NCBI GenBank assembly: GCA_003164895.1
Contig: PLUL01000021.1
Span: 1 to 64,000, forward strand
Source: Bacteroidota bacterium
GTDB taxonomy: Bacteria > Bacteroidota > Bacteroidia > Palsa-948
DNA length: 64,000 nt
Direction of reading: 5' to 3'
Shown here: positions 1-64,000 of the stretch, in pieces
Position numbering within the stretch: position 1 is the stretch's first letter
How the letters are laid out: the number at the start of each line of letters is the position of its first letter
The notes under the pieces: generated by a model
Told to the model about the DNA's origin: nothing
The model's database searches: none
Seen by the model: the letters and a program-made list of their open reading frames with translations, nothing else
Made by a program: the position numbers and the translations under genes

Positions 1-96
1 ATATTTTATTCGCGCACGAAATATAGCTTCACGTTTACTGAAAAGGAAGACCCTCCGTACGTACGGTTAAAACAGCAAAGTTTTTTTTAATAACGA

Positions 97-2436
97 TCAG
101 CTTTCCTGAGTGTAGCCGGAACCATAGCCGTAAGCGTATCTGTAATTCTTGTTATAATAGCTCGAATATTTGGGTCGCACATTATTTAAAACAAATACAA
201 AATTAGTAAGCTTATTATTGGCTACCACATTATGCGCAAACTGCATTCCTTCTCGAGGATTATGTTTGGTATTTAAAACAAATAAATTTATATCAGAATA
301 TTTCATGAGTAATTGAGCATCCGAAATGATTCCCATCGGAGGCGTATCAATTACAATATAATCGTAATGTTCTTTTGCATAGTTAAACAACTCAGCAAGA
401 CGTGGGCTTAAAATAAGTTCTGAGGCATTTGGAGGAGTTGGTCCAGCAACAACGACATCCAGATTTTCAATAGAAGAAGATTTTATTGATTCCTGCGGAG
501 AGATTTTACCGACAAGCAAAGAACTGATTCCGGCTTCAGCAGAAACATTTAGTGCAGAAAAAATTTTCGGCTTGTGAAGATCCAGTTCGAGAAGTAAAAC
601 TTTTTTTCCACCTTTAGCAAGAATTATTCCAAGGTTAATAGAACAAAAAGTTTTCCCCGCTCCAGGTCGGTTGGATGTTATTAAAACAGATTTACATTTA
701 ACATTTGGAGCAAAATATTCAAGGTTTGTCCGTATTGATCTGAATGCTTCAGTAATAAATGAGCGAGGATTTGCTTCAACAATTAAATAAGAATCTTTTG
801 CATCCTTAGAATAAAAAACTTCTCCCAACACAGGCATAGTGGTTAGTTCCCTGAGTTCTTCAATATTTTCAATTTTGCTGAAGAAAATCATTCTAACAAA
901 AGCAATAAAAAATGCAATCAGCAATCCAACTGTCATAAAACTATAATATATTTTATTCTTGTCGGGTTTTACAATACCAACGGAGTGAGCTGATTCTATA
1001 ACAGAAATTTCTGAAATAATTCCGGCACGTGCAATCACCGTTTCAGCTCTTTTTTCAAGCAGATACAAATACATCTTTTCATTCACTCCAAGTTTCCTTT
1101 CAATATTAAGCATCTCACGCTGATTTTTGGGAACACCTCTCAGCAAATCTTTATAATAGGAAATTTCCTCCTCTATCGCCGCATTTTTTTCATTAATCGC
1201 TTTTTCGGTATTTACAATATATTTTAATATATCGTTTCGCAATAATCCTATTTTGTAATCTACTTCTTTTACTGACGTGCTTTTTTCCGTACTGCTAAAT
1301 AAGGAACTATTAATAGTAACCTGCAAATTATATAATTGAGAAATTGCTTGGGTTAAATAGGCATCCTCACCTTCCATGTATAACGCTGGAGGCAACAATT
1401 CCTTATTCATATTTGAAACAATGTATTCCTTAAGGTAGGATAACGATTTTAATTGCATTTCCAGTTTGCGTTTAATAACCTCGTATGAACTTAGTTGAGT
1501 AAAATAATCAGTTTGTTCTTTTGAAATATCCAAAATATCTTTTTGTTCTTTGTAACTTTGAAGCAAGTGCTCAATGGAATCAAGTATATCTGTAACTTCA
1601 GTCAACTGTTTGTCAATATAATTTAGAGTGTTTTCGTTTATTTTTATTTTTGATTTCAGAGAGTTATTGATATACACTTTTGAAAGCGTATCGAGAAACA
1701 TTACTGCCCTTTCTGCAACCTCATCCTCCAAACTAACCTCAAGAATTGCTGTATATTCTAAATCTTTGACATCCAACGCTGATTTATATTTATAGGTAAG
1801 AGTTGTTTTATTATGAACTACAAATTGATACGTAATATTTTTTAAAGTAACAATAGTTGAACTATTCAAAGAATTATCTTTATTGATATTAAAATAAAAA
1901 TGTTTATTAATGATTGGTTCTCCAAATTGATGTTGTTCAATAACAGGAAGTCCATTATACTCATAGGAAATTTCATAACTATTCACATCTTTAATCCTAA
2001 AATTAAACGGAAATTCATAAAATTCGGAAGAATATATTTGTGCCTCTACATTAAACGGTGTGCCGGAATACACTTCCTTTATATTGAGTCTTCCGACAAT
2101 AAAATATGTAACATCAAGTTTAAGTTTAGATACAACCTGATTGACAATATCAGTGGAAACAATCACCCTTTTTTCGTTAGACAATTTCTCATATCCTAAA
2201 TAATCGCTTCCCAAACCTTGCAATAGCCCTTGCTGAATAGGATACATCTCATTACTTTTAATCACCAATTGGGTTTTAGCAGCATAAATTTCGGGCAGTT
2301 TGCGGGAATAAAGATAGGCAAGAACACCAGAAAAAACAACACATATAACAATAACATACCAATTACCCAACAGCAAGTTCAAAAACTTTTTTATGTCTCC
2401 GACATCTATAATATTATTACTTTTGGGTGAGGACAT
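97..2436 (-). CDS. Wzz/Wzc-type polysaccharide co-polymerase with BY-kinase domain
   Basis: Inner-membrane protein expected to control chain length and export of a surface polysaccharide through cycles of tyrosine autophosphorylation. It has the two-part layout of the family. An N-terminal Wzz domain has a first membrane helix near residues 25-45 (WYVIVICVVFSGVLAYLY). A long periplasmic coiled-coil region follows, with a second helix near 500-520. The cytoplasmic kinase has Walker A (RPGAGKT, about residue 590), Walker A' (LLLELDLHKP, about 612) and Walker B (YIVIDTPP, about 692). The C terminus is a tyrosine cluster (YSSYYNKNYRYAYGYGSGY), the usual autophosphorylation tail. Walker A' normally reads close to DxDxR, and here it is ELDLH, so catalytic strength is uncertain. 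It is transcribed divergently from the T9SS protein. Any glycan gene cluster would lie left of the window. The start is the ATG at 2436. Confidence 0.93.
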   Translation of the reverse strand: MSSPKSNNIIDVGDIKKFLNLLLGNWYVIVICVVFSGVLAYLYSRKLPEIYAAKTQLVIKSNEMYPIQQGLLQGLGSDYLGYEKLSNEKRVIVSTDIVNQVVSKLKLDVTYFIVGRLNIKEVYSGTPFNVEAQIYSSEFYEFPFNFRIKDVNSYEISYEYNGLPVIEQHQFGEPIINKHFYFNINKDNSLNSSTIVTLKNITYQFVVHNKTTLTYKYKSALDVKDLEYTAILEVSLEDEVAERAVMFLDTLSKVYINNSLKSKIKINENTLNYIDKQLTEVTDILDSIEHLLQSYKEQKDILDISKEQTDYFTQLSSYEVIKRKLEMQLKSLSYLKEYIVSNMNKELLPPALYMEGEDAYLTQAISQLYNLQVTINSSLFSSTEKSTSVKEVDYKIGLLRNDILKYIVNTEKAINEKNAAIEEEISYYKDLLRGVPKNQREMLNIERKLGVNEKMYLYLLEKRAETVIARAGIISEISVIESAHSVGIVKPDKNKIYYSFMTVGLLIAFFIAFVRMIFFSKIENIEELRELTTMPVLGEVFYSKDAKDSYLIVEANPRSFITEAFRSIRTNLEYFAPNVKCKSVLITSNRPGAGKTFCSINLGIILAKGGKKVLLLELDLHKPKIFSALNVSAEAGISSLLVGKISPQESIKSSSIENLDVVVAGPTPPNASELILSPRLAELFNYAKEHYDYIVIDTPPMGIISDAQLLMKYSDINLFVLNTKHNPREGMQFAHNVVANNKLTNFVFVLNNVRPKYSSYYNKNYRYAYGYGSGYTQES

Positions 2437-2455
2437 TTTATGTTATTTAAAGGCG

Positions 2456-2463
2456 TAAAGATA
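2456..2463 (-). promoter_or_regulatory. Candidate -7 element of the Wzc-type gene
   Basis: On the minus strand TATCTTTA is one base from the Bacteroidota -7 consensus TAnnTTTG and lies about 20 bases before the start codon. A TTG 15 bases further upstream could be the -33 element, although the spacing is short. The 179-base divergent intergenic region holds no gene, and I see no clear matching element for the rightward gene. Confidence 0.4.
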
Positions 2464-2615
2464 ATAATATATTATCCTCAAAATTGATATTTAGTTTGTG
2501 AGACATATTTAGTCAACTGTTAGTTTGTATTTGTAAAATCATGTAACTTTTTAATATATTAGTCGTAATAATAACATCCAGCAAATAAAGTAACCCCATT
2601 CAAATATAAATTTTC

Positions 2616-5600
2616 ATGAAAAGAATTTACGTCTCCATCATATTATTTTCATTTATTTTTATGACTTTACAGTTGTTTGCAACTAATAATATTTGGGTAG
2701 GTACTACTGCAAGTTGGAATACAGCAGGCAACTGGAGTTTAGGACACGTTCCCAATGCAGCAAATGGTGACATTGCAACATTTAGCACAAACAATAAATC
2801 TTGCACATTTGATGTTGCATTAACCGGAGCAGCTGTTCCTGCGGGCATTTCAATTTCCAGCACTTATGCATCTACAATTAAAGGGACATCGGGATTAGCT
2901 GTTACTATCGGTGCAAGCGGAATTTCAATGACCGGAACTTCTGCAGCAGCAACTTTGGATTTAAGCGGGATTGGAGCAGCATTTAATTGCACCTCTTTGA
3001 CTATGGCAAAAGGAACCTTTAAATCAGTTAATGGAAATACCTCCACTTTTTCTGGTGCAGTTAATATAAGTGGAGGTACTTTTATTGCAGCAAGTAGTGG
3101 GGCACTTGCTTCAACAATGCTTACCTTCAATTCTTCCTTCTCTCAAAGTGGGGGAACCTTTACAGGTAATACAAGGTATATAACTGCAAATGGAACTTTT
3201 GCCTTAACCGGGTCTGCTTCTTTCACTTCAACTTCTACAATTTTATTTATCGAAAACAATTTTAATAATTCAGCTACTTTTAATAATCATGGCGGAACAG
3301 TAGAATTTGATGCAATCACCGATGCGTCAGCGAGCAGCGCAAATACTTTATTTGCCTTTTTAGATATAGAAGGTGGTACTCTTACTGCTCCTGCGAATAT
3401 GAGTGTTGCTCAGGATTTTATTTTTAACACCGGAACTTTTAATCATAATAATGGCACAATTACTTTTAACGGTACAACCACATTTCCTGGTTCCAGTGTT
3501 CCGACATTTTATAATGTTACAATCTCAGGAACTATTAACGCTGGTCCTATATTTAATGTCGCTGGAAATTTTGTTAACAACGGGACATTTGATGCTACTA
3601 GCGGAGGAACAATAACTTTCACAGGCAATACTACGATTAGTGGTGCTTCTACTACTTCATTTAATACAATTGACATTGAAAGCACACTTACAGCTCCTGC
3701 AGGAGTCAACTTGAATATTGCTGGGGACTTTATTGACAACGGAACTTTTAATCACAACAATGGTACGATTACTTTTAACGACAATGGGTTTGCTAATAAC
3801 ACTACTTTTCCTGGTTCTCAAATACCTGTTTTTTATAATTTAACAATTAGTTCTTCAGCACTTTCCGTTACCTTTCCATCTGCATTAACTATTAATGGTG
3901 CTTTTACCGATAACAATAGTCCTTCGATATTAGATGCAACTACTCACTCGAATACACTCACGTTTAGTGGAACAACATCAATCACAACTTTATCAGCTAC
4001 CCCTTTATATAATATAACCATTTCATCAGGTACATTAACCGGTGATGCAGGCACGATAAATTTAGCAGGTAATTTCACAAATAACGCTGCATATACACAT
4101 AACAGCGGCACTGTAAATTTCAATGGCACCGCTGCACAAACGATTGGAGGGACTTCAACAACTACTTTTAACAATATGACTCTTGCCAATGGTGCAGGAG
4201 CAAGTTTGACACAAAGTGCAAATTTAGTTGGTGTACTTTCAATTAATTCAGGAACATTTACAACTACCGGACAAACCTTCACGTTGCTTTCTACTGCTGG
4301 CGCAACTGCAAGCATCGCTCCTATACTTGGAAATTTTGCCGGAAATATTACCATGCAACGATACGCTCCGGCGGGTATGGGTGCATACACAGCCGATTGG
4401 AGATTTTTATCATCCGCAGTGAGCGGAGCTCACATTTCTGATTGGGCTAATTATTTTACTGTAAGCGGAATTCCAGGTGGCACCTGTCCTCCTGGTTCGT
4501 GTGCTGGTGGATGTGCCAATTTCTGTTCATGGGCTTCAGTTGATACTTACGACGAAACAAAAGCTGCCGGTAATAAGGATAATCCGGCAGCATATATTTC
4601 TCCCGTTAGTACCGGCGATCTTCTTGATGGAAAAGGATTTTGGGTGTACATGGGTCCCACTCCTTTAACATTTCAAGTATCTGGTCCACCAAATAAATCT
4701 GATTATCCACTTACCACAACTTACACTAGTTCCGGTAGTTTAGCTAATGACGGATGGAATCTTGTACCCAATCCTTATCCTTCCGCTATTGATTGGGATG
4801 CACCAACAGATGGAACTCATTGGGATAAAACAAATATTGGCGGTACAATTTACATTTGGAATTCTTCCACCGAAAGTTATGGGAGCTATGTGGCTGGGTC
4901 GGGAGGGATTGGGCTAAATGGCGGGTCAAATCTCATTCCATCACAGCAGGCATTCTGGGTACATGCAACTGGGGCACCTACACTTACAGTACGGGAATTG
5001 GTGAAGAGTAATACACTAATTACAACCTATTTGAGAACTATGAACAGTCCAAATACAAGTCATATCCCGATGGCATTCAAAGATTTTCCGATTCCTTTAA
5101 ATACAAACAATACTCCTAACAGCATAAAACTTACCGCTTCAGGAAATGGTCAACCGGATGATGAAATTTTGATTCGCTTCATGCAAGGAGCCACCAACAA
5201 TTTTGACAACCAATACGATGGGTTGAAATTGCCGGGATATCATTCCAATCTTTCTTCTGTACTAAACTCTACAGATTATTGTATAAATAGTTTACCACCT
5301 CTTACTTCCAATATGGATATTCCTATTCGACTTAACGTACCTGCTGCTGGCACTTATAAAATATCGCGCGACAGTATTTTGATGCTGCCGATGAGTTCTT
5401 GTATTTTTCTGGAAGATACAAAAGCTGTAGGCACTAATTTACGCACATCTGTTTCTTATTCGTTCACAATTTCTGATACTACCGGTCAAGCACATGCTGC
5501 TCCACGTTTCATTCTTCATATTTATGAACCTATGACAAAAAAAAGTATGAATGTTTCTTGCGCTGGAGGAAACAATGGAATTGCAATTGCAAAAGGAATC

Positions 5601-6995
5601 GGTGCAGGTCCTTGGAATTATGTTTGGAAAAACTCTGCCGGAACAACTGTGAAAACAACTTCAGGATCATCAACAGCAGATACTCTTAAAAATTGCTCGG
5701 CAGGCACTTATTCTGTAAGTGTAGATGGTGCTTCTTGCGGAACAGTTACAGATACCATTAAAGTAAATGCGCCGGCAATTCTCACAAGTTCTGTTTCTCC
5801 AACAAATGTTTCCTGCTTTGGTGGCAATAATGGAATAGCAACTGTAATGCCATCTGGCGGCAGTCCATCTTATTCTTATCTTTGGAATAATAATCAAACT
5901 ACTTCAACTGTTACCAATTTAGTTTTTGGCAATTATTCTGTAACTATAACCGATGCTAACGGATGCACAACAAATACAACCGTTTCCATTACTCAACCAA
6001 CTGTTCTTTCCACATCTGTTTCTCCAACAAATGTTTCCTGCTTTGGTAGCAATAATGGGATAGCAACAGTAGTAGTTTCTGGTGGTAGCCCTACATATTC
6101 TTATCTTTGGAATAATAATCAAACTACTTCAACCGCTACCAATTTGGTTTTGGGCAATTATTCTGTAACTATAACAGATGCTCATGGTTGCACTTCAACA
6201 GCAACTATTGCTATTACACAACCAACGGCTCTTACTAATACTGTTTCGCAAACTAATGTTTCCTGTTTTGGAGGAAATAATGGAACTGCAGCAGTGGTAG
6301 CTAATGGTGGTAGTCCTGCATATTCTTATCTTTGGAATAACGGACAAACAACTTCAGCAGAAGCAGGTCTCAATGCTATAAATTATTCCGTAGTGGTTAC
6401 AGATGCAAATGGGTGCACATCCACTTCAACCGTTGCTATTTCTCAGCCGGTCGCCCTCGTTGTGGGATTCAGTGCAAGCACATATACTTTGGATATTTCA
6501 GTAGGCAACAACGTTACTTTTACCAATAGTTCTTCGGGCGCAAATTCTTACCAGTGGAATTTTGGCGATGTCTCCGGAATAGATATTTCTGCGAACCCTA
6601 CACATTCCTATACATCTACCGGAACTTATACTGTTACGCTCATTGCTTCTGATGGAACTTGCTCCGATTCAATTCATCAAATTATAACCGTTGTTAATTC
6701 TAACCCAACAAGTGTGAATACGATTCAATCTTCATCTTCAGTCAATGTTGTGTACGATAACGGAGAAGTATTTCTATTGTTTGCTCTTGATAAAACAACT
6801 CCGGTCAATATCAGTGTCTTTAATATGATAGGAGAAAAAATATATTCACAAAATAATTTGTTTATTAAAAATGACAAAATAAAACTCAATCTCAACAATC
6901 CATCTGCCGGAATTTACATTGCTGTTTCAGAAATTGGAATGTCATCCGATAGCTATCTTATTTCAAAAAAGATATTTATTCCTGCTGCCAGATAA
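2616..6995 (+). CDS. T9SS-secreted cell-surface protein with SprB repeats and PKD domain
   Basis: Large exported protein of 1459 residues. A signal peptide (about 1-22, ending LQLFA) is followed by a Thr/Ser/Asn/Gly-rich stretch to about residue 560, which has repeated motifs of the type GTFNHNNGTITFNG and NVTISG, as in beta-helical adhesins. A Trp/Pro-rich middle region follows. About 971-1056 is a divergent SprB-like unit, then come three SprB repeats of 75 residues each (VSCFGGNNG...YSYLWNN...TDANGCT), a PKD domain (about 1283-1365, WNFGD...PTHSY) and a type A T9SS sorting domain at the end (ISVFNMIGEKIYS ... GIYIAVSE). Known family behaviour is export by T9SS with loss of the sorting domain. 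The role is probably adhesion or surface structure, but the ligand is unknown. The T9SS regulator PorX is encoded later in the window. Confidence 0.93.
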   Translation: MKRIYVSIILFSFIFMTLQLFATNNIWVGTTASWNTAGNWSLGHVPNAANGDIATFSTNNKSCTFDVALTGAAVPAGISISSTYASTIKGTSGLAVTIGASGISMTGTSAAATLDLSGIGAAFNCTSLTMAKGTFKSVNGNTSTFSGAVNISGGTFIAASSGALASTMLTFNSSFSQSGGTFTGNTRYITANGTFALTGSASFTSTSTILFIENNFNNSATFNNHGGTVEFDAITDASASSANTLFAFLDIEGGTLTAPANMSVAQDFIFNTGTFNHNNGTITFNGTTTFPGSSVPTFYNVTISGTINAGPIFNVAGNFVNNGTFDATSGGTITFTGNTTISGASTTSFNTIDIESTLTAPAGVNLNIAGDFIDNGTFNHNNGTITFNDNGFANNTTFPGSQIPVFYNLTISSSALSVTFPSALTINGAFTDNNSPSILDATTHSNTLTFSGTTSITTLSATPLYNITISSGTLTGDAGTINLAGNFTNNAAYTHNSGTVNFNGTAAQTIGGTSTTTFNNMTLANGAGASLTQSANLVGVLSINSGTFTTTGQTFTLLSTAGATASIAPILGNFAGNITMQRYAPAGMGAYTADWRFLSSAVSGAHISDWANYFTVSGIPGGTCPPGSCAGGCANFCSWASVDTYDETKAAGNKDNPAAYISPVSTGDLLDGKGFWVYMGPTPLTFQVSGPPNKSDYPLTTTYTSSGSLANDGWNLVPNPYPSAIDWDAPTDGTHWDKTNIGGTIYIWNSSTESYGSYVAGSGGIGLNGGSNLIPSQQAFWVHATGAPTLTVRELVKSNTLITTYLRTMNSPNTSHIPMAFKDFPIPLNTNNTPNSIKLTASGNGQPDDEILIRFMQGATNNFDNQYDGLKLPGYHSNLSSVLNSTDYCINSLPPLTSNMDIPIRLNVPAAGTYKISRDSILMLPMSSCIFLEDTKAVGTNLRTSVSYSFTISDTTGQAHAAPRFILHIYEPMTKKSMNVSCAGGNNGIAIAKGIGAGPWNYVWKNSAGTTVKTTSGSSTADTLKNCSAGTYSVSVDGASCGTVTDTIKVNAPAILTSSVSPTNVSCFGGNNGIATVMPSGGSPSYSYLWNNNQTTSTVTNLVFGNYSVTITDANGCTTNTTVSITQPTVLSTSVSPTNVSCFGSNNGIATVVVSGGSPTYSYLWNNNQTTSTATNLVLGNYSVTITDAHGCTSTATIAITQPTALTNTVSQTNVSCFGGNNGTAAVVANGGSPAYSYLWNNGQTTSAEAGLNAINYSVVVTDANGCTSTSTVAISQPVALVVGFSASTYTLDISVGNNVTFTNSSSGANSYQWNFGDVSGIDISANPTHSYTSTGTYTVTLIASDGTCSDSIHQIITVVNSNPTSVNTIQSSSSVNVVYDNGEVFLLFALDKTTPVNISVFNMIGEKIYSQNNLFIKNDKIKLNLNNPSAGIYIAVSEIGMSSDSYLISKKIFIPAAR
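5791..6465 (+). repeat. Three tandem 225-bp SprB repeat units
   Basis: The phrase coding for SVSPTNVSCFG recurs at 5791 and 6016, and a slightly diverged copy is at 6241, so the period is exactly 225 bases or 75 codons. Copies one and two are nearly identical over long stretches, including the segment for SYLWNNNQTTST. This points to recent duplication or gene conversion and to possible copy-number variation. Confidence 0.9.
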
Positions 6996-7031
6996 AAATA
7001 AGATGGCTTTTACTTTATAGCTTATATATCA

Positions 7032-7238
7032 ATGATCATTTCGATATTTCTAATATTCTCAAGTGGTCAAAAGATATTTTCAATAGTATTTATTATTTTA
7101 TTTGTCGTTGCAATGATTTGGGCGTATCGTTCTGACTCGGAAATAATAAAAAAATATTACAAAAATGTTTGGATAGTTTTGATAAGTATTTTAGCAATAC
7201 TTGTTGGAATTATTATCCTTTCCAAACTTTTACATTGA
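7032..7238 (+). CDS. Small membrane protein, two predicted helices
   Basis: 68-residue protein with two hydrophobic segments (about 8-30, IFSIVFIILFVVAMIWAYR, and about 46-66, VWIVLISILAILVGIIIL) joined by a short charged loop (SDSEIIKKYYKN). This hairpin layout, with a conserved-looking YRxD...KKYYKN loop, resembles small inner-membrane proteins that I have seen annotated as hypothetical in Bacteroidota. The function is unknown. The upstream gene ends 36 bases before it and may be co-transcribed. The match to a recurrent family comes from memory and is not certain. Confidence 0.65.
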   Translation: MIISIFLIFSSGQKIFSIVFIILFVVAMIWAYRSDSEIIKKYYKNVWIVLISILAILVGIIILSKLLH

Positions 7239-7300
7239 TTTCAAAACCCATTCGTTAATAACTGGGAAATGAGAGTTTACATTTTTCAAAATAAATTACT

Positions 7301-7308
7301 TATATTTG
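7301..7308 (+). promoter_or_regulatory. Candidate -7 element (TATATTTG)
   Basis: Exact match to TAnnTTTG, 25 bases before the ATG at 7334, where a Bacteroidota housekeeping promoter is expected. No convincing -33 TTG is seen at 17-23 bases upstream. Confidence 0.5.
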
Positions 7309-7333
7309 CTATTCATATCAAAATTCAACACAA

Positions 7334-8119
7334 ATGAAAAGATTATTTCTTTTAATTTTTTTAGTAATTACTGGCACTTTTGTTCATGCAGGAATTATTA
7401 TTGTGGAGGGAAAATACCAGAATAAAAATATTTATATCCAAAACGCCTATCAAGAAGTAGGTGTTGGATATGCTGTTTATGCGGTCTATGTAAATGGAAA
7501 ACTTACCAATGACGAAATCAACTCTACCGCATTTGAAGTTGACCTTTCCCAATTGCAACTGAAATACGGACAAGATATCACGATAAAAATATTTCATCGT
7601 GATGGAAGCGTTCAGCCACGTGTGTTAAATCCTGATGCATTAAAACCTATTCCTACTTTTGAGGTTGTTTCGATGAAAATGACTAATGAAGGGCTTATCA
7701 CTTGGACTGCAAAAAATGAAGGCGGTCCTCTGCCCTATTCTATTGAGCAATTTCGCTGGAACAAATGGGTGTATGTGGGAGAAGTGCAAGGTGTTGGAAC
7801 AGCCGGAGAACATTCTTATTCTTTTCAGGTTACTGCTTTACATTCCGGAGAAAATAAATTCAGAATAAAACAGATTGGTTACCAACCAAAATATTCTCAG
7901 GAAATAAAAATTGTATCAAGCACGCCGCGATGCATTTATTCCATGTCAAAAGGTTCAAAGCAAATTGATTTCACTTGCGGAACTTTATTTGAAGTGTATG
8001 ATTTTTATGGTGCGATTGTAAAAAAAGGATACGGTTCAAGAGTGGATATTGCCAACCTGCAAAAAGGCGGATATTATGTTTGCTTTGACAATTCCATAGC
8101 GGAAATAAAAAAGAAATAG
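7334..8119 (+). CDS. Exported protein of unknown function
   Basis: 261 residues with a clear signal peptide (MKRLFLLIFLVITGTFVHAG, cleavage about residue 19). The mature part opens with IIIVEGKYQNKNIYIQN and appears all-beta. It contains a middle stretch like a fibronectin- or immunoglobulin-type strand set (WTAKNEGGPLPYSIEQFRW, HSGENKFRIKQ). A C-terminal segment (VYDFYGAIVKKGYGSRVDIANL) resembles a short T9SS-like strand motif but lacks the complete sorting-domain ending. I do not recognise the family. It sits convergently against the Nudix gene, with only two bases between the stop codons. Confidence 0.75.
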   Translation: MKRLFLLIFLVITGTFVHAGIIIVEGKYQNKNIYIQNAYQEVGVGYAVYAVYVNGKLTNDEINSTAFEVDLSQLQLKYGQDITIKIFHRDGSVQPRVLNPDALKPIPTFEVVSMKMTNEGLITWTAKNEGGPLPYSIEQFRWNKWVYVGEVQGVGTAGEHSYSFQVTALHSGENKFRIKQIGYQPKYSQEIKIVSSTPRCIYSMSKGSKQIDFTCGTLFEVYDFYGAIVKKGYGSRVDIANLQKGGYYVCFDNSIAEIKKK

Positions 8120-8121
8120 GA

Positions 8122-8769
8122 TTATTTTATTCTTCGAATCACTTCTGTAAATTCTGAAATTATCATTGCAGTTGCTCCCCAAATAATTTTTCCTCTGATA
8201 TTGTAACAAGGAACATTCATCGTTCGATTCATTAATTTCAGAAAAATATCGGATGATGTTTTATTTTTCTCCAACAAAAGTTCTTTTATTTCCACTTCCA
8301 GCAAATCATCAACTTCCAAAATATTTTTTTGAAAAACAGGTTTGTGATTGCAAATGCCGACAAAAGGGTAAACAATATAATTGCTCACGGGAATATATAA
8401 AGAACTTAGTGCGCCAATAATTTTTATCGTCCTTCTGTCAACACCTATTTCCTCTTCAGTTTCTCGAAGTGCTGTAGCAGATAAATCCAAATCTGTTTCG
8501 TCAAATCCTCCGCCCGGAAAAGAAATTTGACCGGAATGATTCCCTTTTTCATTTTCGGAACGAACAATAAGGACAATCTGAATATCTGAAACATTTACAT
8601 TTGGATATAAAAGAATCATTACAGCACTTTTTTTAGGCGAACTATTTGCATTCAAATATTCATTTGCCGATTTTCTTCCAATCGGGTCCATGCGATTCTG
8701 AACAGAAAACCCTGGCAGTTCCTTTTTTAATTCAAAAGTAAGTTTTGCTGCAAACTCGTCAAACTTCAT
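8122..8769 (-). CDS. Nudix hydrolase, CoA pyrophosphatase type
   Basis: 215 residues. Expected to hydrolyse coenzyme A or its derivatives to phosphopantetheine and 3',5'-ADP, using Mg2+ or Mn2+ in the cytoplasm. The Nudix box is complete (GGGFDETDLDLSATALRETE, then EEIGV), with the catalytic REtEEE core. It is preceded by HSGQISFPGG, the signature that separates the CoA-hydrolysing subfamily from other Nudix enzymes. Length agrees with the NudL-like family. The gene stands alone on the minus strand between two plus-strand genes. The exact substrate is inferred from the signature only. Confidence 0.9.
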   Translation of the reverse strand: MKFDEFAAKLTFELKKELPGFSVQNRMDPIGRKSANEYLNANSSPKKSAVMILLYPNVNVSDIQIVLIVRSENEKGNHSGQISFPGGGFDETDLDLSATALRETEEEIGVDRRTIKIIGALSSLYIPVSNYIVYPFVGICNHKPVFQKNILEVDDLLEVEIKELLLEKNKTSSDIFLKLMNRTMNVPCYNIRGKIIWGATAMIISEFTEVIRRIK

Positions 8770-8873
8770 TTTGTCTATGATAATGAATCGTTGGTGAGTA
8801 AAAAGTTTTCATTCGTCAAAAGGAGGCAAACCATCTTCAAGCAAAAACGTAAACTATTAAGAAATCGCTTAAT

Positions 8874-10349
8874 ATGGTTCATCAATACACGATAAAAATA
8901 GCTGCTTTTTTGATTCTTGCGATAGGAATTATCAACCCTCCTGTATGCAGAAAAAAGGATAGGGATTCTGATAACCGTTTTTCAAAAAAAACAATTGACC
9001 TTCCTCAGATTTTAAAAAGAAAAAAACTTGTCGCATTGATTGACAATAGTTCAACCAGTTACTTTATCTATAAAGGAGAACCAATGGGATTTGAATATGA
9101 AATGCTCAACCGGTTTGCAAAACATCTTGGGGTTGAACTAAAAATTATCGTAGTAAAAGATATGGACAAAATTTTTGACGAATTATATTCAGACGATATT
9201 GATTTAGTTGCAGCAAATCTTACCATAACAGAAGATAGAATGAAAACTGTGGAATTTACCGAACCATTAATTTACACGCGACAGGTTTTGATTCAGCGAA
9301 AACCTAAAGGATGGGAAAATATGAATGAAAGTAAACTAAATGAAAAATTACTGAGAACAACTATTGATCTTGACGGTAAGAATATTTTTGTACGGAAAGG
9401 TTCTTCATTCTATTCTCGGCTGAAAAATTTACAGCAAGAAATTGCTGGCAAAATAAGCATCACAGATGTCGCAGGAAATGTGAGTACAGAAAACCTGATT
9501 GCGATGGTGGCAAACGGAAAAATCTCATATACAATTTCAGATGAAAACACTGCTATGGTTAACCAAAGTTATTATCCGCAAATAGATATTAAAACAGCTA
9601 TCAGCTTTCCTCAAAAAATTGCATGGGCGGTCAGAAAAAATTCCCCCAATTTACTATCGGAATTAAACAACTGGATTCTTTCAGAGAAACAAAATCCGGA
9701 ATTTGCAATGCTGTACAATAAATATTTCAAAAGTCCGAAATCTTCCGGAGCAAGAATGGAAAGCATGTTTTCATCTATCGGTGGAAATAAAATTTCATGT
9801 TATGACGACATGATTATTGCATACAGCAGGGAAGTTAGATGGGACTGGAGATTACTCGCTTCCATGATTTATCAGGAATCAAAATTCAATCCGTATGCAG
9901 AATCATGGACAGGAGCCTGCGGATTAATGCAACTGATACCAACCACTGCAGTTCAATATGGCATTGATTCCTGCAACGCAACGCCAATCGCAAGTATTGA
10001 TGCAGGAACAAGGCACCTCATCAATCTTGATCAATATTGGATAAAATTTATTTCAAATAAGGAGGAACGCACAAAATTTGTTCTTGCGTCTTACAATGTC
10101 GGATTAGGGCATATTATTGATGCCAGAAATCTCGCAAAAAAATACGGCAAAAATCCTGATATCTGGTTTGATAATGTGGATCTTTTCATAATTCTTAAAT
10201 CAACTCCAAAATATTATAATGATCCGATTGTGCGCTGCGGCTATTGCAGAGGACAAGAGCCTTATAATTATGTTCGGGAAATCATGAAAAGATACGAGCA
10301 CTACAAGAATGTAATTAAAGAGCCGGTCTCGCTCGTAGAAAATATATGA
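8874..10349 (+). CDS. MltF-like protein: solute-binding domain plus lytic transglycosylase
   Basis: 491 residues. An N-terminal hydrophobic segment (about 8-25) is followed by a periplasmic amino-acid-binding-type domain (about 50-285, with FEYEMLNRFAKHLGVELKI and DLVAANLTITEDR). A C-terminal SLT domain (about 310-450) has the catalytic Glu in YQESKF near residue 335, plus GLMQLIPTTAVQYG and SYNVGLGHI. This two-domain order is that of MltF, which cleaves peptidoglycan glycan strands to 1,6-anhydro products and may be modulated by the binding domain. A Cys at about residue 25 (PPVCRKK) does not form a good lipobox, so anchoring by an uncleaved N-terminal helix is possible. Confidence 0.92.
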   Translation: MVHQYTIKIAAFLILAIGIINPPVCRKKDRDSDNRFSKKTIDLPQILKRKKLVALIDNSSTSYFIYKGEPMGFEYEMLNRFAKHLGVELKIIVVKDMDKIFDELYSDDIDLVAANLTITEDRMKTVEFTEPLIYTRQVLIQRKPKGWENMNESKLNEKLLRTTIDLDGKNIFVRKGSSFYSRLKNLQQEIAGKISITDVAGNVSTENLIAMVANGKISYTISDENTAMVNQSYYPQIDIKTAISFPQKIAWAVRKNSPNLLSELNNWILSEKQNPEFAMLYNKYFKSPKSSGARMESMFSSIGGNKISCYDDMIIAYSREVRWDWRLLASMIYQESKFNPYAESWTGACGLMQLIPTTAVQYGIDSCNATPIASIDAGTRHLINLDQYWIKFISNKEERTKFVLASYNVGLGHIIDARNLAKKYGKNPDIWFDNVDLFIILKSTPKYYNDPIVRCGYCRGQEPYNYVREIMKRYEHYKNVIKEPVSLVENI

Positions 10350-10475
10350 TTACTCATGGGTAGGAATGACCTGCTTGTCTAAATGACGAAAAAGAATGAA
10401 ACTTTTTAATAGAAGGAAACGTAAAATACTATAAGAAAAAAAAATGAATTCTAACGATACTAAATACCCCAAACC

Positions 10476-10646
10476 ATGACACCTGAAAAATTACACGATT
10501 TTGTTAGTTGGTTAAGCAGTCAGGTTGATCATCTCACATCAACCATAAACGATGCGCACGAAAAGCAAAACCCTGGCAGAGAAGCACAATGCGAAGGAAT
10601 GCGGGATGCTTTTATGCGATGCTTAAACAAACTGACAAAGGAATGA
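10476..10646 (+). CDS. Small hypothetical protein, 56 residues
   Basis: Short open frame starting at an ATG (MTPEKLHDFVSWLSSQVDHL) and ending at TGA 10644-10646. It is predicted mostly helical and soluble, with two Cys near the end (AQCEGM, MRCLNK). The composition looks protein-like, it lies in the same direction as both flanking genes, and it has about 120-base gaps on both sides. No family is recognised. It could be non-coding. Confidence 0.5.
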   Translation: MTPEKLHDFVSWLSSQVDHLTSTINDAHEKQNPGREAQCEGMRDAFMRCLNKLTKE

Positions 10647-10737
10647 CGCTTTTGCCCTAATGCTTTCATGAAAACTTCCTGACGGCTTTCGGTTAATATC
10701 TTTTTCATCAGGGGAAATATGCGAAATGGAAACGCTC

Positions 10738-10745
10738 TAATTTTG
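10738..10745 (+). promoter_or_regulatory. Candidate -7 element (TAATTTTG)
   Basis: Exact fit to TAnnTTTG, 21 bases before the ATG at 10767. No obvious -33 element is seen. Confidence 0.45.
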
Positions 10746-10766
10746 CTTTAAGAAAAAATCCCTGAA

Positions 10767-11741
10767 ATGAAAAATATTATTATTTGCCTTTTTATTATTC
10801 CCAGTTTTACCATTTTTGCACAAAAACACTCAAAGTCCCATAGGGCAAAAGAAAAAGCAGTTCCAAAAACTGCGAATATAAAATCCCAGTCAGCTTTTGA
10901 ATATACATTTCAAATGGGACAAAAACTTCCTGATTCTTCTTTTCTCTACATCAAAAAATTTAATCAGAAAGGAAACATAGTTGAAAACAATTCGCCGGAG
11001 GAAAAAATAATTTTCACTTATAACGACAAAGGAAAACTCGCGGAGGAATCTTTTTATGATTCATTAGGTAAAAATATTCGATATAAAGACAGCTATCAAT
11101 ATGCAGATAATGGAATGCAGAGTATGAAAATTGAATATGGACAAAACAGGCATAAAATATTCAGCATTGCAAGTTCCTATAATTCCCAAAAACAAGAAAT
11201 CGAAAGAATTGTTCTTGATTCAATAGGCAAATTCCAGTCAAAAATAAAATTTTCTTATGACGACAAAAAAAATATTCTAAACGAAAGCGAACTTGATTCA
11301 TCGGGCAAAACCGTAACAAAAAAGATTTATAACTACAATAGCAAAAGCAATTTAATTGGTTTAACAATATTAAAACATGATACTATTGCTTCCAAATATT
11401 TGCATGAGTATGACAAACTCGGAAAGAAAACAAAAACTGTTTGTTACAATTCGGATGGCACAATCAATTATAAAACCATAAATAATTATAATGCAAAAGG
11501 AATGCTTTCTGATGAAACCACGTATCAGGGAGCGGGGTTTTCAAAAACAACTTACCAATATGATGCGAAAGGAAATATTACACAAGAATTAAAATCCAAC
11601 GAGGTAAATTCCATCCTTATGAAGGCGGTATATCACTATAATGCCAAGTGTTTACTTATAGAGGAAATTCAGTTTAATTCGTTTGACGAACCAGAAAGTT
11701 TAATAAGATATAATTACGAATTATTTCCAGCCACAAAATAA
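10767..11741 (+). CDS. Exported protein with degenerate YD/RHS-like repeats
   Basis: 324 residues with a signal peptide (about 1-18, IIPSFTIFAQ). The rest consists of about ten short imperfect units with the pattern Y-N/D-x-K-G-K/N-L/I-x-E-E (YNDKGKLAEESFYDSLGK, YDDKKNILNESELDSSGK, YNAKGMLSDETTYQG, YDAKGNITQEL). Such units resemble YD/RHS repeats or the related toxin_15/MORN-like surface repeats of Bacteroidota and would form stacked beta hairpins. There is no C-terminal toxin domain and no T9SS tail. Location is the periplasm or outer face. The function is unknown. Its stop codon directly abuts the stop of the convergent neighbour. Confidence 0.75.
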   Translation: MKNIIICLFIIPSFTIFAQKHSKSHRAKEKAVPKTANIKSQSAFEYTFQMGQKLPDSSFLYIKKFNQKGNIVENNSPEEKIIFTYNDKGKLAEESFYDSLGKNIRYKDSYQYADNGMQSMKIEYGQNRHKIFSIASSYNSQKQEIERIVLDSIGKFQSKIKFSYDDKKNILNESELDSSGKTVTKKIYNYNSKSNLIGLTILKHDTIASKYLHEYDKLGKKTKTVCYNSDGTINYKTINNYNAKGMLSDETTYQGAGFSKTTYQYDAKGNITQELKSNEVNSILMKAVYHYNAKCLLIEEIQFNSFDEPESLIRYNYELFPATK

Positions 11742-12332
11742 TTATTCAACACAAGGCAATTGATTAATAAAGATTTTAGGATTCACCGCCGGATATTCTT
11801 CATCCTTTTTTGACCAAGAAATTATTACTCTTTGCAAATCCTCCGATTTAAGTTGTTTAGCAGCGTCTCTCGAGAGATGAGCGAAAGAAGAATATTCAGT
11901 TGATTCTTTTGAAATGTTCGTATTACCACTAAATGTGCTGCCAAATGGAACCTCAACAGTTTTTCCTGATTTTAAAATAAAAGTAATATTGTTACCTTTT
12001 TTTATTGTCCCATAATATTGATATGCATCTTCGGTATGTATGGTAACATCAACATTTATTGCCAATACTGTATCTTCTGTAACACAACTCAAATAACCTT
12101 TCACAAAATCTTCTCCTTTATAAAGCGCTTGAGTAGCGCTATCAGGAAACTGAAGAGCCATGAATTTTTCTGCCTCAACAACACGAAGTTTTTTCCCCAA
12201 TGAATCTTTTCCGTTTTGGGAAAATTTGCAATTACTTGGTATCGGTGTTTCGACTTTTTTTTCATCTTGCTTCTGACCACATGAATAAAAAAGAACGACA
12301 GAAACAACTGATAGTAGGATGTATTTTTTCAT
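11742..12332 (-). CDS. Putative lipoprotein of unknown function
   Basis: 196 residues. The N terminus MKKYILLSVVSVVLFYSC ends in a plausible lipobox (FYSC), followed by a polar linker (GQKQDEKKVETP), so it is probably an outer-membrane lipoprotein. The mature part is mixed alpha/beta with no motif I know (EAEKFMALQFPDSATQALYK, LKSEDLQRVIISWSKK). Its last base lies next to the last base of the convergent upstream gene, with no spacer and no terminator hairpin. It reads away from tRNA-Asp. Confidence 0.7.
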   Translation of the reverse strand: MKKYILLSVVSVVLFYSCGQKQDEKKVETPIPSNCKFSQNGKDSLGKKLRVVEAEKFMALQFPDSATQALYKGEDFVKGYLSCVTEDTVLAINVDVTIHTEDAYQYYGTIKKGNNITFILKSGKTVEVPFGSTFSGNTNISKESTEYSSFAHLSRDAAKQLKSEDLQRVIISWSKKDEEYPAVNPKIFINQLPCVE

Positions 12333-12391
12333 GATTAAATAATTATTATTGACAAATGTAAAATAATTTCATAATATGAAATAAAAAAACA

Positions 12392-12399
12392 TACTTTTG
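12392..12399 (+). promoter_or_regulatory. Promoter -7 element of tRNA-Asp (TACTTTTG)
   Basis: Exact TAnnTTTG, 11 bases before the tRNA 5' end, which is the expected geometry for a stable-RNA promoter in Bacteroidota. The -33 element is unclear; a TTGACA at 12349-12354 is too distant. Confidence 0.65.
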
Positions 12400-12410
12400 C
12401 GTCCTTTCTT

Positions 12411-12487
12411 GGACTGGTAGTTCAGCTGGTTAGAATGCTTCCCTGTCACGGAAGAGGTCGCGGGTTCGAATCCCGTCCAGTCCGCCA
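12411..12487 (+). tRNA. tRNA-Asp (GTC)
   Basis: Full cloverleaf. Acceptor GGACTGG pairs with CCAGTCC, the anticodon stem CTTCC/GGAAG encloses the loop CTGTCAC with anticodon GTC, and the T arm is CGGGTTCGAATCCCG. The discriminator is G at 12484 and the CCA is genomically encoded at 12485-12487. The 3' half is the integration target of the recombinase remnant that follows. Confidence 0.97.
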
Positions 12488-13084
12488 ATCGGTAATTCTT
12501 TTTTTATTCCCTTCTTTTTTAAGCTCTACTACCACAGGGCTTTTTATTTTTTCTGTTTGTAACTCTCTGTCTTTCGCGACTATATCAAAAGGCGGCAACC
12601 AATCAAATACATTTTTTTTATCCTTCAAAAAACGGTTCGACCCGGTTTTATCGGAAAGTTCCTTATACTCTGATAAATCCATGTCGGAGTTTGCAAGTTT
12701 CCCTGCGTAATGTGCAGTTTTCACCCAATCACGTAATGGTTCGACCCAGCCCAGCCCTTTGTTCTGTGCGTAGCTCGAACTCTTTAATTTTATATCAGAT
12801 TTTTGTTTTAATAGTTCGTCTTTCTTTTTTAAATAGTTTGTCTTTTCAATTTTTCCTTCCAAATATCCGCTCACTAATTTATCCATCTTGCCCTCTATGT
12901 TCTTGAACTGTAAATCTGAATTTTGATTTTTTATTTTTGTTTTTTGTTGTTCGTCTTTTTGCCAGCGTTCAATTTCTTTCAGCATATTTTCAGCCCAATC
13001 ATTTGGAATCGCAATTTTTTGAAACTGTACTTTCAGTTGTTGGACGAGCAAGTCTTCTCTTACTCCTATGCAGTAATAGGGGCA
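12446..13084 (-). pseudogene. C-terminal remnant of a large serine recombinase integrated at tRNA-Asp
   Basis: An open frame of about 200 codons matches only the C-terminal half of Bacteroidota and CPR-type serine recombinases. It begins at the end of the zinc-ribbon region (CPYYC...VREDLLVQQL), continues with IAIPNDWAENMLKEIERW, then a coiled coil with the DKLVSGYLEGKI...YLKKKDEL pattern. It ends with the hallmark GSNRFLKDKKNVFDW LPPF. The catalytic resolvase domain (Ser nucleophile) is missing, and an in-frame TAA at 13085-13087 closes the frame. The last residues (GRDSNPRPLP) are the antisense translation of the tRNA 3' half. This is the typical form of an integrase gene whose 3' end runs into its attachment site. 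It is not expected to be active. Confidence 0.85.
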
Positions 13085-13459
13085 TTAAAATTGAGTTCTT
13101 GGTCTTTCATGTTACCTTCTCTGGCTAAATCTTAATTCCAATTACACAATATTAAATCAGTTGAAAATATTTTTTGCTTTTACCGTGGAATATATCGAAC
13201 TCTCAAAGCAAAAGTAAAAAATCCTTTTTAACCTATTTGCTTTTCGCTGAAAACACCGTATACGCTCGACCGGATTCTGTACAATTTGTATATAAAAAAG
13301 AAAAACCTCATGATCCTCACGAAGTTCTATCTTTGTTTCGTGGGTGTAAAATTATCTAGGGTTTCATCAAACAAGAAAGGGAGCATGAATACAAATGTCA
13401 TTATTGGAATTGCAACAGAAGATAATTTGAATCGTAGGCATACTAGAATATAAAATAAT
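13085..13459. other. 375-base gene-poor stretch between recombinase scar and cytochrome gene
   Basis: No convincing gene. On the minus strand at 13066-13110 a 14-codon frame (MKDQELNFNAPITA) with a purine-rich AGAGAAGG before its ATG leads straight into the recombinase remnant in another frame. It may be the original 5' end of the recombinase, brought close by an internal deletion. The rest is A+T-rich and has no repeat of the tRNA 3' end, so no attR is visible. Confidence 0.5.
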
Positions 13460-13927
13460 ATGAAAAGAAAAATATTTTTAGCGACAACAATTTTTAGTGG
13501 TATCTTTTTTATAACACGGTGCAATACGTCGCCCAATTCGGATAATGAAGTCCGAGAGATTAACCCTGTGAGGGATACGCTATCAGCCGACAAAGGAATG
13601 GGACGTTTCAAAGAAGTACCTCTCACACATCCGCTGAACGATACAGATGTGATAGAAGGGCAGGCGATTTATAAAGCGAAATGTTTTTCCTGCCATAAAC
13701 TCACTACCGAAAAATTGATAGGCCCGGGGCTGCACGGAGTCACCGATCGCAGGACTCCCGAATGGATTATGAATTTCATGACCAATACCAGCGTGATGAT
13801 AGACAGCGATGCCATTGCCCAGCAGTTAATGGTTACGTGCAACGCGCGTATGCCGAATCAAAATCTCACTGACGATGATGCGCGCGATATGCTGGAGTTC
13901 CTGCGAAAAAACGACGGGAAAAATTAA
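13460..13927 (+). CDS. Monohaem c-type cytochrome, membrane or periplasmic
   Basis: 155 residues. A hydrophobic leader is followed by Cys (GIFFITRC), which is a poor lipobox because Arg precedes the Cys. The haem site is CFSCH at residues 75-79 and the likely sixth ligand is Met in NARMPNQNLTDDD. The stretch LIGPGLHGVTDRRTPEWIMN is typical of small electron carriers of Bacteroidota. Similar proteins often sit near nitrous-oxide reductase genes, but none is visible here. G+C is visibly higher than in the neighbours: 29 of 60 bases in 13561-13620 and again in 13681-13740. The gene lies between two mobile-element scars, so horizontal acquisition is plausible. The partner oxidase or reductase is unknown. 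Confidence 0.88.
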   Translation: MKRKIFLATTIFSGIFFITRCNTSPNSDNEVREINPVRDTLSADKGMGRFKEVPLTHPLNDTDVIEGQAIYKAKCFSCHKLTTEKLIGPGLHGVTDRRTPEWIMNFMTNTSVMIDSDAIAQQLMVTCNARMPNQNLTDDDARDMLEFLRKNDGKN

Positions 13928-14267
13928 TTTTTTTTTATTCGTTCCAGGATTTCAATCTCGATAAATTTTCGTAGCATATTAAGCACTATCGAACCATAGC
14001 CCACTTCGAACTAATCTCTTAAAAAAATTAGTTTCTAAAACTATACCTAATAAAATCAATTCATAGAAACCTAATTGGTTACCTACCTTCTTCTTAAGGG
14101 GTATAACATCGGTCTAGTGCCAGAAGGACAACATTTATTAAAGAAAATTTCTGCAATTAATTAATTTTGTATAGCGGTCAGGGAAGCGGTATAAAATCGC
14201 TGCCATCGTTAGCCCGCTTAGAGTTAGGGGTTTCATTATTACATCATTAAATGAAGAAAAGATGATT
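13928..14267. other. 340-base intergenic stretch without recognisable genes
   Basis: No open frame, tRNA or strong hairpin is seen. The first bases after the cytochrome stop are a run of T, which might end transcription weakly. The stretch lies inside the decayed 12.4-15.1 kb patch and may hold unrecognisable remnants. Confidence 0.4.
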
Positions 14268-14713
14268 TTACATTACATTTTCCGCAATCACAATATTTCT
14301 GAATTTATCGAGAAGAAAATTCAATTGCACAACTTCTTGTTTATCTAAGGTGGCAAGCCGTTTATCCATCTGTTCATTTTCTTTTTCAATTTCCTCAAGT
14401 AATGTAAGTCCCTCTTCAGTAATTATAATATCCATTCTTCGTCTATCAGAACCCGCTGTAGTTCTTACAACCAATTCTTTTTTTCTGAGATGTTCAACTA
14501 ACCTTGACACGTCTGACATTCGATCAAGCATTCTATCACGAATAAATGTTACCGTAATAGCTTCAGGATATTTTCCACGTAAAATGCGAAGAATATTATA
14601 TTGCTGGAGAGTTAATTTATAGGGCTTCAGAAAATCAGTAACAAACTGCAAAACCCATTTGCCGGAATAGATAAGGTTAACTCTGGCTTTATGATAATCA
14701 TTCCTGAATGGTC
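14268..14713 (-). pseudogene. MarR-family regulator, 5' end lost
   Basis: The winged-helix core and C-terminal dimer helix are complete (LTLQQYNILRILRG, DRMSDVSRLVEHLRKK, the wing SDRRRMDIIITEEG). Reading upstream in frame past the TTG at 14651 still gives family-like sequence (RPFRNDYHKARVNLIYSGKW), up to about 14713. There homology stops and the frame enters antisense transposase DNA without any ATG. The gene has therefore lost its native start and promoter to a rearrangement. A shortened product of 127 residues from TTG 14651 would lack the first dimer helix. The ligand and original target are unknown. Confidence 0.75.
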
Positions 14714-14741
14714 TGACCTTATGAAATTCTTTTTTACTAAT

Positions 14742-15113
14742 ATTGCTTCTGAACTTAAAGAATATTTAAAAGACAACCATGATATGGATCAAGTGCGTGG
14801 CAGACCCTTTCATCCCCAAACACAGGGCAAGATCGAACGCTATCATCGCACGATGAAAAATGTGGTGAAGCTTGATTATTATTATTGCCCAGAAGAATTG
14901 GAAAGCGCTCTCGAAAAATTTGTTTACACATACAACCACGAAAGATACCACGAATCGTTACAAAATTTAACTCCTGCCGATGTGAATTTGGGTCGCGGAG
15001 AATTGATTTTAAAAGAAAGAGAAAGAATAAAGCACAAATCTATTTTGAGTAGAAAAACAGAATATCAAAAACTAAAATTGCAAAAAAGAAAAATTAACTT
15101 AACTTTGAATTAA
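14742..15113 (+). mobile_element. C-terminal fragment of an rve-type (DDE) transposase
   Basis: About 124 codons matching the end of an integrase-core transposase: ASELKEYLKDN, then RPFHPQTQGKIERYHRTMKN, where the Glu of GKIER is the third DDE residue, and ERYHESLQNLTPADV, then a Lys/Arg-rich tail. The first two catalytic Asp and the N-terminal helix-turn-helix are absent. The open frame extends back to an ATG at 14691, but those 17 codons are antisense MarR sequence. IS3-like or IS481-like groups both fit. Target duplications and terminal repeats are not evident. A small perfect inverted repeat (GTGAA-aag-TTCAC, 15131-15143) follows the stop. Confidence 0.85.
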
Positions 15114-15205
15114 ACAAGAAACACTCCTTAGTGAAAAGTTCACATTACTTTGAAGACATACAATGCCTAATTAAATTCAGCAGGTGTGGTAGAATAAATA
15201 TTTTT

Positions 15206-16897
15206 TCATGTATTTAAGAAGAAAATAAATTTGCTTCCTTGTCCGATTTCGCTTTCCACTTTTATTTCTCCGCCTTGCGCTTCGATGAATTCTTTTCCAA
15301 TTGCTAACCCCAATCCGGTGCCTTCTTGTTTGGTGCCTGGAATTCGGAAGTAACGATCGAAAATTTTATCTGTATATTTTGAATCAATTCCTTTCCCGAA
15401 ATCCTGAACGGATAATTCCATTTTTTTACCAATTGATTTTGCAGATACAACTATTTTAGAATTCTCATTTGAATAACGAATGGCGTTTGAAATCAGATTA
15501 GTCAAAACCCACGCTGTTTTTTCCGTATCGGCATTCACCGTTTGCACATCCTCCGGACAATGAACTTCAACTAAAACTTTTTTCTGCTCCGCTTGAGTTT
15601 TGGTAGCATCAATTGCATAGCGAATTATTTCTTTCACATCGGCTTGTTGAATGGAGAGATGGATTTTACCTGTTTCCACCTGAGTCATATTCAATAATTC
15701 TCCTGTTATTTTTAAAAGCCGTTCGCTGTCTTCCTTCACACTTCGAATTAATTGTTTTTGTTCGGAATTTGTTTCCCCAATTCGCTTGTCTTCCAATAAT
15801 TTCAAACTCATCTGAATAGAAGAAATGGGCGTTTTTAATTCGTGAGAAATGGTAGCGATAAAATTTGTTTTTGAAACATCCAATTCTTTAAACTGCGTAA
15901 TGTTTTTCAGAGCAATTACTTCGCCTATGATTTCATTGTTGTTCATTACGTTTTTATATTCTTTGGTGAAAAAATTTTCCTTGCCGTCAATTACAATTTT
16001 CACAGGAACATTTTTTTCTTCTTTCACTAAAAGATTCCTGAGTAAATCGTTTTTCAGCGCAACATCAGCAGAATATTTTCCTACCGCTTCATCTGCTTTT
16101 AAATTTAAAAGCGATTCGGCAATGGAATTTACAAATAGAATATTTTTTTGAGCATCCAAACCAATAACAGCATCGTTCATTTGCCCAATGATGGTTTCAA
16201 TCCGTTTCTTTTCAAACATCAATTTAGCAAGATTACTGTGTTCATATTCGTGCAGCTTCGATGCCATTTGATTGAATGCGTCAGCGAGTTCGCCAAATTC
16301 ATCCGATGACTGAAAATAAATTCGTTTATCATAATTTTTGTTTGCCACTTCCTTAATTCCTTCGGTAAGAAGTTTTATCGGATTGGCAATCCATCCTGGA
16401 AAATTTATAACGAAAGAAAATGTGGTGAGAAATAAAAATGTTACAATCAGACTGAGCCATAGTATTGCGTTTCCCGAAGTTTCCTGAGCAATTGTATTTT
16501 TCTTTTCTATAGCTTTTTGATTTAACTCGTTAATGCGACAGATTTGTTTTCTCGCATCTTCATAAAAAGCAATATCAGAATTATTTATTTTTATTTGACT
16601 GAAATCAAAACGCAATTGCTGCGTTGCCTGCGCTTCTCCTGGTTCAGTAATGTTTCCTTCCTGTGCTTTTAAGTTAGTTTCAAAATCATTTATAGCTTTC
16701 GGATTATCTTTTATTGTATCAATGTCCTTCAGCATATTATTACAGTAAAGCAGCGTGTTGTAATTATCTTTCAGAATTGCATCGGTATTATTCGATAAAC
16801 GATAGATAAAAAAAATTGCGAGAATGCCAATAACCAGAATACAAACAAATAGAAATGTTACACCGAATGCCAACTTTGATTTTACTGGAAAGCGCAT
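15206..16897 (-). CDS. HAMP-PAS sensor histidine kinase of the kdp locus
   Basis: 563 residues. First membrane helix about 8-32, a periplasmic sensor region about 33-150, second helix about 152-172, HAMP (NPIKLLTEGI...DEFGELADAFNQMASKL), a PAS domain (about 240-330) and HisKA with the phospho-acceptor His in ATISHELKTP. The ATPase follows, with N box (NLISNAIRYSNE), G1 (DFGKGID) and G2 (GTGLGLAIGKEF). It starts one base after the stand-alone KdpD gene stops, so the two are surely co-translated. It lacks the four-helix DUF4118 and GAF parts of classical KdpD, and so supplies the kinase half of a split KdpD. It probably phosphorylates the sigma-54 activator encoded at the other end of the locus. 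That pairing is inferred from context. Confidence 0.93.
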   Translation of the reverse strand: MRFPVKSKLAFGVTFLFVCILVIGILAIFFIYRLSNNTDAILKDNYNTLLYCNNMLKDIDTIKDNPKAINDFETNLKAQEGNITEPGEAQATQQLRFDFSQIKINNSDIAFYEDARKQICRINELNQKAIEKKNTIAQETSGNAILWLSLIVTFLFLTTFSFVINFPGWIANPIKLLTEGIKEVANKNYDKRIYFQSSDEFGELADAFNQMASKLHEYEHSNLAKLMFEKKRIETIIGQMNDAVIGLDAQKNILFVNSIAESLLNLKADEAVGKYSADVALKNDLLRNLLVKEEKNVPVKIVIDGKENFFTKEYKNVMNNNEIIGEVIALKNITQFKELDVSKTNFIATISHELKTPISSIQMSLKLLEDKRIGETNSEQKQLIRSVKEDSERLLKITGELLNMTQVETGKIHLSIQQADVKEIIRYAIDATKTQAEQKKVLVEVHCPEDVQTVNADTEKTAWVLTNLISNAIRYSNENSKIVVSAKSIGKKMELSVQDFGKGIDSKYTDKIFDRYFRIPGTKQEGTGLGLAIGKEFIEAQGGEIKVESEIGQGSKFIFFLNT

Positions 16898-16898
16898 A

Positions 16899-18026
16899 TT
16901 AAGAAAGAATTATTAAATCAGTATCTCTTGCCGTAAGCATATTATTCAATTCATTAAAAACATTTCTCATCAAAAGTATCCTGAATAAATTAATTCTTGG
17001 CTTGCCAATGCAAATAGTTGTTATTGCCTTTTCTTCCGAAATCTTAATAATTGCTTTTGCCACATTGCTGTCGGTAATTTTAATAACCTCGGCACCTAAT
17101 TCGGTTGCAAGTTTGAAATTATTTATCAGATGACGTTGTTTATCCAAAGGGATTTTATCGGGGCTTTCATTCGGGGTTTCAACAAATAACAAATACCATT
17201 GGGCATTATAATAGTTTGCAAGTCGGGAGGTTTTCCTGATAACTGTTTTTGCACTTTCTTCATTACTGCTTATGCAAGCAAGAAGTTTTTCGTGGCGATA
17301 TGAAAACTGCTTCGGCACTTCCGTTTCCACTTTGCGTTCCACCTGTGCGGCAACTTCTTTAAGTGCGAGTTCGCGCAACTGAAGTATTTTATCTCCCTGA
17401 AAAAAATTACTCAGTGCAGTCTGAATTTTTTGTTTTTCGTAAATCTTTCCTTCCTTCAAGCGCGTTATTAATTCATCAGCTGTCAGGTCAATATTTACAA
17501 CTTCATCTGCTTCTCGCAAAACAGAATCAGGAACGCGTTCTTGTACTTCAATTCCCGTGATGGTTTTTATTTCTTCATTCAAACTTTCGATGTGCTGAAT
17601 ATTTACTGCGCTTATGACATTAATTCCCGCATTCAGAATTTCCATTACATCCTGCCATCGTTTTTCATTTTTACTTCCTGGAATATTGGTATGGGCAAGT
17701 TCATCTACCACTACAATTTCGGGACGCAAACTGAGAATGGCATCCACATCAAGTTCCTCTAATTCTTTGCTTTTATAAAAAACTTTTCTGCGAGGAACTT
17801 CTGGCAAACCCTCCAAAAGTTCAACTGTTTCTTTTCTTCCGTGAGTTTCAATGTATCCAAGTTTTACATCAATTCCATTGCGCAAAAGCGCATGTGCTTC
17901 TTGCAACATGCGATACGTTTTTCCTACGCCCGCACTCATGCCGATGTAGATTTTAAATTTTCCTCTCCTTGATTTTTTTATCAGGCTAAGAAAATGTTCT
18001 ACATTCTGTTCTTTTTCATCTGCCAT
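16899..18026 (-). CDS. kdpD: Stand-alone KdpD sensor (KdpD N-terminal and USP domains)
   Basis: 375 residues, corresponding to the cytoplasmic N-terminal half of KdpD. The KdpD domain has Walker A (GMSAGVGKT, residues 29-37) and a Walker B-like stretch (IVVVDELAHTNIPGS). From about 245 a universal-stress-protein domain (HEKLLACISSNEESAKTVIR, ITTICIGKPR) completes it. Membrane helices and the kinase core are absent; the kinase is the next gene. Classical KdpD proteins are near 900 residues, so this is a genuine split and not a truncation, because both halves begin and end cleanly. The role is to sense potassium limitation or nucleotide state and set the balance of kinase and phosphatase activity. 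Known KdpD N-terminal domains bind ATP and c-di-AMP; whether this one does is unknown. Confidence 0.93.
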   Translation of the reverse strand: MADEKEQNVEHFLSLIKKSRRGKFKIYIGMSAGVGKTYRMLQEAHALLRNGIDVKLGYIETHGRKETVELLEGLPEVPRRKVFYKSKELEELDVDAILSLRPEIVVVDELAHTNIPGSKNEKRWQDVMEILNAGINVISAVNIQHIESLNEEIKTITGIEVQERVPDSVLREADEVVNIDLTADELITRLKEGKIYEKQKIQTALSNFFQGDKILQLRELALKEVAAQVERKVETEVPKQFSYRHEKLLACISSNEESAKTVIRKTSRLANYYNAQWYLLFVETPNESPDKIPLDKQRHLINNFKLATELGAEVIKITDSNVAKAIIKISEEKAITTICIGKPRINLFRILLMRNVFNELNNMLTARDTDLIILS

Positions 18027-18062
18027 TGTCCAAATTTACAATCTAAAGTTAACAGCAACCTG

Positions 18063-18350
18063 CTATTTCTTTTTTTTAAACTGCACCCGATCAATTTCTT
18101 CCTGCTTAATTATTCTTCCAAGTGTATCTGTAGATTCTGTAAGAACAACTGAATTATATTTGTCAATATCTAATTTAGGGATAAAATGCCATTTTATAAC
18201 GTAGGGCTCTCCTACTTCTATGTCCCCGTGAAAATAACCACCAAAAATTCCTTCAAGCATAGAACCATCCTTGAGGAATATCTGAAGTATCCTGCCTTCG
18301 GAATTGCAATATTTATCGTAAATCTCTTTTGAATAATCGTTTTCTTTCAT
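18063..18350 (-). CDS. Small soluble protein of unknown function
   Basis: About 95 residues from ATG 18350 (MKENDYSKEIYDKYCNSEGR). A longer start at 18383 would overlap the upstream gene by 11 bases and adds only low-complexity Asn/Thr residues. The sequence is beta-rich (RILQIFLKDGSMLEGIFGGYF, EPYVIKWHFIPK), with an Sm-like or SH3-like feel, and ends in a lysine run. It lies inside the kdp locus, between the DUF5808 gene and kdpD. I do not know the family. Confidence 0.65.
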   Translation of the reverse strand: MKENDYSKEIYDKYCNSEGRILQIFLKDGSMLEGIFGGYFHGDIEVGEPYVIKWHFIPKLDIDKYNSVVLTESTDTLGRIIKQEEIDRVQFKKKK

Positions 18351-18372
18351 ATTGTAAGTGTTGTTTTTGGTA

Positions 18373-18600
18373 TTATTGTACATATTTTCTAATGAAAATT
18401 ATAGCTATAATAATTCCTAGTAGAGCCAAATATGAGTATGGATTTGAAAAATTTACTGTCCATCCAAAACCAAGAAGTCTCTTAGGAGGGAAAATCCTCT
18501 TGTCTTTTTTGTTATAATACAAAACACCAAATTTCCAGTTGGAAGGATCGCTGTGCCACTGATCCAGTGTTTCTTTGCTTGGTTTTTCTTTTGTTTCCAT
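18373..18600 (-). CDS. DUF5808-type small membrane protein
   Basis: 75 residues. The N-terminal soluble part carries the pattern DPSNWKFGVLYYNKKDKRIFPPKR...GFGWTVNF, which I recognise as the DUF5808 motif. A single C-terminal membrane helix (YLALLGIIIAIIFIRKY) follows. It is 11 bases downstream of the barrel gene in the same direction and so is part of the kdp transcript. The function of DUF5808 is unknown. Confidence 0.75.
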   Translation of the reverse strand: METKEKPSKETLDQWHSDPSNWKFGVLYYNKKDKRIFPPKRLLGFGWTVNFSNPYSYLALLGIIIAIIFIRKYVQ

Positions 18601-18611
18601 ATTAATATTTT

Positions 18612-19934
18612 TTAAAACCGAACAATCAAATCTGCTGCAAAAGAAAATTGATCTTTTTTAGTTCCGTTATCATAAGGCGTTATTCCATTGCCATAAGCTG
18701 TTTCATACCTCAATTCAGGACGTATCGTAATTATATTATTGAAATGATGGACAAATCCGATTGTATGACTTGTATAAAGCGTTGCAAAACCAGTTCCGAT
18801 GCCCTGAAGGTCATCGAGAAAATCATTTCGAATTGAGAGATAATTTTTTGTTGACAAAATCATCTGGAAATAATTTACAAATCCTACCATTGAAGAAATT
18901 CCCGGAACAATAGCACCTATGCCTGTTCCCATAAAGTACGGTTCCTCAGGACCATTAATTACTGTACCGCCTACAGCAGCATTGCGCTGCCACATATAAT
19001 ACATTTCGGTCATCATATGAAACTTCTCACTAAACTTATGCCCCCATGTTTCAACAACCATTTGCAGATTTTCATGCTCATTGGTATAATAACCACTGCC
19101 AATAGAAGTGATACCTCCATATAGGGAGTTATTGTTATTTTTAGATACCCAGCGAAGCATCGCCATTCCATTCAGATTCGCGGAATTACTCCAGGGAGCA
19201 ACATCATTTCCGGCATGAGCTCCAAACTCAAATTGAAAATATTGGTTAAGCCTGATGGTTGCCTGTGCTCCGGTGAACGTGTAAGGATCAACAGTGAACA
19301 TGAGTGAATGGGAATACAAATAATTATCAGGCGCCCATTGTGCTTCAATGTCTGAAGGCGAAATGAAACGACCCGCTTTGATCAGCATTCCCTGCGCCAC
19401 TTTAGGAAAATAGATTAACGCATAGAACTGTGCCGGATCATATCCATAAAGATTATTGTGTTTTAATAGCTGGTCACTAAAAATACCTTTTGCAATAGTG
19501 TAACGATAGTCAATGCCATAGACATTGTCAAAAAGAAATCCCCAATCCACATGCTCTGTCTGAACAGTATTGGGATCTCGTTCAATACGCAAAACAGCCT
19601 GATCAAGTTCAACAGTATTTGGAACAAGGTCGTAAGCGGTAGGGGTATTGGATTTTTTTGACGAACTAAGATCACCTCCGACATCTATCCAGCCATAAAT
19701 TTTTATTCTATTTTTCTTATTAACAAGGTGGAGGAACTTTTGTAAAGGATAATACGTTTCATCATTTGCTGTTCCAATGATTGGAGCCCCATCCCATTCT
19801 GAACCTGGGAAAGGAGGCGATGGCAGCGGACTTGGCAATACCCTTGTGGAAGATGTATCATTCTGCGCTTTCGCTTCCCGATAGCCAAGTATTAAAATAC
19901 TTGCTGCAAAAAATATTAATAATATATTCTTCAT
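18612..19934 (-). CDS. Outer-membrane beta-barrel, BBP2 type (first of two)
   Basis: 440 residues with a signal peptide (MKNILLIFFAASILILGYREAKAQ), a Pro/Ser linker and then a series of amphipathic strands with aromatic girdles. The barrel opens with IKIYGWIDVGGDLSSS and ends with FSFAADLIVRF, a C-terminal Phe as in outer-membrane proteins. The pattern (GWIDVG, YTIAKGIFSDQ, AGRFISP) fits the putative beta-barrel porin-2 family. Its place in the kdp locus suggests that it helps ions or solutes cross the outer membrane when potassium is scarce. That is inference. A second BBP2-like barrel lies four genes upstream in the same locus. Confidence 0.85.
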   Translation of the reverse strand: MKNILLIFFAASILILGYREAKAQNDTSSTRVLPSPLPSPPFPGSEWDGAPIIGTANDETYYPLQKFLHLVNKKNRIKIYGWIDVGGDLSSSKKSNTPTAYDLVPNTVELDQAVLRIERDPNTVQTEHVDWGFLFDNVYGIDYRYTIAKGIFSDQLLKHNNLYGYDPAQFYALIYFPKVAQGMLIKAGRFISPSDIEAQWAPDNYLYSHSLMFTVDPYTFTGAQATIRLNQYFQFEFGAHAGNDVAPWSNSANLNGMAMLRWVSKNNNNSLYGGITSIGSGYYTNEHENLQMVVETWGHKFSEKFHMMTEMYYMWQRNAAVGGTVINGPEEPYFMGTGIGAIVPGISSMVGFVNYFQMILSTKNYLSIRNDFLDDLQGIGTGFATLYTSHTIGFVHHFNNIITIRPELRYETAYGNGITPYDNGTKKDQFSFAADLIVRF

Positions 19935-19955
19935 CTTTGAAAAAACATTCGGTTT

Positions 19956-20861
19956 TTATTTATCGTTTAATATCAAAGGCATTCCTTTGCCATTACCCAT
20001 TATAATTATTTTGGCATTGGGAGATAATGCTATCTCCTTATTTGCTTTTATCATTTCATATTGTAATTGCTGCTCGCTTAAGCCGGTATTGATAATTTTC
20101 TGGTAATCGGCAATGCCTTGCGCTTCTACACGTTTTCTTTGCGCTTCCTGCGTTTCTTTTTGCAACACAAACTGCATTTTTTGTGCATCTTGCTCTGCAT
20201 TTATTTTAGATTCAATAGCAACTTTTACAGACTGCGGAAGAGTAATATTTCTTACCAGCAATTGCTCCAATACAAGCCCTCTGTCTTTAAAATCTTTTTC
20301 AATGCCTTTAAATATCCTTCCCTGAAACTCGTCTCTCTTTGTTGAGTAGAGGGCAACCGCATCGTAATAGACGGCATTATCGCGAATTTTAGTTCGGGTA
20401 ATAGGTCGTACAATAGTGTTTTTATAATCAGAACCAATTTCTTTTAATATTCGCGGAGCTTCATTTGGAAGTACGCGATACAAAACCGTGAGATCAATAA
20501 TTACTTCCAATCCATCGGCTGATAATACCCGTATCGCATCGTCTCCGCCCTTGTCGCCTTCATCATGAACGCCCGACATAGTATAATTTTGTGTTTTAAT
20601 ATCAAACATGGTTACTTCAGCTAATGGGTTTATATAATTTAAACCACTTTCTAATACCCGGTCATTCACTTTCCCAAATAAAGTTTGAACTCCTGCCTGT
20701 CCTGCCTCTACTTGCTTAACAACTGAAATGGCAATACCTGCCACTATTACCAATATACCAACGGTATTCAGGGTAGAATAGTAACGGTATAAATTATCAT
20801 TGACTCTTATTACAAAATAAGATATAGCGATGATGATGATACCTGCAATAATGATTAACAT
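19956..20861 (-). CDS. SPFH/prohibitin-family membrane protein
   Basis: 301 residues. Two hydrophobic segments at the N terminus (about 2-20 and 30-48) are followed by the SPFH domain (VEAGQAGVQTLFGKVNDRVLESGLNYINPL) and a long charged coiled coil (KINAEQDAQKMQFVLQKETQ, QRKRVEAQGIADYQKIINTG). The family forms ring-like membrane scaffolds that organise microdomains and often guard proteases or transporters. Length is usual for prohibitin-like proteins. Placement between two barrel genes in a kdp locus is unusual and suggests envelope organisation around the pump. The partner is not known. Confidence 0.9.
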   Translation of the reverse strand: MLIIIAGIIIIAISYFVIRVNDNLYRYYSTLNTVGILVIVAGIAISVVKQVEAGQAGVQTLFGKVNDRVLESGLNYINPLAEVTMFDIKTQNYTMSGVHDEGDKGGDDAIRVLSADGLEVIIDLTVLYRVLPNEAPRILKEIGSDYKNTIVRPITRTKIRDNAVYYDAVALYSTKRDEFQGRIFKGIEKDFKDRGLVLEQLLVRNITLPQSVKVAIESKINAEQDAQKMQFVLQKETQEAQRKRVEAQGIADYQKIINTGLSEQQLQYEMIKANKEIALSPNAKIIIMGNGKGMPLILNDK

Positions 20862-20937
20862 TTTGTCCTCCTTTTTTTAGTTGATTTGAATAATTGTTTT
20901 TTGTAAACTCTGTATGCTGATAAAAATTAAATCCATT

Positions 20938-21183
20938 TTATAATCTATTTCTCAAAAATTCAAAAACTAAATACCCAATGAGCGCTAAAACAATAGCTAT
21001 AATGAAATTGGTCATTGTAAAAATATCTTGAACAGCCCACATTAATCCTTTACTCTGTCCTAACCCCGAATGTGTAAATTCCCCCATCAAAAGATTTGAG
21101 TAGAAAAGAAAAACGATAAATCCAACTTCAAGGACAGCTCTCCAAAAAGGATTTAGTTTTTTTGTCTTTCTCTGTTCCTGCAT
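20938..21183 (-). CDS. Small membrane protein, two helices
   Basis: 81 residues with a basic N terminus (MQEQRKTKKLNPFWRAVLEV) and two membrane helices (about 18-33, EVGFIVFLFYSNLLMGEF, and about 58-76, NFIIAIVLALIGYLVF), ending in FEFLRNRL. It lies upstream of the SPFH gene in the same direction with a 76-base gap, so the two may form a pair. No known domain. Confidence 0.75.
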   Translation of the reverse strand: MQEQRKTKKLNPFWRAVLEVGFIVFLFYSNLLMGEFTHSGLGQSKGLMWAVQDIFTMTNFIIAIVLALIGYLVFEFLRNRL

Positions 21184-21202
21184 TGGTTTATAACTTATAT
21201 GT

Positions 21203-21239
21203 AAAACAACCCGTTGAGTTTTTCTCTTCGGGTTGTTTT
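21203..21239 (-). terminator. Hairpin between the upstream barrel gene and the SPFH pair
   Basis: An 11-bp perfect stem AAAACAACCCG / CGGGTTGTTTT with a 15-base loop lies 27 bases beyond the barrel stop. On the minus strand it ends in GTTTT followed by ACAT, so the U-tract is short. It could be a partial terminator that lowers expression of the distal genes, or an mRNA 3'-end stabiliser. Confidence 0.6.
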
Positions 21240-21265
21240 GAACTCAAACAAATAACAATCCGCTT

Positions 21266-22648
21266 TTACAATCGGAAAAGCACCGCGACAATAACCCTGT
21301 CTTCTGTTTTCACTAAATCCGGTGCCCAATTTGGATAGGCAGTACCGGGTCCGAAAGCTGTTGTTGTATAACCAGTTGGAGAAGTAACTCCTCCGGGACC
21401 GGCAAAGTAATTAACGTTTGAACCACGATGCACATATTCCAAACGGAATTCTACACTTTGATTTGGCATCCAGCTTATATTAGTTGAATAATCCCAACCC
21501 CAAAATTGGTCGCCGGGATTTTCTGTGAACGGATGCGTGCCAGCAGCTTGAGTGGGACTATATTGATTTGGAAAAGGACTTGCATCGCCTGTTGGAGCAA
21601 GAACCAAATAGCGTCCGGGATTTGTCATCCAACCTCCTCCAACACACCATGCCCATTTTCCATGACCAAACCAAATACGGTTATATACCATCCAACTGAC
21701 AAAATTTTGTGCGGGACCTTGAAGCGAATCGCCATTCTTAAAACCATTTACTCCATCACCTTTTTCAAAACCAAAGTCAACTGTTGCTGACAATGCCATT
21801 TGTGTTATTCCTTTTTTGGATTTTGGTTTATGAAAATATCTTGCTAAAAAACTATTATCGGAGTGAAATCTATGCCTTCCAACTAAACCTGCCGCATCGC
21901 TTCCATAGTAGTCATTGGTCAGAAGTTTAATATTTTCATTCGGGCACCAAGTAATATTTCCGCCAAAACCTGGCATGTCATTAAACGATCCATAGCTTTG
22001 CCATCCGTTGATGAGCCATGGCTCTATCTTCAAAGTTTTTGATGGGAAAATCTGAACTCGGATGCCGTTGAAAAACCAAGGAGTATTATCAGAAGTATAA
22101 GATGCCTGATATTCCCAGTTCTCCACTTGATAATACGAATTGAGACCTACATATGACATAAACATACCTCCATCCACATTAATTCCGTGCATCACATTAA
22201 AGTGATACCCTCCATACGCTTCGCTTATATAACGATAAGCATCTGCCAAATCATATTGACCGCGATAAGGACTTAAATCATTTCGGGGAACAACTGTAGA
22301 GCGTGTTCCGAATTGAGTCATTATCCTTCCGCGTGCTCCATTATAAGTAAAATCACCTCCGATAGCGGCACATGAAACTTCCATTTCATTGGTGCGAGCC
22401 ATTGCTGTGGAACCGACAACCGTATGATCTATTGGATTTGCTCCGGAATAATTGGCATTGGCATCTACCATGATACATCCGGTAACATATTTACTTGACA
22501 ATACGGATGAATCTCTGCGGTCATTGCCATTTTGCCACGACCAATCCTGCCCTTCAAAAGGAATTTGGGATTTGATCGAATCCTTTTTTTGCGCAAAAGC
22601 CGTCAATGCACTTGCAAAGAGAGCGATGCTTAGTAATTGTGTTTTCAT
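21266..22648 (-). CDS. Outer-membrane beta-barrel, BBP2 type (second)
   Basis: 460 residues with a signal peptide (MKTQLLSIALFASALTAFAQ). Many amphipathic strands rich in Tyr, Trp and Asn follow (WFFNGIRVQIFPSKTLKIEPW, DQFWGWDYSTNISWMPNQSV). The C-terminal strand ends in IVAVLFRL. It belongs to the same broad family as the other barrel of the locus (both have PW-type turn motifs and a central WFGHGKWAWCVGGG-like segment). It comes 15 bases after the stop of the 200-residue gene, which in turn follows kdpC. Its role in potassium or solute entry is inferred from the operon only. Confidence 0.85.
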   Translation of the reverse strand: MKTQLLSIALFASALTAFAQKKDSIKSQIPFEGQDWSWQNGNDRRDSSVLSSKYVTGCIMVDANANYSGANPIDHTVVGSTAMARTNEMEVSCAAIGGDFTYNGARGRIMTQFGTRSTVVPRNDLSPYRGQYDLADAYRYISEAYGGYHFNVMHGINVDGGMFMSYVGLNSYYQVENWEYQASYTSDNTPWFFNGIRVQIFPSKTLKIEPWLINGWQSYGSFNDMPGFGGNITWCPNENIKLLTNDYYGSDAAGLVGRHRFHSDNSFLARYFHKPKSKKGITQMALSATVDFGFEKGDGVNGFKNGDSLQGPAQNFVSWMVYNRIWFGHGKWAWCVGGGWMTNPGRYLVLAPTGDASPFPNQYSPTQAAGTHPFTENPGDQFWGWDYSTNISWMPNQSVEFRLEYVHRGSNVNYFAGPGGVTSPTGYTTTAFGPGTAYPNWAPDLVKTEDRVIVAVLFRL

Positions 22649-22662
22649 AGTTGTGGATTTAT

Positions 22663-23265
22663 TTATTTATTTTGGTTTGTTACTGATTGGCTCAACAGAT
22701 AATTTACTTTATACATTTTATTATTATTATCAAAAGTCGAAATATCTTTTTCTGAAGAAAACTCCTGGTCAAGCTTGTTATGGAATTTTACATTATCAGG
22801 GAAACTGTTTTTGAGATTACTGATTGTCAGAGGAAGGATAGCAGAATTTAATGTTGTGCTGAAAAAATATTTTTTAACAAATTCACGTGCTTTGCCATTG
22901 GCCGAAGTAACGGCAACATCAGCAACATAAATAACAATAGTTTTATTTTCTACTATCTGATATTCCTTGTCTCGTTCTGTAAAAAATCTGTAATCATTTT
23001 GATGGCAATCCCGAAAACCAAAAATGCTGTCTTTATATAATTGTATTTTTTTCCCTTTTTTAAATACGTCTATATAGTTTTTAGACAAAAAATGATTTAA
23101 TTTTATTTTACCGGAAGATGAATCGCAATTAACTTCATAAGAAAGTTTATTACCCTTATAATCTTGGTAATTTATAAATATGCCACTATAAGCAATGGTA
23201 TCAGATTTCTGAGCAAAAGAGAATTGTACAAGAAAAATAAAAAATAAAAATGCAATTGTCTTCAT
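22663..23265 (-). CDS. Exported protein of unknown function in the kdp operon
   Basis: 200 residues with a signal peptide (MKTIAFLFFIFLVQFSFAQ). The mature part is polar and beta-rich (FINYQDYKGNKLSYEVNC, YFFTERDKEYQIVENKTIVI) with two Cys that could pair. No known domain is recognised. It lies 8 bases after kdpC and 14 bases before the barrel gene, so it is surely in the operon. Its periplasmic location makes it a candidate adaptor between pump and barrel. That is a guess from position. Confidence 0.75.
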   Translation of the reverse strand: MKTIAFLFFIFLVQFSFAQKSDTIAYSGIFINYQDYKGNKLSYEVNCDSSSGKIKLNHFLSKNYIDVFKKGKKIQLYKDSIFGFRDCHQNDYRFFTERDKEYQIVENKTIVIYVADVAVTSANGKAREFVKKYFFSTTLNSAILPLTISNLKNSFPDNVKFHNKLDQEFSSEKDISTFDNNNKMYKVNYLLSQSVTNQNK

Positions 23266-23273
23266 AGTAATAA

Positions 23274-23852
23274 TTATTTGAGATTATCTAATGCGATGTT
23301 CAGTTTAAGCACATTCACTTTTCCGGGACCCAGCAATCCGAATAATGGTCCTTCTTTTATTTTATCAATAAGGTCATAAAGTTCTTTTTCACTTCTGTTT
23401 CTTATTTTAGAAATTCTCGGCACCTGTATTTTAGCTGCCTGAAAAGAAATGTCAGGATCTAATCCGCTGCCCGATGCAGTTACCATTTCAACAGGTATGT
23501 CCGATTTTTTAACTGCCGGATTATGAATCATAAACGTATCAATGCGCGCTTGTACCTGTGCAAGGTATTCAGCATTGGTGGGTCCTTTATTGCTTGCTCC
23601 GGAACCTGCGGCATTGTAGCCCACGGCTGAAGGACGCGACCAGAAATATTTATCAGCGGTGAATGTCTGCCCGATATTTGTAAAACCATATTTTGAATTG
23701 CCGTTCGCATTTCCATAGCTTATGATTTCACCTTTGCCATGGTTGGGAGCAACAACTTGCCCGATTCCCCATACGACCAACGTGTATGCGCCTGAGAAAA
23801 AGAGAATGCAAACAAGAGTTAGTTTGATTGCGGGTAATAAATGAGTTTTCAT
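23274..23852 (-). CDS. kdpC: KdpC, potassium-transporting ATPase subunit C
   Basis: 192 residues with one N-terminal membrane helix (about 9-30, KLTLVCILFFSGAYTLVVWG) and a periplasmic domain. Family motifs are all present: YFWSRPSAVGYN, ASNKGPTNAEYL, VTASGSGLDPDIS and AAKIQVPRISKIR. KdpC binds KdpA and stabilises the KdpFABC complex. It is encoded 20 bases after kdpB. Confidence 0.97.
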   Translation of the reverse strand: MKTHLLPAIKLTLVCILFFSGAYTLVVWGIGQVVAPNHGKGEIISYGNANGNSKYGFTNIGQTFTADKYFWSRPSAVGYNAAGSGASNKGPTNAEYLAQVQARIDTFMIHNPAVKKSDIPVEMVTASGSGLDPDISFQAAKIQVPRISKIRNRSEKELYDLIDKIKEGPLFGLLGPGKVNVLKLNIALDNLK

Positions 23853-23872
23853 TTTATTTTAAGTTTTTATTA

Positions 23873-25921
23873 TTATATGAAGAATGCGACAGCCATGTCA
23901 ATGAGTTTAATTCCGATGAACGGGATAAGTACACCGCCACCGCCATAAATGAAAAGATTGCGTTGCAGCAATGCACTTGCGCCAATGGGTTTGTAAGTAA
24001 CACCTTTCAACGCAAGCGGAATAAGCATTGGAATAATTATTGCGTTAAAGATTACTGCTGAAAGAATCGCGCTTGCAGGTGAATGCAAATGCATAATGTT
24101 CAATGCTTGTAATGCCGGAATAGATGTAATAAAAAGTGCCGGTACGATGGCAAAATATTTTGCCACGTCATTGGCAATGGAAAAAGTGGTAAGAGTTCCG
24201 CGCGTCATCAGTAATTGTTTTCCTATCTCAACTATTTCGATAAGTTTTGTTGGGTCATTATCTAAATCAACCATGTTGCCTGCTTCTTTTGCAGCTTGTG
24301 TTCCGCTGTTCATGGCAACGCCTACATCCGCCTGAGCAAGTGCAGGAGCATCGTTGGTTCCATCGCCCATCATGGCAACAAGTTTTCCGAGCTTCTGTTC
24401 CTTTTTGATGTAGTTCATTTTATCTTCGGGTTTTGCTTCGGCAATAAAATCATCTACTCCTGCTTTTCCCGCAATGTATTTTGCTGTAAGCGGATTATCG
24501 CCCGTTACCATCACCGTTTTAACTCCCATTTTTCTCAGGCGTTCAAATCGTTCACTGATGCCTGGTTTGATAATATCCTGCAATTCAATTACGCCAACTA
24601 CTTTTTCATTTTCAGAAACAACCAAAGGTGTTCCGCCATTTGAAGCAATTTCCTTCACCTTAACTTCCATATCTCTGTGAAGTTGATTTCCTGCTTTTTC
24701 ACACAAGTTTTTAATAGCATCAAAAGCTCCCTTGCGGATACGAACTCCATTTGAAATATCTATTCCGCTGGAGCGAGTTTCTGCGGAGAATTTAACAAAG
24801 CGTGCATCTTTCAAAAGTGCATCGGTAGCTTGAGTTTTTGCTCCCTGACTTTTTGCAAGTTCAACAATGGATTTACCTTCGGGTGTTTCATCGGATAGAG
24901 ATGATAAAACACAATCAGCAATAAATTTTTCATTGTCCACGCCAACAGAAGGATAAAAATTAGTTGCTTTTCTGTTGCCGATTGTTATGGTTCCGGTTTT
25001 GTCAAGTAACAATACATCAAGGTCACCAGCAGTTTCCACTGCTTTGCCAGATTTTGTAATCACATTAGCGCGTAAAGCTCTGTCCATTCCCGCAATGCCG
25101 ATTGCTGAAAGCAGACCTCCGATGGTGGTAGGAATTAAACAAACAAAAAGAGAAATGTATGCAGCTATTGTGATTGAAGTATGCGCATAATCAGCATAAA
25201 ATTTTAATGTAACGCAAACGATGGTGAAGATGAGAGTGAAACCTGCTAATAAAATTGTCAATGCAATTTCATTCGGAGTTTTTTGACGCGATGCACCTTC
25301 CACTAATGCAATCATTTTATCTAAGAAACTTTCTCCCGGTTCTGTTGTTACCTGCACTTTTATTTTGTCTGACAAAACTTTTGTTCCGCCTGTAACCGAT
25401 GATTTATCTCCGCCTGATTCACGAATCACGGGAGCGCTTTCGCCGGTAATAGCCGATTCATCAATGGTGGCAATGCCCTCAATGATTTCTCCGTCTGTCG
25501 GAATAATATCTCCTGTTTCGCAGATAAATACATCGCCTTTAATTAATGAAGATGAGCTTACAACTTTTATTTCGTTAGCAATAATTTTTTTTGCCGGAGT
25601 TTCTTCGCGTGTTTTACGCAGGGAATTTGCCTGTGCTTTTCCGCGAGCTTCGGCAATAGCTTCAGCAAAATTTGCAAACAATAAAGTAAGAAACAGAATA
25701 ACAAATATTGAGAAGTTGTATCCAACTGAACCTTCAGAAGTGTCTTTCGACATCATACTGTAAACTGTTACATACAACATGACGGCTGTTCCGATCTCCA
25801 CTGTAAACATGACAGGATTGCGGAACATGATACGCGGATTCAGCTTAACAAACGATTGCACTAACGCTTCGTTCACCAGTTCTTTTTGGAAGAGGGCGGT
25901 ATTTCTTTGTCTTTTAGCCAT
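23873..25921 (-). CDS. kdpB: KdpB, P-type ATPase catalytic subunit
   Basis: 682 residues, the normal size. The catalytic Asp is in [11 protein letters not shown] near residue 306. The actuator domain has [15 protein letters not shown], including the Ser that is inhibited by phosphorylation in E. coli. The nucleotide-binding part has [15 protein letters not shown] and the hinge is [16 protein letters not shown]. The C-terminal helices end [10 protein letters not shown]. It powers high-affinity K+ uptake through KdpA. All catalytic residues are intact, so it is expected to be functional. Confidence 0.98.
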
Positions 25922-25949
25922 GGCCTTATTATTAAAATGTTTTCTATTA

Positions 25950-27659
25950 TTAATGTATCATTGAAAAATATTCAGCAATTGGACCTAAAACCAAAGCAGG
26001 GAAATAAGATAAAGCGGTAACAATAAAGATTACCGCGAATATCATGACTCCAAAAGTTACCGTATCTGTTTTTAAAGTGCCAGCGCTTTCTGGAATATAT
26101 TTTTTGTTTGCTAAAATTCCTGCAATGGCTACCGGTCCGATGATGGGGAGAAATCTGCCGAGTATCATCACAAAACCTGCGGTGATGTTCCAGAAAGGAG
26201 TATTATCTCCCAACCCTTCGAACCCGCTGCCGTTGTTTGCGTTACTGGACGTGTACTGATAAAGCATTTCTGAAAATCCGTGAAAGCCGGGATTGTTCAG
26301 CCAGCCCGCATGAGTAACAGGATTTGCTGCAAACCAATAAGATGCCAATGCGGTTCCTCCTTTAATAAGCAAAGCCGATAACAAAGTAACTACCACTGCG
26401 ATTTTCATTTCACGCGCTTCAATTTTCTTTCCGAGAAATTCAGGTGTTCTTCCCACCATTAATCCGCTGATGAAAACAGCAATGATTATGAAAATGAAAA
26501 AGTTTAAAATGCCAACCCCGCATCCGCCATAAAACGCATTTACCATCATGGCAAGCATTTCATTCATGCCTGATAAGGGCATAAAACTATCGTGAAAAGA
26601 ATTTACAGAACCTGTTGAAATAACAGTTGTAACAATACTCCAGTAAGCAGAAGCTGGCGTGCCAAAGCGAACTTCTTTTCCTTCCATCGCTCCGGCACTC
26701 ATGTCCACTCCCATTTTTGCGATTGCAGGATTTCCATGTTGTTCCATTATCATATTCGGAATAACAAGGCAAAGGAAACCCAGCGTCATCACTCCGAAAA
26801 TCATCCAGGCAAATTTTTTCTTTCTTAAATAATAACCTAATGCGAAAACCATTGCCATCGGAATGAGTAATTGAATAATCATTTCAATGATGTTGGTGAA
26901 GTAGTTTGGATTTTCAAAAGGATGTGCTGAGTTGACTCCAAAAAAACCACCACCATTCGTTCCTAAATGTTTAATAGGAATCATGGCAGCCACAGGACCT
27001 GTTGAAACACTTACAGTATCTGTACCTCCTTGCAAAGAGCTGATGGTATTCTTGCCGTCAAAAGTCATTGGCATTCCATTCATCATGAAAAGGATGGCTA
27101 CTACAACTGAAATAGGAAGTAAAATCCGTGTCAGCGATTTTATAAAATAGTTGTAAAAATTTCCCAAATCCTTCGTAGTGCGCGCTTTTAATGCGTTGAA
27201 CACAACTGCTGCTGCTGCTAAACCGGTTGCAGCAGAAACAAACTGCAAAAACGTGAAACACACTAGTTGAGATAAATATGTAGCTCCTGTTTCACCTGAA
27301 TAATCCTGCAAATTGCAGTTCACCAAAAAGCTGATAGCAGTATTAAATGCCAAATCCGAACTCATGGATGGATTATGATCCGGATTCATCGGCAGCCATC
27401 CCTGATTCATCAGGATGAACATGGCAAATAAAAACCAGACAAGATTAATGGTGAGCAATGCCACCATGCTTTCTTTCCAGTTCATTTCCTTTTTAGCATC
27501 AATGCCGCTGATGCGGAAAAAGAAATTTTCGAGCGGAGCAAAAAAATCAAGCAGTGATTTTTCGCCCTCGTAAACTTTAGCGATGTATTTTCCAAACGGA
27601 ATGGCAAGCGCCAGCGTGAGGACAAACATCAGGATGACTCCAAGTAGTTCTGAGTTCAT
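25950..27659 (-). CDS. kdpA: KdpA, potassium-binding/translocating subunit
   Basis: 569 residues with about ten membrane helices. Filter-region motifs of the family are intact: [37 protein letters not shown] and [12 protein letters not shown]. It carries K+ across the inner membrane with micromolar-range affinity in characterised systems. Its start lies 3 bases after the kdpF stop, so translation is probably coupled. Confidence 0.98.
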
Positions 27660-27662
27660 AGT

Positions 27663-27740
27663 TTAAAATTTTTCAGGTTTGATTAATACATAGCAGAGGT
27701 AACAGAACATTGCTATACAAAGGATGAATAATGCTGTCAT
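27663..27740 (-). CDS. kdpF: KdpF, single-helix subunit
   Basis: 25-residue peptide: one membrane helix (ALFILCIAMFCYLCYVLI) followed by the family ending KPEKF. Position directly before kdpA and the terminal motif identify it as KdpF, which lies at the KdpA/KdpB interface and stabilises the complex. It carries three Cys (residues 8, 13, 16) within the helix, more than I would expect. Confidence 0.92.
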   Translation of the reverse strand: MTALFILCIAMFCYLCYVLIKPEKF

Positions 27741-27752
27741 AGTTTTTTAGTT

Positions 27753-27845
27753 TTAAATATTTTCAAACCAATCAATTGATTTGTAGAACAGCCAAAAGCA
27801 AACAAGCCCTGCTGCAATTAGTCCGATTGTAATTAATGTGTCCAT
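27753..27845 (-). CDS. 30-residue single-helix peptide upstream of kdpF
   Basis: ATG at 27845, TAA at 27753-27755. One hydrophobic helix (LITIGLIAAGLVCFWLFY) is followed by an amphipathic end KSIDWFENI. It sits 12 bases before kdpF in the same direction. The sequence is strongly protein-like and I believe similar peptides recur in front of kdpF in Bacteroidota, but I cannot verify this. It might be an extra small subunit of the Kdp complex or a regulator of it. Confidence 0.75.
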   Translation of the reverse strand: MDTLITIGLIAAGLVCFWLFYKSIDWFENI

Positions 27846-27946
27846 TTTTATTTTTTTTATTCAGATATTTTATTTGCCCAAAAATACATTCTTTCTAAAA
27901 GTTATTCAAATGATATTCGTCAATCCAATCAATGATGCTTATTAGG

Positions 27947-28228
27947 TTATATTCCGCTTGCACAAACTTGTTTGTAATATTCTGCTTGTAGAGATTTTGG
28001 AAAAAGGTCGCGGATATTGCATTTGTGTAATTCCATAAAACATGAAACAGAAAAAAGAAACACATTTGAAATAGCATTTTTTGTTTCATTGCTTCCGGTT
28101 TCAAATAATTTTTCTGCCACCGCAAAACATTTTTTAGCTCTCGAAATATTTCCAGTTATTATTAAAGTTTTTGTTAAGTCAGCAAATCTTTCTGCTTGCT
28201 TGTACATATTCTTTGTTTGATTTTTCAT
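27947..28228 (-). CDS. Conserved helical protein, first gene of the kdp operon (DUF7674-like)
   Basis: 93 residues from ATG 28228 (MKNQTKNMYKQAERFADLTK). A longer frame to 28264 would start inside the promoter and is rejected. It is all-helical and soluble, with motifs AKKCFAVAEKLFETGSNETK and VCASGI at the end. I associate this pattern with the DUF7674 family of Bacteroidota, from memory. It lies about 20 bases downstream of the sigma-54 promoter and 102 bases before the small peptide gene. The helical-bundle size would fit a two-component adaptor or phospho-transfer decoy, but no His-phosphotransfer motif is seen. Confidence 0.75.
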   Translation of the reverse strand: MKNQTKNMYKQAERFADLTKTLIITGNISRAKKCFAVAEKLFETGSNETKNAISNVFLFSVSCFMELHKCNIRDLFPKSLQAEYYKQVCASGI

Positions 28229-28248
28229 GGGGATAAATTTATTTGTTC

Positions 28249-28263
28249 GCTTACAGTATGCCA
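28249..28263 (-). promoter_or_regulatory. Candidate sigma-54 (-24/-12) promoter of the kdp operon
   Basis: The minus strand reads TGGCATACTGTAAGC. The -24 half is a perfect TGGCA, GG and GC are 10 bases apart as required, and the -12 half is AAGC where TTGC is ideal. The predicted start of transcription is near 28238, just before the first gene. A sigma-54 activator gene and two matching upstream palindromes lie immediately upstream. Confidence 0.7.
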
Positions 28264-28350
28264 AACTCGTTCCATAAATTCAAAAACGAATCATTGTATT
28301 GAAAATGAGTTGATTAAAAGAAAAATATGATGAAAGAAAATGAGAAGAAC

Positions 28351-28365
28351 CTATCAAAATGATAG
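28351..28365. promoter_or_regulatory. Upstream activator palindrome 1
   Basis: Perfect 6+3+6 inverted repeat CTATCA-AAA-TGATAG, centred at 28358, about 120 bases upstream of the predicted kdp transcription start. This is a typical distance for an enhancer site of an NtrC-type protein. Confidence 0.7.
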
Positions 28366-28370
28366 ATCGA

Positions 28371-28385
28371 ATATCAGAATGATAG
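28371..28385. promoter_or_regulatory. Upstream activator palindrome 2
   Basis: ATATCA-GAA-TGATAG, one base away from a perfect palindrome and matching palindrome 1 in its TATCA/TGATAG arms. The two centres are 20 bases apart, about two helical turns, so bound dimers would lie on the same face. It ends 2 bases before the stop codon of the activator gene. Confidence 0.68.
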
Positions 28386-28387
28386 GG

Positions 28388-29743
28388 TCAGGAAACGATT
28401 TTGTATTCGTCTATTTTGCGGTAGAGAGTGGCTATGCCAATATTTAGTAAACGTGCAGCTTCTGCTTTATTTCCTTTGGTATAATTCAACACTTTTTGGA
28501 TGTGCAGTTTTTCAACGCTTGTCAAATCAAAAGCGGAAAGAGTTTTTCCTTTGGATGTTGTTTCAACAGTGTTTTGAATTTCAAAAGGAAGTGTATCAAT
28601 GGTGAGTTCATCGGAATTCGATAAAATAACACTTCGTTCAATTACATTTTTCAATTCGCGGATATTTCCTTTCCAAGTATGTGCTTTTAATTTTTGCAGA
28701 TAATCACTGCTAAGTTTTGCATTCCGTTTATTTATTTTGACAGAAAATTGCTGCGCAAAATGTTCGGCAAACAGTTCAATGTCTTTTACCCTTTCACGCA
28801 AAGGCGGAAGCATAATCTGAAATGCGCTGAGCCGGTAAAATAAATCTTCGCGAAAAATTCCTTCTTCAATTTCTTTTTTCAAATCGCGGTTGGTCGCTGC
28901 AATCACTCGCACATTTACTTTGATAGTTTTGGTGTCTCCCACTTTTATGAACTCGCCTGCTTCCAATACACGCAATAGCTTTGCCTGTAAATCATGATTC
29001 ATTTCACCAATTTCATCCAAGAAAATAGTTCCGTCATTGGCTTCTTCAAATAATCCTTTCTTATCCTTAATTGCACCTGTAAATGCGCCTGCTTTGTGCC
29101 CGAAGATTTCACTTTCTAAAAGTTCCTTGCTGAATGCGCTGCAATTGATGGCGACAAAGGGTTTGAGTTTTCTATTACTTCCTTGGTGAATTGCCTGAGC
29201 AAAAACTTCTTTGCCTGTTCCTGTTTCACCAAGAAGTAAAACCGTGGTATCTGTAACTGCAACTTTTTTTGCCAATGCAATTGCTTCCTGTATAGACTTT
29301 GAATTTCCAATGATATTATCAAAAGAATATTTTACGCCTACTTCCTTCTGTAATTTACAGAGGCGTTTTTGCAAATGCACTTTTTCAATGGCACGGTGAA
29401 GCAAAGGGATAATTTTGTCGTTGTCATCGGCTTTTGTGATGTAATCGAACGCGCCATTTTTTATCGCTTTTACTCCATCCGAAATATTTCCGTAAGCGGT
29501 AAGCATAATAATTTCTGCGAGCGGGAACTTGGATTTTATTTGTTGTGCAAGTTCTACTCCGTTGGCATCGGGAAGTTTTACGTCGCAAAGGATTACATCA
29601 ATGTCATTGTGTTCTAACTTTTTCCAAGCGGACTTGGCATTGTCAGCTTCATAAGTTTCAAATCCCTCCAGCGAAATAATGCGAGTCAAAAGGTTACGAA
29701 GTTTTGCTTCGTCATCTACGATTAAAATGTTGCCTGATTTCAT
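28388..29743 (-). CDS. Sigma-54-dependent response regulator of the kdp locus
   Basis: 451 residues, NtrC layout. A receiver domain has the phospho-acceptor Asp54 (ILCDVKLPD) and the acidic pair Asp10-Asp11. The AAA+ domain has Walker A (GETGTGKE), the sigma-54 contact loop (GAFTGA) and Walker B (GTIFLDEIGE), plus the arginine region FREDLFYRLSAF. A Fis-type helix-turn-helix closes the protein (NKAEAARLLNIGIATLYRKI). It is transcribed towards the kdp operon and ends 2 bases before the paired palindromes. Classical kdp loci use KdpE, an OmpR-type regulator without an AAA+ domain; here this activator takes that place. Activation by the adjacent split KdpD/kinase pair is inferred from gene order. 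Confidence 0.95.
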   Translation of the reverse strand: MKSGNILIVDDEAKLRNLLTRIISLEGFETYEADNAKSAWKKLEHNDIDVILCDVKLPDANGVELAQQIKSKFPLAEIIMLTAYGNISDGVKAIKNGAFDYITKADDNDKIIPLLHRAIEKVHLQKRLCKLQKEVGVKYSFDNIIGNSKSIQEAIALAKKVAVTDTTVLLLGETGTGKEVFAQAIHQGSNRKLKPFVAINCSAFSKELLESEIFGHKAGAFTGAIKDKKGLFEEANDGTIFLDEIGEMNHDLQAKLLRVLEAGEFIKVGDTKTIKVNVRVIAATNRDLKKEIEEGIFREDLFYRLSAFQIMLPPLRERVKDIELFAEHFAQQFSVKINKRNAKLSSDYLQKLKAHTWKGNIRELKNVIERSVILSNSDELTIDTLPFEIQNTVETTSKGKTLSAFDLTSVEKLHIQKVLNYTKGNKAEAARLLNIGIATLYRKIDEYKIVS

Positions 29744-29912
29744 GTTGTAAAAGTAAGGATTTAAGTAACCGTCTCATGTCATAATTTTTAAAGCTTTGCT
29801 AGTTATCCGAAGTAAAACTGGTGAGTTCAGAACAGACTAACTCAAAGACCTTTACTGGAGATCCAAAAGATTCAAAGGACAGCATCCAAAAATTCATTGA
29901 AGATTACACATC

Positions 29913-29945
29913 AAAAAAAAAGCCCTTCTTCAGGGCTTTTTTTAT
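29913..29945 (-). terminator. Intrinsic terminator after prfC
   Basis: Stem AGCCCT/AGGGCT with a 5-base loop, flanked by A-runs on one side and T-runs on the other, starting at the prfC stop codon. Because both sides carry the runs, it can stop transcription in either direction. Confidence 0.85.
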
Positions 29946-31552
29946 TGCAGCACTTTTGAACTTGAATCCGCAGCAAACTCGGAAGTGAAATGAAATTTTA
30001 TATCAGGATAAGATTCCTGAGAGTTCTGAAGCATCCAGGCACTTTCGGCAAAATATACAGGACGATTTTCTTTATCGTAAGCAATGTTGTTGGTTTTTGC
30101 ATTAAAAAATTTATCTATCTGCGCTTTATTATCAGATGTAAACCAACATGCTTTATAAAAATTCAGCGGACGAAATTCACAAGACGCACCGTACTCCCCG
30201 GATAATCTGAATTGTATCACTTCAAATTGAAGCTCGCCTACTGTGCCAACAATTTTACGATTACCTAAAGTCTGAACAAACAACTGCGCCACGCCTTCAT
30301 CTGTTAGCTGACGAATTCCTTTTTCCAATTGCTTTGTCTTGAACGGATCTTTATTTACTAATTCCTTAAATATCTCAGGAGAAAAACTTGGAATGCCTTT
30401 GAACTGAAGTTTCTCGCCTTCCGATAATGTATCTCCAATTTTAAAATTTCCTGTATCATACAAACCGATTACATCTCCGGGCCACGCTTCATCCAAAATA
30501 CTTTTTTCATTCCCCATAAAACTGGTTGGGCTTGAGAAGCGGATTTTTTTATCAAGGCGCGTGTGATAATAAAATTTATTGCGCTCGAATCTGCCGGAAC
30601 ATATCCGGCAAAACGCAATTCTATCTCTGTGATTGGGATCAAGGTTGGCGTGTATCTTAAAAACAAAGCCGGTAAAAATTTCTTCTTCAGGATTTACCAT
30701 GCGCACATCTGCTTGTCTCGAAAGTGGAAACGGAGCGATCTTTACAAACGTATCAAGCAATTCTTTTACTCCAAAATTATTTATCGCGCTTCCAAAAAAG
30801 ACAGGAGCAAGATAACCTTCCCGATAAAGATTTATATCGAGTGGTTCAAATACACCTTCTATCAGTTCAACATCTTCTCTTAATTTATTTGCGAAATCTT
30901 CTCCAACATATTTCTCCAGCAAAGGATCGCTCAAATTATCAATTGCAATTACATCTTCTGCAATTCTGGATTTATCTCCCGAAAACAATTGAAGTGTTTT
31001 ATCGTACAGATTATAAACCCCTTTAAATTCTGAACCGATTCCAATGGGCCAACTCAACGGGCGGGTATGAATACTTAACTCCTTGTCTATTTCCTCGAGC
31101 AAATCATACGGATTGCGTCCTTCGCGATCAAGTTTGTTGATGAAAACAATAACGGGAGTGTGTCTCATTCGGCAAACCTCCATTAATTTTCTTGTCTGCT
31201 CCTCAACTCCTTTTACACAATCAATCACAAGAATTACGCTGTCAACAGCAGTGAGCGTGCGGTAAGTATCTTCAGCAAAATCTTTGTGACCAGGAGTATC
31301 CAAAATATTTACTTTGTATCCTGCATATTCAAATCCCATCACCGAAGTAGCTACAGAAATTCCGCGCTGCTTTTCAATCTCCATGAAATCGGATGTTGCG
31401 GATTTCCTGATCTTATTATGCTTTACCGCACCGGCAATTTGAATTGCGCCACCGAAGAGAAGTAGTTTTTCTGTAAGCGTAGTTTTTCCGGCATCAGGGT
31501 GACTGATGATACCGAAAGTTCTTCGCTTTGCTATTTCTTCTCTGAGTGTCAT
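29942..31552 (-). CDS. prfC: Peptide chain release factor 3
   Basis: 536 residues, a GTPase that removes RF1/RF2 from the ribosome after termination. G1 is [11 protein letters not shown]2 is [12 protein letters not shown]3 is [11 protein letters not shown] and G4 is NKLDREGR. Further RF3-typical stretches are [20 protein letters not shown] and GVAQLF. It is separated from rplI by a terminator and so has its own promoter. Confidence 0.97.
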
Positions 31553-31561
31553 ATATCTTTA

Positions 31562-31594
31562 CAAAAAAGAAAAGGCGAACAAATGTCCGCCTTT
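31562..31594 (-). terminator. Terminator of the rpsF-rpsR-rplI operon
   Basis: On the minus strand a 10-bp stem AAAGGCGGAC / GTTCGCCTTT (one G-U pair) with a 4-base loop is followed by TCTTTTTT. It lies 30 bases after the rplI stop. Confidence 0.88.
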
Positions 31595-31623
31595 AATCTG
31601 CAATCTCTGATCTGCAACCTTTA

Positions 31624-32073
31624 TTAGTCTGCTATCACTTCAAAATTTACTTTAATAGTTACTTCTTTATGAAGTTTCACCGTTGCAGTGTAATTACCAA
31701 GTGTTTTAATATTTTCTTCGTTGTCGAGAGAAATATGTTTTCTGTCAACATCATGACCTGATTTTTTTATTGCTTCAGCAAGTTGAATAGCAGTGATTGA
31801 TCCGAATATTTTTCCTTTCTCCCCAGCTTTTGCTCCCACTTTAAGAACCATGTTCTTAAGAATGTCTGCAAATTTTTCTGCTGCTGTGCGAAGTTTTTCT
31901 TCTTTGTGAGCGCGCTGTTTAATTACTTCTGTAACTTCTTTTCTTCTTCCTTCGGTTGCTTCAACAGCAAATCCTTGCGGAAATAAAAAGTTGCGTGCAT
32001 ATCCCGATTTAACCTTCACGAGATCATGTTTTGATCCGAGGTTTTTTACGTCTTGTTTTAATATAACTTCCAT
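31624..32073 (-). CDS. rplI: Ribosomal protein bL9
   Basis: 149 residues, the normal length. The N-terminal rRNA-binding domain is MEVILKQDVKNLGSKHDLVK with VKSGYARNFLFPQGFA. The long connecting helix and the C-terminal domain (GKIFGSITAIQLAEAI) are complete. Last gene of the rpsF-rpsR-rplI operon, 26 bases after rpsR. Confidence 0.98.
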   Translation of the reverse strand: MEVILKQDVKNLGSKHDLVKVKSGYARNFLFPQGFAVEATEGRRKEVTEVIKQRAHKEEKLRTAAEKFADILKNMVLKVGAKAGEKGKIFGSITAIQLAEAIKKSGHDVDRKHISLDNEENIKTLGNYTATVKLHKEVTIKVNFEVIAD

Positions 32074-32099
32074 TTTCTTAAAGTGTTAAATGATAATTT

Positions 32100-32390
32100 T
32101 TATTTTAAACAATCTGCAACAAACGGCATTAAAGCCAGATGACGTGCACGTTTTACCGCACGAGATACTTTGCGCTGATATTTCACCGATGTTCCAGTTA
32201 AACGTCTTGGAAGAATTTTTCCTTGCTCGTTCATAAAACGCATCAAGAAATCAGGATCTTTGTAATCAATGTGCTTCATGCGCATTTTTAAGAAGCGACA
32301 ATATTTTTCGCGATTTACTTCGAGCGTAGGAGGATTTAAATATCTTATTTCACTTGAATCGGTTGTACTTGGAGTTTGAATAGCTGCCAT
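32100..32390 (-). CDS. rpsR: Ribosomal protein bS18
   Basis: 96 residues with the core [17 protein letters not shown]-like segment and [21 protein letters not shown] poorly conserved N-terminal extension (about 20 residues, [16 protein letters not shown]) precedes it. bS18 binds bS6 on the small-subunit platform, and in Bacteroidota both lie near the occluded anti-Shine-Dalgarno site (known for Flavobacterium johnsoniae). Confidence 0.97.
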
Positions 32391-32435
32391 TTTATAATAA
32401 GTTTTTAAGTTGAATGTTTAAATTGAAATTTACAA

Positions 32436-32804
32436 TTACGCTGTAACTTCTTCTTTTCTATCTGTTTTCTTGTTAGCTAATTTTCCTTTTCTGCGTTCAG
32501 CATATTGAAGTGCGTATTTATCTAAGTGAACGGTAAGGTAGCGCAACACACGTTCATCGCGTTTGTAAGCGGTTTCCAAAAGAGGAATTGCTTCACCCGG
32601 TGCTTCAATTTGCATAAGGTGATAATAGCCCGTGTTTTTCTTTTTGATGGAGTAAGCCAACTTTTTCAAGCCCCAGCTTTCCTCGTGAACAATTTTTGCG
32701 TTCAGTTCCTTGATCAGCTTTTTGTAGCTGTTCACTGCCTCCTTGGTCTGCTCATCCGACAGAACCGGAGTTAAAATGAAAATGGTTTCGTACTGTTTTG
32801 ACAT
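32436..32804 (-). CDS. rpsF: Ribosomal protein bS6
   Basis: 122 residues from ATG 32804 (MSKQYETIFILTPVLSDEQT). The frame is open upstream to a TTG at 32849, but the added residues (Lys/Gln-rich) are not bS6-like. The core has WGLKKLAYSIKKKNTGYYHL and DERVLRYLTVHLD. Partner of bS18, encoded next. Confidence 0.96.
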   Translation of the reverse strand: MSKQYETIFILTPVLSDEQTKEAVNSYKKLIKELNAKIVHEESWGLKKLAYSIKKKNTGYYHLMQIEAPGEAIPLLETAYKRDERVLRYLTVHLDKYALQYAERRKGKLANKKTDRKEEVTA

Positions 32805-32921
32805 TTGTTTTTGTTTTTCCTTTTTGTCCTCCTGCCCTTTTTTGAGCAAGAATGGTCTAACGGGACATAAAGAGTTATTGTTTTATTTTTTCCTTTCCTA
32901 TGTGAAAGGGTGGCAAATGTA
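32805..32921 (-). promoter_or_regulatory. Promoter and structured leader of rpsF-rpsR-rplI
   Basis: The minus strand carries TACATTTG (32914-32921), an exact TAnnTTTG -7 element, about 110 bases before rpsF. The leader then has a small hairpin CCTTTC/GAAAGG and a second possible structure with outer pair GTCC/GGAC that contains CCGTTAGACC. It also holds AGGAGG (32828-32833), 23 bases before the start and too far for a normal Shine-Dalgarno. S6:S18-binding leaders are known in many bacteria; a match here is only suggestive. The remaining bases to 33116 hold no gene and serve the divergent helicase. Confidence 0.5.
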
Positions 32922-33116
32922 AGAAAAAGTTTAATACGAGGAATTTATAAACAAGTGCTTATTTATTATATCAAAAATTTAGTAAAGACGAAAAGAAACT
33001 GATGACAAAGAAATTCAAAGATGTTCTTTTAAGCATTCATTGGAATAAAGATGTATTCTCAACAGTATTTTATCAACAAATCTTTTCTCAACTTTTATTT
33101 TCCTTAATTTCGTTCC

Positions 33117-36100
33117 GTGAAAGAATCGCAGACAAAATCTCATTACGAAAAAAAGTTCTTAGAAGAACTTGCACGCCTCAATGCCGAGCAGCGCAAAGCA
33201 GTAGAACATATTGATGGTCCCGTAATGGTCATCGCTGGTCCCGGCACAGGCAAAACACAAATCATTGCTGCGCGCATCGGGCATATTTTAAAATCGGATA
33301 TTCAAATTGCTCCGCACAATATTCTCTGCCTCACTTACACCGATGCAGGAACTGTGGCAATGAGAAACCGTTTGTTGCAATTCATCGGTCCCACAGCTTA
33401 CCGCGTTAACCTTTACACCTTTCATGCTTTCTGTAACGATATCATTCAGCACAATCTGGATTATTTTGGCAAGCGCGAAATGGAACCCATTTCAGAATTG
33501 GAAACCGTTCAGCTCATCCGCGAAATGCTGGATGCGCTCCCGCCTACCCATGCGCTCAAAAGATTGAAGGGAGAAATTTATTACGATGTTCCGCGCATAA
33601 AAGATCTCTTCCGCACCATGAAGGAAGAAGATTGGACACCCGAACATGTTTCTGCACAGATTGATAATTATCTAAACGACCTGCCTACTCGCGATGAATA
33701 CAAATACAAAAAAGCAAATTCAAAGACAGGAATTAAAGTGGGTGATGTAAAACAAAAAGATGTTGACGCGCAGAAAGAGAAAATGGAATTGCTTCGTGCA
33801 ACGGCAAAACTATTTCCAAAATATTGCGAGATGATGAAAGAGCGCAACCGCTACGATTACAGCGATATGATTTTGTGGGTGCTCAATGCTTTCAAGAAAG
33901 ACAAAAACTTTTTAAGCGCGTATCAGGAATGGTATCAGTATTTTCTCATAGACGAATATCAGGACACCAGCGGTGCGCAGAATGAACTTTTGCAATTGCT
34001 CATTGATTACTGGGAAAAACCAAACGTGTTTGTTGTGGGCGATGACGACCAGTGCATTTATGAATTTCAGGGCGCGCGTGTAAAGAACATGACCCAGTTC
34101 GTTGAACACTATCCCGACATTGAAGTGGTGGTGCTGAAAGAGAATTACCGCTCCACACAAAAAATTCTGGATGCATCAAAAGCAGTGATAGATAATAATG
34201 TTCAGAGATTGGTGAATCAATCTCCCTTGTTAAAGAAGATACCTGCTCTATCAAAAACTTTAGTTGCTTCCAACCCTGTCATTCAGAAATCGGATGTTGT
34301 TCCTCAGTTGATTCAGTATTATAATATTCAGCACGAAGAAGCCGACATTGTCGAACAGATATACACGCTCAAGGAAGAAGGAATAAATCTTTCAGAAGTT
34401 GCAATAATTTATTTCAAGCATGCACAATCGAACAACATCATCGAGCTGCTGGAGAAAAAAGAGATTCCTTATAATGTAAAGAAGAAAATAGATATTCTGA
34501 ATCTCACAGTCATTCAGCAGTTGCTGAATATTTTGTCTTATTTAAAAGAAGAGCACGACCGGCCACACAGCGGAGAATATCTTTTGTTCGAGATGATGCA
34601 TTATCGTTTTTTTGGGATCAATCCGAGAGACATCGCAAAGATATCTGCGCATTGCGGAAAAAATTATAAGCTGACTTGGAGAGGATTTCTTACAGATCAG
34701 GAAGGATTGAGATCATTGAACCTGGAAAATATTGATCCCATAATTTCCTTTGAAAAAAATCTGAACGACTGGATCTCCGAAGTGTCTAACAGCACACTTA
34801 CCATACTTTTTCAAAAAGTATTGAATCAAAGTCAGCTGCTGAAGTTCATTCTGAATGCAGCCGAAAGAGTTTGGCTGTTGCAGGTAACGACTACGTTTTA
34901 TGATTTCATTAAAGCAGAGTGTGAAAAACAGCCGTTGCTCACAATCAAACAATTCATAGAAATGATTCAGCAGATGCGCGAAGCAAATATTTCTATCGCC
35001 ATAAACAAAACGGTTTATGAAGAGAACGGTGTTAATCTCATCACAGCGCATTCTGCAAAAGGTTTGGAGTTTCGATACGTCTATTTAATAGGATGCACTA
35101 CCGATAATTGGGAACGCTCGCGAGGCATGACGAACAAATTCTCGCTTCCCGACACGCTCACCTTCACCCAAAAAGATGACGAGAACAAATTAGAAAGCGC
35201 AAGACGTTTGTTCTACGTTGGAATGACGCGCGCAAAAGAATACTTGCAGATATCTTTCGCAGAAAATTCCAATACCGGCAAAACACTTGAACATACTATA
35301 TATATAGAAGAAATAAAAGCAAAGACAGATATAATCATCGAAAAAAAACATCTGTCAACCGAAAAAATTTCTGAATACACAGCATTTGCGCTCACAGATA
35401 AAGAAATTTCAAAACCCGAAACACTTGCGCTGAATAAGGATTTCATCAATGCTCAGCTTGCAGACTATAGTTTAAGTGTTACGCATCTGAATAAATATTT
35501 AAAATGTTCTGTTGCTTTCTATTATGAAAATATTCTGCGTGTTCCTTCAGCAAAAAATGAAGACACTGCTTTTGGAACAGCCATTCACAGCACCTTGAAA
35601 TGGCTTTTTGATGAAATGATAAAGTCAAATCAATTTCCTTCCAAAGAAGCATTCATAACTATTTTTAAGAAAAGCTTATTCACCGAGAGAAGTTCATTCA
35701 CAGATATAGGATATAAAAACAAAATAAGTTTGGGCGAAAAGAATCTACCTGGATATTATAACAAATATGTCAACTTGTGGAATACGAATGTAAAGATGGA
35801 AGTTCCTATTAAGAATGTAGAATCGGAAGGAATTCCCATCAACGGGAAATTGGATAAAATAGAATTCACAGGAAATGAAGTTAATGTTGTTGATTACAAA
35901 ACAGGAAATCCTGAAAAAGGAATAAAAGGGCTAAACCCTCCAAGCGAAAAAGAACCTTATGGTGGAGATTACTGGAGACAAATTGTTTTCTACAAAATTC
36001 TTTTGGACAGCTATAAGCGCAATGACTGGAAAATGGTTTCAGGAGAAATTGATTTCATTTTAAAAGATGAAAAAAAGACAAAAGATTTTATAAAGATAAA

Positions 36101-36287
36101 ACTACCGGTAAGCAAAGAGGATATTTCTACAGTAAGAAATCAAATAAAAGAAGTTTACGGAAAAATAATGAACCATGAATTCACTCAGAGGTGCGAAGAT
36201 GAAAAATGCCGTTGGTGCACATTCATAAAAAGCAACCGCACTATTTTGATGTTTGAAGAAAGTAATCAAGAATTATTTGAGAGCTGA
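33117..36287 (+). CDS. UvrD-type helicase fused to a PD-(D/E)XK nuclease with Cys cluster
   Basis: 1056 residues from GTG 33117. Superfamily 1 helicase motifs run in order: Q-motif region LNAEQRKAVEH, Walker A AGPGTGKT (40-47), Ia LTYTDAGTVAMRNRL, II FLIDEYQDTS, III VVGDDDQCIYEFQGA, IV ENYRST, V TAHSAKGLEF, VI RRLFYVGMTRAKEY. From about 790 a RecB-like nuclease follows, with GTAIHSTLKWLF, then GKLDKIEF and VVDYKTG, which are the metal and catalytic residues. One Cys in KYLKCSVAFYYEN together with C-x4-C-x2-C near the end (RCEDEKCRWCTF) matches the 4Fe-4S staple of AddB-type nucleases. Probably single-gene DNA end processing or repair. Divergent from rpsF. Confidence 0.93.
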   Translation: MKESQTKSHYEKKFLEELARLNAEQRKAVEHIDGPVMVIAGPGTGKTQIIAARIGHILKSDIQIAPHNILCLTYTDAGTVAMRNRLLQFIGPTAYRVNLYTFHAFCNDIIQHNLDYFGKREMEPISELETVQLIREMLDALPPTHALKRLKGEIYYDVPRIKDLFRTMKEEDWTPEHVSAQIDNYLNDLPTRDEYKYKKANSKTGIKVGDVKQKDVDAQKEKMELLRATAKLFPKYCEMMKERNRYDYSDMILWVLNAFKKDKNFLSAYQEWYQYFLIDEYQDTSGAQNELLQLLIDYWEKPNVFVVGDDDQCIYEFQGARVKNMTQFVEHYPDIEVVVLKENYRSTQKILDASKAVIDNNVQRLVNQSPLLKKIPALSKTLVASNPVIQKSDVVPQLIQYYNIQHEEADIVEQIYTLKEEGINLSEVAIIYFKHAQSNNIIELLEKKEIPYNVKKKIDILNLTVIQQLLNILSYLKEEHDRPHSGEYLLFEMMHYRFFGINPRDIAKISAHCGKNYKLTWRGFLTDQEGLRSLNLENIDPIISFEKNLNDWISEVSNSTLTILFQKVLNQSQLLKFILNAAERVWLLQVTTTFYDFIKAECEKQPLLTIKQFIEMIQQMREANISIAINKTVYEENGVNLITAHSAKGLEFRYVYLIGCTTDNWERSRGMTNKFSLPDTLTFTQKDDENKLESARRLFYVGMTRAKEYLQISFAENSNTGKTLEHTIYIEEIKAKTDIIIEKKHLSTEKISEYTAFALTDKEISKPETLALNKDFINAQLADYSLSVTHLNKYLKCSVAFYYENILRVPSAKNEDTAFGTAIHSTLKWLFDEMIKSNQFPSKEAFITIFKKSLFTERSSFTDIGYKNKISLGEKNLPGYYNKYVNLWNTNVKMEVPIKNVESEGIPINGKLDKIEFTGNEVNVVDYKTGNPEKGIKGLNPPSEKEPYGGDYWRQIVFYKILLDSYKRNDWKMVSGEIDFILKDEKKTKDFIKIKLPVSKEDISTVRNQIKEVYGKIMNHEFTQRCEDEKCRWCTFIKSNRTILMFEESNQELFES

Positions 36288-36672
36288 TTGCTTTAATATG
36301 CGGAGAAAAGATTGCAATTGGTTTGATTTTGTTATTAACAATAATATCCCTCCCTCTCTTGCACTCACTGATGGAAAAATCTATTGTAGTTTCCTATAGC
36401 TGTTCAGACGCTATTTTTCTTCTAAAATTCAATACTGAAAGCAACTTATTGGACATGTATGTTATTCGAAAAGAATGGGGTCTAAACGGGGTTATTAACA
36501 CATTGTTGAAAAATATTTCAAAAACCATTTTTCGTATTAAAATTAATGTACCTTTGCGCCCCTTCTGAAGTTCATTCACGCATATAAACGTATGCGGTAT
36601 TCTTCAACGAAGGAGAAAATATTTTGTTTGCTCCGTAAAAATTACGGTGTAAACGCAACAAAAAAAAACGAA
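36288..36672 (+). other. 385-base region before the ribosomal operon
   Basis: No supported gene. An 81-codon frame at 36323-36568 runs through the promoter and has no family features, so it is rejected. Just before rpsL the long leader (about 110 bases) has frames open in phase with rpsL but no bS12-like residues. Confidence 0.55.
36549..36556 (+). promoter_or_regulatory. Promoter -7 element of the rpsL-rplQ operon (TACCTTTG)
   Basis: Exact TAnnTTTG, about 117 bases before rpsL. A T-rich TTTTTCG about 19-20 bases upstream may act as the -33 element. This is the only strong match before the 18-kb cluster. Confidence 0.65.
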
Positions 36673-37092
36673 ATGCCAACAATACAACAACTGATCAGAC
36701 ACGGACGCAAAAAGTTTACGCGCAAGAGTAAGTCTATCGCATTAAACCGCAGTCCGCAAAGAAGAGGCGTATGCATTAAAGTGTACACCACTACTCCTAA
36801 AAAACCAAATTCAGCTTTGAGAAAAGTTGCGAAAGTTCGTCTCTCTAACGGAAACGAAATCATTGCATACATTCCGGGGGAAGGACATAATTTGCAAGAG
36901 CACTCAATTGTTCTTGTTCGCGGAGGCAGGGTAAAAGATTTACCTGGAGTTCGTTATCACATCGTACGAGGAACATTGGACACAGCAGGTGTGGATGCCA
37001 TGCGCCAGTCACGTTCTAAATACGGAGCAAAAAGACCTAAAGCAGGTGCCGCAAGTGCAGCTCCAAAAGCAGCAGCAGAACCTAAAAAATAA
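36673..37092 (+). CDS. rpsL: Ribosomal protein uS12
   Basis: 139 residues from ATG 36673 ([15 protein letters not shown]). An upstream ATG at 36592 adds 27 residues with no family similarity. The decoding loops [18 protein letters not shown] and [13 protein letters not shown] carry the wild-type lysines linked to streptomycin sensitivity. The C-terminal Ala/Lys tail ([15 protein letters not shown]) is longer than in E. coli. Confidence 0.98.
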
Positions 37093-37101
37093 TTAAACAG
37101 A

Positions 37102-37572
37102 ATGAGAAAAGAAAAAGCAAAAAGACGATACCTTCTTCCTGATCCAAAATTTCAGGATGCATTAGTTACACGTTTTGTGAACAACCTTATGCTTAGTGGA
37201 AAAAAGAACAAAGCATATGGCATTTTTTACAATACTTTGGAAATAGTTGCTGATAAAACCAAAGAAGATGGTTTGCAAACTTGGAAAAAAGCGTTGAGCA
37301 ATGTTACTCCTTCTGTTGAAGTAAAATCACGCAGGATTGGAGGAGCAAATTATCAAATTCCTATGGAAGTTCGTCCTGAAAGAAAAATAGCTCTTGCCAT
37401 GAAATGGCTTATTCAATACGCTAAGGAAAGAAAAGAAAACAGAATGAGCAATGGGCTTGCATCTGAAATCATTGCTGCGGCAAAAATGGAAGGCGGAGCA
37501 TATAAAAAGAAAGAAGACACGCACCGCATGGCGGAAGCTAACAAAGCATATTCACACTTTAAGATTAGGTAA
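37102..37572 (+). CDS. rpsG: Ribosomal protein uS7
   Basis: 156 residues, normal length. Begins MRKEKAKRRYLLPDPKFQD and has VEVKSRRIGGANYQIPMEVR and KEDTHRMAEANKAYSHFKIR. It nucleates assembly of the 30S head. 9 bases after rpsL and 6 before fusA. Confidence 0.98.
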   Translation: MRKEKAKRRYLLPDPKFQDALVTRFVNNLMLSGKKNKAYGIFYNTLEIVADKTKEDGLQTWKKALSNVTPSVEVKSRRIGGANYQIPMEVRPERKIALAMKWLIQYAKERKENRMSNGLASEIIAAAKMEGGAYKKKEDTHRMAEANKAYSHFKIR

Positions 37573-37578
37573 TATATA

Positions 37579-39705
37579 ATGAGCGATTTACATTTCACAC
37601 GGAACATTGGCATAGCTGCTCATATTGACGCAGGCAAAACAACTTGCACTGAGCGTATTCTATATTATACTGGTGTTAATCATAAGATTGGTGAAGTTCA
37701 TGATGGCGCTGCTACAATGGATTGGATGGTTCAGGAACAGGAGCGAGGAATCACTATTACTTCTGCTGCTACCACATGCTTCTGGAACTATCGTGGTAAT
37801 AAATATAAGGTAAACATTATTGATACTCCAGGTCACGTTGACTTTACTGTTGAGGTGAATCGTTCACTTCGTGTATTGGACGGACTTGTATTTCTTTTCT
37901 CTGCAGTTGATGGTGTTGAGCCTCAATCTGAAACTAACTGGCGTCTTGCAAATAATTATAACGTAACTCGTATCTGTTTTGTAAATAAAATGGACCGTGC
38001 TGGTGCTGATTTTCTTAATGTATGCAAGCAGGTAAAAGAAATGCTTGGAGGAAACGCTGTACCCCTTCAATTGCCTCTTGGAGCTGAAGGGAATTTCCGC
38101 GGTGTTGTTGACTTAATTAACAACAGGGCAATTGAATGGAACGAAGAAGATAAAGGCATGACTTTCAAGGTGGTTGAAATTCCAGCCGAAATGAAAGATG
38201 AAGTATATCACTGGAGAGAAAAATTACTTGAATCAGTTTCTGAATTTGATGATAAGATAATGGAAAAATTCTTCAGCGATCAGTCAACTATTACTGAAGA
38301 TGAAGTTCTGACTGCATTACGCAAAGCAACTATTGCAGGAAAAATTATTCCTATGGTTTGCGGTTCAGCATTCAAGAATAAAGGAGTTCAAACCATGCTT
38401 GATCTGGTTATGGCAATCATGCCATCTCCTATGGATAAAGATAATATTCACGGTATAAACCCCGATACAGAACAAGAAGTTACACGTAAACCGGATGTAA
38501 AAGATCCTTTTACAGCTCTTGCATTTAAAATTGCTACCGATCCTTTCGTAGGACGTTTGGCTTTCTTCCGCGCATATTCAGGAAGATTGGATTCTGGTTC
38601 TTATGTATTGAATACTCGTTCAGGACAAAAAGAACGTATCTCTCGTATTTTTCAAATGCACGCCAACAAACAGAATCAGGTTCCATTTATTGAAGCGGGT
38701 GATATTGGCGCAGCTGTTGGATTTAAAGATATTAAAACAGGTGATACGCTTTGTGATGAGAAAAATCCTATTGTTCTCGAAGCAATGAATTTCCCTGAAC
38801 CTGTTATCGGTATTGCTGTTGAACCAAAAACTCAAGCAGACCTAGATAAACTCGGAAACTCTCTTGCAAAACTTGCAGAAGAAGATCCTACCTTCAGAGT
38901 TAAAACTGATGAAGATTCAAGCCAAACTATTATCAGCGGAATGGGTGAACTTCACTTGGAAATTATTGTTGACCGTTTGAAACGTGAATTTAAAGTTGAA
39001 GTTAATCAAGGTGCTCCTCAGGTTAATTATAAAGAAGCTATCAACGCTACGATCGAACATCGTGAAGTATATAAGAAACAAACAGGTGGCCGCGGAAAAT
39101 TTGCAGACATCGAGTTTACAGTTTCTCCTGTTGACGCTGACTTCGTAACTACAGACAAGAATGGCGGATTACAATTTGAGAATGAAGTTACAGGTGGAAA
39201 CATTCCACGCGAGTTTATTCCTGCAATTGAAAAAGGATTCCGTGCAGCAATGACAAACGGTGTTCTTGCCGGATTCCAAATGCAAACAATGAAAATTGTT
39301 GTTACTGACGGTTCATACCACGATGTGGATTCTGATGCGCTGTCATTTGAGATATGCGCACGTACTGCATTCCGCGAAGCAATACCAAAAGCAAAACCTG
39401 TTCTTCTTGAACCGATCATGAAAATGGAAGTTATTACTCCCGAACAATATATGGGTGATGTGGTTGGTGACTTGAACCGCAGACGAGGAATCATTGAAGG
39501 AATGGATAGCAAAGGAAATGCCCAGGTGATCAAAGCAAAAGTTCCGCTTGGAGAAATGTTCGGATATGTAACTCAGTTGCGAACGCTTACATCAGGACGA
39601 GCAACTTCTACTATGGAGTTTTCGCATTATGCTGAGACCCCAAGAAATATTTCCGAAGAAGTAATTGCAAAAGCAAAAGGTAAAAAAGCAGCAGAAAAAG
39701 TTTAA
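37579..39705 (+). CDS. fusA: Elongation factor G
   Basis: 708 residues, the ribosomal translocase. G1 [11 protein letters not shown]2 [15 protein letters not shown]3 [12 protein letters not shown]4 NKMDRAGAD. Domain IV has [16 protein letters not shown] and NGVLAGFQM, and domain V ends with [17 protein letters not shown]. It lies between rpsG and rpsJ with no tuf gene after it, the usual Bacteroidota order. Confidence 0.99.
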
Positions 39706-39720
39706 TATTATAAATTAAAT

Positions 39721-40029
39721 ATGAGCCAGCAAAAGATCCGCATCAAACTAAAATCGTACGATCATCACCTCGTGGATAAATCGGCAGAGAAAATTGTAAA
39801 GACAGTAAAGTCAACAGGAGCTGTGGTAAGCGGGCCCATTCCACTTCCAACCAATAAACGCATTTATACTGTTCTTCGCTCACCTCACGTGAATAAAAAA
39901 GCAAGAGAACAGTTTCAACTGTGCACATACAAACGCTTGCTCGATATTTATAGTTCAAGCCCAAAAACAATTGATGCACTAAGTAAACTCGAATTACCAA
40001 GCGGCGTGGAAGTAGAAATTAAAGTATAA
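39721..40029 (+). CDS. rpsJ: Ribosomal protein uS10
   Basis: 102 residues, complete. Motifs [40 protein letters not shown] and [20 protein letters not shown]. It also serves in transcription antitermination as NusE. First gene of the S10 block, 15 bases after fusA. Confidence 0.98.
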
Positions 40030-40083
40030 CAGATTTTTTTGAAACAGAAACTTTAGATTTTAGAATAAAAAAATATAAATAAA

Positions 40084-40704
40084 ATGTCAGGAATTCTCGG
40101 AAAAAAAATAGGTATGACAAATATGTTCGATGTATCAGGCAGATACATTGCATGTACAGTCATTGAAGCGGGACCATGTGTTGTTACTCAGGTAAAAACA
40201 ACAGATAAGGACGGATACAATTCTGTTCAACTCGGATTTGGCGAGAGAAAAGAAAAACATACTACTTCTCCGCAAATGGGTCATTTCAAAAAAGCAGGAA
40301 CTACTCCCAAGAAAAAAGTGGTGGAGTTCCGTGACTTTGATGGGGAAGAAAAGAAGATGGGTGATGTTGTCACACTTGATATTTTTACTGAAGGAGAATA
40401 TGTGGATGTTATCGGAACATCCAAAGGAAAGGGATTTCAGGGAGTTGTGAAAAGACATCATTTCAGCGGAGTTGGTGGCGCAACGCACGGTCAGCATGAC
40501 CGTCAACGCGCTGGAGGTTCTATGGGTGCTTCTTCTTACCCATCACACGTATTCAAAGGCAAACGTATGCCTGGAAGAATGGGTGGCGACAGAGTGAAAG
40601 CTCGCAACCTTGAAGTAATGAAATTAATTAAGGATAAAAATCTTTTAGTTGTAAAAGGTTCCGTTCCTGGAGCAAGCGGAAGTTTTGTAATCATTCATAA
40701 ATAA
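40084..40704 (+). CDS. rplC: Ribosomal protein uL3
   Basis: 206 residues. Begins [16 protein letters not shown]. The peptidyl-transferase loop is [20 protein letters not shown] and the end has [17 protein letters not shown]. An early assembly protein of the 50S. The 54-base gap before it is one of the longer ones of the cluster, but no hairpin is seen there. Confidence 0.98.
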
Positions 40705-40725
40705 TTGTTGTAAATAATAATTGCA

Positions 40726-41373
40726 ATGGAAATAGCAGTATATAATTCAAAAGGAAATAAAACGAAACGTACGGTTTCTCTGGATGATTCCATTTTCAAT
40801 GTGGAACCAAATGACCATGCGATTTACCTTGACGTAAAACAATACCTTGCGAATCAAAGACAAGGAACTCATAAATCTAAAGAAAGGAATGAAATTCACG
40901 GAAGTACACGCAAACTTGTGAAGCAAAAAGGTTCTGGCGGTGCGCGTAAAGGAAGTATTAAGAATCCTCTTTTCAGAGGCGGCGGACGGGTTTTTGGTCC
41001 AGAGCCAAGAGATTATTCTTTCAAATTGAATAAGAAAGCAAAAAGAGTTGCACGTATCAGCGCACTTTCTCAAAAAGCAAAAGCTAATTCCATCACTGTT
41101 CTTGAGGATTTTAATTTTGAAAATCCAAAAACAAAAAATTACGTGGAATTGCTTGGCAATTTTGAAATGACCGGAAAGAAAACTTTGCTTGTAACTAATA
41201 GCGATGATAAAAACATTGTTCTTTCAGCAAGAAACCTGAAAGGTGCAAAAGTTACTTCAGTGAATTCACTGAACACATACGACATTATGAATGCAAGTAA
41301 TTTGCTTTTGTCAGAGAGTTCTATCAAAGCAATTGAAACAATATTACTGAACACTAACACATCTGAGTCATGA
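40726..41373 (+). CDS. rplD: Ribosomal protein uL4
   Basis: 215 residues. The tunnel loop is [20 protein letters not shown] with [19 protein letters not shown]; the globular part continues [16 protein letters not shown]. Its stop overlaps the rplW start (ATGA), which couples their translation. uL4 represses the S10 operon in E. coli; no similar leader is evident here. Confidence 0.98.
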
Positions 41374-41657
41374 GCATTTACGTAAAACCAATCATCACCG
41401 AAAAATTTTCTGCAATGGCAGACAAAGGTCGCTATGCTTTTGTAGTTGAAAAGACTGCAAACAAAGTGGAAATTAAAAACGCCATTGAAAAAGCATACGG
41501 AGTTACTGTTCAATCGGTGAACACGATGAATTACATAGGTAAAATAAAAATGAGATATACACAGACAAAAATAATGAATGGTCTGGTTAAGAAAGCCAAG
41601 AAAGCTGTAGTAACACTCAAGAAAGGCGACACAATTGATCTTTACGGAAATATTTAA
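41370..41657 (+). CDS. rplW: Ribosomal protein uL23
   Basis: 95 residues. Motifs [20 protein letters not shown] and [18 protein letters not shown]. It lies at the tunnel exit and is a docking site for SRP and trigger factor. Starts in the 4-base overlap with rplD. Confidence 0.98.
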
Positions 41658-41669
41658 TAAAGAAAAACA

Positions 41670-42512
41670 ATGGGAGTAAAAAGATTCAGACCTCTTACAC
41701 CGGGTCAAAGACATAAAGCGACAAATGACAACAAAGACATTACTACAAATGTTCCTGAGAAGTCTTTGCTTCGTCCGCACAAAAGCAGCGGAGGTCGTAA
41801 CCGCACTGGTAAAATGACCATGCGTTACATCGGTGGCGGACATAAAAGACGTTACCGCGTTATTGATTTCAAAAGAGACAAACATGACATTCCGGCGCTT
41901 GTAAAAACTATTGAATACGATCCAATGCGTACTGGTCGTATCGCACTTCTCCAATACAGTGACGGAGAAAAAAGATACATCCTTGCTCCTCAAGGATTGC
42001 AAGTTGGTCAAACAATCGTTTCAGGACAAAATGTTGCTCCAAATGTTGGAAACGCAATGCCTCTTTCAAATATTCCACTGGGAACAATTGTACATAACAT
42101 TGAATTGAATCCTGGTCAGGGTGGAAAATTCATTCGCAGTGCAGGAACTTATGCTCAGCTTACATCTAAAGAAGGAACTTACGTCACACTAAAAATGCCT
42201 TCCGGTGAAATTCGCATGGTACTTGCCAAGTGCATGGCTGTTGTTGGCTCTGTTTCAAATACAGACCACAGTCTTGAAAGACACGGAAAAGCAGGACGTA
42301 TCCGCTGGTTCGGAAGACGACCACGCACACGTGCAGTTGTAATGAATCCGGTTGACCATCCGATGGGTGGCGGTGAAGGAAGAGCGTCAGGAGGACAACC
42401 TCGTTCACGTAAAGGCACAGGATTAAGAGGACAAAAAACAAGGAACAAAACAAAAGCTTCTAATCGTTATATTATCGAAAGAAGAACAAAAGGATACGGT
42501 TCTAAAAAATAA
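41670..42512 (+). CDS. rplB: Ribosomal protein uL2
   Basis: 280 residues. Core motifs [39 protein letters not shown] and the catalytic-centre region [19 protein letters not shown]. Complete and of usual length for the phylum. Confidence 0.98.
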
Positions 42513-42529
42513 TTAATACAAACAAAGAC

Positions 42530-42835
42530 ATGGCTCGTTCGCTAAAAAAAGGATTCTTCGTAGATTTCAAACTCAACAAAAGAGTTCAGGAAGTTGTTGC
42601 AGGAAAAAAGAAATATGTAATTAAAACTTGGTCGCGCAGATCAATGATTTCTCCTGACTTTGTCGGAATGACTTTCGCGGTTCATAACGGGAATAAATTT
42701 ATTCCGGTTTATGTAACAGAAAACATGGTTGGTCATCGCTTGGGAGAATTTTCTCCTACTCGTACCTTCCGCGGACATACAGGTCACGTTAAAGCAGAAG
42801 CAAATGCACCTGCTGCACCAAAAGAAAATAAATAA
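42530..42835 (+). CDS. rpsS: Ribosomal protein uS19
   Basis: 101 residues. Begins [20 protein letters not shown] and has [20 protein letters not shown] and [19 protein letters not shown]. The Ala-rich end ([12 protein letters not shown]) is a typical phylum extension. Confidence 0.98.
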
Positions 42836-42866
42836 TTGAAGAATAATTTTTAATAAGAAAAATAAA

Positions 42867-43274
42867 ATGGGAGTTCGTAAACGTGAAATGGCAGACGCAA
42901 GAAAAGAAGCGAACAAAACTTCTTATTTCGCGAAGTTGAATAATTATCCAACTTCTCCGAGAAAAATGCGCTTACTTGCCGACCTTATCCGAAACAAACC
43001 GGTTGAACACGCTTTGAATGTGCTTCGCTTTCATGCACAACATGCTTCAACACCTCTTTCCAAACTGATTGTTTCTGCAGTAAAAAATTACGAAGCAAAA
43101 ACAGGTTTGCGTGCCGAAGACAGCAATTTATTTGTAAAAGAAATCAGAGTGGATGAAGGCGCAATGCTGAAACGATTCCGCCCTGCTCCGCAAGGAAGAG
43201 CGTACAGAATTCGTAAACGTTCAAATCATGTAACTGTAGTGTTAGATACAAAAAAAGAAGAACAACAATCATAG
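42867..43274 (+). CDS. rplV: Ribosomal protein uL22
   Basis: 135 residues. [20 protein letters not shown] at the start and the tunnel hairpin [20 protein letters not shown] are intact. The N-terminal 20 residues ([20 protein letters not shown]) are longer than in E. coli. No macrolide-resistance deletion in the hairpin is seen. Confidence 0.98.
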
Positions 43275-43278
43275 AATA

Positions 43279-44049
43279 ATGGGACAAAAAGCAAATCCAA
43301 TTGGTAATCGCCTCGGAATCATCCGCGGATGGGACTCTGCATGGTTTGGTGGAAAACACTATGCTGAAAAACTTATTGAAGACGAAAGCATTCGCAAATA
43401 TCTGAACGCGCGTTTACAAAAAAGCAGCATCTCTCGTATTGTCATTGAGAGAACACAAAAACTTGTTACTGTTACAATTCACACCGCTCGCCCGGGAATT
43501 ATTATTGGAAAGGGCGGTTCGGAAGTTGATAAATTAAAAGAAGAATTAAAAAAGATTACTAATAAAGACATTCAGATAAATATTTTTGAAGTAAAACGTC
43601 CGGAAGTTGACGCTCGAATTGTTGCCGATGGAATTGCACGACAAATTGAAGCGAGAATTTCTCACAAGCGTTGCATTAAAATGGCAATCGCATCCGCAAT
43701 GAGAATGGGCGCAGAAGGAATTAAAGTTCGCGCGGGTGGTCGTTTAGGAGGCGTGGAAATTGCACGCAGTGAAGAATTTAAGGAAGGAAGAACTCCTCTT
43801 CATACATTCCGCGCTGATATTGATTACGCAAATTCTGAAGCTCATACTTCAATGGGAAGAATAGGAATTAAAGTTTGGATTTGCAGAGGAGAAGTTTTTG
43901 GAAAACGTGACCTCTCCCCTAACATTACTGACAGACGCGATAAGAAAAAAGGAAAACATAAAGAAGGCGGAGAACACCGTGGCGACCGCAGAGACAGCAG
44001 AGGCGGAGGCAGAGATAATCGCGGTGGTGGCGGAAGAGACAGAAGATAA
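43279..44049 (+). CDS. rpsC: Ribosomal protein uS3 with RGG-like tail
   Basis: 256 residues. Begins [20 protein letters not shown]. The KH domain has [20 protein letters not shown] and the head domain [19 protein letters not shown]. The last about 40 residues are a charged Gly/Arg/Asp-rich tail ([14 protein letters not shown]) that E. coli uS3 lacks; it probably binds RNA and is disordered. uS3 forms part of the mRNA entry channel. Confidence 0.97.
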
Positions 44050-44084
44050 AAATTAAACATTGAACTTTTAAACTTTGATATAAC

Positions 44085-44513
44085 GTGTTACAACCAAAGA
44101 AAACAACATTCAGAAAAATGCACAAGATGATTCCAAGCGGAAATTCCCGCAGAGGAAACACATTGGCATTTGGTTCTTTCGGCATAAAAGCCATGGAAAC
44201 CGTATGGATTACTTCGCGTCAGATTGAAGCTGCGCGTGTTGCCCTTACTCGCCATCTGGGACGAGAATCAAAAGTGTGGATACGAATTTTTCCCGACAAA
44301 CCCATCACTAAAAAATCTCCTGGAACTCGTATGGGAAAAGGAAAAGGAAATCCGGAATATTGGGTGGCAGTTGTAAAAGCCGGCAGAGTAATGTTTGAAA
44401 CCGAAGGTGTAAAATTGGCTGATGCGAAAGAAGCATTCCGACTTACCGGAGACAAACTTCCTTGCTTATCGAAGTTCATTGTAAGAAATGATTATTCTGA
44501 AAATAAAGATTAA
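44085..44513 (+). CDS. rplP: Ribosomal protein uL16
   Basis: 142 residues from a GTG start at 44085 ([13 protein letters not shown]). Core [20 protein letters not shown] and [20 protein letters not shown]. The start is supported by the exact family N terminus. Close to the A-site tRNA elbow. Confidence 0.98.
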
Positions 44514-44530
44514 GTTAATAGCAATATAAA

Positions 44531-44734
44531 ATGAAAAAAGCGGACTTATCACAGACATCAACAAAAGACCTTCAGGAAAAACTGAAGGAAGAACAAAATT
44601 CGTTGGATAAAATGTTCTTCACTCATTCAATTTCTCCTATAGAAAACCCAATGAGAATTCCTCATACGAAAAAAAACATTGCACGCATGATGACTGAACT
44701 TCGCAAAAGAGAATTATCAGAAAAGAAAAATTAA
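44531..44734 (+). CDS. rpmC: Ribosomal protein uL29
   Basis: 67 residues, helical hairpin. DLSQTSTKDLQEKLKEEQNS and ENPMRIPHTKKNIARMMTEL. Lies near the exit tunnel. 17 bases after rplP. Confidence 0.97.
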   Translation: MKKADLSQTSTKDLQEKLKEEQNSLDKMFFTHSISPIENPMRIPHTKKNIARMMTELRKRELSEKKN

Positions 44735-44752
44735 TTGTAAATTATTTATAAA

Positions 44753-45013
44753 ATGGAAGTAAGAGAATCAAACAGAAAAGAAAAAGTAGGACTTGTAACC
44801 AGTAACAAGATGACAAAGACCATCGTTGTTTCTGTTCAGCGTCAGATAAAACATCCTAAATACGGAAAGTTCATCAAACGAACAAGCAAGTTCATGGCGC
44901 ATGATGAAAAAAATGAATCTAACATTGGAGATACAGTTCGCATTGTTGAAACACGTCCTCTCAGCAAAAATAAATGTTGGAGATTAGTTGAGATAGTAGA
45001 AAAAGCAAAATAA
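44753..45013 (+). CDS. rpsQ: Ribosomal protein uS17
   Basis: 86 residues. [20 protein letters not shown] and [20 protein letters not shown] with the OB-fold end [20 protein letters not shown]. Complete. Confidence 0.98.
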
Positions 45014-45034
45014 AATTATTTAAAAAGAACCGAT

Positions 45035-45400
45035 ATGATACAACAGGAATCAAGATTAGCATGTGCGGATAACAGCGGAGCAAAAGATGTTCTTTGCATT
45101 CGTATTTTAGGAAGCGTTCGTGCATCCGCAACTGTTGGCGATAAAATAGTTGTTGCCGTAAAAAAAGCATTACCTGCCGGAGGGGTAAAAGAACATTCAA
45201 TTTCTAAAGCAGTTATTGTTCGTACTAAAAAAGAAATCCGAAGAAAAGATGGTTCATACATCCGCTTCGATGATAATGCTGTAGTTCTTCTTTCTGAAAC
45301 AGACGAACTAAGAGGCACACGTATTTTCGGTCCTGTGGCAAGAGAACTTCGCGAAAAACAATACATGAAAATAATTTCTTTAGCACCAGAGGTTCTTTAA
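45035..45400 (+). CDS. rplN: Ribosomal protein uL14
   Basis: 121 residues. [40 protein letters not shown] and [20 protein letters not shown]. Binding site of the silencing factor RsfS in known systems. Confidence 0.98.
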
Positions 45401-45434
45401 GAAATTGAAATATAGATTTTAATAATTAATTGAA

Positions 45435-45764
45435 ATGGCAAAACTTAAAATAAAAAAAGGCGACACTGTAAAAGTGATTGCCGGTGACGACAAAGGAAAG
45501 CAAGGACGAGTTCTTTCTGTTGATAAAGTAACTTTTCGTGCACTTGTTGAAGGAATTAATATGGCAACAAAACATACTAAACCTACTGCAAAAAATACCA
45601 AAGGCGGAATTGTTCATCAGGAAGCATCTATTCATATTTCAAACTTAATGTTTGTGGATGCGCAAGGCAATACAACAAAAGTTGGAAGAAGAATTGATGA
45701 AGCAACAAGCAAATTAGTTCGCTACTCAAAAAAATCCGGTGAAACAATTAAGTCAATTAAGTAA
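45435..45764 (+). CDS. rplX: Ribosomal protein uL24
   Basis: 109 residues with the KOW motif ([20 protein letters not shown]) and [20 protein letters not shown]. An assembly initiator of the 50S. Complete. Confidence 0.98.
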
Positions 45765-45785
45765 TAACAGAAAATATATTTTGTA

Positions 45786-46502
45786 ATGGCAAAGCAAGAA
45801 GGAAAAAAAGAAAGAAAGGCGAGTTCAAAAGACTCTTCTCAGGAAGCAATTCAGAAGGAAACAATAGTTAATAAGGATTATATTCCTCGTCTGAAAACAA
45901 AATATCAGAAAGAAATTGTTTCTTCTTTGATGAAAGAATTTCATTTCAAAAGTCCGATGCGCGTTCCCGTTCTCAAAAAAATTGCCATCAACCAAGGAGT
46001 TGGAGATGCAGTTGCTGATAGAAAAATTATTGAAAGCGCAATTAGCGAAATGACGACTATCACAGGACAAAAACCTATGCCAACGCTTTCTAAAAAAGAT
46101 ATTTCAAATTTCAAATTAAGAAAAGGCGTTGCAATTGGCGTGAAAGTTACTTTGCGTTCAAATAAAATGTATGAATTCCTTGACAGATTCATTGCTACTG
46201 CCCTGCCCCGCATTCGCGATTTCAAAGGTATCAGCAAAAAAGGTTTTGACGGAAGAGGAAATTATACACTTGGAATCACTGAACAAATTATTTTTCCTGA
46301 AATAAATATTGACAAAGTAAATAAAGTGCGAGGAATGGATATTACGTTTGTTACTTCTGCGAGAAACAATGCTGAAGCACACGCACTTCTCAGGGAATTT
46401 GGAGTGCCTTTCAAAAAAGAAGAAGACGAGAAAAAAGGAAATCAAAAAGATGAGATTTTCAGTGCAGTTGCAAAAAAAGATTCAAAGGATTCTAAAAAAT
46501 AA
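45786..46502 (+). CDS. rplE: Ribosomal protein uL5 with N- and C-terminal extensions
   Basis: 238 residues, whereas uL5 is normally near 180-185. The core is intact ([77 protein letters not shown]). An extra about 30 residues at the start ([20 protein letters not shown]) and about 30 at the end ([19 protein letters not shown], then Lys/Asp/Ser) are highly charged. The ATG at 45786 has the spacing usual for this operon and no internal ATG just before the core gives the standard form, so the extension is probably real. Confidence 0.96.
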
Positions 46503-46511
46503 AATATACTC

Positions 46512-46781
46512 ATGGCAAAAGAATGCATTAAAGCAAGACAAAGAAAACGCGAAAAATTAGTTGAAAAGTTCGCAGAAAAGCGTGCGGCTCTTAAAAAAGC
46601 TGGCGACTATATCGCACTTAGCAAACTTCCACGTAATTCTTCAAAAGTAAGATTGCGCAATCGTTGCAAAGTAACAGGAAGAGCTCGAGCTTACTCACGT
46701 CAATTCGGAATTTCCCGTCTTGTTTTCAGAGAATGGGCATTAAACGGAAAAATTCCTGGAGTAACAAAATCAAGCTGGTAA
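46512..46781 (+). CDS. rpsN: Ribosomal protein uS14 (zinc-free type)
   Basis: 89 residues. [40 protein letters not shown] and the end [11 protein letters not shown]. The paired CxxC zinc motifs of the short form are absent, so this is the C-minus long-type variant. Confidence 0.98.
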
Positions 46782-46815
46782 AACGAAAATTAATAATTAG
46801 AAATTAATAATTACA

Positions 46816-47208
46816 ATGGATACAATCGGAGATTATTTAACAAGAGTTAGAAACGCGATAAAAGCGAATCACAAAATCGTAGAGATTCCTGCTTCGGGTT
46901 TGAAAAAAGAAATTACAAAAATCCTGAAAGAGAAAGGATATATTCTTGATTACAAGGTCGAGGAAAATAAAGTTCAGGATAATATTAAGATAGCTCTTAA
47001 ATATCATCCTACAACCAAGCAATCTGCTATTCGAAAAATTCAACGCATCAGCAGACCGGGTTTAAGAAAATTTGTTCCTCTTGAAAAAATGCCACGAGTT
47101 CTTAGCGGACTTGGAATCGCAATAATTTCTACTTCCAAAGGTGTAATGACTGATAAAGAAGCAACAAAAATGAATGTTGGTGGAGAAGTAATTTGTTACG
47201 TTTATTAA
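46816..47208 (+). CDS. rpsH: Ribosomal protein uS8
   Basis: 130 residues. TIGDYLTRVRNAIKANHKIV, SRPGLRKFVPLEKMPRVLSG and the end GGEVICYVY. The 34-base gap before it holds two 14-base direct copies of AAATTAATAATTAG/C (46787-46814). Confidence 0.98.
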   Translation: MDTIGDYLTRVRNAIKANHKIVEIPASGLKKEITKILKEKGYILDYKVEENKVQDNIKIALKYHPTTKQSAIRKIQRISRPGLRKFVPLEKMPRVLSGLGIAIISTSKGVMTDKEATKMNVGGEVICYVY

Positions 47209-47226
47209 TATAAAACTGAAAGAGTC

Positions 47227-47787
47227 ATGTCAAGAATAGGAAAACAACCGATACCAATCCCGCAAGGAGTAACTGTAACTGTAAACAAAAGCGGTGTTAC
47301 TGTAAAAGGAAAAATCGGAGAACTAACTCAGGCAATTGATCCTGATATAAAAGTTAAAGTGGAGGGAACTCAAGTTGTGCTTGAACGCCCTACTGATCAA
47401 AAACGTCATAAAGCGATGCACGGAATGTACCGATCGTTGCTTGCCAATATGATAAAAGGTACAAGTGAAGGTTATAAAATCCAGCAGGAAGTTGTAGGCG
47501 TTGGTTACAAAGCATCACACAAAGGTCAAACGCTTGACCTTGTTGTAGGATTTTCTCATCACATTGTGTTCGATCTTCCTAAGGAAATAAAACTTGAAAC
47601 GCAAACTGAAAAAGGAAAAAATCCTACTATAATTCTTCAAAGTGCTGACAAACAATTGTTAGGACAGGTTGCGGCAAAGATACGTTCCATCAGAGCTCCA
47701 GAACCGTATAAAGGAAAAGGTATCAAGTTTACCGGTGAACAACTAAGAAGAAAAGCAGGAAAAACAGCAGCCACAGCAGCAAAATAA
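47227..47787 (+). CDS. rplF: Ribosomal protein uL6
   Basis: 186 residues with two similar halves. MSRIGKQPIPIPQGVTVTVN, VVGVGYKASHKGQTLDLVVG and the C-terminal motif EPYKGKGIKFTGEQLRRKAG. Complete. Confidence 0.98.
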   Translation: MSRIGKQPIPIPQGVTVTVNKSGVTVKGKIGELTQAIDPDIKVKVEGTQVVLERPTDQKRHKAMHGMYRSLLANMIKGTSEGYKIQQEVVGVGYKASHKGQTLDLVVGFSHHIVFDLPKEIKLETQTEKGKNPTIILQSADKQLLGQVAAKIRSIRAPEPYKGKGIKFTGEQLRRKAGKTAATAAK

Positions 47788-47805
47788 TCTTAAACTGAAT
47801 CCGTC

Positions 47806-48162
47806 ATGAATAGGAAAGAAGAAAAAAGAAACAAAATAAAAAGAAGAATTCGCAGCAAGGTAAGCGGAAATACAGTACGACCTCGCCTCACCGTTTTCAG
47901 AAGCAATAATGAGATTTACGCTCAATTGATTGATGATTCAACCTGCAAAACTCTTGTTGCTGCATCCAGCACAGAAAAAACTCTTGCAAAAGAAAAAAGC
48001 AAATCAAAAGTTGAAAAAGCAAAATCTGTTGGTGCTGCTATTGCAAAGAAAGCAGTTGGAAAAGGAATCACTTCTGTTGTGTTCGACAGAAACGGATTTC
48101 TTTATCATGGCAGAGTAAAAGCGCTTGCCGATGGTGCTCGCGAAGCCGGATTGAAATTTTAA
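47806..48162 (+). CDS. rplR: Ribosomal protein uL18
   Basis: 118 residues. [40 protein letters not shown] and the end [18 protein letters not shown]. Binds 5S rRNA with uL5. Confidence 0.98.
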
Positions 48163-48186
48163 TATAAAAATTGAAAAATAAAAAAA

Positions 48187-48705
48187 ATGGCAAAAGAAAC
48201 AGTCAAACGCGTTAAGTCAAGCGAAATCGAATTGAAAGATCGTCTCGTTGGAATTCAACGTGTAGTTAAAACTACAAAAGGAGGACGCACATTTTCTTTC
48301 TCTGCAATTGTAGTTGTAGGAAACAGCAAAGGCGTTGTTGGTTATGGTCTTGGAAAATCCCGTGAGGTAACTGCAGCAATTGCAAAAGGTGTTGACGATG
48401 CAAAGAAAAATTTGGTGAAAGTTCCCCTTTTGAAAGGAACTATTCCTCATATTCAATATGGAAAATTTGGTGGATCGAGAGTTTTCCTAAAACCGGCTTC
48501 TCACGGAACCGGTGTAATTGCAGGCGGTGCGATGCGTGCGGTACTTGAAAGTGCTGGAGTAACTGATGTACTCGCAAAATCTCAAGGATCATCAAATCCT
48601 CACAACGTGGTAAAAGCAACAATGGATGCTCTCCTAAAAATGAGAGATCCAATCACTGTTGCTCAGAACCGCGGCATTTCACTTAAAAAAGTTTTTGAAG
48701 GTTAA
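48187..48705 (+). CDS. rpsE: Ribosomal protein uS5
   Basis: 172 residues. [40 protein letters not shown] and [20 protein letters not shown]. Complete. In most Bacteroidota rpmD follows; here only 28 non-coding bases separate it from rplO. Confidence 0.98.
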
Positions 48706-48733
48706 GTTATTAACGAATAATACGAAAAAGAAA

Positions 48734-49189
48734 ATGGAACTACATAGTTTAAAACCAGCTCGAGGATCTGTTAAAACCAACGTAAAGCGTAAAGGTCGAG
48801 GGCAAGGTTCTGGCAAAGGAGGAACTTCTACAAAAGGACACAAAGGTCAGCAATCTGACAGCGGATATAACATGAGACGAGGTCACGAAGGCGGACAAAT
48901 GCCTTTACAAAGACGTCTTCCTAAATTTGGTTTCACAAATATTTTCAGAAGAGAATATCAGGGAATAAATATTTTCACTCTTCAGAAACTTGTTGACGAA
49001 AAGAAAATTAAATCTTTTGATATTGCGACTTTCGTATCGCAAGGATTAATGAGAAAAAATGAACGCGTAAAAATTTTAGGCAAAGGCGAATTGAAAGCAA
49101 AATTAGATGTAAAAGCACACGCATTTACTGCTTCGGCAAAAGCAGCGATTGAAGCAAATGGTGGAAAAACAGAAATCGTAAAAGCATAA
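48734..49189 (+). CDS. rplO: Ribosomal protein uL15
   Basis: 151 residues from ATG 48734 (MELHSLKPARGSVKTNVKRK). A longer frame to 48659 is antisense to sense and overlaps rpsE without family residues. GRGQGSGKGGTSTKGHKGQQ and RRLPKFGFTNIFRREYQGIN are intact. Confidence 0.98.
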   Translation: MELHSLKPARGSVKTNVKRKGRGQGSGKGGTSTKGHKGQQSDSGYNMRRGHEGGQMPLQRRLPKFGFTNIFRREYQGINIFTLQKLVDEKKIKSFDIATFVSQGLMRKNERVKILGKGELKAKLDVKAHAFTASAKAAIEANGGKTEIVKA

Positions 49190-49197
49190 TTTTCCCT

Positions 49198-50535
49198 ATG
49201 AGGAATTTGATTCAAACTATAAAAAATATTTTTGCGATTGAAGATCTACGTTTCAGAATTTTATACACTCTGGGATTCGTTCTTATTTATCGCCTCGGTT
49301 CCTTTGTAGCTCTTCCGGGAGTTAACATGCATGCGCTCCATGCAAAAGGACAAGCCGAAGGATTAGCAGGATTGATCAACATGTTTGCCGGTGGAGCATT
49401 TTCGCGTGCATCTATTTTTGCACTTGGAATCATGCCGTATATTTCAGCTTCCATCGTTGTACAATTACTTAGTATGGCATTTCCTTACTTTCAGCGCATG
49501 CAGAAAGAAGGAGAAAGCGGCAGAAGAAAAATAAATCAATACACACGTTTTCTTACAGTCATCATCACTACACTTCAAGCGCCAGGGTTTATTTCTTCTC
49601 AGCTTACAAGTTATGCCGGAGTTGTGCCTGATCCAACTCGTTTGTGGTGGATTACAACAGTAATTATTCTTGTTGCAGGAACAATTTTTGTAATGTGGCT
49701 CGGAGAAAGAATTACCGACCGAGGTCTTGGAAATGGAATTTCAATTCTCATCATGATTGGAATTGTTGCCGATCTTCCTTTCGCCTTCGTTTCTGAATTT
49801 GCATCGCGCATGGAAGCAAAAGGCGGCGGGCTAATCATGCTGCTTCTCGAGCTTGTGTTCTTACTATTTGTAATTATTGCCTCTATCCTACTCGTTCAGG
49901 GAACACGGAAAATTCCTGTTCAGTTTGCTAAAAAAATTGTTGGCAACAGACAGTATGGTGGAGTTCGTCAATATATTCCTTTGAAAGTGAATGCTGCCGG
50001 AGTTATGCCGATTATTTTTGCTCAAGCAATTATGTTCATTCCAATTACTCTTGCAGGTTTTGCTTCTTCAGATAAACTTAGCGGAGTTATTGGTGCACTT
50101 TCCAATCACAACGGACTGACCTACAACCTGCTCTTTGCATTTTTAATTATTGTTTTCACCTATTTCTATACTGCCATCATGGTTAATCCAACTCAAATGG
50201 CAGATGACATGAAACGCAATGGCGGATTTATTCCTGGAGTAAAACCAGGAAAACAAACTGCAAATTTTATTGATGATGTGATGTCAAAAATAACTTTGCC
50301 AGGTTCTATATTTCTGGCGCTTGTTGCAGTGATGCCGGCTATTGCGAGAAATTTTTTCGGAGTAAGCGATCAGTTTGCAAGATTCTTTGGAGGAACATCT
50401 TTATTGATTCTTGTTGGCGTAATGCTTGACACGCTTCAGCAAATTGAAAGTCATTTACTGATGCGCCACTATGACGGATTGATGAAGTCAGGAAGAATAA
50501 AAGGAAGAACTTCAATGAGCATGGCTACTGCATGA
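49198..50535 (+). CDS. secY: SecY, protein-conducting channel subunit
   Basis: 445 residues, about ten membrane helices. FRILYTLGFVLIYRLGSFVA, GIMPYISASIVVQLL, LGNGISILIMIGIVADLP, QYGGVRQYIPLKVNAAGVMP and the end MRHYDGLMKSGRIKGR. It forms the Sec channel in the inner membrane; T9SS cargo also crosses through Sec first. Its stop overlaps the map start (ATGA). Confidence 0.99.
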   Translation: MRNLIQTIKNIFAIEDLRFRILYTLGFVLIYRLGSFVALPGVNMHALHAKGQAEGLAGLINMFAGGAFSRASIFALGIMPYISASIVVQLLSMAFPYFQRMQKEGESGRRKINQYTRFLTVIITTLQAPGFISSQLTSYAGVVPDPTRLWWITTVIILVAGTIFVMWLGERITDRGLGNGISILIMIGIVADLPFAFVSEFASRMEAKGGGLIMLLLELVFLLFVIIASILLVQGTRKIPVQFAKKIVGNRQYGGVRQYIPLKVNAAGVMPIIFAQAIMFIPITLAGFASSDKLSGVIGALSNHNGLTYNLLFAFLIIVFTYFYTAIMVNPTQMADDMKRNGGFIPGVKPGKQTANFIDDVMSKITLPGSIFLALVAVMPAIARNFFGVSDQFARFFGGTSLLILVGVMLDTLQQIESHLLMRHYDGLMKSGRIKGRTSMSMATA

Positions 50536-51353
50536 GCAAGATATATTTAAAGACGGATGAAGAGATTGAACTGATTCGCGAAAGTTGTTTGTTGGTTTCG
50601 AAGACGATTGCAGAGGTTGGAAAAAATATAAAAGAAGGAATTAGCACGATAGAATTAGATAAGATTGCAGAAGAGTTCATAAAAAATAATGGAGCGGTAC
50701 CCGCTTTTAAGGGTTACAAAAGAGAAAGAAGTATTTTTGATTATACGCTTTGTGTTTCGGTAAATGAACAAGTGGTTCACGGAATACCGGGCAGTTACGT
50801 TCTTAAAAATAGTGACATAGTATCGGTTGATTGCGGAGTTCTTAAAAACGGATTTTACGGAGATTCAGCTTATACATTTGCAGTTGGAGAAATAAGTGAG
50901 GAAGTGAAACAACTGTTGAAAGTAACAAAAGAATCTTTGTACAAAGGAATTGAAAATGCAGTTGTAGGAAAAAGAATCGGTGATGTAAGTTACGCAATTG
51001 AAGAATGTGTTCTTAAATATGGATACGGAATAGTTCGCGAACTGGTTGGACACGGAATCGGAAGAAGTCTTCACGAAGCACCAGAGGTTCCTAATTACGG
51101 AAAACGAGGAAGCGGACCAAGAATTGAAGAAGGATTGGTAATTGCAATCGAACCGATGATAAATTTAGGAAAGCGTGATGTGAAAGTTGAGAAGGACGGA
51201 TGGACAGTGTCAGCGGTTGATAAAAAACCGTCAGCACATTTTGAACATACAATTGCAATAAGAAAAAATAAAGTAGATATTTTAACAACATTCGAAGAAA
51301 TAGAACAGATAGAGAAGCAACAAATTTCGTCCTTAAAAAAAGAAGCAGTATAA
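50532..51353 (+). CDS. map: Methionine aminopeptidase, type I
   Basis: 273 residues. The metal ligands of the pita-bread fold are visible: two Asp in VSVDCGVLKNGFYGDSAYTF, His in VGHGIGRSLHEAPEVPNYG, Glu in IAIEPM and Glu in the C-terminal segment FEHTIAI. It removes the initiator Met from nascent proteins. Its place between secY and infA is usual. The last about 25 residues are a charged tail (EQIEKQQISSLKKEAV). Confidence 0.98.
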   Translation: MSKIYLKTDEEIELIRESCLLVSKTIAEVGKNIKEGISTIELDKIAEEFIKNNGAVPAFKGYKRERSIFDYTLCVSVNEQVVHGIPGSYVLKNSDIVSVDCGVLKNGFYGDSAYTFAVGEISEEVKQLLKVTKESLYKGIENAVVGKRIGDVSYAIEECVLKYGYGIVRELVGHGIGRSLHEAPEVPNYGKRGSGPRIEEGLVIAIEPMINLGKRDVKVEKDGWTVSAVDKKPSAHFEHTIAIRKNKVDILTTFEEIEQIEKQQISSLKKEAV

Positions 51354-51359
51354 AAAAGT

Positions 51360-51578
51360 ATGGCAAAGCAGTCGTTGATTGAACAAGATGGAACTATTAC
51401 AGAAGCGCTATCAAATGCCATGTTTCGTGTTAAGTTGGAAAACGGACACATTATCACTGCTCATATTTCCGGAAAGATGAGGATGCACTACATCAAACTT
51501 CTGCCGGGAGATAAAGTGAAATTAGAAATGTCGCCTTACGATTTGACAAAAGGAAGAATAACTTTTAGATACAAATAA
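51360..51578 (+). CDS. infA: Translation initiation factor IF-1
   Basis: 72 residues, a single S1-like OB domain: [40 protein letters not shown] and [13 protein letters not shown]. Exact usual length. Starts 6 bases after map. Confidence 0.98.
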
Positions 51579-51580
51579 AT

Positions 51581-51697
51581 ATGAAAATCAGAACATCGGT
51601 TAAAAAGCGCAGTGCTGACTGCAAGATCGTCCGCAGAAAAGGGCGCATCTATGTCATCAACAAAAAAGTTCCAAAACATAAACAACGTCAAGGATAA
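51581..51697 (+). CDS. rpmJ: Ribosomal protein bL36
   Basis: 38 residues, too short for most gene callers. [20 protein letters not shown] at the start and KHKQRQG at the end. Only one Cys (Cys14) remains and VINKK replaces the second Cys, so it is the zinc-free form. Confidence 0.97.
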
Positions 51698-51717
51698 TAA
51701 TATTAATCTAAGAAACA

Positions 51718-52101
51718 ATGGCACGTATATCGGGAGTTGATCTTCCAAAAAACAAACGCGGTGAAATCGGACTTACCTATATCTATGGTATCGGAAGAAG
51801 CTCCGCTCGCAGAATCCTGAAAGAAGCAGGTGTGGATGTAAACAAAAAAGTTCAAGAATGGGATGATTCCGATCTCAATAAGATCCGTGGAATCCTAACA
51901 GATAAATTTAAAGTGGAAGGCGCACTCCGCTCCGAAACACAATTAAACATCAAGCGTTTGATTGATATAGGAAGTTATCGCGGTTTACGCCACAGAGCAG
52001 GCGCTCCGGTTCGCGGACAACGCACACGCAGCAATGCACGTACCAGAAAAGGAAGAAGAAAAACAATTGCTGGAAAGAAAATAGCTCCTTCAAAAGGATA
52101 A
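51718..52101 (+). CDS. rpsM: Ribosomal protein uS13
   Basis: 127 residues. [37 protein letters not shown] and the tail [20 protein letters not shown]. Contacts the 50S (bridge B1). Complete. Confidence 0.98.
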
Positions 52102-52137
52102 TCTTAATCAACTACTACTCTACTCAACAAAATAAAA

Positions 52138-52578
52138 ATGGCTGAAGAAAAAAACACACAACAAGCACCGCAAGGACAAAGTGCTGAATTAGCAGCAAAA
52201 CCTGCGAAGGCGAAAAAAAGAACCGTAAAGGTTGATGCTATTGGCGAAGCGCATATTCATGCGGCTTTCAACAACATCATCATTACGCTTACGAATATGA
52301 AAGGGCAAACTATTTCATGGTCGTCAGCTGGAAAAATGGGGTTCCGGGGTTCTAAAAAAAATACTCCTTATGCTGCAACGGTTGCTGCATCGGATGCTGC
52401 TCGTGTTGCATACGAAGCCGGGCTAAGAAAAGTAAAAGTATATATCAAAGGACCAGGCGGCGGAAGAGAAACAGCATTACGCGCATTGTACACGAATAAA
52501 ATTGAGATCACTGAAATAATTGACCTCACTCCTATTCCACATAACGGATGTCGTCCTCCTAAAAAACGCAGAGTATAA
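52138..52578 (+). CDS. rpsK: Ribosomal protein uS11
   Basis: 146 residues. The core [40 protein letters not shown] and [18 protein letters not shown] is complete. The N terminus has an extra Ala/Gln/Lys-rich stretch of about 20 residues ([20 protein letters not shown]). Confidence 0.98.
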
Positions 52579-52602
52579 TTTTAATTTATATAATTTAAAA
52601 CA

Positions 52603-53211
52603 ATGGCAAGATACACAGGACCCAAACAAAGAATCAACAGAAAGTTCTTAGAGCCGATTCTAGGCGGAAACGGAAAAACGCTGGAGAAAAAAGCATATCC
52701 TCCCGGAATGCATGGCATGACAAAAAAACGCACCAAGAAATCGGAGTATGCAATTCAACTTGCTGAAAAGCAAAAAGCAAAATATACTTATGGTATTCTT
52801 GAACGTCAGTTTGAAAATACTTTTGAACGTGCAACACGTTTAAAAGGCGCTACCGGTGAAGTTCTTCTTCAGCTGTTGGAAGCTCGTCTAGATAATGTGG
52901 TTTACCGCATGGGCATTGCTCCAACGCGTAGAGCCGCACGCCAGTTTGTTTCGCACAAACACATTACTGTGAATGGAGATGTAATCAACATTCCGTCTTA
53001 TACTCTTAAATCAGGAGATATTGTTGGCATCAGAGAACGTTCAAAAGATATTGATCCTATCAGAAGGTCGCTCGCTTCATCCAGTGTTAAATACCAATGG
53101 TTGGAATTTGATCATAATCTTTTGCAGGGAAGATTTCTTACTGTGCCTGAACGAACACAGATTCCTGAGAACATTAAAGAACAACTAATCGTGGAATTGT
53201 ATTCTAAATAA
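52603..53211 (+). CDS. rpsD: Ribosomal protein uS4
   Basis: 202 residues. [40 protein letters not shown] and the S4 domain [20 protein letters not shown]. No zinc-binding Cys quartet at the N terminus. Confidence 0.98.
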
Positions 53212-53262
53212 TTTTTGTATTTAACTTTGAACCTGAAACATTAAACTTAAAACTATATAAAC

Positions 53263-54267
53263 ATGGCAATATTAGCATTCCAGAAACCCGACAAAGTGAT
53301 TATGATTCACTCAACCGACACTGAAGGTCAGTTTGAATTTCGTCCTCTTGAGCCGGGATACGGTGTTACTGTAGGAAACGCACTCCGCAGAATTCTTCTT
53401 TCTTCTCTCGAAGGTCATGCCATCACCGGCATCCGTATCGAAGGAGTTGATCATGAATTCTCCACGATAAAAGGAGTTGTGGAAGATGTTACAGAGATTG
53501 TTCTCAACCTCAAACAAGTTCGTTTCAAAAAACAAATTGAAGGAGTTGATAACGAAAAAGTAACTATTAATCTCAGCGGAAAAGAACAGTTCACTGCAGG
53601 AGATATCGGCAAAGGAACTTCTGCGTTTCAAGTATTGAATCCAGACCATGTTATTTGCACAATGGAAGGAAATACAAAAGCAAAATTTGAAATCACAATT
53701 GACAAAGGACGTGGATATGTTCCTGCTGAGGAAAACAAACCATTGAATGCTCCTGTTGGATACATTCCGATTGATTCCATCTTTACTCCTATCCGTCACG
53801 TGAAATACACAGTAGAGAATTTCCGTGTGGAACAAAAGACTGACTACGAAAAACTTATTCTTGATATTAAGAGCGATGGAAGTGTTCATCCAAAAGAAGC
53901 GCTGAAAGAAGCTGCAAAAATTCTGATTCACCACTTCATGCTTTTCTCTGATGAAAAAATCACACTCGACACAGAAGAAAAAAGCAAGGATCAGGATTTT
54001 GATGAACATTCACTTCACATTCGCCAGTTGCTTAAAACAAAACTCGTGGATATGGATTTGTCAGTGCGCGCGTTGAATTGTTTAAAAGCAGCCGATGTTG
54101 AAACACTTGCTGACCTCGTTTCCTATAACAAAATGGACCTTTTGAAATTCCGCAACTTCGGAAAGAAATCTCTTGCTGAATTGGAAGAACTTGTAAATGT
54201 AAAAGGTCTTCATTTCGGAATGGATGTTGCAAAATATGGTTTCATGAAAGAAAAATCATTGAACTAA
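53263..54267 (+). CDS. rpoA: RNA polymerase alpha subunit
   Basis: 334 residues. N-terminal dimer domain: [41 protein letters not shown]-terminal DNA- and activator-contact domain: [20 protein letters not shown] and [16 protein letters not shown]. Complete. 51 bases separate it from rpsD. Confidence 0.99.
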
Positions 54268-54291
54268 AGAATTTTTTAATCATAAATTGAA

Positions 54292-54813
54292 ATGAGACAC
54301 GGAAAAAAAATAAATCATCTTAGCCGCAAATCGCAGCACAGGCATGCCACACTTTCAAACATGGCTGCTTCGCTGATCAAGCACAAGAAGATCAACACCA
54401 CTCTTGCAAAAGCAAAAGCGTTGAGAGTATATGTAGAACCTATTATATCGCGTTCTAAAAGTGACACTACCCATTCACGCAGAATGGTGTTCCGCTATTT
54501 GCAAAACAAAGAAGCAGTGATCATGCTCTTTCGCGACATCGCTCCAAAAGTGGGAGAACGTCATGGCGGTTACACTCGCATTCTTAAAACAGGTTTCCGC
54601 ATTGGAGATAATGCAAACACCTGCCTAATAGAACTTGTTGACTTTAACGAGAACATGCTTGCTGCTAAAACAGACAAAGCCACTCCGGAAAAGAAAACAA
54701 GAAGAAGTCGAGGTGGAAAAAAGAAAACAGAAACTCCGGCAGCAGAAACAACAACAACTACAGAAGTTGCTGATGATAACGCAACTAAAACTGAAGAACC
54801 AAAAAGCGAATAG
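54292..54813 (+). CDS. rplQ: Ribosomal protein bL17 with long tail
   Basis: 173 residues. Core [40 protein letters not shown] and [20 protein letters not shown]. After about residue 125 a disordered tail (Lys/Arg then Thr/Glu-rich, [19 protein letters not shown]) follows, as often in this phylum. Last gene of the 18-kb cluster. Confidence 0.97.
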
Positions 54814-54836
54814 TTTTAATAATAAATTTATAATCG

Positions 54837-54870
54837 AAAAGGGATGAACAATTTTGTTTATCCCTTTTTT
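54837..54870 (+). terminator. Terminator of the rpsL-rplQ cluster
   Basis: AAAA-GGGATGAACA stem (one G-U pair) with loop ATTT pairs with TGTTTATCCC, followed by TTTTTT. It lies 24 bases after rplQ. The A-run before it means it may also act weakly for mscL on the other strand. Confidence 0.93.
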
Positions 54871-54915
54871 ATTTATCTCGTTATAGATGACGAAACTACG
54901 TTATTGAAGTACGTT

Positions 54916-55326
54916 TCACTTCTGCTTTAACAAGTCCCGAATTTCAGTGAGAAGTTTTTCTTCGTTGGTCATAGAGGCAATTTCACCTTCCTTCTTTTTG
55001 TTAAATCGGTTTATTGCTTTTATGGCAATGAATACCGAGAAAGCAATAATGAGAAAATCAAAAACTGTTTGCAGGAACAATCCAGCATTGAGCGTAACCG
55101 GCTCCGAAATAATTTTTCCTCCGGCATCCGTAACAGCATGTTTAAGCGTGAATTTAATTTCCTTGAAGTTTACTCCGCCAATCAGCACTCCTATCGGCGG
55201 CATAATCACATCGGATACCAACGACGAAATTATTTTCTGAAAAGCACCGCCAATCACCACTCCAATGGCAAGGTCAATTACTTTTCCTTTTGCAACAAAT
55301 TCTTTAAACTCGGTAATAAATCCCAT
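54916..55326 (-). CDS. mscL: Large-conductance mechanosensitive channel
   Basis: 136 residues. First helix GKVIDLAIGVVIGGAFQKII, second helix LFLQTVFDFLIIAFSVFIAI, and the C-terminal bundle EEKLLTEIRDLL. It opens at high membrane tension to release osmolytes. Convergent with the ribosomal cluster, next to the PAP2 gene. Confidence 0.97.
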   Translation of the reverse strand: MGFITEFKEFVAKGKVIDLAIGVVIGGAFQKIISSLVSDVIMPPIGVLIGGVNFKEIKFTLKHAVTDAGGKIISEPVTLNAGLFLQTVFDFLIIAFSVFIAIKAINRFNKKKEGEIASMTNEEKLLTEIRDLLKQK

Positions 55327-55327
55327 G

Positions 55328-55972
55328 TTATTTTAATTTGACAATTGATTTTTCCATCCAATTAACTTTTCCCAATCTTTCCATAAAATAAAAAACTACA
55401 AACGAAATAAGAACGCCAATAATAGAACCTGCATATACATCGTTAAGAAAATGCTGAGATAGATATACCCTCGAAAATCCGATAGTAAGCGCAATTAAAA
55501 ACATAAAGAATTTCAACAACTTATTTTCCAGGATCAGCGCAAAACAAAAAAATGTGGTGAACGCCACCGTGGTGTGTCCGCTCGGAAAACTATTGTGAAT
55601 ATACGTTTCCGCCCACGGAACAAGTTTCAAATGCATACTGCTTCCAAAAAATTGTGTGGGGCGATCAATGTTTTCAAATACGGTGCGTTTTAATAGTTGC
55701 GTGATGAGCGATGAAATAATATTGCTAACAGTAAGTAAAATTGCATATCGAAATTTCACAAAACATAATAACACCACCATAATCACAACCGCAATTCCAT
55801 CCCCAAGATAAGTGATGTAATAAAAAAAGTAATCGCAAAACTCACTGCTGAATTTATTGATAATGAGATGGGCTTCGGCTTTTGAATGAATGGTAAGAAA
55901 AGTTCCGGCAAATAAAAGAAACATGAAATACGGAAAAAGAAAAGCAAAGTTTTGCTGAAGTATTTTCTTCAT
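55328..55972 (-). CDS. PAP2-family membrane phosphatase
   Basis: 214 residues, about six membrane helices. Phosphatase motifs: NIDRP region, PSGHTTVAFT with the catalytic His, and SRVYLSQHFLNDVYAG with the nucleophile His and Asp. Acts on lipid phosphates such as undecaprenyl diphosphate or lipid A groups; the substrate cannot be told. The first motif (expected K-x6-RP) is irregular here. Its stop is one base from the mscL start. Confidence 0.92.
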   Translation of the reverse strand: MKKILQQNFAFLFPYFMFLLFAGTFLTIHSKAEAHLIINKFSSEFCDYFFYYITYLGDGIAVVIMVVLLCFVKFRYAILLTVSNIISSLITQLLKRTVFENIDRPTQFFGSSMHLKLVPWAETYIHNSFPSGHTTVAFTTFFCFALILENKLLKFFMFLIALTIGFSRVYLSQHFLNDVYAGSIIGVLISFVVFYFMERLGKVNWMEKSIVKLK

Positions 55973-55987
55973 TACATTATGAGGAAT

Positions 55988-56515
55988 CTACGCTTTCGAC
56001 CCGATTATTTTCATCAGTTGCTGAACTTGCCCCTGCCAAAGCACTTCGAGAGAATTCATTTCTTCTTTACTTTCAGCAAAGTCGGTAATAAGGAGTGAAA
56101 GTTCGTCTGTTAGCTCGTTCTTCTCTATTCTGAATTCAAAATAAGTATCAGCAGGTCGGTCGGTCCAATGAAGCCGGATGGATTTCCCTTCCTTTATATC
56201 TATAAGATTTGCGTCTTGCTTTGCGCCGTCCCAATAAAACTCATACATGTTTCCAATAACATTCACGTCATCGGCAAACCATTCTGAAAGTCCGCTGGGC
56301 GAAGTAAGAAACTCAAAAAGAAGTTTGGGCGAGGAATGAATAATATACTCAAGATCCAATTTATTTTTAGATTCAGATTTACCGGAATCTTTACTTGTAC
56401 TATTCTTTATTGAAATTTTAGCAGCAGCTTTTTGTTTAGTTTTTTTCTGAACAGATTTCTTCGGAACAGATTTATTCTTCCTTTTTTTCACCTTTTTATT
56501 TTTCTTTTTAGACAT
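55988..56515 (-). CDS. START_2 (SRPBCC-like) protein with lysine-rich N terminus
   Basis: 175 residues. The C-terminal about 125 residues form an AHSA1/START-like ligand-binding fold (YIIHSSPKLLFEFLTSPSGL, SEWFADDVNV, LHWTDRPADTYFEFRI, QGQVQQLMKIIG). It is preceded by about 48 residues of almost only Lys, Ser, Thr and Asn (MSKKKNKKVKKRKNKSVPKK). Family members I know usually begin directly with the domain, so the basic extension is unusual and would bind nucleic acid or phospholipid. The ligand is unknown. Confidence 0.85.
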   Translation of the reverse strand: MSKKKNKKVKKRKNKSVPKKSVQKKTKQKAAAKISIKNSTSKDSGKSESKNKLDLEYIIHSSPKLLFEFLTSPSGLSEWFADDVNVIGNMYEFYWDGAKQDANLIDIKEGKSIRLHWTDRPADTYFEFRIEKNELTDELSLLITDFAESKEEMNSLEVLWQGQVQQLMKIIGSKA

Positions 56516-56596
56516 GACACTTACAAATGTGCGGGCAATGTATAAAAAAAACTTTTACTGCCAACAAAATCTGCTTATTTCTGTAACCTATTTTAA

Positions 56597-56604
56597 TATC
56601 TTTG
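56597..56604 (+). promoter_or_regulatory. Promoter -7 element of tRNA-Met (TATCTTTG)
   Basis: Exact TAnnTTTG, 28 bases before the tRNA 5' end, in a region free of other signals. Confidence 0.6.
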
Positions 56605-56632
56605 CACCTCTTTTTCAAGAGTTCTTTAAATT

Positions 56633-56706
56633 GGCGAGGTAGCTCAGTTGGTAAGAGCACAGGATTCATAACCCTGAGGTCGAGGGTTCAACTCCCTCTC
56701 TCGCTA
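56633..56706 (+). tRNA. tRNA-Met (CAT), elongator-like
   Basis: Cloverleaf with acceptor GGCGAGG/TCTCGCT (G-U at both ends), D arm GCTC/GAGC, anticodon loop TTCATAA with anticodon CAT, T arm GAGGG/CCCTC and discriminator A at 56706. CCA is not encoded. The lack of the initiator C-A mismatch and of three G-C pairs in the anticodon stem points to the elongator type, or to a lysidine-modified tRNA-Ile, which cannot be excluded. Confidence 0.92.
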
Positions 56707-56763
56707 CTTTAGCGCATAAAAACTAAGTTATAGATATCTAACCGATTTATTAAAAGAAAAGTG

Positions 56764-57306
56764 TTAAAATGCAAAACCAATACTTACACCACAATTTATT
56801 AACTCAAAAAGTGCTCCTCGCAAATCCGCATTGTTTACAAAATCAAATGGAGTAAATGCTTTGTAAAAAATTATTGGCGTCCAACCTATTCTAAAAATTA
56901 ATTTGCCCTTAGGATTTTGGTATCTATACATAAGATTTGCAGTCACATTAGGGTTATCATTCACAAATTCTATATTAGGCGAAAAAGAAATTGGTAAGGT
57001 TTTGCCAATCCCAACTTCAAAATGATTATTTCCTTCTCCAAACACACCATTAATAAGAAGTGGAAATGCAAATCCTCCGTCTAACCTAAATGGATAAACA
57101 GAAATTCCCGCTCGTATTGTCATAAAATTATTTTTATTTCCCAGAATTTTTCTTTCATAATTAAAGGAATAATATGCAGCATTTCCCAACAGTTCAACAT
57201 TAACCGCATTTTTTCTAAAATGTATGCTATCTGCCTTTTGAGCAAACCCTTCGGCTTCACTCAGCATGAAAATAGAAAACAATATGAAATAGAAAATATT
57301 TTTCAT
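56764..57306 (-). CDS. Exported protein of unknown function, coupled to the HD gene
   Basis: 180 residues from ATG 57306, which overlaps the upstream stop as ATGA; the longer frame to 57330 would lie inside the HD gene. Signal peptide about 1-23 (YFILFSIFMLSEAEGFAQ) has an odd SEAEG segment. The mature part has barrel-like alternation (SFNYERKILGNKNNFMTIRA, LLINGVFGEGNNHFEVGIGK, GVSIGFAF at the end) and may be a small outer-membrane barrel. The function is unknown. Confidence 0.78.
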   Translation of the reverse strand: MKNIFYFILFSIFMLSEAEGFAQKADSIHFRKNAVNVELLGNAAYYSFNYERKILGNKNNFMTIRAGISVYPFRLDGGFAFPLLINGVFGEGNNHFEVGIGKTLPISFSPNIEFVNDNPNVTANLMYRYQNPKGKLIFRIGWTPIIFYKAFTPFDFVNNADLRGALFELINCGVSIGFAF

Positions 57307-58535
57307 TTCAATAGTTCCTTCGGATAACACAAAAAGTATTTCTTCACCGTTTCCTGAAGGGCAACAATATATTTTTGATCGGATGCTTGAGCAATATCGG
57401 TTATCTTGCCGTTCTTGTACAAAATGTTGATGTGAATTTTATCCGGTCGGTAAGCATCGTTTGAAACATCGTGAGAGAAAACAAAATAATCTGTTTCGTT
57501 GTCGCTTAGCTTATATTTATTTTGTAGTTTTTTTCTCCAGCTATTAACGGTTGCCTTTGTAAAAGCTTCGTTCTGAACTTCTACCTTATATAATTTTCGG
57601 TTCACCAAATTCTTGCAAAGAGTTGAAAGAACGTAATCACTATGACTTGCCCACACTTTTACAGAAGCAAAAATATCGTTGTCGTCCAGGCGCGCAAATG
57701 TCTCAAGCAATTCCTTCTTTTCTTCAAACGCTTTTTTGTCGTGGCGGTTGTACAAAAATTCTTTCAAAGCCGGAGTGCAGAAAAGTTCTTCCTTATTATA
57801 TGCAAGTTCTTTTGCCCGTTTCAAAATATTCACCAGCAAATATTCCGCGCTTAGAACTGTCTTGTGCAAATAAACCTGCCAGTACATCAGTCTTCGTGCG
57901 ATAATAAAATTCTCAATTGAATAAATTCCTTTTGCTTCCACCACCAACCTATCCTTCACCACGTTCAGCATTTTTATAATTCGGTCGGAACTGATAACGC
58001 CTTCTGAAACACCGGTATAAAAACTGTCGCGGTTCAGGTAATCCAATCTATCCATATCCAACTGACTGGAAACAAGCTGATGCAGGAATTTCTTTTTATA
58101 GGTATCTCTGAAAATTTCCAGCGCGGTAGAAATTTTCCCTTTGAATTCCTTATTCAGTTTTTCCAGAAATAGAATTGAAATATCTTCGTGAGAAATATTG
58201 TGTACAATGCTGTTCTCAAGTGCGTGAGAAAAAGGTCCATGACCGATGTCGTGCAGAAGAATGGCAATCAAAACGCCTCTTTCTTCCTCTGTCGTAATCT
58301 CAACTTTTTTTTCTCTAAGAGTTTCCACCGCCATCATCGTAAGGTGCATCGCTCCCATCGCATGCTGAAAGCGCGTATGAAAAGCTCCCGTATAAACCAA
58401 ACTCGTCAGCCCAAGCTGCCTTATCCTTTGCAAACGCAAAAAGTAAGGATGATTGATTATCTCCAGAATGAGCGGATCCGGAACGGTAATGAAACCGTAA
58501 ATGGGATCGTTGAAGAGAATTTGTTTCTTATTCAC
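57303..58535 (-). CDS. HD-domain phosphohydrolase (dGTPase/SAMHD1-like)
   Basis: 410 residues. The metal site is spread over TRFQHAMGAMHLTM (first His), AILLHDIGHGPFSHALE (HD) and a later Asp in QLDMDRLDYLNRDS. This pattern is that of the bacterial family related to SAMHD1 and dGTP triphosphohydrolases. Substrates may be dNTPs or other nucleotides. The start at 58535 is followed by NKKQILFNDPIYGFITVPDP, the usual family N terminus. Divergent from porX. Confidence 0.93.
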   Translation of the reverse strand: MNKKQILFNDPIYGFITVPDPLILEIINHPYFLRLQRIRQLGLTSLVYTGAFHTRFQHAMGAMHLTMMAVETLREKKVEITTEEERGVLIAILLHDIGHGPFSHALENSIVHNISHEDISILFLEKLNKEFKGKISTALEIFRDTYKKKFLHQLVSSQLDMDRLDYLNRDSFYTGVSEGVISSDRIIKMLNVVKDRLVVEAKGIYSIENFIIARRLMYWQVYLHKTVLSAEYLLVNILKRAKELAYNKEELFCTPALKEFLYNRHDKKAFEEKKELLETFARLDDNDIFASVKVWASHSDYVLSTLCKNLVNRKLYKVEVQNEAFTKATVNSWRKKLQNKYKLSDNETDYFVFSHDVSNDAYRPDKIHINILYKNGKITDIAQASDQKYIVALQETVKKYFLCYPKELLK

Positions 58536-58642
58536 GATGCAAAGATAGAAGACTTGTCATTATCCAAACTTTTCACATTTTTTAACATCAAATATCCGCG
58601 CACACTCCTCGTTCTCATCCATAATTAATAACTTCGCACTCT

Positions 58643-60193
58643 ATGAACAAAATAAATATTCTCTGGGCTGATGATGAGATCGATCTTCTCAAGCCGCACA
58701 TTCTCTTTCTGAAAGAAAAAGGATACGATGTAAAAACTGCTATCAGCGGTGACGATGCAATTGCAATGATAAAAGCTGAACCATTCGATGTTGTTTTCCT
58801 CGATGAGAACATGCCCGGACTCAGCGGCATTGAAACTTTATCAAGAATAAAAAATTACCGCGATGATCTTCCGGTAATAATGATAACGAAAAGTGAAGAG
58901 GAGAAAATAATGGAAGATGCCATTGGCTCAAAAATTTCTGATTACCTCATCAAGCCGGTGAATCCAAATCAAATTCTTCTCTCGCTAAAAAAAACGCTGG
59001 AGAACAAACGACTTGTCTCCGAAAAAACAACTTCCAATTACCAGCAGGAATTTCGCCAGATAGGAATGTCGCTCAGCGAAAATCTGAATGCTGAATCGTG
59101 GAAAGAGGTTTACAAGAAATTAGTTTTCTGGGAACTGGAACTTGAAAAATCGGATGACGAAAGCATGTCGGATATGCTTACGATGCAAAAGCAGGAAGCA
59201 AATGCTTCGTTCAGCAAATTTATTGACACCAATTATATTGCATGGCTTCACGGAAAAAATAATCCTCCGTTGCAATCACAAACCATTCTGAAAAGTAAAT
59301 TGAATCCCCTGCTAGACCGTAAAGAAAATATTTTTCTCGTCGTGATTGATAATCTTCGTTTTGATCAGTGGAAAATAATTCAGCCGAAAATTGCCGAGCT
59401 TTTTAAAGTGGAAGATGAATCTCTTTATTACAGCATTCTTCCCACCACCACGCAGTTTGCGCGCAACGCCATGTTTGCCGGATTGATGCCGAGCGAGATT
59501 GAAAAACTTCATCCTGAACTTTGGAGAAACGAAGAAGATGAAGGAAGCAAAAATCAGTTTGAACCGGAATTGATGTCCGCACAATTAAAACGCTGGGGAA
59601 AAGATATTAAACATTCTTACCACAAAATCCTGAACCTGCACGAAGGAAAAAAACTGGCGGACAATTTCAATAATCTGATGCAGAACAAACTGAATATTAT
59701 CGTTTATAATTTTGTGGATATGCTTTCTCATGCGCGCACCGAAATGGAAGTGATACGCGAATTGGCTGATGACGAAGCCGCTTACCGCTCGCTCACTGAT
59801 TCGTGGTTCGAGCATTCACCGCTGCACGACATCATCAAACAAATTGCCGCTAAAAAAGGTTTGCTCGTCATCACCACCGATCACGGAAGCATTCGCGTAA
59901 CCGAACCTTCAAAAGTGGTGGGCGATAAAAATACGTCTACCAATTTGCGTTACAAGCAGGGAAAAAGTTTGAGTTACGAAAAACGCGATGTGTTGGAAGT
60001 AAGAAATCCTGACGATGCTTTTTTGCCGCGCATCAATGTGAGCACCACTTATATTTTTGCCAAGCAGGATAAATTTTTCGCGTACCCGAATAATTACAAT
60101 CATTATGTGCAATATTACCGCAACACCATTCAGCACGGAGGAATTTCATTGGAAGAAATGCTGATTCCGTTTGTAACGTTGAGTGCGAAGTAA
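58643..60193 (+). CDS. porX: PorX, T9SS response regulator with PglZ phosphatase domain
   Basis: 516 residues, the length of characterised PorX. The receiver domain (1-120) has Asp10-Asp11, phospho-acceptor Asp54 (VVFLDENMPG), Thr in IMITKSEEE and Lys in YLIKPVNP. A linker precedes an alkaline-phosphatase-superfamily PglZ domain with metal ligands in VVIDNLRFDQWK, LPTTTQFARNAMF, NFVDMLSHARTE and VITTDHGSIRV. Known PorX controls expression of T9SS genes in Porphyromonas gingivalis, with PorY and SigP, and its PglZ part cleaves oligonucleotide signals. Followed by a small lipoprotein gene, tsaE and an alanine dehydrogenase-like gene, an order I recall as common in the phylum. Confidence 0.96.
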   Translation: MNKINILWADDEIDLLKPHILFLKEKGYDVKTAISGDDAIAMIKAEPFDVVFLDENMPGLSGIETLSRIKNYRDDLPVIMITKSEEEKIMEDAIGSKISDYLIKPVNPNQILLSLKKTLENKRLVSEKTTSNYQQEFRQIGMSLSENLNAESWKEVYKKLVFWELELEKSDDESMSDMLTMQKQEANASFSKFIDTNYIAWLHGKNNPPLQSQTILKSKLNPLLDRKENIFLVVIDNLRFDQWKIIQPKIAELFKVEDESLYYSILPTTTQFARNAMFAGLMPSEIEKLHPELWRNEEDEGSKNQFEPELMSAQLKRWGKDIKHSYHKILNLHEGKKLADNFNNLMQNKLNIIVYNFVDMLSHARTEMEVIRELADDEAAYRSLTDSWFEHSPLHDIIKQIAAKKGLLVITTDHGSIRVTEPSKVVGDKNTSTNLRYKQGKSLSYEKRDVLEVRNPDDAFLPRINVSTTYIFAKQDKFFAYPNNYNHYVQYYRNTIQHGGISLEEMLIPFVTLSAK

Positions 60194-60212
60194 GTTGTGA
60201 GATTGAAATTCA

Positions 60213-60220
60213 TATCTTTG
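60213..60220 (+). promoter_or_regulatory. Candidate -7 element (TATCTTTG)
   Basis: Exact TAnnTTTG, 23 bases before the ATG at 60243. A TTG lies 15 bases upstream, shorter than ideal. Confidence 0.5.
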
Positions 60221-60242
60221 GTTAACATTTTGTTTCCAACAA

Positions 60243-60638
60243 ATGAAATATTTCATTCCACTAGTATTGATTCTGTTTCTCTCCTGTCACAAGAAAATTA
60301 TTAAAAAGAATAGTGACTATGAGGGTAATTGGATAGGAAGACCAACAAATAGTTCTGGTCCTGATGTAGTTAATCTTGATATTAGCTCAGATAGCTATCT
60401 AAAATATGCTAGACATCCTTTGGGGGGAGGCGGAGATAATATTTCCGGAACCGCTCGATTGGGAAAAAACAATATACATGTCAAGATTTATGATTTTAAA
60501 ATAATTTCTTCCCCTGAAAAAATTGATTCTGTAATTATGAGTACTGCATATGGTGATACCATCTATGCTCACTGGAAAATGGAACTACTTTCTCCTAAAA
60601 TATATGGTGGATATGACGTAGTATATTATAGAAAATAA
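60243..60638 (+). CDS. Small lipoprotein of unknown function
   Basis: 131 residues. MKYFIPLVLILFLSC is a typical lipoprotein signal with lipobox LFLSC. The mature part (EGNWIGRPTNSSGPDVVNLD, GTARLGKNNIHVKIYDF, GDTIYAHWKMEL) looks like a small beta sandwich of the lipocalin-like type. It is interposed between porX and tsaE, which I expect to be adjacent in many relatives. Function unknown. Confidence 0.72.
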   Translation: MKYFIPLVLILFLSCHKKIIKKNSDYEGNWIGRPTNSSGPDVVNLDISSDSYLKYARHPLGGGGDNISGTARLGKNNIHVKIYDFKIISSPEKIDSVIMSTAYGDTIYAHWKMELLSPKIYGGYDVVYYRK

Positions 60639-60658
60639 TTTACTTCGCTTAATTTCTG

Positions 60659-61105
60659 ATGAAAACCATTTCCCTAAAAAATCTTTCCGAACTTCCTGAA
60701 GCTGCAAAACAAATTCTGTCTTTTGCCGGTGATAAAAAGATTTTTTGTTTCTATGGAGAATTAGGCGCAGGAAAAACAACTTTGATAAAAACTATTTGTA
60801 AAGAACTTGGCGTAACAGATGCAGGAAGCAGTCCAACTTTTTCATTGGTGAATGAATACAAAATACATTCCTCCCCCATGTCCCCCTCCACGAGGGAGAA
60901 AAAGGAGGAGGTTATTTTTCATTTCGACCTCTACCGCCTAAAAAATGAAAACGAAATTTTCGACATCGGCTATGAAGATTATATCTTCAGCAACAATTAT
61001 TGTTTCATTGAGTGGCCCGAAAAAATTGAACATCTTCTTCCGCATGATCACATTAAAGTGAGGATAGAAGTGAAAGATAATCAAAGAATTATTTCTCTTT
61101 CCTGA
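60659..61105 (+). CDS. tsaE: TsaE, ATPase of tRNA t6A synthesis
   Basis: 148 residues. Walker A GELGAGKTTLIKTIC, SPTFSLVNEYK, HFDLYRLKNENEIFDIGYED and IEWPEKIEHLLP identify it. It works with TsaB and TsaD to make threonylcarbamoyladenosine-37 on ANN-decoding tRNAs. Between VNEYK and HFDLYRL, which are nearly adjacent in typical TsaE, residues about 71-84 (SSPMSPSTREKKEE) are extra and are encoded by a C/G-rich imperfect palindrome. The reading frame is preserved, so the protein is probably still active. Confidence 0.95.
   Translation: MKTISLKNLSELPEAAKQILSFAGDKKIFCFYGELGAGKTTLIKTICKELGVTDAGSSPTFSLVNEYKIHSSPMSPSTREKKEEVIFHFDLYRLKNENEIFDIGYEDYIFSNNYCFIEWPEKIEHLLPHDHIKVRIEVKDNQRIISLS
60870..60911. 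repeat. 42-bp palindromic insert inside tsaE
   Basis: CCTCC at the left end pairs with GGAGG at the right end, and an inner CCCTC-CAC-GAGGG stem lies within, so the segment can fold as a two-part hairpin. Its poly-C then poly-G composition differs sharply from the surrounding A+T-rich gene. Length is exactly 14 codons. Confidence 0.7.
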
Positions 61106-61146
61106 AATTTTTTTTGTAAATTCGTTTATCTTTCCAAGACGCATCT

Positions 61147-62364
61147 ATGAAACAAAAAGAACACACCTCAAGAAATATTCCCATCAGTGTTTTGCTTCCG
61201 CAGGAAGAAATGCTGGAAGTGGCAACCCGAAAAAGCAGTTTATACATCGGCATTCCGAAAGAAATTTCTTTTCAGGAAAACCGCGTGGCGCTGGTGCCCG
61301 ATGCAGTTTCTGTCCTTGTGAACAACGGTCATCGTGTGGTGGTGGAAACTAACGCGGGAAAAATGTCCAACTTCCCTGATAACGATTACAGCGAAGCCGG
61401 TGCAGAGATCGCACGCACCGCTGAAGAAGTTTACAAAGCCGATATTATTCTGAAAGTATCTCCTCCTTCACTAAAAGAAATTGACATGATGAAGCCGAGG
61501 CAGATTTTGCTTTCCACGCTTCAACTATCCCTGCAATCAGAAACCTTCATGAAGGCGTTAATGAACAAACGGGTTACAGCAATCGCTTACGGATGGATAC
61601 AGGACAAAGAAGGAATTTTTCCTATCATCCGCGCTATGGGAGAAATTGCTGGCAACGCTTCCATTCTTATCGCTGCGGAATATTTGAGTAACGTTAACAA
61701 CGGTCCCGGTTTAATTCTTGGCGGTATTTCAGGAATCTCTCCCACCGAAGTTATTATTCTCGGTGCAGGAACTGTGGGAGAATTTGCTGCGCGCGCTGCA
61801 ATTGGTTTGGGTGCGACAGTAAAAGTGTTTGATAATTCGCTTTATAAATTAAGAAGAATACAAACTGCACTTGGCAGACGCATCTTCACTTCTGTTATCC
61901 AGCCAAAAGTTTTACAAAAACATTTAAAATCTGCCGATGTGGTGATTGGCGCCATCCGCGCTACAAAAGGAAGAACTCCTTGCGTAGTTTCTGAAGAAAT
62001 GGTAAAAGATATGAAGAATGGTTCCGTGATAGTTGATGTGAGCATTGATGAAGGCGGATGTTTTGAAACATCTGATGTTACCAATCATACTCAGCCGATA
62101 TTCCGAAAACACGGTGTGATCCATTATTGTGTTCCGAATATTCCGTCACGCGTTTCCCGCACAGCGTCATATGCTTTCAGCACCGTCTTTGGTCCTTTGC
62201 TTACGCGCATTGCAGATTACGGGAGCGTTGACAGAATGCTCAAGCAGGATTCCGGTTTCCGTAAAGGAATTTACATCTACAACGGAATGCTTACCAACAA
62301 ATATCTTGGCGACCTTTTTAAGATTCCAGCTAAGGATATTAATCTTCTATTAGCAGCATTCTAA
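61147..62364 (+). CDS. Alanine dehydrogenase / transhydrogenase-alpha-like enzyme
   Basis: 405 residues. The N-terminal domain has GIPKEISFQENRVALVPDAV and the substrate-binding region VVVETNAGKMSNFPDNDYSE. The Rossmann NAD site is VIILGAGTVGEFAARAAIGL with an acidic residue at KVFDN, and later come DVVIGAIRATKGRTPCVVSE, VDVSIDEGGCFET and YCVPNIPSRVSRTASYAF. The last fits alanine dehydrogenase, which interconverts alanine and pyruvate with NAD+. An extra about 30 residues precede the domain (KQKEHTSRNIPISVLLPQEE), common in the phylum's version. Its place after porX and tsaE is conserved as far as I recall. Confidence 0.9.
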   Translation: MKQKEHTSRNIPISVLLPQEEMLEVATRKSSLYIGIPKEISFQENRVALVPDAVSVLVNNGHRVVVETNAGKMSNFPDNDYSEAGAEIARTAEEVYKADIILKVSPPSLKEIDMMKPRQILLSTLQLSLQSETFMKALMNKRVTAIAYGWIQDKEGIFPIIRAMGEIAGNASILIAAEYLSNVNNGPGLILGGISGISPTEVIILGAGTVGEFAARAAIGLGATVKVFDNSLYKLRRIQTALGRRIFTSVIQPKVLQKHLKSADVVIGAIRATKGRTPCVVSEEMVKDMKNGSVIVDVSIDEGGCFETSDVTNHTQPIFRKHGVIHYCVPNIPSRVSRTASYAFSTVFGPLLTRIADYGSVDRMLKQDSGFRKGIYIYNGMLTNKYLGDLFKIPAKDINLLLAAF

Positions 62365-62369
62365 ATTTC

Positions 62370-62425
62370 AATTGACAATTGATAATGCAAAATGTAAAAT
62401 GAAATACAATTATCAATTATCAATT
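62370..62425. repeat. Intergenic inverted repeat of the AATTGATAATTG type
   Basis: AATTGACAATTGATAAT (62370-62386) is the reverse complement of ATTATCAATTATCAATT (62409-62425) with one mismatch, separated by 22 bases. It starts 6 bases after the alanine dehydrogenase-like stop. It can form a 17-bp hairpin without a U-run. Such A+T-rich inverted tracts are frequent between genes in Bacteroidota. Confidence 0.75.
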
Positions 62426-62445
62426 ATTCATTTTCAATTTTTCAA

Positions 62446-62853
62446 ATGAAAACCTTTCATCGCATTCGGCTTTACGCGTTTGGCTTCCTTATTGGCTGCG
62501 TTCTGGTTTACTTTATTCTTCTGAGAGGAAAAAACCGCAGTTACTGGTTGCCGGGAAACAGAGTGAAGGAACAATTAATGAAAGGAAAACTTCTTTATTC
62601 CGAACACGCGCTTTGCAGAATGAAATGCAGAAGTATCAGCGAAGAAGAAATAAATGAAATTCTGAAAAACGGAAATGTGAACTTCAGCGAAAGTCATCCA
62701 CACGGTGCACCTTGTCCCTCCTATGCTTTTGACGGAACTACATCCGATAAAAAAAATCTGCGAATAGTTTTTGCTTCCTGCGACACGCTCAGCACAAAAG
62801 TGGTAACTGCAATAAATTTAGATCTGATGAAAGATACTTGCAATTGTAAATAG
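62446..62853 (+). CDS. DUF4258-type membrane-anchored protein
   Basis: 135 residues. One N-terminal helix (LYAFGFLIGCVLVYFILL) and then a small domain with LLYSEHALCRMKCRSISEEE, INEILKNGNV and LRIVFASCDTLSTKVVTAIN, which is the DUF4258 pattern (HALxRMxxRxIS). It carries five Cys. The fold resembles RelE-like or colicin-type small alpha/beta domains, but the function is unknown. No antitoxin-like partner is next to it. Confidence 0.82.
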   Translation: MKTFHRIRLYAFGFLIGCVLVYFILLRGKNRSYWLPGNRVKEQLMKGKLLYSEHALCRMKCRSISEEEINEILKNGNVNFSESHPHGAPCPSYAFDGTTSDKKNLRIVFASCDTLSTKVVTAINLDLMKDTCNCK

Positions 62854-62855
62854 AA

Positions 62856-63290
62856 TTATTTTTCCAACTGATACAATAACTCATCCTTTGGCTTTTCAAA
62901 CTTGAGATGTTCGCTTAACCATTCAATGGCTCTTTCAGGATTGGTAAAAACTTTTGTCGGTCGGACAGGTTTCTTAAAACGTATAAAATAGTTAGCGAGT
63001 ATGCGTTCTGAAATTGATCTTACAACTATTGCAAAAGCTTTCCAGTTATTATTCTTGTAATTTGCCGCGTAGGTCATTCCTTCTTCATTCACATCGATCG
63101 TTCCGCCCGCATCAAACATGGCTACATAATCATCGCCATTTGTCAATTTCACTCCGGCTTCAACTTGTTTTTTCACTTCCTCAAGATCAATTTCCCGATC
63201 ACCATTTAATCTGACCAGCACAAAACCTTTATTGCAAAGAATCACTTCGCCACTCTCAAGAGAAATTGTTTTTACTTTTTGCACAATCAA
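62856..63290 (-). CDS. SpoIIAA/STAS-like small protein of unknown function
   Basis: 144 residues, soluble. The alternating alpha/beta pattern (IDLEEVKKQVEAGVKLTNGD, DYVAMFDAGGTIDVNEEGMT, WKAFAIVVRSISERILANYF, and the end ERAIEWLSEHL) resembles the SpoIIAA/STAS group, where AxxWL is common at the C terminus. I relate it to uncharacterised families of that type in Bacteroidota, with modest certainty. Convergent with the DUF4258 gene (2-base gap). Confidence 0.7.
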   Translation of the reverse strand: MIVQKVKTISLESGEVILCNKGFVLVRLNGDREIDLEEVKKQVEAGVKLTNGDDYVAMFDAGGTIDVNEEGMTYAANYKNNNWKAFAIVVRSISERILANYFIRFKKPVRPTKVFTNPERAIEWLSEHLKFEKPKDELLYQLEK

Positions 63291-63390
63291 ATATAATAAG
63301 TTTCCTATTGATTAAATGCGCTATATATTTTATTTGTTAAAATTTGTTAAGCTAGTTGTTGTCTTACTTTTCAAAGTATTTTTGATTCGT

Positions 63391-64000
63391 ATGAAAATAT
63401 TTTTGTCTTTTATTTTATTTCTATTTATTTGTTTTAATCTGCATGGACAAGATTCACTGAAAATATTTAATGCAACAAGAATAACCACCCCGCCTAAGAT
63501 TGATGGCTTGCTTGACGATGAAATATGGAAAAGTTCCGCTGTGATTTCTGATTTCATACAGAACACTCCTAACGAAGGGAAACAACCAACACAAAGAACT
63601 GAAGTCAGAATATTATATGACAATCTCGCAATTTATGTTGGAGCGATGATGTATGATTCTGCACCCGACAGCATTCTTGCTGAACTTGGCAACAGGGACG
63701 ATAATAATCTGAATGCAGAAAAATTCCGCTTTGTTCTTGATCCTTACAATAACCAGCACGATGCCTATGATTTTGGTGTTTATTCTTCGGGCGTACAAAT
63801 AGATTCGCGCTTTAGCGATTACACTTACAATGGTGTTTGGGAAAGTGCTGTAAAAATCAATCACAACGGATGGAGCTTGGAAATGAAAATCCCCTACTCT
63901 GCTATTCGTTTTCCAAATACAAAGGAACAAACATGGTCTGTGCAGTTTACCAGAGACATAAGAAGAAATCGGGAGTTCGATCAATGGGCACTTACTCCAA
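63391..64000 (+). CDS. DUF5916 / CBM9-like outer-membrane protein, cut by the window edge
   Basis: Only the first 203 codons are present. A signal peptide (MKIFLSFILFLFICFNLHGQ) is followed by a CBM9-like beta sandwich (PPKIDGLLDDEIWKSSAVIS, RTEVRILYDNLAIYVGAMM, KFRFVLDPYNNQHDAYDF, WSLEMKIPYSAIRFP). This arrangement, with a long barrel to follow, is typical of DUF5916 proteins. An in-frame ATG at 63316 would add 25 residues before the signal peptide and is less likely. Function unknown; possibly binding or uptake of a glycan or peptide. Confidence 0.85.
   Translation, partial: MKIFLSFILFLFICFNLHGQDSLKIFNATRITTPPKIDGLLDDEIWKSSAVISDFIQNTPNEGKQPTQRTEVRILYDNLAIYVGAMMYDSAPDSILAELGNRDDNNLNAEKFRFVLDPYNNQHDAYDFGVYSSGVQIDSRFSDYTYNGVWESAVKINHNGWSLEMKIPYSAIRFPNTKEQTWSVQFTRDIRRNREFDQWALTP

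Follow-up and report, generated by a model that had tools for sequence, protein, structure and literature searches.

The regulator KdpE of Escherichia coli is an OmpR-type protein that depends on sigma-70, and sigma-54 promoters follow a consensus near TGGCAC-N5-TTGC in which the GG and the GC lie 10 nucleotides apart. To our knowledge, sigma-54 control has been little explored in the Bacteroidota. No description of kdp control in this phylum was found in the open-access literature, subscription papers being outside the scope of the search, and a survey of sigma-54 regulons mentions neither kdp nor potassium (PMC12316311). The closest studied precedent is the system of Desulfovibrio vulgaris, in which the sigma-54-dependent response regulator DVU3334 has kdpFABC as its target; orthologues of DVU3334 were reported there only in D. 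vulgaris Miyazaki and S. fumaroxidans (PMC3333781, PMC4641369).

The kdp locus described here lies in a stretch of 64,000 nucleotides from a Bacteroidota genome (the window) and very probably carries an NtrC-like enhancer-promoter module, in which an adjacent activator would act on the kdp operon through a sigma-54 promoter. The activator gene, the palindromes, the promoter and the kdp operon are all found on the minus strand (Table 1). The palindromes and promoter had originally been placed upstream of kdp, and kdpFABC is indeed found downstream, but the operon opens with a DUF7674 gene, starting about 130 bp past the centre of the proximal palindrome, and a short ORF of 30 codons; these are followed by kdpF, kdpA, kdpB and kdpC, with the KdpD/Usp protein and a histidine kinase farther down.

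Table 1. Features of the kdp locus and its control region, in window coordinates
Feature	Position	Strand	Remarks
Activator gene, 451 aa	28388..29743	(-)	receiver, sigma-54 AAA+ (GAFTGA), Fis-type HTH
A438 codon of the activator	28430..28432	(-)	A438 aligned to NtrC residue 457
Activator stop codon	28390-28388	(-)	
Distal candidate activator site TATCATTCTGATA, centre 28378	28372..28384	(-)	perfect 13-bp palindrome
Proximal candidate activator site CTATCATTTTGATAG, centre 28358	28351..28365	(-)	15-bp palindrome CTATCA-TTT-TGATAG
Candidate IHF/HU-like bend site AATCAACTCATTT	28303..28315	(-)	differs from WATCARNNNNTTR at one position; in the interval from enhancer to promoter
Predicted sigma-54 promoter TGGAACGAGTTTGGC, GG-N10-GC	28260..28274	(-)	de novo motif and relatives' matrix
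Originally predicted promoter TGGCATACTGTAAGC, GG-N10-GC	28249..28263	(-)	matrix score -3.7
DUF7674 gene, first in operon, ATG 28228	27947..28228	(-)	PF24722, E 2.7e-21
Conserved 30-aa ORF before kdpF	27753..27845	(-)	single membrane span
kdpF, 25 aa	27663..27740	(-)	
kdpA	25950..27659	(-)	
kdpB	23873..25921	(-)	
kdpC	23274..23852	(-)	
KdpD sensor and Usp protein without kinase domain	16899..18026	(-)	NF038185, below cut-off
Separate histidine kinase	15206..16897	(-)	HAMP-PAS-HisKA-HATPase

The product of the 30-codon ORF, MDTLITIGLIAAGLVCFWLFYKSIDWFENI, matched no Pfam or NCBIfam family; it is found in most Bacteroidota kdp loci with a C-terminal pattern [FY]K-x-[IV]-x-x-FE-x-I and possibly represents an unrecognised Kdp accessory peptide. 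The DUF7674 gene of the window is 67-71% identical to its positional counterparts in Flavobacterium ichthyis (L042) and in genomes of one related genus (L117-L119), and it is absent from the kdp locus of the window's nearest relative (L011), so an exchange of the 5' part of the operon is possible. In addition, an apparent transposase fragment, an integrase-core-like ORF, lies directly past the end of the kdp/kinase cluster (14691-15113, plus strand).

The activator matches PF00072, PF00158 (E 1.7e-71) and PF02954, and the GAFTGA motif is present in its sequence. Together with the single RpoN gene of the host genome (PF04552, E 3.9e-48) and dyads upstream of a putative -24/-12 promoter, the locus shows features by which the NtrC class is recognized. 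Two genes of the HU/IHF family are also found in the host genome.

The two palindromes are real in their letters and in their spacing. Their centres are exactly 20 bp apart, as had been proposed, and they directly follow the activator gene, the distal one beginning 3 nt past the stop codon; only the proximal copy, however, has the full 15 bp originally attributed to both, the distal one being a perfect 13-mer that corresponds to the proximal core TATCATTTTGATA (28364-28352, minus strand). The exact string TATCAN3TGATA occurs at seven sites in the whole assembly of 3.25 Mb, two of which form the adjacent pair. Tandem matches to YCAWWNTGR-N11-YCAWWNTGR number three in the host genome, and as the other two (C7 and C49) lie inside coding sequence, a wider regulon in this genome was rejected, the copy at kdp being the only credible one. 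The window was likewise searched for an additional module upstream of kdpD, such as that seen in one other locus (L102), and no second pair was found near kdp on the same strand.

That the module is judged to be real follows from the conservation of its arrangement in relatives. A search with the activator yielded 78 loci. In 43 of these, kdp genes follow the activator gene within 1.4 kb, and together with the window they form a set of 44 kdp loci. When the 260 bp past the activator stop were scanned in these loci for pairs of YCANNNTGR 8-60 bp apart, pairs were confined to spacings of 19, 20, 21 and 22 bp (3, 9, 12 and 2 loci, or 26 of 44), compared with a mean of 0.055 and a maximum of 1 in shuffled controls. 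A slightly relaxed core raised the number to 37 of 44 at 19-23 bp, and the remaining 7 loci contain no pair even so. The comparison of related intergenic regions, which had been suggested as a check, hence bears out the tandem pair, but not the generality of its letters: the core YCA-N3-TGR is constant, whereas the arms differ between lineages (TATCA, CTCA, TTTCA, TTCCA), TATCA being one lineage variant and TTTCA or TTCCA the form in most relatives.

Taken alone, the pair pattern is unspecific. At a spacing of 20, 5 of 13 matches are unrelated repeats, coding sequence or without a promoter motif, and the same is true of most matches at a spacing of 21, which was therefore rejected as a stand-alone finder, its matches being mostly 21-bp tandem repeats or coding sequence, with 5 genomes obtained at the control spacing of 26. 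Tandem repeats of 21 bp containing TCATTTTGG were seen at G512:C13:118185-118529 and in G626:C124/C275, unrelated to kdp.

Sigma-54-like strings are no better by themselves: 115 matches in the window are as good as TGGCATACTGTAAGC, where 104 are expected, so that such a string alone is worthless as evidence and consensus matching within the window was discarded. The promoter motif was instead obtained by expectation-maximisation from the sequence 3' of the pair, with no positional prior, which returned GG[CA]A[CT]-N4-TTTGGCAT. In the window this motif points to TGGAACGAGTTTGGC, which has GG-N10-GC but is a weak match, scoring 7.7 bits with a matrix made from the relatives only, compared with about 10-25 bits in most relatives, and carrying TTGGC in place of TTTGG.

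It had been proposed that the promoter is TGGCATACTGTAAGC, with a start near 28238. The spacing claimed for this string is correct, GG-N10-GC being exact and accompanied by TGGCA, but the register is off, as the conserved element lies 11 bp upstream. The relatives' matrix gives -3.7 for TGGCATACTGTAAGC as opposed to 7.7 for 28274-28257, and the TGGCAT that had been taken for the -24 element is the conserved 3' part of TTTGGCAT, that is, the -12 region of TGGAACGAGTTTGGC. In addition, TGGCATACTGTAAGC would stand 96 bp from the proximal centre, a distance found only in Pedobacter among the relatives, whereas 85 bp, the distance of TGGAACGAGTTTGGC, is the usual class for activators whose recognition helix ends in ATLYRK, as that of the window does. 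TGGCATACTGTAAGC is thus probably not the promoter, and we give this alternative little chance. With the conserved promoter at 28274-28260, the predicted transcription start is at about 28248 instead of 28238.

The distance between enhancer and promoter is a further conserved trait. In the window the GG of the predicted promoter TGGAACGAGTTTGGC lies 85 bp from the proximal palindrome centre. A motif scoring 7.5 bits or more lies within 30-230 bp of 48 pairs; among these the distance is 84-86 bp in 17, 96 bp in 3 and 105-112 bp in 25 (45 of 48 together), and the reverse-strand control gave one match. Two further sets, both left out of the promoter matrix, show the same values. A scan of 396 Bacteroidota genomes for tandem pairs by DNA pattern alone yielded six cases with the motif, at 106, 85, 85, 85, 86 and 111 bp, and in loci that separate kdp from the activator gene by 0.7-3.4 kb, kdp has its own pair and promoter just before it, at 107, 108, 105, 96 and 96 bp. 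The distances are close to whole numbers of helical turns, and successive classes differ by roughly one turn. That the helix type sets the distance class was considered, but does not hold strictly, as three loci with a T-type helix (L041, L055, L085) have 84-85 bp and one with an A-type helix (L068) has 109 bp.

Between enhancer and promoter, WATCARNNNNTTR occurs in 6 of 46 segments, each time about 53 bp away from the centre of the proximal site, compared with 0.7 (maximum 3) in mononucleotide shuffles. This tentatively suggests a site for an IHF/HU-like protein; the one-mismatch version of the window is nearer, at 43 bp.

The proximal site of most relatives doubles as the terminator hairpin of the activator gene, with a T run, and strong hairpins followed by a T run were seen at the proximal copy in the folds of L071, L061 and L015. 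The palindromes might accordingly be nothing but this terminator and a decayed duplicate of it, bound by no activator. A strict terminator rule indeed accepts the proximal copy in 16 of 37 loci (about 29 loci with a simple T-run rule), but it accepts the distal copy in 0 of 37, and yet the distal copy has kept the same core and spacing. Where kdp is remote from the activator gene the pair is found before the kdp promoter instead, pairs also lie upstream of sigma-54 motifs in unrelated operons, and the operator base tracks the recognition helix of the activator, as detailed below. In the window itself the terminator scan detected none, the T run at the proximal site being eroded, although a laxer rule is passed. 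Owing to the remote-kdp loci, the distal copy and the helix covariation the terminator-only explanation is rejected as very improbable; the roles of terminator and activator site can coexist in the proximal palindrome.

The best evidence that ties the neighbouring activator to the palindromes is the covariation of its recognition helix with the operator, which suggests that this protein reads them. Across the activator loci the helix ends in ATLYRK or TTLYRK; that of the window is IATLYRK, with A438 as the specificity residue. In all 15 loci with a pair and an A-type helix, position +/-5 of the proximal site is A or C in both of its halves, whereas this holds for none of the 38 with a T-type helix, the base there being mostly T, so that helix and operator base are concordant in 53 of 53 loci. 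With the HTH left out of the activator tree, the best tree required at least five changes of helix state among these loci. Three independent pairs on supported branches all agree in direction, a number with which a sign test cannot reach significance. The clearest switch, which counts among the supported ones, is that between the window (IATLYRK with TATCA) and L010/L011 (LTTLYRK with TTCCA), which belong to the same genus as the window or a close one and whose activator is 89% identical. In the alignment to 1NTC, A438 corresponds to NtrC residue 457 and R442 to residue 461, within the DNA-reading helix. Positions 457 and 461, together with 456, are changed in the NtrC variant that is dead for DNA binding. 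A mosaic operator produced by recombination was considered, since the change in the helix does not extend beyond roughly the last 15 activator residues, and was set aside, as no donor was shown.

A Bacteroidota housekeeping promoter for kdp, with the pair serving the activator's own control only, is compatible with the sequence, given a promoter scan that does not cover Bacteroidota types, but is very improbable in view of a conserved sigma-54 motif that lies at fixed distances downstream of the activator gene and is directed towards kdp.

The separate histidine kinase is likely the partner of the activator, as suggested by gene neighbourhood: kdpD, kinase and activator genes are contiguous in L066, and activator and kinase genes are neighbours in L014, L022 and L024. 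In other genomes the pair and promoter stand upstream of DUF7674 genes, GNAT acetyltransferase genes or the kdpD unit. Four loci from Bacteroidota of the same class (L105, L106, L107, L108) have the pair with the motif at 85-86 bp before small ORFs, GNAT acetyltransferase genes and DUF7674 genes, so that the regulon of the activator may exceed kdp. In another locus (L109, near 5572, minus strand) a perfect TATCATTTTGATAG pair is located close to a divergent gene for a Kup-type potassium transporter, and no sigma-54 motif stands out at the usual distance.

From these data we would propose the following mechanism. A low-potassium signal is presumably taken up by the split KdpD sensor and the separate histidine kinase and passed on by phosphorylation to the response-regulator activator. 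Two dimers of this activator would bind the tandem palindromes with centres about two helical turns apart, as the covariation suggests. The dimers may then come together as an AAA+ ring that contacts RNA polymerase-sigma-54 at TGGAACGAGTTTGGC across a short DNA loop, possibly bent by an IHF/HU-like protein, and transcription of the DUF7674 gene, the 30-codon ORF and kdpFABC would begin at about 28248. The original description of the region as a complete control module for an enhancer-binding protein is thus supported by the conservation, the de novo motif, the covariation and the presence of RpoN, and had to be amended as regards the promoter register and the generality of TATCA.

It seems somewhat better than an even chance that the arrangement applies across the Bacteroidota, with one sigma-54 activator, a potassium regulon, a proximal operator half that doubles as terminator, promoter distances of 85, 96 and 107 bp and A/T helix switches repeated together with the operator. 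If this is true, sequence alone would be enough to read regulators and operators and to assign them to each other. The module would provide a testable operator code, a promoter register and a regulon seed for the whole phylum. In addition, the promoter distances, which step by one helical turn, form a natural series for studies of short-range enhancer looping, the joint change of specificity in regulator and operator can be studied in a natural setting, and the locus indicates, as Desulfovibrio did before, that KdpE does not always control kdp.

Like DVU3334, the activator of the window is a GAFTGA-containing sigma-54 response regulator with kdpFABC as its probable target, and in both systems KdpD is split, into a KdpD and Usp protein (DVU3336) and a separate kinase (DVU3335) in Desulfovibrio and at 15206-18026 (minus strand) here. 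Desulfovibrio, however, belongs to a different phylum and has its regulator gene in the same operon, and the accessible text on its system mentions neither DUF7674 nor a 30-codon ORF (PMC3333781, PMC4641369). The likeness to the enhancers of the E. coli NtrC/glnA type lies in the domain order, in the Fis HTH that aligns with 1NTC and in tandem dyads upstream of a -24/-12 promoter, whereas operator sequence and target differ, the pair of the window lies about two turns apart at about -110/-130 with turn-like promoter distances, and the proximal site of the relatives is inside a terminator. With E. coli KdpD/KdpE, finally, the locus shares kdpFABC as output and the KdpD/Usp sensor domain, but instead of a kinase fused to KdpD and a KdpE of the OmpR type it has a KdpD without kinase, a separate kinase and a regulator of the sigma-54 activator type.
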